Positions 1 to 29,933 of a stretch of DNA of 29,933 nt are shown one piece after another. Origin of the DNA: Acetobacter sp. (GTDB lineage: Bacteria; Pseudomonadota; Alphaproteobacteria; RF32; CAG-239). The DNA lies in assembly GCA_023665325.1 (NCBI GenBank), contig JAMPED010000018.1, forward strand, positions 1-29,933. Reading direction: 5' to 3'. The position numbers and the translations under genes are program-made. Under the pieces are notes generated by a model, which worked only from the letters and a program-made list of their open reading frames with translations, was not told the DNA's origin and made no database searches. Position 1 is the stretch's first letter. The number at the start of each line of letters is the position of its first letter.

Positions 1-152
1 TCCCTTGACTCAGGGTGCCGGAGCAGGGCACCCTGAGAGGGATGACACAGAAAAGGGAGGGATGACAGTGGGGGGAGGATGAGGGGGGGGAAAGGGAAAC
101 CCCTCCGAGGAGAAGGAGGGGTAAAGGGAGAATCTGAGAGAATCTGTAAAAG
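1..152 (+). repeat. F1 palindromic repeat cut by window edge, plus G-rich repeat debris
   Basis: Positions 1-47 are an F1 element lacking its first bases at the window edge. It has the CTCAGGGTGCC / GGCACCCTGAG inner stem and ends in AGGGATGACA. The rest (48-152) is purine-rich debris with a CCCCTCC/GGAGGGG hairpin around 100-121. No gene is visible here. Confidence 0.85.
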
Positions 153-833
153 TTAAAATATTCGAGGTGTTAGGCAACTGATAACGCGACCTAATATCTC
201 GACATCTGCCTGAGGATAGGTGATGTTTGGATAAAGCTTGTTTTCGCTTATCAAGACAAATGTTTCTCCGGGGGCAGTTTGGACGTGTTTAACTTGAACA
301 TTTTTGTTGTTTTGTACAACATAAATGCCGTCTCCATTATGACTGGATGAGCTGGTGTCATATAGTACTAAACTGCCAGCAGGAATCGTCGGCGCCATAT
401 AATCACCATTAAGGCGGATGATGCGCAGTGTGGACGGATTAGCGCCGCACCACGGGGCAAACTCTTGACGATTTAGTGACATACGTCCGATGAGTGTGCT
501 GAAAAAATCAACTCCGGGACGAGGATCGTAGATATCAATCATCATATAATCTGTGGCGTGATGACCGACACAGCTTGTGTCATTTGAAATTAACGGGGTG
601 CAATAGCCTTTAATTATCAGCTCGTCATCTAGCAATTCTTCTTCTGCTATATCTAATAGGTGACAGACTTTTTTGCGATCTATTTCGCTTAGTCGTTTGG
701 GTAGACCATATTTAATGTATTGTTGAATATAGGCATCCTTGCGCCCAATGGTGAGTGATATATCACGATAGGTAAGTCCTCTTTCAGTGATGAGTTTTGC
801 TAAACGTTTTCTTATTCCTTCTAAATCAGCCAT
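153..833 (-). CDS. HTH / S24-type (LexA/CI-like) repressor with Ser-to-Tyr substitution
   Basis: A 226-residue protein with the layout of phage CI-type repressors. Residues 1-65 form an HTH-like segment (ITERGLTYRDISLTIGRKD, with IQQYI as likely recognition helix). The C-terminal part has the S24 peptidase fold signature LNGDYMAPTIPAG at 141-153 and a VQVKHVQ segment with Lys182 where the general-base Lys is expected. In the family the catalytic Ser lies in GDSM; here that position is Tyr145, so RecA-stimulated self-cleavage is probably lost (inference). The start at 833 is chosen because AAGGAGA lies 6-7 nt upstream; a longer frame reaches 923 but is AT-rich and has no ribosome site. It diverges from a replication-like module at 1136, as CI does in phages, so control of that module is likely but unproven. 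Confidence 0.75.
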   Translation of the reverse strand: MADLEGIRKRLAKLITERGLTYRDISLTIGRKDAYIQQYIKYGLPKRLSEIDRKKVCHLLDIAEEELLDDELIIKGYCTPLISNDTSCVGHHATDYMMIDIYDPRPGVDFFSTLIGRMSLNRQEFAPWCGANPSTLRIIRLNGDYMAPTIPAGSLVLYDTSSSSHNGDGIYVVQNNKNVQVKHVQTAPGETFVLISENKLYPNITYPQADVEILGRVISCLTPRIF

Positions 834-1135
834 TTGTATCTCCTTGTTTTTTTTGCAGTCTAATATATAAAAAAAAATTACGCAAGAGGTGTTATTTTTT
901 ATTGACATTATATTATTTTTCATATAAGACGTATATATAAATATGTGAGTGCATAACGTTTGTTTTCAGAATGTTACTTCACATTGCCAAGGCAGACTTT
1001 TCTTGGGCTTTGGGTATTTTTGAACTTTTCGAACTAGCGGTACTTTTGAACTATCTGTGACGACTGACTTTGAGGACTTTGGAGTGGTTTTGCTGTGCAA
1101 AACTCGGGGGAAATTGTTTTTTTAAAGAGGAGTTG
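834..1135. promoter_or_regulatory. Divergent control region between repressor and replication-like module
   Basis: A non-coding gap of 302 bp. On the plus strand a TTGACA at 902-907 is followed 15 bases later by TATAAG; the spacing is short, so this is only a weak promoter candidate. Around 930-955 the sequence is a run of alternating AT. At 1018-1055 the motif TTTTGAACT occurs twice with a GAACTTTTCGAAC inverted repeat between, a possible operator for the neighbouring repressor. No F-type repeats occur here, unlike most other gaps. Confidence 0.35.
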
Positions 1136-2053
1136 ATGGAACAAATTGTTTTAAATACGAATCTGCGGTTTATTATTGCGGGGCTTTCGGTTGAGCAAAA
1201 AGGAATGTTGTTGACGGCGTTGCTGGAGGGAAGTGCTGAAAAACTGGCAGGTGAGGCGTTTAATCTTTATCAATATATCTTTTCTTTGCAGCAGGAAATT
1301 GAAGATAAAAAGCAGCGGATGCGGGATTTGAATGCGAAGCGGCGTGAAATGGCTAAGCAAAAAAGCGAGACGGGCGTGCAGGATGATTTGTTTGCGGTGC
1401 ATAACGATGATGTTGCGACGCAGTGCGACGCAAAAACTAAAAGAAAAGTAACAAAAGAAAAGAATTATAATAAAATAAAAAAAATTATTTTTTCAGAAAA
1501 GAAACAAGAAGAAAAGAGTTTAGAGCCTGATGAGACTCCGTTTGTGCCGCCATTGGTGGATGAGGTGAGGGCATTTGTGGTTGAAGAGGGGCTTTTGGTG
1601 GAACCGGAAACCTTTGTGGATTTTTATGATTCTCGTGGATGGAAGGTGGGGCGTACGGCGATTAAAAATTGGCAGGCGACGGTACGGCTTTGGCATCGGC
1701 GGGCAGTGGCTGAGAGGGGAACGCTTGGGGAGGGCGTTCATAAGGATGAGGGGGCGGAAACTGTGAAGGGCGACTCCTCCCTTGAGGGGGAGGAAAAGCG
1801 GGAGGATGGGGATTATGGTGCGGCTCGCAATGACTGCAAAAGAGGAGATGAACAATATTGGCACGAGTTAATGGGGCGTGTGGAGGCGGTTAAAAGTATA
1901 TCGCCTCCGCCAGAAAAACCCCAGAAAACGGTAATTTCCCATACGGGCGGTGAGGAAAAATTGCCGGTTAATGGACTTGAACTTTCGCCTTTTGCACGCT
2001 TTATGCGTCGAATTGAAGACAATGACATTTTACCGGAGAATAAAAATGAGTGA
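1136..2053 (+). CDS. Phage-type replication initiator-like protein
   Basis: A 305-residue protein; the start at 1136 follows an AAAGAGGAG ribosome site by 3 nt (tight), and an upstream in-frame ATG at 1070 lacks one. Residues 1-35 are a compact helical start (NLRFIIAGLSVEQKGMLLTAL) resembling the first helices of phage replisome organiser proteins. Residues 50-130 are highly charged and Lys-rich. Residues 143-190 hold the pattern EEGLLVEPETFVDFYDSRGW then VGRTAIKNWQATVRLWHRR, which matches the C-terminal 'FYDYY..GW.vG...mkdWkaavr.W' segment common in phage replication proteins. Residues 205-236 look repeat-derived. It overlaps the next gene by 8 nt. Function is inferred from this pattern and position beside an S24 repressor. 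Confidence 0.55.
   Translation: MEQIVLNTNLRFIIAGLSVEQKGMLLTALLEGSAEKLAGEAFNLYQYIFSLQQEIEDKKQRMRDLNAKRREMAKQKSETGVQDDLFAVHNDDVATQCDAKTKRKVTKEKNYNKIKKIIFSEKKQEEKSLEPDETPFVPPLVDEVRAFVVEEGLLVEPETFVDFYDSRGWKVGRTAIKNWQATVRLWHRRAVAERGTLGEGVHKDEGAETVKGDSSLEGEEKREDGDYGAARNDCKRGDEQYWHELMGRVEAVKSISPPPEKPQKTVISHTGGEEKLPVNGLELSPFARFMRRIEDNDILPENKNE
1763..1842 (+). repeat. Repeat-like insertion inside the replication-initiator-like gene
   Basis: CTCCTCCCTTGAGGGGGAGG is a palindrome resembling the F4 core, and GCGGCTCGCAATGACTG nearby resembles the right half of F3 (GGCGCTCGCAATGACGG). Both are diverged from the intergenic copies, so this is a probable older in-frame insertion, encoding about 30 residues between the FYDSRGW segment and the C-terminal tail. 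Confidence 0.4.
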
Positions 2054-2534
2054 CAAAAGTGACTTTTTCTTTTTAACAATTAAACAAGTGTATCCTAATT
2101 TTCGTCAGCCATCAGATTTGGAAACGGAAATTTGGGAAGAAGTTTTGGAACCATATGACGAGGATAGTATTCGGGATGGGATTAAATCTTACCGCAAAAA
2201 TGTGGATACGGGATTTGCTCCGACGCCGGCGAAGTTTCGTGAGTTTTTGTTTTTGCCGGTGAAAAAACGGGCGGAAAATGAATTACCTGAACTGCCGCTT
2301 TCTCCAGAATCGTATTTGATGGATGAGGATATTAAAGCGGGGAAGTGTAAATATTTCTTTTCGACATATGTTAAGGCGGTGGCGTATGTGTTTGATGTGA
2401 AAGTTAAAGAGATTTCGGACCCTGAGGAATATAAAAAATATACGCGCGGGATGAAGTATCGGATTGCGGTGGATAAGGGACTGTTTGCGGATTTTGACCA
2501 GATATTGGACAAGGTTTATAAAACGGGGTGTTAA
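2046..2534 (+). CDS. Small helicase-loader-like protein (G39P-like N-terminus)
   Basis: A 162-residue protein; ATG at 2046 overlaps the previous stop by 8 nt, with GGAG 6-7 nt upstream. Residues 7-70 read as an all-helical domain: IKQVYPNF, then EIWEEVLEPYDEDSIRDGIK, then FAPTPAKFREFL. This follows the 'YPnF...W..vL.dy..e.v..a...y.....fPPt..el' pattern of phage DnaB-helicase loaders/inhibitors such as SPP1 G39P. The rest is Lys/Tyr/Glu-rich and unassigned. Its place directly after an initiator-like gene fits an initiator plus loader pair, as O and P in lambda. Assignment is by pattern only. Confidence 0.45.
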   Translation: MSDKSDFFFLTIKQVYPNFRQPSDLETEIWEEVLEPYDEDSIRDGIKSYRKNVDTGFAPTPAKFREFLFLPVKKRAENELPELPLSPESYLMDEDIKAGKCKYFFSTYVKAVAYVFDVKVKEISDPEEYKKYTRGMKYRIAVDKGLFADFDQILDKVYKTGC

Positions 2535-2535
2535 G

Positions 2536-2979
2536 ATGGCGGAACAAGTGTTTCTTTTATCGAAATATTTTAAAATTGGATGGTTGTCGCGACGTTATTA
2601 TGATGGCAGGCGGTATCATCAGCCTTATAGTGCAGAAGACAGGTTGCTTGCGGGAGAGAGATTTTATGCGGATTTTATGCAATGGAATCGCTTTTCGGGT
2701 ACGCTGCGGAGTGTTGACTGTTCTATTCCGCGAGTGGATGGGGGGATTCGGGGCGGCTTAGTGCCGCTCACTCCCGAGGCGGAGAGGTTTCGGCGGGCGC
2801 TGCGACGGGTGTCAAGGTCGCATTTGCCGGTTATTTATAAGATTGTATTAGAAGAAAAGGAGATTAAGCCGCAGTCTTGTCTTTCGGCACGAGAGCGTTT
2901 GTATTTTAATGATGAGGTGAAGGGATTGTTGTGTCGCGGGCTTGATGAATTGGCATCATACTATCGGAAGATATTGTGA
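2536..2979 (+). CDS. DUF6456-like hypothetical protein
   Basis: A 147-residue basic protein starting one base after the previous stop; the preceding ACGGGGTGTTAAG gives only a weak ribosome site, so translational coupling is likely. Residues 31-50 (SAEDRLLAGERFYADFMQWN) and the C-terminal VKGLLCRGLDELASYYRKIL resemble the 'AGerl..Dfera' and 'L...LdrLA.hYg' ends of DUF6456, a domain seen in alphaproteobacterial HTH proteins. No catalytic motif is visible. It closes the three-gene unit that begins at 1136. The family call is tentative. Confidence 0.4.
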   Translation: MAEQVFLLSKYFKIGWLSRRYYDGRRYHQPYSAEDRLLAGERFYADFMQWNRFSGTLRSVDCSIPRVDGGIRGGLVPLTPEAERFRRALRRVSRSHLPVIYKIVLEEKEIKPQSCLSARERLYFNDEVKGLLCRGLDELASYYRKIL

Positions 2980-3309
2980 TGGGGATGGGGGATGGATGTG
3001 CTCTTGAAGAGGGAGATCCCTTGACTCGGGCAGCAGAGCTGGCTGCCCGAGAGGGATGACAGTGCGAGCCGCACGGGCAACGATGGGGCTGCGCACAGCC
3101 AACGTGCGACGTGGCAATCCAGTGGAGGATAGTATGTAAAGCCTTACGGCTTTCTGTCTGTGGATTGCCGCGGTTGCTGCCTTACGGCGGCGCTCGCAAT
3201 GACGGGTGAGGGGGATGACGGGGGGAAAAAGAAAAATGCACAGAGGGGTAAAAAAATGCTTGATTATTTTTTTTATTTGTTTTATCTCATTAGTGTTTTA
3301 CGCGAGTGT
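2980..3309 (+). repeat. Palindromic repeat cluster (F1, F3)
   Basis: F1 at 3015-3061 has the CTCGGGCAGC / GCTGCCCGAG inner stem. A partial reversed F3 lies at about 3090-3122 (CAGCCAACGTGCGACGTGGCAATCC), with the hairpin AAAGCCttacGGCTTT at 3138-3152 and a forward F3 at 3162-3204. 3250-3309 is AT-rich; TTGATT at 3260 with TTATCT 16 bases on is a weak promoter candidate for the tRNA. No gene is seen. Confidence 0.8.
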
Positions 3310-3395
3310 GCGGCTATGGCGGAATTGGTAGACGCGTAACGTTGAGGTCGTTATGGGCTAAGCCCGTGGAAGTTCAAGTCTTCTTGGCCGCACCA
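3310..3395 (+). tRNA. tRNA-Leu (anticodon GAG)
   Basis: An 86-nt class II tRNA with encoded CCA. The acceptor GCGGCTA pairs with TGGCCGC. The D arm contains GGAATTGGTAGA as in other Leu tRNAs. The anticodon stem TAACG/CGTTA closes loop TTGAGGT, with GAG at 3344-3346, reading CUU/CUC. The long variable arm GGGCTAAGCCC and T loop TTCAAGT complete the cloverleaf. It lies 38 bp upstream of the corA-like gene. Confidence 0.95.
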
Positions 3396-3433
3396 TTTTA
3401 ATATGTATCCTTTTATGGCAAGGAGGGCGGGAT

Positions 3434-4387
3434 ATGCTCAGAATTTATAAAACTGAAGAATCCGGAAAACTTGCTAAACTTAAGAAAAATAAAATTATCC
3501 CTGCTACGTGGTGCTCGCTCGTTAATCCTAATGAGGAAGAATTATTGCACGTGTCGAGTTTTTTGCGGGTGGATTATGATTTGCTTAGTAATTCTTTGGA
3601 TGCGGATGAACGCTCGCGAATCGAGCAAGAGAAAAACTCGATTGCAATTATCATTAACTTGCCACTATTGGATGATGAGGGAAATTTTGATACTTTGCCG
3701 TGCGGAATTGTGTTGACGGCGAAAAATCTGATTACGATTTGTGCGCGAGATAATCGGGTGCTTAATTCGTTTAATCGCTCGACGGCGCATACGTTTGATA
3801 CGGGGAATCGGACACGCTTTCTGTTAAATATTCTCTATCGTTGTACGCAGTTTTATTTGCGTTATCTTAATATTATTAACCGGCGGACGGAGCAGATTGA
3901 ATATGCGCTGCGGAAGACGACTTCTAACAAAGAGTTGTTTCAGTTGATGGAAATTCAGAAATCGCTGGTTTATTTTACAACGGCGCTTAAAGATAACCAT
4001 TTGGTATTACTTAAACTTTTGCGAATGATTAAATCACCGGCGATGGCGAAGTTGGTGACATTTTCGGCTGATGATGTTGATTTGCTTGATGATGTTATTA
4101 TTGAAAACAAGCAGGCGATTGAGATGGTTGATATGCATCGTTCCATTCTTGAGGGGATGATGGATGGATTTGCGAGTATTATTAGTAATAACGTTAATTT
4201 GGTGATGAAATTTTTGGCGGCGATTACGATTATTCTTTCTATTCCAACGATGTTGGCTTCTTTTTGGGGGATGAATGTGCCGGTGGCGTTTGCCTCTGAT
4301 CCGAATGGATTTTGGTGGGTGATGGGGCTTTCGGCGATTGCGACGGTGGGGGTTATTATTTACTTTCGTCGGCGCGGAATGTTTTAA
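3434..4387 (+). CDS. corA: CorA family Mg2+/metal channel
   Basis: A 317-residue protein. The N-terminal two thirds are soluble and end in a long stalk helix (about 145-245). Two membrane helices follow at about 254-277 and 290-311, with the family signature GMN at 279-281 (context FWGMNVPV) and a basic RRRG tail. In CorA pentamers GMN forms the periplasmic selectivity loop and the stalk carries the regulatory metal sites. Length matches the family. The start at 3434 has AAGGAGG 8 nt upstream. It may be co-transcribed with the tRNA, because no clear promoter lies in the short gap. Whether the preferred ion is Mg2+, Co2+ or Ni2+ cannot be told. Confidence 0.92.
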   Translation: MLRIYKTEESGKLAKLKKNKIIPATWCSLVNPNEEELLHVSSFLRVDYDLLSNSLDADERSRIEQEKNSIAIIINLPLLDDEGNFDTLPCGIVLTAKNLITICARDNRVLNSFNRSTAHTFDTGNRTRFLLNILYRCTQFYLRYLNIINRRTEQIEYALRKTTSNKELFQLMEIQKSLVYFTTALKDNHLVLLKLLRMIKSPAMAKLVTFSADDVDLLDDVIIENKQAIEMVDMHRSILEGMMDGFASIISNNVNLVMKFLAAITIILSIPTMLASFWGMNVPVAFASDPNGFWWVMGLSAIATVGVIIYFRRRGMF

Positions 4388-4514
4388 TAAAACGAGTTCT
4401 ATGGTCTATTAGAGCGGTCTCTTCAGGTCACATAAAATTCACGTACTACTATGTACGCTAAAATTTTATGCGCCTTTGAGCCCATCTCTACTAGACTCAT
4501 ATAACACGTTTTAT
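4387..4514. repeat. Long imperfect hairpin H1 directly after corA
   Basis: A 128-nt inverted repeat. ATAAAACG at 4387-4394 pairs with CGTTTTAT at 4507-4514; the arms continue imperfectly to TAGAG/CTCTA (4410-4414/4486-4490). An inner stem CATAAAATT/AATTTTATG (4431-4439/4462-4470) leads to an apex CGTAC-tactat-GTACG (4442-4457). It starts on the last base of the corA stop codon. Terminator or mRNA 3'-end protection is possible, but no terminal T-run follows the stem. Confidence 0.75.
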
Positions 4515-4518
4515 TGTA

Positions 4519-4619
4519 CGGAAAAAATTTTGTAAACTAGGTGCCAGCGGCACGGGCATAACTTACTATCCCCTCCTTCTTTGGAGGACATCCGTGGTTA
4601 TTTCGCAAAATTTTTTCCG
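4519..4619. repeat. Long hairpin H2 with 55-bp half-copy downstream
   Basis: CGGAAAAAATTTTG at 4519-4532 pairs perfectly over 14 bp with CAAAATTTTTTCCG at 4606-4619. Inside are a small hairpin GTGCCagcGGCAC and the arms CCTCCttcttTGGAGG. Positions 4511-4565 recur as a near-direct repeat at 4632-4685, so the left half of this element has been copied. Confidence 0.75.
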
Positions 4620-5063
4620 TTAAAACAGTGTTTATTGTATGGGAAAATTTTGTAAACTAGGTGCCAGCGGCACGGGCATAACTTTAGCTGCGGTGTGAAG
4701 AGGGAGATCCCTTGACTCAGGGTGCCGGAGTTGGGCACCCTGAGAGGGATGACAGTGAACAGCCGAGGGATGACAGAGGAAAGAGAGTATGTTTTTTGTA
4801 TCTTTTAATATGTCATCGCTCTGAACGTAGTGAAGTCAAGCGATCTCGTGAGAGTATGTTTTATGGATTGCCACGGCGACGTTGTCGCCTCGCAATGACG
4901 GGGGAGGGGGGCTTGGAGTGAGGAGATCCCTTGACGGCTGTTTCACAGCCGAGGGATGACAGGGGAGGGGGGCTTGGAGTGAGGAGATCCCTTGACTCAG
5001 GGTGCCGGAACAGGGCACCCTGAGAGGGATGACAGTGGTGGTGTTCACGATGACGAGGAGGGG
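4620..5063 (+). repeat. Palindromic repeat cluster (F1-F2-F3, F1, F1)
   Basis: Contents in order: half-copy of H2 (4632-4685), F1 (4705-4754), F2 (4811-4856), F3 (4865-4900, GGCGACgttGTCGCC inner stem), F1 (4925-4961, CGGCTGTttcACAGCCG stem) and F1 (4986-5034). Open frames exist across the cluster, but they are translations of the repeats. No gene is seen. Confidence 0.85.
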
Positions 5064-6398
5064 TTAGCGGAGGAAAGATTTGATGCGGGGGGAGAAGATG
5101 ATATCATCTTCGCATAGGGCACGTTTGATATACATATCTTGTTTTTTGCGGGTGCGGGAGAGGGCAACGTATAATTGTCCGTGAGCAAAGGCGCCGCGGT
5201 CGATGTCTACTATTACTCGGTCGAGTGTTTTGCCTTGGGCTTTATGGATGGTTAGTGCATAGCCCAGTTGTAAGGGGAATTGGATAAACGAACCGGTTTC
5301 TTTTTCGGTGACGTCACCAGTGACTTCGTTTACATCGTATGCAAATGACTTCCATTCTTCGCGGCGGACGGTGATGAATTTATTATCTTGTAGGCAGCGG
5401 ACGACGATGTAACGTTCTTCCAGTTTTTCAACAATGCCTGATGTGCCGTTGATGTAGTCGGGATAATTGTTTTTGTTAAACACCACTAGAGCACCTTCTT
5501 TTAAGGTCAGAGTTTTTGGGGAGGGGGTGTCTTGCATTTTTTCAAAACTGCCGGCGAGTTGGGCGGTATAACTCTTTTCTTCTTTTTTGATGGCGGCGAG
5601 TTTGCGTTGATTGATACTGTCGGCGATCTGACGATATGGGGTGATGGTGATGGCGGTGGCTGTGAAATCTTCGGGATAGTTTTCGGCTTTGTTAAAATAA
5701 GATATTGTTTCGGCTATATTTTCATCATTACGCAGGTTTTGCAGATAGTGCAAAAGTTCGGTATCGCTTTGGCGGTAGACTTCAGTTAGTTCGATTTTTT
5801 CGAATGCGCCTTTTTGATATGCTTTCGAATCAAAAAAATAGGGTTCGCGAGTGCCGTATTCCATTTGAAAAGCGTTTTCAGCCTCATATTTGATAATTGG
5901 GGGGAGTTGGCAGAGGTCTCCAATTAGGATAATTTGCAGACCGCCGAATAGGGAGAGGTTGCCGCGGGCTTGGCAGCATAGCGCCTCAATCGCGTCTAGG
6001 ATGTCGGGGCGAACCATTGAGACTTCATCAATGATGAGGATGTCTGTTTTTTTCAAGATAGATTTGAGTTTACGGCGGCGTGAGGAGAGGATTTCACGCA
6101 TTATCAAAAAATCACTTAGCGGGAGGGTGAACATTGAGTGGATGGTGGCGCCCTCGATATTTAGCGCGGCGATGGCGGTGGGAGCGACAAGGCGGATGCG
6201 CTTTTTGGAGTGTTTTTTTAGATATTTGATAAAGGTAGATTTGCCGGTGCCGGCTTGCCCTTGGATAAAGATGTTGGTGTGGGTGTGTTCAATTTTATCA
6301 AACAATTTGCGTTGGGTAAGGTTGAGGGTGTCTAAGTCTTTGACGGACTTAGAGAGAGATTTGAGGGCAGTTATTTCTCCGGTTTGGGTGGGTTCCAT
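5064..6398 (-). CDS. Pif1/RecD-like SF1B DNA helicase
   Basis: A 444-residue ATP-dependent helicase, predicted 5'-3'. Walker A is GQAGTGKST (47-55), motif Ia VAPTAIAALN, Walker B LIIDEVSM (121-128), motif III GDLCQLPP (160-167). The C-terminal half has YALTIHKAQGKTLD (380-393) and LYVALSRTR (about 410-418), the Pif1/UvrD_C2 signatures. Pif1-type enzymes unwind forks, R-loops and G-quadruplexes. The short length, with no added domains, is typical of bacterial stand-alone Pif1-like proteins; the RecD2 N-terminal region is missing. The ribosome site is weak (AGAGA about 6 nt upstream of the 6398 start). A good sigma-70 promoter precedes it. Confidence 0.85.
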   Translation of the reverse strand: MEPTQTGEITALKSLSKSVKDLDTLNLTQRKLFDKIEHTHTNIFIQGQAGTGKSTFIKYLKKHSKKRIRLVAPTAIAALNIEGATIHSMFTLPLSDFLIMREILSSRRRKLKSILKKTDILIIDEVSMVRPDILDAIEALCCQARGNLSLFGGLQIILIGDLCQLPPIIKYEAENAFQMEYGTREPYFFDSKAYQKGAFEKIELTEVYRQSDTELLHYLQNLRNDENIAETISYFNKAENYPEDFTATAITITPYRQIADSINQRKLAAIKKEEKSYTAQLAGSFEKMQDTPSPKTLTLKEGALVVFNKNNYPDYINGTSGIVEKLEERYIVVRCLQDNKFITVRREEWKSFAYDVNEVTGDVTEKETGSFIQFPLQLGYALTIHKAQGKTLDRVIVDIDRGAFAHGQLYVALSRTRKKQDMYIKRALCEDDIIFSPRIKSFLR

Positions 6399-6426
6399 TG
6401 GGGTCTCTTGGTTCTTGTTTTGTTCG

Positions 6427-6454
6427 AATATAGCATAAAAAATTAGGATGTCAA
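6427..6454 (-). promoter_or_regulatory. Sigma-70-type promoter of the Pif1-like gene
   Basis: Minus-strand TTGACA (6449-6454), 16-nt spacer, TATATT (6427-6432), about 20 bp before the likely leader and start at 6398. Confidence 0.65.
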
Positions 6455-6466
6455 GCGCAAAAAAGC

Positions 6467-6495
6467 TTGCATTGGGGGTAAAAATGTGGTATATT
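6467..6495 (+). promoter_or_regulatory. Sigma-70-type promoter of the short transcript
   Basis: Plus-strand TTGCAT (6467-6472), 17-nt spacer, TATATT (6490-6495). It is back-to-back with the helicase promoter and points at the 61-codon frame starting at 6544. Confidence 0.6.
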
Positions 6496-6543
6496 TAAGG
6501 TAATAAAAAATTATTCTGTCTAACCCCTTTAAATCTGATTCAG

Positions 6544-6729
6544 ATGAAAAGAATTATTTATTTCGCGAGCTGTTTGGCTGCTGTGCTGTTGTTTATTGTA
6601 AGTGTGTATTGCTTATTCGTTGTTGAAGGCGGATTTGCTAAACTTTACATTGGAGGATTGTGTTTTATTGGCTCAGTGTTTTATGCACTGATAGCCTATA
6701 ATAGACGCCCAGAAGCGCAGTGGTCTTAG
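6544..6729 (+). CDS. Small hypothetical two-helix membrane protein
   Basis: A 61-residue frame with two hydrophobic helices, IIYFASCLAAVLLFIVSVYC (3-22) and about 34-51 (LYIGGLCFIGSVFYALIAY), ending NRRPEAQWS. No family is recognised. There is no clear Shine-Dalgarno before 6544, which weakens the case for translation. Support comes from its setting: its own promoter about 50 nt upstream and an intrinsic terminator directly after the stop give a transcript of roughly 280 nt. The alternative is a small RNA with a chance frame. Confidence 0.5.
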   Translation: MKRIIYFASCLAAVLLFIVSVYCLFVVEGGFAKLYIGGLCFIGSVFYALIAYNRRPEAQWS

Positions 6730-6734
6730 GCTCT

Positions 6735-6781
6735 TCCCCCTTTTTATTGCTCTGTGTGAGTGATAAGGGGGATTTTTTTTT
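6735..6781 (+). terminator. Intrinsic terminator after the short transcript
   Basis: TCCCCCTT...AAGGGGGA stem around a loop of about 20 nt, followed directly by nine T. Confidence 0.75.
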
Positions 6782-6912
6782 GCTTTTTTTGGAGTGGGAG
6801 ATCCCTTGACGGCTTGCGTGGCAAGCCGAGGGATGACAGAGAAAAGCAAGGGGAGGGATGACACAGGGAAAAGCGAGAGGGATGATATTATAGGGAAGGG
6901 GGATGCTTGGGG
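6782..6912 (+). repeat. F1 palindromic repeat and right-half debris
   Basis: F1 at 6800-6838 has the CGGCTTGCgtgGCAAGCCG inner stem. It is followed by two bare GAGGGATGACA tails. No gene is seen. Confidence 0.8.
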
Positions 6913-8979
<2,067 letters not shown>

Positions 8980-9013
8980 TTTGAGGGCTCCTAGTTAGAT
9001 TTAGTTGCGGTGG

Positions 9014-9042
9014 AGTTTAGCAGAGGTTGGGTGGGGTGTCAA
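9014..9042 (-). promoter_or_regulatory. Sigma-70-type promoter of mutL
   Basis: Minus-strand TTGACA (9037-9042), 17-nt spacer, TAAACT (9014-9019), about 35 bp upstream of the mutL start. Confidence 0.6.
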
Positions 9043-9059
9043 GGAGGGACGAGGGATTG

Positions 9060-9433
9060 TGGAAAGCTTTGGTTAGGGCGGGGCTGGGGGATGACGGGGG
9101 ATGGTATGCGCTTGGAGTGGGAGATCCCTTGACTCGGGCAGCGGAGCTGGCTGCCCGAGAGGGATGACACAGAAAAGAGGGAGGGATGACGGGGAAGAGC
9201 AAGTTTTTTTAATATGTCATCGCTCTGAGCGTAGCGAAGTCAAGCGATCTGGTGAGAGTATGGGGGTATTTATGGATTGCCACGCGCTTGTGCCTTACGG
9301 CGGCGCTCGCAATGACGGGGAACGGTGGGACGAGGAGATCCCTTGACTCGGGCAGCAGAGCTGGCTACCCGAGAGGGATGACACAGAAAAGAGAGGGATG
9401 ACAGGGAACAGCCTCGCAATGACGGGGGGAGGG
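9060..9433 (+). repeat. Palindromic repeat cluster (F1-F2-F3, F1)
   Basis: F1 at 9123-9169 (CGGGCAGC stem), F2 at 9215-9260, F3 at 9274-9317, F1 at 9337-9383 with one stem mismatch (GGCTACCC), then a right-half F3 tail at 9412-9425. It separates mutL from the MATE gene. No gene is seen. Confidence 0.85.
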
Positions 9434-10810
9434 TTATTTTTTCATATTACGGTAGAGGGTGCGGTATTCGGCTTTGAGGTCGGATTCGCTGCGGCGGTAG
9501 AGGTTTAGATAATATCCGATAAAAACAACAATCGCGCCGCCGACCCAAGCTAAAGGTGAGGCGTAGTAAATGCCCTCATAGCCGATTTTGTGGGCGAGAT
9601 ATATCGCCGCATATGAACGTATGCCTAACTCGACAAAGCCAGATATGACTGGGTAAAATGGTTTGCCCATACTTTGCAAGGTGTTTTTGAAAATAAATAT
9701 CATTCCTAAAAAGAAGTAAAACATTATGCTGATGGCAAGGTAGGACATTCCGATATTTATTGCTGCGGGGTCGGGGTTTTCAAGAAAGCTACCGAGGACT
9801 TGTCTGCCAAAGAAAAAGACGCAGGCGCTCATTACGATGCTGATGGCGAAAGAAACGGCACTGGTTTGGCGGACAGCGGAGCGGATGCGACTGATTTTGC
9901 CGGCACCGTAGTTTTGGGCGACGAAGGTTGCCATTGCCAGACCGATTGCCATTAGTGGCTGGGTGGCTAATTGTTCAACTCTTAGGGAGATGGTTAAGCC
10001 GACGATGACTTGCTCGCCAAATGAATTGCTGACGGCTTGTATGACCATTATGCTTAATGAGAGAATCGAAAATTGGATTGACATTGGGATGGCGATGTGC
10101 AAGTGTTCGCGCATAAAAGCGGGATTATAACGCCAGTCTTCTTTTTTGAGGCGGAGTATCGGGTAATATTTTTTGATGTATAGGATGCAGCAAATAACGG
10201 AAATCGCAATCGCGCATAAGGTGCCTAAGGCGGAGCCGATGACGCCTAATTTGGCATATTTGATGAGGATGTAGTTAAACAAAATATTTAAAACAGTGGA
10301 GAAGATGAGGAAGTATAGCGGGGTTTTACTATCGCCCAAGGCGCGGATGAACCCTGATAATAGATTAAACGCGACGATGAGTATGAGCGCGGAACTCAAA
10401 ATGAGGATGAAATGATATGAATCGGTGAAGATACTTTCTGGTACGTTTAAAAGGTGCATTAGGGGTTTGAGAACGCTGACCAAGAGGATGGTTAAACCAA
10501 GGCTTAGTACTAAGCTGGCACGGATGGAATGAGTGACCGAGCGGCGGACACCATCATTATCGCCTGCGCCAAAACGTTGGGCGGTGACGGCAGTTAACCC
10601 GCCGGTGAAACTGAATGCGATGATTAAAAATGTGAAATATATCGGGGCGGAGGCGCCAACTGCAGCGAGGGCATTTTCGCCAAGAAGTCTGCCGACGATG
10701 AAGATATCAGCTAGTTGATAAAGCTGTTGGAAGATGTTGCCAAGTAAAATTGGTAGTGAAAAGAGCAGTATCAATTTGAGGGCGTTGCCCGTGGTCATAT
10801 CTTTTATCAT
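9434..10810 (-). CDS. MATE family multidrug/metabolite exporter
   Basis: A 458-residue polytopic inner-membrane protein with about 12 membrane helices. It has the MATE/NorM-DinF hallmarks: SLPILLGNIFQQLYQLADIF near the first helix, VGRLLGENALAAVGASAPI in helix 2, and the internal-repeat counterparts QPLMAIGLAMATFVAQNYGAG and an NTLQSMGKP loop. MATE proteins export cationic drugs or metabolites against Na+ or H+; the substrate cannot be told. The start at 10810 has AAAGGA about 9 nt upstream, and a promoter lies just before it. A longer frame to 10879 would run through the promoter, so it is not used. Confidence 0.9.
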   Translation of the reverse strand: MIKDMTTGNALKLILLFSLPILLGNIFQQLYQLADIFIVGRLLGENALAAVGASAPIYFTFLIIAFSFTGGLTAVTAQRFGAGDNDGVRRSVTHSIRASLVLSLGLTILLVSVLKPLMHLLNVPESIFTDSYHFILILSSALILIVAFNLLSGFIRALGDSKTPLYFLIFSTVLNILFNYILIKYAKLGVIGSALGTLCAIAISVICCILYIKKYYPILRLKKEDWRYNPAFMREHLHIAIPMSIQFSILSLSIMVIQAVSNSFGEQVIVGLTISLRVEQLATQPLMAIGLAMATFVAQNYGAGKISRIRSAVRQTSAVSFAISIVMSACVFFFGRQVLGSFLENPDPAAINIGMSYLAISIMFYFFLGMIFIFKNTLQSMGKPFYPVISGFVELGIRSYAAIYLAHKIGYEGIYYASPLAWVGGAIVVFIGYYLNLYRRSESDLKAEYRTLYRNMKK

Positions 10811-10835
10811 ATTATCATCCTTTATTGCGGAGGAT

Positions 10836-10864
10836 AATATAGGAGGGGGAATTTGAAAAGTAAA
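10836..10864 (-). promoter_or_regulatory. Sigma-70-type promoter of the MATE gene
   Basis: Minus-strand TTTACT (10859-10864), 17-nt spacer, TATATT (10836-10841), 26 bp before the ATG at 10810. Confidence 0.55.
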
Positions 10865-10889
10865 GTGGTTTTTTAACAAGGGAAATTTT

Positions 10890-11173
10890 GTGAATTAGCT
10901 TGCGATGCAAGTCGAGGGATGACGCGAGGGGTGGGGTGGAGTGGGAGATCCCTTGACGGCTTGCGAGCAAGCCGAGGGATGACACAGAAAAGAGGGAGAT
11001 CCCTTGACGGGGCGTTGCCCCGAGGGATGACAGAGGAAAGCGAGTTTTTTTTATATGTCATCGCTCTGAGCGTAGCGAAGTCAAGCGATCTCGTGAGAGT
11101 ATAGTAAGGTGTGCTTTGCACCGGTCTGTGGATTGCCACGCGCTTATGCCTTACGGCGGCGCTCGCAATGACG
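10890..11173 (+). repeat. Palindromic repeat cluster (half F1, F1, F1-F2-F3)
   Basis: A degenerate right-half F1 at about 10893-10924, F1 at 10947-10984 (CGGCTTGCgaGCAAGCCG), F1 at 10998-11032 (CGGGGCgttGCCCCG), F2 at 11056-11101, F3 at 11130-11173. The cluster ends 15 bp before the promoter of the structured RNA. No gene is seen. Confidence 0.85.
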
Positions 11174-11187
11174 GGGGAAAAATTAAC

Positions 11188-11215
11188 TTTACTTTTATGA
11201 ATTTTGTTTTATAGT
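11188..11215 (+). promoter_or_regulatory. Promoter of structured RNA + HTH unit, copy 1
   Basis: TTTACT (11188-11193), 16-nt spacer, TATAGT (11210-11215). The same two boxes and spacing occur in copy 2 at 27041-27068, although the spacer sequence differs. Confidence 0.6.
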
Positions 11216-11221
11216 ATGCGG

Positions 11222-11376
11222 GTCGGCAGAGATGTCGATAGGGCTGTCACAAGCTCTCAAACGTTTTATATCCTTGATTGAAGTCAGGGAGCTTTTGGTT
11301 ATATATTGAAGACCAAGAGAGTCATACGTTTGTGATTTGTGAACTCCCTGACACCTTAAACGGTGTCAGTTTTTTT
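11222..11376 (+). ncRNA. Structured leader RNA with predicted pseudoknot, copy 1
   Basis: About 155 nt from the inferred start to the T-run. Stem A: CACAA (11248-11252) with TTGTG (11337-11341) and CAAACG (11258-11263) with CGTTTG (11327-11332). Hairpin C inside it: CTTTTGGT (11292-11299) with ACCAAGAG (11312-11319). GTCAGGGAG (11283-11291), also inside stem A, pairs with CTCCCTGAC (11344-11352) outside it, forming an H-type pseudoknot (B). The 3' strand of B overlaps the terminator stem by 5 nt. Copy 2 at 27075-27230 preserves all these pairings through compensatory changes. It is not a family I recognise. It could be a ligand- or protein-sensing attenuator for the downstream HTH gene, or an independent small RNA. 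Confidence 0.7.
11348..11376 (+). terminator. Intrinsic terminator of the leader RNA, copy 1
   Basis: CTGACACC (11348-11355), loop TTAAAC, GGTGTCAG (11362-11369), then seven T. It lies 25 bp before the HTH start codon, so the gene needs read-through, and it shares 11348-11352 with the pseudoknot strand. Confidence 0.8.
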
Positions 11377-11401
11377 AACATTAAATATGGAGTTTAAGAT
11401 T

Positions 11402-11689
11402 ATGACATTTACTTTTACATTAGAAGAACTTAACCATCGGCATCAGCGGATGAAAACAATGCGCAAAAAGTTTAAGACTAAAATTGCGGCGGCGTTGTTG
11501 CAGGAGCGCATTTCCCGCAAGCTAAAGCTAGAGGAAGTAAGTACGGCGATAAAGGTTCTTCCGGAACGGATTGAATCGCACGAGCTTGGGATTGGAAAGA
11601 TGCGTTGGGAAGTTATCGGGATGTTGCTTAAGTATTATGGTAAAACGTTTGAGATTACGTTAAAGGATATGCCGCCACAGGAGAAGTGA
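11402..11689 (+). CDS. Small XRE-like HTH protein, copy 1
   Basis: A 95-residue basic protein. Residues 1-30 are a helical arm (TFTLEELNHRHQRMKTMRKKF). Residues 34-80 fit an XRE/Cro-type HTH: AALLQERISRKLKLEEVSTA for the first helices, VLPERIESHELG for the recognition region, then a MRWEVIGMLLKYYG helix; a short KTFEITLKDMPPQEK tail follows. The start at 11402 has GGAG 9 nt upstream. It is identical in protein sequence to 27256-27543, although the genes differ at 14 sites, all silent. It sits behind a structured RNA with terminator; the likely role is a DNA- or RNA-binding regulator, possibly acting on its own leader (inference). F1 begins 3 bp after its stop. Confidence 0.75.
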   Translation: MTFTFTLEELNHRHQRMKTMRKKFKTKIAAALLQERISRKLKLEEVSTAIKVLPERIESHELGIGKMRWEVIGMLLKYYGKTFEITLKDMPPQEK

Positions 11690-12288
11690 TGAGATCCCTT
11701 GACTCAGGGTGCCGGAGTAGGGCACCCTGAGAGGGATGACAAGAGAAGAGAGAGGGATGACACAAAGAAGAGAGTATGGTTTTGTTTCTTTTAATATGTC
11801 ATCGCTCTGAACGAAGTGAAGTCAAGCGATCTCGTGAGAGTATAGTGTGGGGTATTTATGGATTGCCACGTCGCTAACGCTCCTCGCAATGACGATAAAA
11901 AGGGGGATTGCCACGGCGACGTTGTCGCCTCGCAATGACGCTTGGAGCGGCGTGGGGCGAGGAGATCCCTTGACGGGGCGTTGCCCCGAGGGATGACAGA
12001 GGAAAGAGAGTTTTTTTTATATGTCATCGCTCTGAACGCAGTGAAGTCAAGCGATCTCGTGAGAGTATGGATTGCCACGTCGCTAACGCTCCTCGCAATG
12101 ACGGTGCTCTTGGGGCGAGGAGATCCCTTGACTCGGGCAGCAAAGCTGGCTGCCCGAGAGGGATGACAGAGCAGGGCACCCTGAGAGGGATGACAGAGCA
12201 GGGCACCCTGAGAGGGATGACACAGAAAAGAGAGAGGGATGACGGAGAAAAGCGAGAGGGATGACAGTGGTGGTGCCACGGGCAATGA
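11690..12288 (+). repeat. Densest palindromic repeat cluster (two F1-F2-F3 modules, tandem half F1)
   Basis: F1 at 11693-11741, F2 at 11797-11842, F3 at 11861-11894, F3 at 11906-11940, F1 at 11964-11998, F2 at 12022-12067, F3 at 12070-12103, F1 at 12122-12168, then two exact 27-bp right halves in tandem (12169-12195, 12196-12222) and more bare tails. Several open frames on both strands are repeat translations rich in HPS/SRDL/ARVKGSP. No gene is seen in these 599 bp. Confidence 0.88.
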
Positions 12289-13485
12289 TTAGGGGAGGAG
12301 GGGGGAGGCGGTGCGTGGGAGGACGCCTTGGCAATGTGATATCAACATTCCGTAATTGGTGACTTTTACCTCTTGGCGCGTACACTCGTTTAGACGACGG
12401 CGGATTTCGGGGCGTGTTAAAACACAACCGCCACAGTGGATGACCAGAGCGTAATCGGTGAGATTATCTGGAAAGTCGTTGCCGGCGGTGAAAGCAAAGC
12501 TTAATTGTTTGCCGGTGTGTTTTTGCAATAAATTCGGGATTTTGACTCTGCCGATATCATCACAGGTTTGGCGGTGAGAGCAGCCCTCAGCAATTAGTAT
12601 TTTGTCGCCGTCTTTAAGTTCATCTATAGCATAAGCGCCGGCAAGCATCTTTTTGAAATCACCTTTATTTTTGGCAAGGAGCATTGAAAAGGTGGTCAAC
12701 TTTATCTCTTTTGGGGTGAGGGCGGCGACTTCTTTTATGGCTTGCGAATCGGTGATGACTAGCGCTGGTGGCGTTTTTAAGGCAGCGAGTGCAGCGGGGA
12801 GTTCGCTCGTTTGTACTGTCAATGCGAGGGCGTTCATATCTAGCACTTCGCGCAGGGTCTGGGTTTGTGGCATTATTAAGCGTCCTTTAGGCGCGGCGGT
12901 GTCGATGGGGGTGACCAAAATGACGATATCGCCGGTTTGAATGAGTCCGTCTAAGAGCGGTTTGGGGGAGGTTTCGGGCGTGAGCAATGCGGCTATGCGA
13001 GATTTTAGTGCGTCGATGCCGATGCCTGTTTTGGCGGAGACGGTGACCCCTTGGTATTTTTCCATTATGATTTTATCGTATCCTGTGGGTTCACTTAAAT
13101 CTGCATAGTTAAATACTGGAATAAACGGGATTTCTTTTTGTTCAAACTCTTTAAGGCGGCGGTCTATATCTGGGGTGATGCCGTCTTTGCCGATGACGAC
13201 TAAAACCATATCGGCGCGGTTGAGTATCTTTTCGGATGCGCGGACGCGGAGTCTGCCCAATTCGCCCTCATCATCTAAGCCTGCGGTGTCATAAAAACTG
13301 ATTGGTCCGGCGGGGATGAGCTCGTAGGTTTTTATGACGGCATCGGTGGTGGTGCCGAGGGTTTCTGAAACAATCGAAACTTCTTGTCCGGTGATGCGGT
13401 TTAGTAAGGTGGATTTGCCTGCATTACGATTGCCTACGATGGCGACGGTGGTGCGCATTCCGGAATGAGGGAGTACTTTAGTCAT
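12289..13485 (-). CDS. hydF: [FeFe]-hydrogenase maturation GTPase HydF
   Basis: A 398-residue protein. The N-terminal Era-like GTPase has GNRNAGKS (18-25), the SETLGTTTD switch region and DTAG. The C-terminal cluster domain has the HydF signature: CSH (in EGCSHRQTC) then 45 residues then HCGGC, ligands of its [4Fe-4S] cluster. HydF is the scaffold on which HydE and HydG build the 2Fe subcluster before transfer to the hydrogenase HydA. No hydE, hydG or hydA lies in this window. The start at 13485 is chosen because AAAGGA lies about 10 nt upstream and it overlaps the preceding gene by 8 nt (ATGACTAA); a frame to 13524 would overlap by 47. The C-terminus is rich in Pro/Leu and abuts repeats. Confidence 0.95.
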   Translation of the reverse strand: MTKVLPHSGMRTTVAIVGNRNAGKSTLLNRITGQEVSIVSETLGTTTDAVIKTYELIPAGPISFYDTAGLDDEGELGRLRVRASEKILNRADMVLVVIGKDGITPDIDRRLKEFEQKEIPFIPVFNYADLSEPTGYDKIIMEKYQGVTVSAKTGIGIDALKSRIAALLTPETSPKPLLDGLIQTGDIVILVTPIDTAAPKGRLIMPQTQTLREVLDMNALALTVQTSELPAALAALKTPPALVITDSQAIKEVAALTPKEIKLTTFSMLLAKNKGDFKKMLAGAYAIDELKDGDKILIAEGCSHRQTCDDIGRVKIPNLLQKHTGKQLSFAFTAGNDFPDNLTDYALVIHCGGCVLTRPEIRRRLNECTRQEVKVTNYGMLISHCQGVLPRTASPLLP

Positions 13486-16390
13486 TGGGGGGAGTCCTTT
13501 CATTTGTTGTGGCGGGGGCGTCAAAAGTTTCGAGCGCGGTTTGCCAGTTAATTCTATTCAGCCTTGTGGGCAGCTTTAAGCCGTATGGGTGGCGGGTGGT
13601 GAATAAGATATATAATGGTGCGTGGGGGGAGGCGTATTCTTTTAACCACGGTTGTGCGGCTGTTGCCTCGCCTATGGCGGGGATGCGGATGACATTGACG
13701 CCGTCTGCGGAAAGTTGGTGCAGGCTTAGCGAATCTACCGTTGCGGATGGTGACCACGGTGCGGTGATGGCGATGAGGCGTGGTTGATGGTCGGTTTGGT
13801 GGTGGGTATATATTTCTGCCGGTGTGGGCGCGGTTTGAGGGGCGGTGTGTGGCGGGAAATAAGCGATTGTGCCGATGGTTAAGATGGTTAAGACCGTGAG
13901 TATGGCGGCGGCGTGGCGTTGCACTTTATAAAATAGCTGTTGTTGGCGTTTGGAGCTACGGGTATGTTTTAAGGTTTCATCTATGGCTTTGGGGTATAGT
14001 ATCCACAAGCCATAGGTGAGGGCTAGGGTGAGGCTGGTGAGCCATAGAGCGTTTTCACCACGGAAAGTGCCGATGAGCCACAATAAACCAGCGATATAGA
14101 GCAGAGTATATACAATATTGAGGGCGCGCATTGCGTGGAAAAAATTGGGGTTGTTTTGTCTTAAAGTGAGGGTGAGTAAGGGGAGAATCTGCAGTCCTAG
14201 CCATAGCAAGGCGAGGGATTGGAGGGCGGGTTTGAGTGGGGTGCTTAGGATGTGGCTCCAGACAGTGGCGGTGTATGGGAGGGGAAATGCAGTGAGCATC
14301 AAAACGGCAAAAAAGCCAATGAGGAAACCGCGGCGGCAGATTCCCCTTAATGGGCGGAAAAGAGCGAAATCTATTTTGCCAGTGCACTCAGCGAGCATTG
14401 AAACAGCGATGATGCCAGCGATGGCGGTCAGTGGGGCACATTCGTACATCAGGCTCCAGTTATGATGCTTAAAGAGGGTATAGATGAGGGCTAAGCCGGC
14501 GGCGGTGCCTAAGCTGTAACGGAAGTATATGTGGCGACGGTCGTCACGCGTCCAGAACAAAGCAGTGAGGCGGATGAAAAGATAGAAGATGCCGGGGGCT
14601 AGGGTGAGGAGTATGCCGTACAAGAGGGGGATGCCGGTGGGGAGGGAGTGCTCTTGGGGCAGGAGATCCCTTGACTCGGGCAGCAAAGCAGGCTGCCCGA
14701 GAGGGATGACAGTGGTGGCGTTCGCAATGATGGAGGGAGAGGATGGATTGTTTTCCCCCTCACCTGTCCTCTCCCTCCGAGGGGAGAGGGACGCTTGAAG
14801 AGGGAGATCCCTTGACGGCTGTTTCACAGCCGAGGGATGACACAGAAAAGAGGGAGATCCCTTGACGGCTGTTTCACAGCCGAGGGATGACAGGGAGGAG
14901 GTGTTCGCGATGACGGAGGAGGTGGTGGTGCGGAGGGTTTCGTTATTGTCGAAAGTGGCGGTGATGGCGAGGGGGGTGTTGTTAGGGGTGTCAGCCTCAA
15001 GGGGGAAGGTGGCTGTGATTTTTTGGGGGGTGATGGTGTAGCGGGGGGAGAGATAGTTAGTATTGTGTGCGTCTTCGACCATTACGGCAGCGTTGCTGAA
15101 GGTGCGGGTGGTGTTAAAGGTAACGGTTAGGGTATTGGCGGACGAATCGATAATGGCGGACTCGAGAGTTGCGTGTTTGCTTTGCTCAGGGGGAAGGTGG
15201 GTGAACCCTTGGGTGACGTAATTGTTATAGATAGATAATTCTTCGTCAAGTGATGGTTTTAAGGTGAGCTCGTGATGGGTGTTGACAGGGCGGCAAATGC
15301 CGTCTTTATGGCAGAGTTCAAAGCCGAAATCGCCTTTGATGGTCATTGGTTTGTCGGTATCTCTTCTGGTGAACTCAATCGGGTAGCGGACAGTACCGAT
15401 GAGAATCCGTTTGGCTATGCCGTCTTTGACGATGCCATTGGCGGTGGGGAGGAAGAGTTGATATTCTTTTATGTTAAGCTCATTATTTACATCTTCGCTT
15501 AAGAAAAATTGCGGACGGGCGCGTGGGTTTAGATAATCGGCGGTGATGTAGTGGTCTTTGGGGATGTTGATTTGGATGACGCCGCGGATTTTTTCATTAT
15601 CCCCTGGGGCTGAGTATTCAAGCAAAAGGCGCGCGTTGGTGCCGCTTTCGTGCTTGATGGTTACTTCATCACTGCCATCGGTTTGGCGGGGGAGCCCTTG
15701 CATTGCTTTGATAAACGCGGGGATGTCAAACTCGAGAAGTGCTAAGACGATTTCATCCATATTTGTAATACGTCCGGCGTAGTTTTTATCTCGACGGCGG
15801 ACAGGTTCGCCGAGGGCGCCAGGGTCGTATTCTAGATATTTATAAGGTTTGTAGTCGACTTGATACGAATCGTCATCGGTTTGTTTTTTTGCATCAGAAA
15901 ATTCGGGGGCATATTCGCCTTTTTCGGCAATAATTGGGGCGTCTGCGGGGATGATGCCTGAGGCTTTGATACGTTGGCGAAGTGTTTGGGTGACATATGT
16001 ATAGCGGCGTTTGGCACTGATGAAGAGTTTGATGTATTTGCCTAGGGACTCGAGTTTTTCGTATTCGGTATCGGGGAAGAAATATTGCAAGGCGGGCGTG
16101 ATGTCGTCATTGATTTTGCCTGCGGGGTAGAGCTTGTCTATTACAAAGGGAATAAGGAAGAAGGTGGCGATTTGGCTGGTGAGGGTGGGGCGCTTATGCC
16201 TTACGGCGGTGTTCGCAATGACGGGGAAGGATGGATTGTTTTCCCCCTCACCTGTCCTCTCCCTCCGAGGGGAGAGGGACGCTTGAAGAGAGGGCTCTTG
16301 GGGTGTCGGGGAGGCATAGGCTGAGGATGGGTTGAATATCGAGATTATCAACACTATATACGTTAGGAGATAAAATATTGACTTTTTCAT
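13478..16390 (-). CDS. Degenerate DsbD/ScsB-like membrane protein carrying repeat-encoded peptides
   Basis: A 970-residue protein with signal peptide (1-26). Residues 240-380 resemble the DsbD alpha domain, with the C-x5-C pair CHKDGIC (C360, C366). Residues 586-815 hold about eight membrane helices; where DsbD has LTPCVLP this one reads LAPGIFYL, so that core cysteine is missing. The C-terminal 100 residues look like a thioredoxin fold in which WCxxC is WSPSA (879-883). Full electron relay from thioredoxin is therefore unlikely. Residues about 31-55 and 495-580 are translated F1/F4 repeats. It overlaps hydF by 8 nt, so the two are co-translated; a link to metallo-enzyme maturation or redox is inference. 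No good ribosome site is visible before the 16390 start. Confidence 0.65.
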   Translation of the reverse strand: MKKSIFYLLTYIVLIISIFNPSSAYASPTPQEPSLQASLSPRRERTGEGENNPSFPVIANTAVRHKRPTLTSQIATFFLIPFVIDKLYPAGKINDDITPALQYFFPDTEYEKLESLGKYIKLFISAKRRYTYVTQTLRQRIKASGIIPADAPIIAEKGEYAPEFSDAKKQTDDDSYQVDYKPYKYLEYDPGALGEPVRRRDKNYAGRITNMDEIVLALLEFDIPAFIKAMQGLPRQTDGSDEVTIKHESGTNARLLLEYSAPGDNEKIRGVIQINIPKDHYITADYLNPRARPQFFLSEDVNNELNIKEYQLFLPTANGIVKDGIAKRILIGTVRYPIEFTRRDTDKPMTIKGDFGFELCHKDGICRPVNTHHELTLKPSLDEELSIYNNYVTQGFTHLPPEQSKHATLESAIIDSSANTLTVTFNTTRTFSNAAVMVEDAHNTNYLSPRYTITPQKITATFPLEADTPNNTPLAITATFDNNETLRTTTSSVIANTSSLSSLGCETAVKGSPSFLCHPSAVKQPSRDLPLQASLSPRRERTGEGENNPSSPSIIANATTVIPLGQPALLPESRDLLPQEHSLPTGIPLLYGILLTLAPGIFYLFIRLTALFWTRDDRRHIYFRYSLGTAAGLALIYTLFKHHNWSLMYECAPLTAIAGIIAVSMLAECTGKIDFALFRPLRGICRRGFLIGFFAVLMLTAFPLPYTATVWSHILSTPLKPALQSLALLWLGLQILPLLTLTLRQNNPNFFHAMRALNIVYTLLYIAGLLWLIGTFRGENALWLTSLTLALTYGLWILYPKAIDETLKHTRSSKRQQQLFYKVQRHAAAILTVLTILTIGTIAYFPPHTAPQTAPTPAEIYTHHQTDHQPRLIAITAPWSPSATVDSLSLHQLSADGVNVIRIPAIGEATAAQPWLKEYASPHAPLYILFTTRHPYGLKLPTRLNRINWQTALETFDAPATTNERTPPND
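14665..14892 (+). repeat. Three F1 and one F4 repeats inserted in frame in the DsbD-like gene
   Basis: F1 at 14665-14711 (CGGGCAGC stem), F4 at about 14750-14794, F1 at 14806-14842 and 14856-14892 (CGGCTGT stems). The minus-strand translation repeats the peptides seen in MutL (ETAVKGSP, HPSAVKQPSRDL, SPRRERTGEGENN). The insertion lies between the periplasmic domain and the first membrane helix. Confidence 0.88.
16190..16292 (+). repeat. F3 right half and F4 repeat in the DsbD-like N-terminus
   Basis: A right-half F3 (CTTATGCCTTACGGCGG then CGCAATGACGG) at 16193-16223 and F4 at 16238-16290. Together they encode residues about 31-65, immediately after the predicted signal-peptide cleavage site. 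Confidence 0.8.
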
Positions 16391-16428
16391 AATTTACGTT
16401 GATTTAATAAAAAATTGCGTGTATGAGT

Positions 16429-16456
16429 AATATATACTGAATATGATAAAAGGCAA
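16429..16456 (-). promoter_or_regulatory. Candidate promoter of the DsbD-like/hydF operon
   Basis: Minus-strand TTGCCT (16451-16456), 16-nt spacer, TATATT (16429-16434), about 39 bp before the 16390 start. Confidence 0.5.
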
Positions 16457-16483
16457 CAGACTTTTGACGGAAAGACACAGGTT

Positions 16484-17302
16484 ATGGTGAAAACGAAAAA
16501 GAAAACTTATGCGAAATCGAAATCGAAACAAAAAAGAAAAAAGGAAAAGTTCTTTTATATTGATGACCGTCACGATGGTTTTTTTGAATATGAAGACTTT
16601 GATGATGAAGATTTTGAAGATGAAGACTTTGATGATGAATTTGATGCGGCGGAATATGCTGCGTTAGCTCAAATTGATGCCTCGGCATTGCGTGAGATTA
16701 TTGATAGAGTTTCCCGTGAGCGGCGCTTAAAACAATCTAAGCCGGCGCCGGAGTCTTTGGTGGGGAAATGCTTGGTGCATATTGGCGACTCGAGCAATGC
16801 GCTTTATGATAAGGCGGTGATTTATATTACGGAAAGCTCTCGTGATCTTGTGCGCGGGATTATGATTAACAAGTTGCTCTTAGGCTCTGCGACGCTTGAG
16901 TGTAAAACTAAGGGCGAAACTGTGCTTAAAAATGTTTATGAAGATTTGTATCAAGGTGGACCTGAAAACCCTGCGCACGGGTTTGTGTTGTTTCCGACAG
17001 ATGAAAATGCGGAAGATGATCCGTTTGCGGATATTCAAGGGGATATTGCGATTTCTACTTCTTTTGGTGTTTTACAAGGAATTTTGGACGGGGTTGGACC
17101 TTCTAAGAAAATTATTGCGATGGGGCATTGTGTGTGGCATCGTGGTGAACTGGAATGGGAGATTTTTAATAATCAATGGTTGATTATTCCTGCTAGTCCA
17201 AAGTTGATGTTTGATACGAAGTTTGAAGACCGCTGGGAACAAGGCAAGAAGGATAGTGGAGTGTATGGGGGGAGGTTTATTCCCCATATCGGTCTGGCGT
17301 AA
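16484..17302 (+). CDS. YqgE/AlgH (UPF0301) family protein with acidic N-terminal extension
   Basis: A 272-residue protein. Residues about 90-265 are the DUF179 domain: SLVGKCLVHIGDS, LYDKAVIYITESS, VRGIMINKLL, YQGGPENPAHGFVLF, IAISTSFGVLQGI, GHCVWHRGELEWEIFNNQWL and a late MFDTKFEDRW. The family is conserved but its molecular role is unsettled. The 90-residue extension is unusual: Lys-rich (1-22) then Asp/Glu/Phe-rich, built from 15-bp tandem units encoding EDFDD/EDFED at about 36-52, then an Ala-rich helix. Normal YqgE is about 185 residues. The ribosome site before 16484 is weak. It diverges from the DsbD-like gene and ends in a long hairpin. Confidence 0.88.
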   Translation: MVKTKKKTYAKSKSKQKRKKEKFFYIDDRHDGFFEYEDFDDEDFEDEDFDDEFDAAEYAALAQIDASALREIIDRVSRERRLKQSKPAPESLVGKCLVHIGDSSNALYDKAVIYITESSRDLVRGIMINKLLLGSATLECKTKGETVLKNVYEDLYQGGPENPAHGFVLFPTDENAEDDPFADIQGDIAISTSFGVLQGILDGVGPSKKIIAMGHCVWHRGELEWEIFNNQWLIIPASPKLMFDTKFEDRWEQGKKDSGVYGGRFIPHIGLA

Positions 17303-17427
17303 ATATCGTGTTTTTTGGTGATTGAGCTCTGGAATGGAAGCCTCACGGCGTCGCGTCGTGTACTTTTATGTACACTCGTGCTCCTTGGAGGACATTTCAG
17401 GCTCACTTGCAAAAAAACACGATATTT
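17301..17427. repeat. Long hairpin H3 overlapping the yqgE stop codon
   Basis: AAATATCGTGTTTTTT (17301-17316) pairs perfectly over 16 bp with AAAAAACACGATATTT (17412-17427). The arms continue imperfectly to an apex GTGTAC-ttttat-GTACAC (17358-17375). The apex GTACTNYTATGTAC is shared with H1, whereas the closing stems are unrelated. Like H1 it begins at the stop codon of the upstream gene. Confidence 0.78.
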
Positions 17428-18093
17428 ACAGGACCACGAGGAGGGGGCGTCTTTGGGGCGCTTTTTTTATACGTCATTGCGAGGAGTGCGGTGGCGCACA
17501 GCCAACGTGCGACGTGGCAATCCAGCGGGGGATGGACGCTTAAAGAGGGAGAACCCTTGACTCAGGGTGCCAGAGCAGGGCACCCTGAGAGGGATGACAC
17601 AGAGAAGAGAGTATGGATTTGTTTCTTTTAATATGTCATCGCTCTGAGCGTAGCGAAGTCAAGCGATCTCGTGAGAGTATGGGGGGTGTTTATTTATGGA
17701 TTGCCACGGCGACGTTGTCGCCTCGCAATGACGATATAAGGATGGATTATTGTCCCCCTCACCTGTCCTCCCCCTCCAGGGGGGAGGGAAGTAGAAGAGA
17801 GAGTCCTTCTCGCTCCGAGGGGAGAGGGACGCTTAAAGGGAGAGATCCCTTGACTCAGGGTGCCGGAGTTGGGCACCCTGAGAGGGATGACAGGTAAGGA
17901 GTGACTGCGTCACTGGTTTGTGGATTGGTGCCAGCGGCACTTGCAACGGGCTTGTGCCTTACGGCGGCGCTCGCAATGACGGGGGTAAGGTGTGCATCGC
18001 ACTGGTTTATGGATTGCCACGCGCTTATGCCTTACGGCGGCGCTCGCAATGACGCAAAAGAGAGGGATGGCGTGGTTCGCAATGACGGGGGAG
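17428..18093 (+). repeat. Palindromic repeat cluster (reversed F3, F1-F2-F3, F4, F1, F3, F3)
   Basis: Reversed F3 at 17475-17523; F1 at 17551-17599 with one base change (GAACCC); F2 at 17634-17679; F3 at 17699-17733; F4 at about 17752-17835 with an extra inner copy; F1 at 17844-17892; extended F3 at about 17922-17980; F3 at 18012-18054; F3 tail at 18070-18088. No gene is seen in 666 bp. Confidence 0.86.
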
Positions 18094-19728
18094 TTAAAGG
18101 GCTGAGCGCAGTTTGCGGATTTGCTCTATTAACTTTGTTGTGGAGCCGTCGTGAGTTGCGGTGACGCCGTTTTCTAACTCGGGTAGAATTTTTAAAGCTA
18201 ATTGCTTGCCGAGTTCAACGCCCCATTGGTCAAACGAATCTATTTCCCATATTACCCCTTGCGTGTAGACTTTGTGTTCGTACATTGCGATTATCATACC
18301 CAAAGTGAACGGAGTGAGCTTGTCTAAGATGAACATATTTGACGGGCGGTTACCATCAAAACTCTTATTCAATTTCAGTTTTTCAACGGTGACTTCATCT
18401 TTGCCGGCGTTACGTAATTCTGCGGCGGCTTCTTCGACGCTTTTTCCACGCATTAAAGCTTCGGCTTGGGCTAATATGTTTGCTAACAATATCTCGTGAT
18501 GTTTGCCGATTTCATTTTGTGAAACTGCAGGAATGATGAAATCTACTGGGACAGGCTCTGTTCCTTGGTGTAATAACTGGAAGAATGAATGTTGAACATC
18601 GGTTCCAGCGCCGCCAAATAGGGCTGGACCAGTTGCGTAATCTGTTATCTTCGTATTATCTAAGCGGACAGATTTTCCGTTACTTTCCATATCTAGCTGC
18701 TGTAGGTAAGCGGGGAGAGATTTCAAATATTGGTCATAAGGAATGACGGCGTAACGATGTATATTATAATAATCATTATACCATATTCCAATCAGCGCCA
18801 TAATAACGGGGATATTTTGTTCTAATGGTGTGGTGCGGAAATGATTATCCATTGCCTCTGCGCCTTTGAGCAGTTGTTCGAAATTATCATAACCAACTGC
18901 AAGGGCGATTGATAAGCCGATTGCGGACCATAAAGAATAACGTCCACCAACGAAGTCCCAAAATTCAAACATATTGTTTACATCTATGCCGAACTCTGCC
19001 ACGGCTTTGGCGTTGGTTGAAAGAGCGACAAAGTGATTGGCGACGGCGTTTTCTCCTAAAGCTTTGACTAACCATTCGCGGCAAGTGCGGGCGTTGGTTA
19101 ATGTTTCGATGGTAGTAAATGTTTTGGAGGCAACGATGAACAGGGTTTCTTCGGGATCAATTTGTCCTAAAACTTCTGTGCAGGCGGTGCCGTCAATATT
19201 GGAGATGAAATAACATTGTATATCTTTTGCCCAATATTTTTTTAAGGCTTGGGTGACCATATATGGTCCGAGGTCTGAGCCGCCGATGCCGATATTGACG
19301 ATATTTTTCAATTTTTTGCCGGTGGCGCCGCGGAATGTACCATTACGAACGGCCTCTGAAAAATCTTTCATTTTAGCTAATACGCGGCGGATTTCGGGCA
19401 TTACGTCTTCTCCATCAAGCATTACAGGTTTGCCTGAGAAGTTACGTAAGGCGGTGTGTAGAACGGCACGATTTTCGGTGATATTGATTTTTTTGCCAGA
19501 AAACATATCTTCAATTCGGCTTTCGAGATTATGTTCACGTGCTAGTTTGAAAAGCGCTTCTAAGACTTTGTTATCAAAGCGATTTTTTGAGTAGTCATAA
19601 GTTAGACCTTGAAATTCAATCGTATATTTATCGGCTCTTTTATTATCGTTTTTAAACAGCTCATTCATTGTGGTTTGGTTAAAGCGCTTATATTCGTTTA
19701 TAAGTTCTGCAACGGCTTGAGATACCAT
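18094..19728 (-). CDS. pgi: Glucose-6-phosphate isomerase
   Basis: A 544-residue cytosolic enzyme interconverting glucose-6-phosphate and fructose-6-phosphate. Signatures: IGIGGSDLGPYMVTQAL near 146-162, FVGGRYSLWSAIGLSIAL (PGI signature 1), the ESNGKSVR Glu region, a QHSFFQLLHQGT catalytic His region, and IDSFDQWGVELGKQLALKI (PGI signature 2) with the C-terminal Lys. Length fits the long E. coli-type PGI. AGGAG lies about 8 nt before the 19728 start. Its own promoter is at 19764-19792. Together with malQ and the maltokinase-like gene it suggests glycogen or maltodextrin use feeding glycolysis. Confidence 0.97.
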   Translation of the reverse strand: MVSQAVAELINEYKRFNQTTMNELFKNDNKRADKYTIEFQGLTYDYSKNRFDNKVLEALFKLAREHNLESRIEDMFSGKKINITENRAVLHTALRNFSGKPVMLDGEDVMPEIRRVLAKMKDFSEAVRNGTFRGATGKKLKNIVNIGIGGSDLGPYMVTQALKKYWAKDIQCYFISNIDGTACTEVLGQIDPEETLFIVASKTFTTIETLTNARTCREWLVKALGENAVANHFVALSTNAKAVAEFGIDVNNMFEFWDFVGGRYSLWSAIGLSIALAVGYDNFEQLLKGAEAMDNHFRTTPLEQNIPVIMALIGIWYNDYYNIHRYAVIPYDQYLKSLPAYLQQLDMESNGKSVRLDNTKITDYATGPALFGGAGTDVQHSFFQLLHQGTEPVPVDFIIPAVSQNEIGKHHEILLANILAQAEALMRGKSVEEAAAELRNAGKDEVTVEKLKLNKSFDGNRPSNMFILDKLTPFTLGMIIAMYEHKVYTQGVIWEIDSFDQWGVELGKQLALKILPELENGVTATHDGSTTKLIEQIRKLRSAL

Positions 19729-19763
19729 TATTTGTTCTCCTAAAAAATTATCTTAATGCGGCA

Positions 19764-19792
19764 AAGATAGGCGGTAGGCTTGTGTCTGTCAA
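19764..19792 (-). promoter_or_regulatory. Sigma-70-type promoter of pgi
   Basis: Minus-strand TTGACA (19787-19792), 17-nt spacer, TATCTT (19764-19769). Confidence 0.62.
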
Positions 19793-19800
19793 TCATTTCA

Positions 19801-20329
19801 ACGGACTTTTCCACTCTGTGTGTTTTTTGGGGGGAGGGAGGCTTGGGGGGGGGAGATCCCTTGACTCAGGGTGCCGGAGTTGGGCACCCTGAGAGGGATG
19901 ACAGGGAAGGAGAGGGATGACGGGGTAAGGATGGATTGTTTTCCCCCTCACCTGTCCTCCCCCTCCGAGGGGGAGGGACGCTTGGGGCAGGAGATCCCTT
20001 GACGGGGCGTTGCCCCGAGGGATGACAGGGAAAAGAGAGAGGGATGACAGGGAAGGAGAGGGAGGGATGACGGGGGTAAGGATGGATTGTTTTCCCCCTC
20101 ACCTGTCCTCCCCCTCCAGGGGGGAGGGAGGCTTGGGGCAGGAGATCCCTTGACGAATGGCGTTGCCATTCGAGGGATGACACAGAGAAGAGGGAGGGAT
20201 GACACAGAAAGAGGGAGATCCCTTGACGGGGCGTTGCCCCGAGGGATGACAGGGAAAAGAGAGAGGGATGACACTGAAAAGCGAGAGGGATGACAGAGAA
20301 AAGAGGGAGATGACACCGAAAAGTGGGGT
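19801..20329 (+). repeat. Palindromic repeat cluster (F1 x4, F4 x2)
   Basis: F1 at 19855-19903 (CAGGGTGCC stem); F4 at about 19937-19985; F1 at 19993-20027 (CGGGGCgttGCCCCG); F4 at about 20088-20137; F1 at 20144-20182 with the only CGAATGGCgttGCCATTCG stem in the window; F1 at 20217-20251 (CGGGGC); and many bare GAGGGATGACA tails. No F2 occurs here. No gene is seen. Confidence 0.86.
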
Positions 20330-22462
20330 TTAACTGGGACGGTTGGCTTTGATGGTTTGAAGAGCTGTTTTGAATGTATCTGTTTGTTTGATTTCCTCAA
20401 TGCTCTTGTTTAGCTTAATACGCCAGTTGGTGTATTCATCAATCGTGCCGGGGGCGTTATCCAGCACTTTTTGGGCATAGATATCACATAGGCGCACGAG
20501 GTATAACGCACTGCCGGTTTTGGCGCCGTAGATGTTTATGGGCTCTTCGATGCCTTGAGGAATATGTTGACCAGTTTCGACGCTTTGTTGCATTTCTTCT
20601 TTTAAGCTGTTACTTAATAGATGCTCGCTATCTAATGCTTTTAAAAGGTTTTTTCTATCAGCGGTGCGTCCGGCGAGATTGGTTTGGTATTGCTCGTCAT
20701 TTACATACAAACCGCATTGTTTAAACTCTTCAATATCTTCATTTGCCCAAAAGCCGCAAGAAGTTGCTTGGTCGTGTGTGGAGGATTGGGCGAGTGACAT
20801 ATAGGTATAATTTTCAGGTTTGATAAATGTACCATCTTTTTCCTTTTGGCGGAAGAAGACTTTATATGACAATAAGCCGTGGGCTGCCATATATTCACGG
20901 AAGCCTTCTGGTACGGTACCCAAATCTTCCCCAATAACGAGGCATTTGGTACGGTTGCTTTCTATTGATAATATTGCGGTTAGGGCTTTGATGTCATAAT
21001 AGATATAGGCGCCTTGTAAAACCGGATTTCCCTCTGCGAAAAAGCCCCAGAATAAACGGCGTAACCCCATTGCGTGGTCAATTCGTAAGGCACCAAAATT
21101 TCGCATATTTTCGCGTACGAGGCGAATGAATTGCTGGTATTGTTGTTGTTCTATCATAAACGGGTGATAGGGCGTGAACCCCCAGCTTTGCCCCTTAGGG
21201 CGCATAGGGTCAGCGGGGGCGCCGATACCTGCTTCAAGTACATAGGCGCTTGGGTTTTCCCAGACTTCTGCACCGTTTGAGGCGGCGCCAATTGGCATAT
21301 CGCCATATAAACCAATTTTCATTCCAAGGCTTTCGGCAAGTATTTGCGCACGTTTTAATTGTCTATCTGCTAGCCAATGTGTGTAGATATAAAATAGTAT
21401 ATCTTCTTCGTGAGCAGCTTTAAACGCGGCGGTTGCAGCGGAATTTATATCTGCTGTGCCATCTTGCCAATGACGCCAGAAGTGTGATTCTGGATGATTT
21501 TCTAAAAGTACCTCAAATAAGCAGAGGTTTTTAAGGGCTTCACCTTTGGCTGCGATGAATTGGACGAAGTCAAGATGGCGCTCTGGGGTGAGGTGGTTTT
21601 TGAAATAATTAAACATCATTCTCAAAACACGGCGTTTAAAGAGCAGAACTGGACGGTAGAGTACTTTATCTGAGTTATTTAGACGTTCTAATTCGGCTTT
21701 GACTTCTGGTGTTTGCATAAATGCCTTGATTTCTTGGTTACACTCATAATCTTCTTCTCTGGTGAGGTCAATATAAGCATAGTTGATGAACTGGCGGCTT
21801 AAGGTACGATAAGGAGAAACATCGCCTTTGAGGGTTTCAACAAAGTTTTTGGGCAATGTTTCGGGACACATTACACCCAAGGGATTTAAACCGATAATAT
21901 CGCCGCCGTTAGCAGCGGTTTGTTCGATGATTTCTTCTAAATCTGAAAAGTCACCTATACCTTGGCTGTTTTTAGATTTAAGGGCATAGAGCATTAGTGA
22001 AACGCCAAACAGGTGTTCTTTGTTTTTAATATATTCTGGTTGATAGCAAAACTCAGGTGCTAAGATGATAAGTGTTTTGATGGTGGTATTGTTTTGACTG
22101 AGTGTAAGGGTGTAGTAACCATTAGGCAGCGGGGGAAGAGGGGTTTCTTCTTTGCCATTGATGGGTTGGGTCCAGACGATGTTATCTTGTTCATTGGTGA
22201 GAATGGCCGTAAATTTGCCTTCTTTATTGGCGGTAAAAGTTGGGGATTCGTTATCATAAAAAGCTAATACTGGCGGTAAAACAGTGGGGGTGGTTAACTG
22301 TTTTAGCGAATCGGCAATTTCTTGTTCGGAGTTTGCTTTATAGCCCATTGCGTTTAAGAAAAAGCGGCGAATGCTATCAGTGGTTTGGTGTTCAAGCCCT
22401 GTTTTATCAATATAAGATGAAGATATTTTTGCAGTTTCTGCGAGTGTTTGTAAATTAGTCAT
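20330..22462 (-). CDS. malQ: 4-alpha-glucanotransferase (amylomaltase, GH77)
   Basis: A 710-residue enzyme that transfers alpha-1,4-glucan chains between maltodextrins. The catalytic (beta/alpha)8 part carries GLYGDMPIGAASNGAEVW, LRIDHAMGL (nucleophile Asp), LVIGEDLGTVP (acid/base Glu) and SSTHDQATSCGFW (His-Asp stabiliser). Residues 1-140 form the extra N-terminal region seen in E. coli-type MalQ, including a beta-sandwich-like stretch (VLAFYDNESPTFTANKEGKF). AAAGGAG lies 8-9 nt before the 22462 start. A strong promoter is at 22486-22513, divergent from the maltokinase-like gene. Confidence 0.95.
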   Translation of the reverse strand: MTNLQTLAETAKISSSYIDKTGLEHQTTDSIRRFFLNAMGYKANSEQEIADSLKQLTTPTVLPPVLAFYDNESPTFTANKEGKFTAILTNEQDNIVWTQPINGKEETPLPPLPNGYYTLTLSQNNTTIKTLIILAPEFCYQPEYIKNKEHLFGVSLMLYALKSKNSQGIGDFSDLEEIIEQTAANGGDIIGLNPLGVMCPETLPKNFVETLKGDVSPYRTLSRQFINYAYIDLTREEDYECNQEIKAFMQTPEVKAELERLNNSDKVLYRPVLLFKRRVLRMMFNYFKNHLTPERHLDFVQFIAAKGEALKNLCLFEVLLENHPESHFWRHWQDGTADINSAATAAFKAAHEEDILFYIYTHWLADRQLKRAQILAESLGMKIGLYGDMPIGAASNGAEVWENPSAYVLEAGIGAPADPMRPKGQSWGFTPYHPFMIEQQQYQQFIRLVRENMRNFGALRIDHAMGLRRLFWGFFAEGNPVLQGAYIYYDIKALTAILSIESNRTKCLVIGEDLGTVPEGFREYMAAHGLLSYKVFFRQKEKDGTFIKPENYTYMSLAQSSTHDQATSCGFWANEDIEEFKQCGLYVNDEQYQTNLAGRTADRKNLLKALDSEHLLSNSLKEEMQQSVETGQHIPQGIEEPINIYGAKTGSALYLVRLCDIYAQKVLDNAPGTIDEYTNWRIKLNKSIEEIKQTDTFKTALQTIKANRPS

Positions 22463-22485
22463 CGTTGTTCTCCTTTTGTAGGCTG

Positions 22486-22513
22486 ATTATATTAGTTCAA
22501 AAAAACTTTACAA
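22486..22513 (-). promoter_or_regulatory. Sigma-70-type promoter of malQ
   Basis: Minus-strand TTGTAA (22508-22513), 16-nt spacer, perfect TATAAT (22486-22491), 24 bp upstream of the malQ start. Confidence 0.7.
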
Positions 22514-22541
22514 TAATTTTCTTGGGATTATTGGCAGGTTA

Positions 22542-22569
22542 TTGTTTACGACATTTTTTTAGGTATTAC
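22542..22569 (+). promoter_or_regulatory. Weak candidate promoter of the maltokinase-like gene
   Basis: TTGTTT (22542-22547), 16-nt spacer, TATTAC (22564-22569). It does not overlap the malQ promoter. No operator-like palindrome is obvious between them. Confidence 0.35.
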
Positions 22570-22612
22570 AGTTAAGTTATTCTTGATAATAATAACAAAA
22601 AGGAGAAGAATT

Positions 22613-24139
22613 TTGAAAAATTCCAATTTACTTGATTATTTGTATGACTGCAGATGGTGCAGTTTTAAAGAAGATATCCGTAATAATGCTGTTTGCGATG
22701 TGGTTTTAGAGAAGAAAACCTTTGATGATGGACGAAAACTATTTGTGCTCGGGCAAGCTTTGGGTGCGGATGGAAAACCGCGCTTTTTTTCAATGCCTCT
22801 TCAGCGTAAAGGGGCTATTCCGCAGGATGGTAAGTTTGTCGTGTTAAATGGCGAAATTTATACGGATGCTCTTTTGGAACCGGATTTTTGGCAGAGTTGG
22901 AACAGACTGATTGCGGAAAATGATGGTTTTGTGCGGTTTGATAATGGCTGGACACTTGAGGCAGTTTCTTTTTCAGAAGAAACAGTTGTTGCGGATAATG
23001 CAGATGAGTATTCGAAACCGCTTGGGGTTGAACAAAGCAATACAACACTTAATGTGGGTGGCAAAATTGCGTTTAAGCTGGAACGGATGATTGAATTTTC
23101 GGACGATATAAACTCTGAATTTGAGATGAACCAAAAGCTGATGCGTGAAGGTTGTCGTGTTATGCCGAAGACTTACAGCGGTTATGTGTGGCGGCAACCA
23201 AATGGTCAACAAGCAGCGGCGGGAATTGTGCAAGAATTTGTGCCGAATCGGGGCGATTTGTGGAACTATGCGCTTAACTATTTGGAAGAAAAGTTGAAAG
23301 ATGGATATTTGCATCAGCGTGTTTTGAAGGCTGAAGATAATCAATCGTTTATGCGTGTTGTTCGTAATCTTTCTGAAAAAACAAGAGAGATGGGGGAATG
23401 TTTGTCACGTATGGATGAAAACCCAAATTTTATGCCTGAAGATGTTAATGATGGATTTATTCGTGGGTATGGCAAGCAGATGGATGTGTTGCTTTATAAA
23501 ACACAACGGGCGATTGCGCTTAATCTGGACAGGTTGCCGGAGCCTACTCGTTCACAGGCGGCGGAACTTTTGAAAAACTGGAATGAGCTGACAAGTGATT
23601 TTGTGGGGCGGCGGATGTCGCAAATTCGTATGATGGAAAACAAAGGAACGATTAACCGTGTGCACGGAGATTTTCATCTGGGGCAGGTTATGGTGACTAA
23701 AGATGAGGATTTGCGTTTTATTGATTTTGCTGGAGAGCCGGATTTGCCGATGGAACAACGCAAGCAAAAGCATATTTTTGTGCGTGATGTGGCGGGAATG
23801 TATCGCTCAATTAAGGGATATTTAGGCGCTGTGGCGGTGGAGAACTTTGCGGCGAGCGCGCCGTCTGCTGAAGTTGCTGCTGAACGTAAGGTTTGGGCTG
23901 GAAAAGCTATTAAGCCGTTGATTGATAGTGCTTCTCGCGCATTTTTGGGTGAGAAAAAAGTGAATGATCCGTGGCTTAGCTTAGAGATTTTGCGTAAGAA
24001 TCTTTATGAAGTCAACTATGAGGTGAACAATCGCCCTCAGATGGCGTATGTGCCGATTAGTGGATTGTCTGAGTTGCTGGTTCCACCGTCTGCGGCTAAT
24101 ATGAATATTAAGAGTATTGATAACTCAAACGTTATTTAG
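22613..24139 (+). CDS. Maltokinase-like phosphotransferase
   Basis: A 508-residue protein with a TTG start at 22613, chosen because AAGGAG ends 8 nt upstream; another TTG at 22583 lies before that site. The N-terminus (LLDYLYDCRWCSFKEDIRNN) resembles the 'RWf..K' cap region of maltokinases. The C-terminal APH-type kinase lobe has INRVHGDFHLGQVM (catalytic Asp region near 351-360), RFIDFAGEP (DFx metal site, Asp371) and KQKHIFVRDVAGMYRSIKGY, as in Mak/Pep2. Maltokinase makes maltose-1-phosphate for GlgE glucan synthesis. Divergence from malQ supports a maltodextrin role. The segment around 165-215 (MNQKLMREGCRVMPKTYSGY) matches the nucleotide-binding part. No glgE or treS is in the window, so substrate is inferred. 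Confidence 0.8.
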   Translation: MKNSNLLDYLYDCRWCSFKEDIRNNAVCDVVLEKKTFDDGRKLFVLGQALGADGKPRFFSMPLQRKGAIPQDGKFVVLNGEIYTDALLEPDFWQSWNRLIAENDGFVRFDNGWTLEAVSFSEETVVADNADEYSKPLGVEQSNTTLNVGGKIAFKLERMIEFSDDINSEFEMNQKLMREGCRVMPKTYSGYVWRQPNGQQAAAGIVQEFVPNRGDLWNYALNYLEEKLKDGYLHQRVLKAEDNQSFMRVVRNLSEKTREMGECLSRMDENPNFMPEDVNDGFIRGYGKQMDVLLYKTQRAIALNLDRLPEPTRSQAAELLKNWNELTSDFVGRRMSQIRMMENKGTINRVHGDFHLGQVMVTKDEDLRFIDFAGEPDLPMEQRKQKHIFVRDVAGMYRSIKGYLGAVAVENFAASAPSAEVAAERKVWAGKAIKPLIDSASRAFLGEKKVNDPWLSLEILRKNLYEVNYEVNNRPQMAYVPISGLSELLVPPSAANMNIKSIDNSNVI

Positions 24140-24228
24140 GGGTGTGCTAGTGCCAGCGGCACCTGCAACGGTGCTAGCAGCACCTGCTTAACTTTGGTTG
24201 CGGGTGGCTGAGAGTGTGATTTTTAACG

Positions 24229-24260
24229 AGCGGGCTACGGGAGATGTGGCTCGCTTTTTT
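24229..24260 (+). terminator. Intrinsic terminator after the maltokinase-like gene
   Basis: AGCGGGCTAC (24229-24238), loop GGGAGAT, GTGGCTCGCT (24246-24255; two G-U pairs), then five more T. Between the stop and this lie two tandem mini-hairpins, GTGCCagcGGCAC (24150-24162) and GGTGCTagcAGCACC (24170-24184). Confidence 0.75.
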
Positions 24261-24693
24261 GCGTCATTGCGAGGAGTGCGGTGGCGCGCAGCCAACGTGC
24301 GACGTGGCAATCCAGCGGGGGAAGGGAACGCTTGGGGTGAGGAGATCCCTTGACTCGGGCAGCGGAGCTGGCTGCCCGAGAGGGATGACGGGGAAAAGAG
24401 AGTTTTTTTAATATGTCATCGCTCTGAACGTAGTGAAGTCAAGCGATCTCGTGAGAGTATGAGTGACACGGTGTGGAAGGGAGATCCCTTGACGGCTGTT
24501 TCACAGCCGAGGGATGACACAGAGAAGAGAGTTCTTTTAATATGTCATCGCTCTGAACGAAGTGAAGTCAAGCGATCTCGTGAGAGTATGGGTGCCACGG
24601 CGACGTTGTCGCCTCGCAATGACGGGGAGGGAGGGGTGTTAACTCATCTTTAACCTGTTTTGTGTTATCTTTTTATAAACTTTATGAAAGGAT
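24261..24693 (+). repeat. Palindromic repeat cluster (reversed F3, F1-F2, F1-F2-F3)
   Basis: Reversed F3 at 24263-24313; F1 at 24344-24389; F2 at 24414-24459 (the one F2 without a following F3); F1 at 24483-24519; F2 at 24543-24588; left-truncated F3 at about 24591-24624. The rest is a short AT-rich leader to the gene at 24700. No gene is seen. Confidence 0.85.
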
Positions 24694-24699
24694 ATGTTT

Positions 24700-25506
24700 A
24701 TGACTAAAGCTGCTGCTCCTAAAAATTCTGTTGCGAAACGTGCGGTGAATAAGGTGAAACAAGCGCCGCAAAAACTTGTGGAACATACGGTCAGTACAGC
24801 CTTGAATACTGTCGAGAAAGCAGCAGTAAAACAGGCGGTGCGTTCGCAGAAGGCTACTAATAAAAAAATTGTTAAAGCTATTAAAAAAGCTGAAAAACAG
24901 GCTTTGAAACAGCCGGCTAAATCTACGGTTGCGAAACGTGCTGCGGGGAAGATTAAGGCTCAGATAAAACAAATTTTGGCACCTGAGAAGGATATGGCTT
25001 TTTATTATAGTCAGAAATCGCTTGTTGAATTAACTGTTTTATATGCGGTGATTGCTTTTGTGGTGTATGTGGTGGCGAATAGTTTATTGCGCTGTGGATG
25101 TTTGGATGGGCACTATGCTTTGTTTATTATGTTATGCATTACGATGACTTTGACTTTGTGTGCTCTGGGGGCGGCTGTGTTTGTGATGATTTTTCCGCCA
25201 CGGGTGGCGTTGGTTAATTCTAAGACTATTACGATTGATCATAATGCGGCGTTGTTTTGGAAAGATGTTAAGTTGGCTGAGGAGAAATATACTAGTTCGA
25301 TATCGCGTCGGCGGATTATTGCATTGCATTTAAGAGATGATGCTGAGTATCCGTTGACTTTTATGCAAAAACTGTGCAAAGCCAATGTGTTTACGCCGTT
25401 TTCGCTGCCGTTATATGCGATGAAGGATGATGATGTGAAGGCTATTCGTAAGCTTGTGAAGAAATATGCAAAGTATCAGGATGTGATGGATAGTGATAAC
25501 GATTAG
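24700..25506 (+). CDS. Hypothetical membrane protein with Lys/Ala-rich histone H1-like N-terminus
   Basis: A 268-residue protein. Residues 1-95 are Lys/Ala/Val/Gln-rich with repeated VAKRA, KAAVKQA and KAIKKAEKQALKQ, like bacterial histone H1-type tails. Two membrane helices follow at about 106-126 and 138-162, then a 100-residue soluble domain with a PH-like strand pattern (PPRVALVNSKTITIDHNAAL, SISRRRIIALHLRD) ending in VKKYAKYQDVMDSDND. The start at 24700 has AAAGGA 7 nt upstream; ATG at 24694 is too close to it. No family is recognised. A cytoplasmic basic tail on a membrane anchor could bind nucleic acid or phospholipid, or ribosomes given the neighbouring genes (speculation). Confidence 0.65.
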   Translation: MTKAAAPKNSVAKRAVNKVKQAPQKLVEHTVSTALNTVEKAAVKQAVRSQKATNKKIVKAIKKAEKQALKQPAKSTVAKRAAGKIKAQIKQILAPEKDMAFYYSQKSLVELTVLYAVIAFVVYVVANSLLRCGCLDGHYALFIMLCITMTLTLCALGAAVFVMIFPPRVALVNSKTITIDHNAALFWKDVKLAEEKYTSSISRRRIIALHLRDDAEYPLTFMQKLCKANVFTPFSLPLYAMKDDDVKAIRKLVKKYAKYQDVMDSDND

Positions 25507-25555
25507 GGATGTGTGCGCTTGGGGCGTGGAGCGGGAGATATGTTTAAAAAAGTGC

Positions 25556-25583
25556 TTGCAATTTAAAATTTTAGAGATATAGT
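25556..25583 (+). promoter_or_regulatory. Promoter of the rpsF-rpsR-rplI operon
   Basis: TTGCAA (25556-25561), 16-nt spacer, TATAGT (25578-25583). The leader to the rpsF ATG is about 75 nt; it contains GTGTCCTTGCTGTGAGGAAGATG, but no firm S6:S18-type motif could be assigned. Confidence 0.65.
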
Positions 25584-25664
25584 GCGGGGTGTCCTTGCTG
25601 TGAGGAAGATGTTTCTTGCGGCTATACATTTAATTTTTGTTGAGAATCCATAAGGAGATTTTTT

Positions 25665-25994
25665 ATGACTAAATATGAGAGTATGTTAATTGCTCGTCAG
25701 GACCTTGGTCAATCTCAGGTTAATGACATCGTGGCTACATTGTCTGATGCTATTAAAAAAGAGGGTGGCGAGGTTGTTAGCGTTGATAACTGGGGTTTGA
25801 AAACCTTGGCTTACCGCATTAGAAAAAACCGTAAAGGTTACTATGTTGTTTTGAATATTTCTGCTCCGGCGAATGCTATCTTTGAATATGAGCGTTTGGC
25901 TCGTTTGAACGAAGATGTTATCCGCTTTATGACAGTTAAAGTTGATGAATTTGCTAGCAGCAAAGAAGAAGCTGCTGTGGCTGAAGCTAACTAA
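25665..25994 (+). CDS. rpsF: 30S ribosomal protein S6
   Basis: A 109-residue protein. [19 protein letters not shown], the [19 protein letters not shown] strand, KGYYVVLNI and [15 protein letters not shown] are standard S6. S6 pairs with S18 on the 30S platform. AAGGAG lies 8 nt before the start. First gene of the conserved rpsF-rpsR-rplI operon; the C-terminus ends in an Ala/Glu-rich tail. Confidence 0.98.
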
Positions 25995-26007
25995 GGAGTT
26001 TGGTATT

Positions 26008-26226
26008 ATGGCAAAACAAGGATTTTTTAAGAAAAAGAATTTCAGCGACAATCCTAACTTTGTGATTGACTATAAAGATACAAAGTTTTTATCTCGCTAT
26101 ATTTCTGAAAAAGGCAAAATTATGCCTAGTCGTATCACTAATGTTAGTGCGAAAACACAACGTGATATTGCTCGTGCGATTAAACGTGCGCGCTTTGTTG
26201 CTTTGTTGCCGTATGTGGCTGATTAA
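26008..26226 (+). CDS. rpsR: 30S ribosomal protein S18
   Basis: A 72-residue protein. [20 protein letters not shown] and [20 protein letters not shown] then LLPYV are canonical S18. It starts 13 nt after rpsF with AAGGAG 10 nt upstream. The zinc-ligand cysteines of some S18 versions are absent. Confidence 0.98.
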
Positions 26227-26237
26227 GGAGATACGTT

Positions 26238-26753
26238 ATGGAAATCATTCTTTTAGAACACGTTGAAAAATTAGGTAAAATGGGTGATAAGGTGCAGGTT
26301 AAGAGCGGGTATGCTCGTAACTACTTGTTACCGCAAAATAAAGCTTTGCGTGCTACTGAGGCTAATATTGCTTATTTTGAAAAGCAAAAGGCTGAGTTGG
26401 AAGCTCGTAATAAGGCTTTGTTTGATGAAGCGACCAAAAAGGCTGGTGAATTGCAGGGATTTTCTGCTGTGTTAATTCGTCAGGCTGCTGAAACTGGTCA
26501 ATTGTATGGTTCTGTCACTATTCGTGACATTGCTAAAGCTATTAACGATGCTGGTGTTGAATTAGAACGTCGTTTTGTGGCACTTGACAAGCCAATTAAA
26601 TATTTGGGTATTTATCCGGTTAAATTGAGCTTGCATCCTGAGGTTTCTCAGACTGTGTTAGTTAACATTGCACGTTCTGCTGACGAAGCTAAAAAACAAG
26701 AAAAAGCTTTTAGCAACGAGACTACCCCTGTGGCAGAAGCTTCTGCTAACTAG
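26238..26753 (+). CDS. rplI: 50S ribosomal protein L9
   Basis: A 171-residue protein. The N-terminal domain EIILLEHVEKLGKMGDKVQV then GYARNYLLPQNKAL is the L9 signature, followed by the long connecting helix (about 40-75) and the C-terminal domain with GQLYGSVTIRDIA. The Ala/Glu/Lys-rich tail of about 20 residues is longer than in E. coli. It starts 11 nt after rpsR with AAGGAG upstream. It closes the operon before a terminator. Confidence 0.98.
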   Translation: MEIILLEHVEKLGKMGDKVQVKSGYARNYLLPQNKALRATEANIAYFEKQKAELEARNKALFDEATKKAGELQGFSAVLIRQAAETGQLYGSVTIRDIAKAINDAGVELERRFVALDKPIKYLGIYPVKLSLHPEVSQTVLVNIARSADEAKKQEKAFSNETTPVAEASAN

Positions 26754-26775
26754 GGCTCACTCAGGAGTGAGATGG

Positions 26776-26806
26776 CGCGCGGGCTGTTATGGTCCGCGTT
26801 TTTTTT
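26776..26806 (+). terminator. Intrinsic terminator of the rpsF operon
   Basis: CGCGGGC (26778-26784), loop TGTTATG, GTCCGCG (26792-26798), then eight T. A second hairpin CTCACTcaggAGTGAG (26756-26771) sits between it and the rplI stop. Confidence 0.85.
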
Positions 26807-27040
26807 GTGGTTGTATGCGAGGTGCGCGGGGCGGAGGAGGGACGCTTGGAGGGGGAGGCGTGTGGAGTGGGAGATCCCTTGACTCAGGGTGCCGGAGCAG
26901 GGCACCCTGAGAGGGATGACACAGAGAAGAGAGTTCTTTTAATATGTCATCGCTCTGAGCGTAGCGAAGTCAAGCGATCTGGTGAGGGTATAGATTGCCA
27001 CGTCGCTAACGCTCCTCGCAATGACGGTGGAAAAATTAAC
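26807..27040 (+). repeat. Palindromic repeat module F1-F2-F3
   Basis: F1 at 26873-26921 (CAGGGTGCC stem), F2 at 26945-26990, F3 at 26993-27027. The module directly abuts the promoter of RNA+HTH copy 2, as the module at 10998-11173 does for copy 1. Confidence 0.87.
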
Positions 27041-27068
27041 TTTACTTTTATGATTTCTGTTTTATAGT
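27041..27068 (+). promoter_or_regulatory. Promoter of structured RNA + HTH unit, copy 2
   Basis: TTTACT (27041-27046), 16-nt spacer, TATAGT (27063-27068); boxes are identical to copy 1. Confidence 0.6.
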
Positions 27069-27074
27069 ATGTGG

Positions 27075-27230
27075 GTCGGCAGAGATGTCGATAGGGCTGT
27101 CACAAGCTCTCCAAAGAATAATCCTTGATTAAAGTCAGGGAGCTTATGGTTATATATTGAAGACCATAAGAGTCATACTTTGGTGATTTGTGAACTCCCT
27201 GGCGCTGGATTTTCTAGCGTCAGTTTTTTT
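27075..27230 (+). ncRNA. Structured leader RNA with predicted pseudoknot, copy 2
   Basis: Same architecture as copy 1. Stem A: CACAA/TTGTG (27101-27105/27188-27192) and CCAAAG/CTTTGG (27111-27116/27178-27183). Hairpin C: CTTATGGT/ACCATAAG (27143-27150/27163-27170). Pseudoknot B: GTCAGGGAG/CTCCCTGGC (27134-27142/27195-27203, one G-U). Relative to copy 1, stem A has two double compensatory changes, C has one plus a G-U to A-U, B has U-A to U-G, and the terminator has two double changes. The first 40 nt after the start (GGGTCGGCAGAGATGTCG onward) and the loop TATATATTGAAG are invariant, suggesting tertiary or ligand contacts. Confidence 0.7.
27199..27230 (+). terminator. Intrinsic terminator of the leader RNA, copy 2
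   Basis: CTGGCGCT (27199-27206), loop, AGCGTCAG (27216-27223), then seven T. It shares 27199-27203 with the pseudoknot strand. Confidence 0.8.
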
Positions 27231-27255
27231 AACATTAAATATGGAGTTTAAGATT

Positions 27256-27543
27256 ATGACATTTACTTTTACATTAGAAGAACTTAACCATCGGCATCAG
27301 CGGATGAAAACAATGCGCAAAAAGTTTAAGACTAAAATTGCGGCGGCGTTGTTGCAGGAGCGTATTTCCCGCAAGCTTAAGCTAGAGGAAGTAAGTACGG
27401 CGATTAAAGTTTTGCCGGAGCGGATTGAATCGCACGAGCTTGGGATTGGAAAAATGCGTTGGGAAGTTATCGGGATGTTGCTCAAGTATTACGGGAAGAC
27501 GTTTGAGATTACGTTGAAGGATATGCCGCCGCAGGAGAAGTGA
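27256..27543 (+). CDS. Small XRE-like HTH protein, copy 2
   Basis: A 95-residue protein identical to the one at 11402-11689. The first 108 nt of the two genes are identical; the remaining 180 nt differ at 14 sites in 13 codons, every one silent. GGAG lies 9 nt upstream of the 27256 start. F1 begins 3 bp after the stop, as in copy 1. The unchanged protein over silently diverged DNA shows selection on the protein, so both copies are likely functional or the protein is kept alike by its partner RNA. Confidence 0.75.
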   Translation: MTFTFTLEELNHRHQRMKTMRKKFKTKIAAALLQERISRKLKLEEVSTAIKVLPERIESHELGIGKMRWEVIGMLLKYYGKTFEITLKDMPPQEK

Positions 27544-28172
27544 TGAGATCCCTTGACTCGGGGTGCCGGAGCAGGGCACCCTGAGAGGGATGACGGTGGC
27601 AGCGCCACGGGCAACGATTAGGGCTGCGGTATGGAGGAGAGTGTGATTTTTAACGAGCGGGCTTTAGTGGTTATGGATTGCCACGGCGACGTTGTCGCCT
27701 CGCAATGACGGGGGAGGGACGCTTAAAGAGGGAGATCCCTTGACGGGGCGTTGCCCCGAGGGATGACGGGGAAGGTGTGCTTCGCACCGGTTTGTGGATT
27801 GGTGCCAGCGGCACTTGCAACGGGTTTGTGCCTTACGGCGCACCTCGCAATGACGGGGGGATGGACGCTTGAAGAGGGAGATCCCTTGACGGCTTGCGAG
27901 CAAGCCGAGGGATGACAGAGAGAAGGTGTGACTGCGTCACTGGTTTGTGGATTGGTGCCAGCGGCACTTGCAACGGGTTTGTGCCTTACGGCGCACCTCG
28001 CAATGACGGTGCTCTTGGGGCGAGGAGATCCCTTGACGGCTTGCGAGCAAGCCGAGGGATGACGGAGAAAGGGGGAGGGGGATCCCTTGACTCAGGGTGC
28101 CGGAGTTGGGCACCCTGAGAGGGATGACAGTGAACAGCCGAGGGATGACACAAAAAAGTGTAATGATGGGGG
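27544..28172 (+). repeat. Palindromic repeat cluster (F1 x5, F3 x3, truncated terminator)
   Basis: F1 at 27547-27593 (one G-U in the stem), a 26-bp copy of the 24210-24235 terminator arm at 27638-27663, F3 at 27676-27711, F1 at 27734-27767, extended F3 at about 27797-27856, F1 at 27880-27917, extended F3 at about 27950-28008, F1 at 28027-28063 and 28081-28129, then a bare tail. No F2. No gene is seen in 629 bp. Confidence 0.86.
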
Positions 28173-28817
28173 TTAGAAGAGCGGGGTGGTTTGGCTAGCC
28201 GGACGGATGTATTCCGCATATTGTTTTTCTAGGCGGTTTTTATAATTCGTTCCTTTGCGCCAATTTTTTGAATGATAATGCATTGCTGTTTTTTTCCAAT
28301 CCGCTTTATTGCGTTTGTATAGCTGTTTTAAAAATTTTGCGCTATAGGAAACGTTTTTTTCGGGTTCGAAAGCATCTTCTACGCTCTTAAAGGCGTTGCC
28401 GTGATATTTTAAATTGATTTGCATACAGCCAACATCTATGTTGGTAAAACCTTGTTTTTGCATCGCTTTTACGGCGGCGACGGCTTCGGCTTTGCTCTTA
28501 TAATAATGTCCTTTGCCGTTAGCGTGGACTGTCCACGGCCAAGCGGTTCGTTTGCCTAATTTATTATCCCAGCGTCCGCTTTCAACCATTGAGATGGTTT
28601 GCAATAGATGGGGTTTTATGGCGTATTCTTGTTCGGCTAATGTTGCCGCATACGCACACAATTCATTATCAGCTTGCGGTTTGACTGGAGTCTTTATTTG
28701 GGTGTTATTATGGTACAGGGTGTAATTGATATTCTGTACGCGATATGCTTCATAAGCTCTGGTAGGTGTGGTCAGAAAAAATATCAGGACCAACAGAAAT
28801 ACTATGCTTTTTAGCAC
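28173..28817 (-). CDS. Secreted lytic transglycosylase (SLT domain)
   Basis: A 214-residue protein with signal peptide (1-21, hydrophobic core IVFLLVLIFFLTT). The SLT/lysozyme-like fold has catalytic Glu79 in ISMVESGRW, then NKLGKRTAWPWTVHANGKGH, a region typical of alphaproteobacterial family members, IDVGCMQINLKYHGNAF (127-143) and EPEKNVSYSAKFLKQLY. It cleaves the MurNAc-GlcNAc bond in peptidoglycan in the periplasm. GTG start at 28817 with AAGGA 9 nt upstream. A promoter lies at 28934-28961. The long leader has a GATGGTC/GACCATC hairpin at 28850-28882. No secretion-system genes are nearby. Confidence 0.88.
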   Translation of the reverse strand: MLKSIVFLLVLIFFLTTPTRAYEAYRVQNINYTLYHNNTQIKTPVKPQADNELCAYAATLAEQEYAIKPHLLQTISMVESGRWDNKLGKRTAWPWTVHANGKGHYYKSKAEAVAAVKAMQKQGFTNIDVGCMQINLKYHGNAFKSVEDAFEPEKNVSYSAKFLKQLYKRNKADWKKTAMHYHSKNWRKGTNYKNRLEKQYAEYIRPASQTTPLF

Positions 28818-28933
28818 GATGTTTTTTCCTTAATACCGTCTTAAGGCAAGATGGTCTCCCTGTCTTTAAACTTTTGACCATCGGCAGCGCGCGGCTGACC
28901 TTAAACACGGGTAAATTAACAAGTCGTCAGGCG

Positions 28934-28961
28934 TATATAATGCTTGTCTGACGCGTTACAA
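28934..28961 (-). promoter_or_regulatory. Promoter of the lytic transglycosylase, overlapped by an inverted repeat
   Basis: Minus-strand TTGTAA (28956-28961), 16-nt spacer, TATATA (28934-28939). CGTCAG (28925-28930) and CTGACG (28948-28953) form an inverted repeat straddling the -10 box, a candidate operator. The leader to 28817 is about 110 nt. Confidence 0.5.
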
Positions 28962-28985
28962 GGGGGAGTGATAGCATAGTTTATT

Positions 28986-29867
28986 TTAAAAATCCAGCAA
29001 AAAATTTGCTAAATTGGTGATTACTTTGCTAATGTCGTGGCTAACACGTTGAAAATCCTCATTTTTTGATAGTGTTTTTTCATCTGCATATATTTCACGA
29101 TTGATTTCTAGCTGGAGGGTATGTGTTTGTTTGCGAGGTTCGCAATAATTAAATGTGATGTAAGCGCCTGAATAAGGGCGATTCTTTGATACATAATATT
29201 CACGTTTGCAGAATTCATTTTCGACGAAAAAGCTGATTTTATTAGGGCAGCTTTGTTCAAATAAATTTCCTAAGCAGAAGTCTATTCGTGGGCTTTCCGA
29301 GATAATTGAGCAGATTTTCGAGGGCATTGAATGGCAATCTAGCACTAGACAGAATCCGAATTTTGCGATTGTTTGCTCGATGAGCTCTTTGAGGCGATTA
29401 TGGTAGACATCATAAATATTTTTGATACGTTTTTCGACTTCTTTGTATGAAATTGGTCCGGAATATATGGGGTTGCTATCGGCGGTGACTTTGTGCACGA
29501 TGCCTAGTCCATAGCGGGAGCGATGACGGTTTAGCCCTAGGTCATCTTTGGGATAGTCATAGAACATATTGGGATCGACTTCCATTTTGGCACGATTGAC
29601 ATCTACAAAGCAGCGGCTGATGTTCATATTTAGTGCGGTGATGCCGCCGGTGGTGAGGGCGGGTTCGAGTAAATCTTTTACGAATATATCTTCATTTTTG
29701 CGTAGTTCTTCCACACTGGGGAGGATGCTTGCCAGAAACTCTTCTGGAAAAACGGTGCCGCAATGGGGAATCGACAAGATGAGGGGATATTTGAGCTCGG
29801 TTGTGTTGTATTCGCTTAGGACATCGAGCTTATTATAATCGACAATGAAATCTATGTTTTTACTCAT
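28986..29867 (-). CDS. N-formylglutamate amidohydrolase-family protein
   Basis: A 293-residue cytosolic hydrolase. Family motifs in order: LILSIPHCGTVFPEEF, SRCFVDVNRAKMEVDP, LDCHSMPS and RPYSGAYITFNYCEP followed by THTLQLEINREIYADE. The His, Asp and Glu residues are the expected zinc and catalytic positions. Characterised members release formate from N-formylglutamate in histidine breakdown (HutG), but many homologues act on other N-formyl amino acids; no hut genes are near, so the substrate is open. The start at 29867 has AAAGAG about 6 nt upstream; a longer frame to 29921 lacks a ribosome site. 29868-29933 holds only an AT-rich leader with no firm promoter. Confidence 0.87.
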   Translation of the reverse strand: MSKNIDFIVDYNKLDVLSEYNTTELKYPLILSIPHCGTVFPEEFLASILPSVEELRKNEDIFVKDLLEPALTTGGITALNMNISRCFVDVNRAKMEVDPNMFYDYPKDDLGLNRHRSRYGLGIVHKVTADSNPIYSGPISYKEVEKRIKNIYDVYHNRLKELIEQTIAKFGFCLVLDCHSMPSKICSIISESPRIDFCLGNLFEQSCPNKISFFVENEFCKREYYVSKNRPYSGAYITFNYCEPRKQTHTLQLEINREIYADEKTLSKNEDFQRVSHDISKVITNLANFLLDF

Positions 29868-29933
29868 TTTTTCTCTTTTGTATGGGTTAGATTGTGTATC
29901 TTTATGATGAGTTATACACAAAAAAGGTTAACT

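What the first reader, a model, noticed from the sequence alone, without database searches (positions are those of the whole stretch)
11222..11376. Structured RNA whose two copies differ by compensatory changes and form a terminator-competing pseudoknot
Comparing 11222-11376 with 27075-27230, every predicted helix survives sequence change. Stem A: CAAACG/CGTTTG versus CCAAAG/CTTTGG (two base pairs swapped on both sides). Hairpin C: CTTTTGGT/ACCAAGAG versus CTTATGGT/ACCATAAG. Terminator: CTGACACC/GGTGTCAG versus CTGGCGCT/AGCGTCAG. The strand CTCCCTGRC can pair either with GTCAGGGAG inside stem A (pseudoknot) or with the terminator's 3' arm, not both. This is the logic of an attenuator or riboswitch, and I recognise no known family. 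The invariant 5' segment and the TATATATTGAAG loop are candidate recognition sites.
Basis: partly seen in the sequence, partly recalled or inferred. Interest (0 to 1): 0.88.

Follow-up and report, generated by a model that had tools for sequence, protein, structure and literature searches.

The report
Many-copy pseudoknotted leader RNA family
A folded RNA in front of a small DNA-binding-protein gene belongs to a large, uncatalogued family of RNA leaders that recurs in many copies per genome across a group of bacteria, and it looks like a distant cousin of a little-understood RNA called sRNA-Xcc1.

Summary
A covariance model built without the window finds this RNA in 121 of 134 genomes of one bacterial order and finds both window copies. 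"Terminator-competing" is weak: 2-5 nt overlap, no conserved antiterminator seen. The RNA has a promoter-like start and a terminator, and in most loci checked precedes a small HTH gene, HipB/XRE-like by predicted fold. No Rfam family reaches threshold, yet the core has the layout of sRNA-Xcc1 (RF02221), with weak hits both ways. In 30 RF02221 loci the hairpin-D loop and linker match an upstream module (24/30) and often the stretch before the next gene (18/30); the window type keeps the first match and lacks the second. Best reading: a self-coded, leaky leader RNA for an HTH gene. Whether read-through is conditional is untested.

The parts
11188..11215 (+). promoter-like site TTTACT-N16-TATAGT, copy 1
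   Evidence: sequence; a TTGnnn-N15-19-TAnnnT site lies upstream in 73 of 89 relatives against 10% of shuffles
11222..11239 (+). hairpin 1 (GTCGGCA/TGTCGAT)
11240..11264 (+). 5-prime module: strand 1 (11240-11245), P1 (11247-11252), strand 2 (about 11253-11257), A (11258-11264)
11271..11290 (+). hairpin B, strands 3:4 (TCCTTGAT/GTCAGGGA), alternative to helix 4:5
11292..11319 (+). hairpin C with conserved TATATATTGAAG-type loop
11319..11338 (+). hairpin D (GAGTCATA/TGTGATTT); its loop holds A' (11326-11332), complementary to A
11337..11342 (+). linker P1' (TTGTGA), complementary to P1
11344..11352 (+). strand 5 (CTCCCTGAC), partner of strand 4
11348..11376 (+). intrinsic terminator CTGACACC/GGTGTCAG with T-run
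11389..11392 (+). Shine-Dalgarno GGAG
   Evidence: sequence
11402..11689 (+). 95-aa HTH protein gene, HipB/XRE-like by predicted fold
27041..27068 (+). promoter-like site, copy 2
   Evidence: sequence
27075..27230 (+). second copy of the RNA with terminator (27199-27209/27213-27223)
27256..27543 (+). second HTH gene, encoding the same 95 aa

Best explanation
It is a member of a multi-copy family of pseudoknotted leader RNAs in front of small HipB/XRE-like HTH genes. SHOWN from sequence: a promoter-like site; a 5-prime module (strand 1, P1, strand 2, strand A); a core (helix 4:5, hairpins C and D) whose D loop and linker are complementary to A and P1; an intrinsic terminator; the Shine-Dalgarno site; the HTH gene. 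INFERRED: most transcripts end at the terminator and release a stable RNA of about 148 nt, and the HTH protein is made from read-through transcripts, since the 25 nt between T-run and start codon leave no room for another promoter. Whether the module pairs with the core (A:A', P1:P1') or the local hairpins form is the likely switch; its read-outs would be read-through and, in read-through RNA, whether AACTCC of strand 5 covers GGAGTT of the ribosome-binding site. The conserved hairpin C loop is the likely docking site for a protein or other partner. In the distant sRNA-Xcc1 relatives the same two segments also match the ribosome-binding region of the next gene, which suggests an antisense-type control that the window type lacks.
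For: Covariation of P1, A, C and terminator: 24 of 25 pairs with double changes over 56 sequences, and 19 of 26 over 19 sequences including the window. Module-guide match: 81 of 89 own loci against 184 of 7832 crossed. Promoter-like site 73 of 89 vs 10%. RNA found in 121 of 134 genomes of the order; 21 of 27 loci found by the RNA alone have a profile-level HTH gene next. R1 finds both window copies. z -6.4 and -6.2. SD GGAGC occurs only with GCTCC (9 of 18), never with ACTCC (0 of 59).
Against: No antiterminator covaries with the terminator arms. The locus-specific part of the SD to strand 5 match is small (5.84 vs 5.53 nt; permutation P 0.0008 without removing kinship). A crude rule finds a T-run hairpin after the core in only 44 of 89 relatives, although the aligned terminator pairs in 96.8% of cells. 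21 of 114 HTH hits showed no core by regex; 8 of 89 leaders lack a good module match. L257 has the RNA before a gene that is not HTH-like. No transcript data.
Confidence: 0.6

Rival explanations
1. A stand-alone trans-acting or protein-binding RNA with a constitutive terminator; the HTH gene is a low-level read-through partner, as in type III toxin-antitoxin or AbiF/RCd22-type pairs, and the HTH protein may bind the RNA or the shared promoter.
For: Compact RNA with its own promoter-like site and terminator; no visible antiterminator; the relative sRNA-Xcc1 is a mapped 88-nt RNA (PMC2996969, passages).
Against: In most loci checked the RNA is directly followed by an HTH gene; the protein models as a HipB/XRE DNA-binding fold, not a known toxin; no second code site beyond chance in the window.
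Confidence: 0.28
2. A ligand-sensing riboswitch whose aptamer is the hairpin C loop and pseudoknot, with the terminator as expression platform.
For: Conserved hairpin C loop within variable stems and helix 4:5; terminator before the gene.
Against: Next genes are regulators rather than metabolic genes; no covarying switch between aptamer and terminator; tens of copies per genome would be unusual for one ligand (recalled).
Confidence: 0.08
3. A repeat or mobile element whose helices are by-products of copying between paralogues, with little regulatory role.
For: L069 and L070 have identical CDS but different A codes; over 55 close paralogue pairs A' differs at 0.52 of sites against 0.31 at synonymous sites; loop and linker codes recur and reassort within genomes.
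Against: Pairing is kept in 94.5-99.2% of cells across an order while other positions stay fixed, which needs selection.
Confidence: 0.04

Closest known systems
sRNA-Xcc1 (Rfam RF02221); reported upstream of symE in Xanthomonas integron cassettes (PMC12444791, passages)
   Same: Order of elements: outer helix, hairpin C, hairpin D, linker, closing strand; D loop and linker complementary to an upstream module; small gene just downstream on the same strand.
   Different: Window copy 1 scores 28.3 bits against a cut-off of 53, copy 2 not listed up to E 10. RF02221 loci often have a terminator-like hairpin between module and core (20 of 30, vs 5 of 89) and often a second code before the next gene (18 of 30, vs 3 of 89, chance level).
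Transcription attenuators and terminator riboswitches (kind)
   Same: Promoter-like site, structured leader, terminator, gene.
   Different: No covarying antiterminator; ligand unknown.
AbiF/RCd22 and type III toxin-antitoxin RNAs (PMC12373285, abstract and outline)
   Same: Structured RNA associated with a small gene.
   Different: Protein here is an HTH of HipB/XRE fold, not an Abi or known RNase toxin; RNA not built of tandem repeats; RNA-protein binding untested.
HTH-XRE RNA motif (name recalled; search listed no paper)
   Same: RNA structure upstream of XRE-type HTH genes (recalled).
   Different: Recalled as clostridial; the Rfam scans listed no such family.

Membership tests
RF02221 sRNA-Xcc1 | score at or above the Rfam gathering cut-off (53 bits) | tested here: not met
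   copy 1 28.3 bits; copy 2 not listed up to E 10; no RF02221 match at E<=1 in 14 and 18 relative loci
RF02221 sRNA-Xcc1 | outer helix enclosing hairpin C and hairpin D with a short linker before the closing strand | tested here: met
   full-length model match 1-87; helices
RF02221 sRNA-Xcc1 | upstream module complementary to D loop and linker (feature found here, not part of the Rfam model) | tested here: met
   RF02221 loci 24/30 vs 56/870 crossed; window order 81/89 vs 184/7832
RF02221 sRNA-Xcc1 | code repeated before the next gene (feature found here) | tested here: not met
   RF02221 loci 18/30 vs 79/870; window order 3/89 vs 205/7832
RF02221 sRNA-Xcc1 | mutual recognition by covariance models | tested here: inconclusive
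   R1 finds 6 of 30 RF02221 loci at the right place at E<1 (4 at E<0.01, two of them near-identical), one further hit at a wrong place (E 0.91), none of 8 unrelated loci up to E 10
Attenuator / terminator riboswitch | promoter and intrinsic terminator before the gene on one transcript | tested here: met
   sequence; promoter-like 73/89; no transcript data
Attenuator / terminator riboswitch | conserved antiterminator exclusive with the terminator | tested here: not met
   terminator arms pair only with each other among the 60 pairs listed per alignment; overlap with strand 5 is 2-5 nt
Attenuator / terminator riboswitch | conditional read-through or ligand binding | not testable with these tools
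   needs Term-seq or probing
Type III toxin-antitoxin | RNA of tandem repeats upstream of an endoribonuclease toxin | tested here: not met
   single-unit RNA; protein models as HipB/XRE fold
Type III toxin-antitoxin | RNA binds and neutralises the protein | not testable with these tools
   needs binding assay
Type I toxin-antitoxin (SymE/SymR) | antitoxin RNA encoded on the opposite strand of the gene | tested here: not met
   RNA lies upstream on the same strand

The most novel reading that the evidence does not exclude
The window RNA and sRNA-Xcc1 are two branches of one undescribed superfamily of self-coded guide RNAs. Each locus carries a two-part variable code, once in the hairpin-D loop and linker (guide) and once in an upstream module. 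In the Xcc1 branch the code also stands at the ribosome-binding region of the adjacent gene, so the guide toggles between module (gene on) and ribosome-binding site (gene off). In one order of small-genome bacteria this has expanded to as many as twenty or more leaders per genome, mostly in front of HTH regulators.
Probability: 0.45. Interest if true: 0.9.

Novelty: new variant of a known kind. Interest (0 to 1): 0.77.

Why it matters
A pseudoknotted RNA found in about nine of ten sampled genomes of one order, with up to 22 matches (the scoring limit) in 1.4-Mb genomes, and in no Rfam family at threshold, points to a regulatory layer that annotation misses. It also gives sRNA-Xcc1, described in 2010, a directly testable target: the ribosome-binding region of its own neighbour gene (SymE in some loci), with an upstream module as built-in competitor. 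The variable matched codes look like natural paired switches that can be tested one by one.

Tried and rejected
Exact 23-mer and 17-mer searches of viral contigs: no match or eight matches in unrelated sequence. blastn and tblastn in phages and plasmids for the unit or the HTH: none. A consensus stretch of RF02221 in plasmids: none. HTH scans of genome contigs and viral contigs: none confirmed. A wrong order: 0 of 343 genomes; an order with one genome held: 0 of 1. Leader peptide: a 5-prime ORF is frame-shifted between the two copies (read by eye), rejected. Strict avoidance of identical codes within a genome: 3 identical joint codes against about 4.2 expected in three genomes, not supported. 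Decayed HTH copies: the stops reported seem to lie upstream of the real starts (my reading), not pursued. A second code site before the gene in the window type: chance level. Kinship was not removed from the SD to strand 5 test.

Rows dropped. Of 114 HTH hits, 93 had the core by regex. 89 non-redundant ones with at most 85 nt from GGGAG to CTCCC were used, and 86. A4 used 19 of 22 group-1 leaders (L057, L072, L113 left out for a different 5-prime region). A5 used 56 of 64 non-redundant group-2 leaders (L022, L023, L039, L045, L116, L118, L129, L131 left out). One search compared 54 and 18 rows after removing near-identical ones and printed 60 pairs each. One search used 73 parsed entries and 55 of 132 pairs (aa identity 0.80 or more; 45 printed). 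One search parsed 55 of 59 fetched copies. RF02221 tests used the 30 loci fetched of 35 matches listed. Genomes searched: 134 of 160 asked, 347 of 360, 321 of 350. In one search strand 5 of the RF02221 loci was located by best complementarity to strand 4, which favours pairing there, and the strands of seven divergent loci were picked by eye.

Full report
THE OBSERVATION. Folded without pseudoknots, both give the same shape with z-scores of -6.4 and -6.2: hairpin 1, a long-range stem made of P1 and stem A, hairpins B and C inside it, then the terminator. The duplicated unit starts before a promoter-like TTTACT-N16-TATAGT and ends after a 95-aa gene. The intergenic DNA around it is packed with repeats.

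FINDING RELATIVES. The window's genome is not held. The 95-aa protein has 12 clusters at E<=0.001 in a database of 5.8 billion proteins when searched with an alignment (9 at E<=0.01 with the single sequence). From a genome handle for E. coli, MutL and HydF of the window led to an unnamed order of small genomes (0.6-2.0 Mb; Alphaproteobacteria is my inference, no call names it). There 51 of 153 genomes hold relatives of the HTH gene at E<=1e-6, two with 12 or 13 matches. Upstream of these genes stands the same RNA: 93 of 114 HTH hits in the fetched loci and window have the GGGAG...CTCCC core. The other 21 include contig ends and variant strands; I did not resolve each one.

THE FAMILY STRUCTURE. 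Reading 5-prime to 3-prime: promoter-like site (73 of 89 relatives vs 10% of shuffles); hairpin 1; strand 1; P1; strand 2; A; strand 3; strand 4 (GGGGAG, or GTCAGGGAG in the window type); hairpin C with a conserved A/U-rich loop; hairpin D whose loop holds A'; linker P1'; strand 5 (CTCCC); terminator; T-run; Shine-Dalgarno; HTH gene. An unguided scan of all column pairs ranks P1:P1', hairpin C, the terminator and A:A' on top; unpaired column pairs that reflect kinship also appear lower in the list. Counts on the named structure: A5, 56 sequences, 94.5% of cells paired, 24 of 25 pairs with double changes, covariation 0.719 vs 0.217 in shuffles and at most 0.174 when slid; A4, 19 sequences including both window copies, 99.2%, 19 of 26 pairs, 0.662 vs 0.202. 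Shuffles do not keep relatedness; the slid control does.

THE PSEUDOKNOT. In the 89 leaders of the window's order its sixth pair is G-C in 63, A-U in 22 and U-A in 1; adding seven divergent loci (strands picked by eye) brings compensatory changes at pairs 3 and 5; in 30 RF02221 loci 7 of 9 pairs show double changes, with strand 5 located by complementarity, which favours that. Because the helix crosses A and P1, a pseudoknot is supported. Strand 4 also has other partners (hairpin B; 11251-11258), so rearrangement is possible. The terminator overlaps strand 5 by 5 nt in copy 1 and about 2 nt in most relatives; in the 60 pairs printed per alignment its arms pair only with each other, and a wholesale antiterminator is not seen.

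COPY NUMBER AND CONTEXT. A covariance model from A5 (R1) finds the RNA in 121 of 134 genomes of the order at E<=1e-3, with up to 22 matches, which is the number of candidates scored per genome, and in 17 of 347 genomes drawn from the class at E<=1e-4, at least four of which are in the order's list. Its two best hits in a mixed set are the window copies (E 2.6e-8 and 3.4e-7). Of 27 loci found by the RNA alone, 21 first ORFs match the HTH profile; L167 and L175 look HTH-like by eye; L170 is a tandem RNA; L173, L176 and L178 are unclear. L257 carries the RNA before a gene that does not look like an HTH. The HTH protein has no Pfam match above cut-off; its model (mean pLDDT 80) resembles HipB and XRE regulators (best Foldseek E 8.5e-3, none at E<=0.001).

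RELATION TO sRNA-Xcc1. RF02221 hits copy 1 over its full length at 28.3 bits against a cut-off of 53, E 0.0028 for that short stretch; over the whole window this would not stand out. Copy 2 is not listed up to E 10, nor are 14 and 18 relative loci at E<=1. RF02221 rings in 21 of 321 genomes of another class, 11 above the cut-off. Their layout is the same, and an upstream module GGAG-[P1]-CTCC-[A] precedes the core in many of them, which the Rfam model does not include. A two-part complementarity test (match sum of 11 nt or more, in order) gives 24 of 30 for the own upstream stretch against 56 of 870 crossed loci, and 18 of 30 for the own stretch after the core against 79 of 870. With 18 loci above the cut-off and crosses between different genomes it gives 15 of 18 vs 26 of 288, and 14 of 18 vs 37 of 288. 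With Shine-Dalgarno motifs masked the effect shrinks but stays: matches of 6 nt or more in 12 of 30 (linker; 14.3% crossed) and 6 of 30 (loop; 9.3% crossed), and none of 5000 permutations reaches the observed means. Twenty of 30 have a terminator-like hairpin between module and core, against 5 of 89 in the window type; the same crude rule finds one after the core in 2 of 30 and 44 of 89. Downstream genes are varied small proteins; two of nine RF02221-locus proteins sent to Pfam are SymE, in line with the cassette report (PMC12444791, passages). sRNA-Xcc1 was mapped as 88 nt (PMC2996969, passages), about the length of the Rfam model, so the upstream module would not be in that RNA. For the window type the module code holds in 81 of 89 (vs 184 of 7832), but the code before the gene is at chance (3 of 89 vs 205 of 7832). 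R1 finds 6 of 30 RF02221 loci at the right place at E<1 (4 at E<0.01, two of these near-identical), one more at a wrong place (E 0.91), and none of 8 unrelated loci. I take this as distant kinship, not membership.

HOW IT LIKELY WORKS. Transcription starts at the promoter-like site, the RNA folds, and most polymerases stop at the terminator, releasing a compact RNA. The HTH protein comes from read-through; 25 nt between T-run and start codon leave no room for another promoter. The module-core pairing is the variable part of each locus and is the likely switch. In read-through RNA strand 5 (ACTCC or GCTCC) can cover the Shine-Dalgarno GGAGT or GGAGC: GGAGC occurs only with GCTCC (9 of 18) and never with ACTCC (0 of 59), but kinship is not removed and the locus-specific gain is small (5.84 vs 5.53 nt). 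All of this paragraph is inference.

EVOLUTION. In 55 close paralogue pairs the A' segment differs at 0.52 of sites, the linker at 0.30, synonymous sites at 0.31; L069 and L070 have identical genes but different A codes. Codes recur and reassort within three genomes, without avoiding identity more than chance. Copying of inner tracts between paralogues would explain changes on both sides in one step; selection on pairing is still needed to explain conservation across the order.

LITERATURE. Searches for sRNA-Xcc1 (18 papers), sRNA-Xcc1 with symE (1), RF02221 (2), HTH-XRE RNA (0), SymE with integron or antisense terms (263 papers, 10 listed) and a six-term motif search (3) showed nothing, in titles, abstract starts and the passages I read, that describes the window family or a match between sRNA-Xcc1 and its neighbour's ribosome-binding region. 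The 2011 sRNA-Xcc1 paper is not held, so this is not proof that it is unreported.

Noticed in passing
window 1-29933, e.g. 4700-4783, 11687-11770, 26867-26950: The intergenic DNA is crowded with several families of palindromic repeats (such as GATCCCTTGAC...GAGGGATGAC and GATTGCCACG...CGCAATGACG), up to 13 copies per family in 30 kb.
   Followed up: no
L049, between hairpin D and the CTCC strand: One leader copy is split by a ~220-bp insertion with inverted ends, like a small non-autonomous mobile element.
   Followed up: no
L057, L072, L113: Three group-1 leaders have an unrelated, mutually similar 5-prime region in place of the module.
   Followed up: no
L257 (G668:C57:3074-3251): A divergent RNA copy stands before a gene that looks like a membrane or lipoprotein gene rather than an HTH gene.
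   Followed up: no
L097; G1078:C24:36422-36850; G1078:C13:26347-26780: Leader copies occur in tandem.
   Followed up: no
window 13478-16390 (-) and 22583-24139 (+): Frames of 970 and 518 aa have no Pfam match at E<=0.001.
   Followed up: no
L132-L161: RF02221 RNAs precede several unrelated kinds of small protein besides SymE, most of those tested without a Pfam match.
   Followed up: partly
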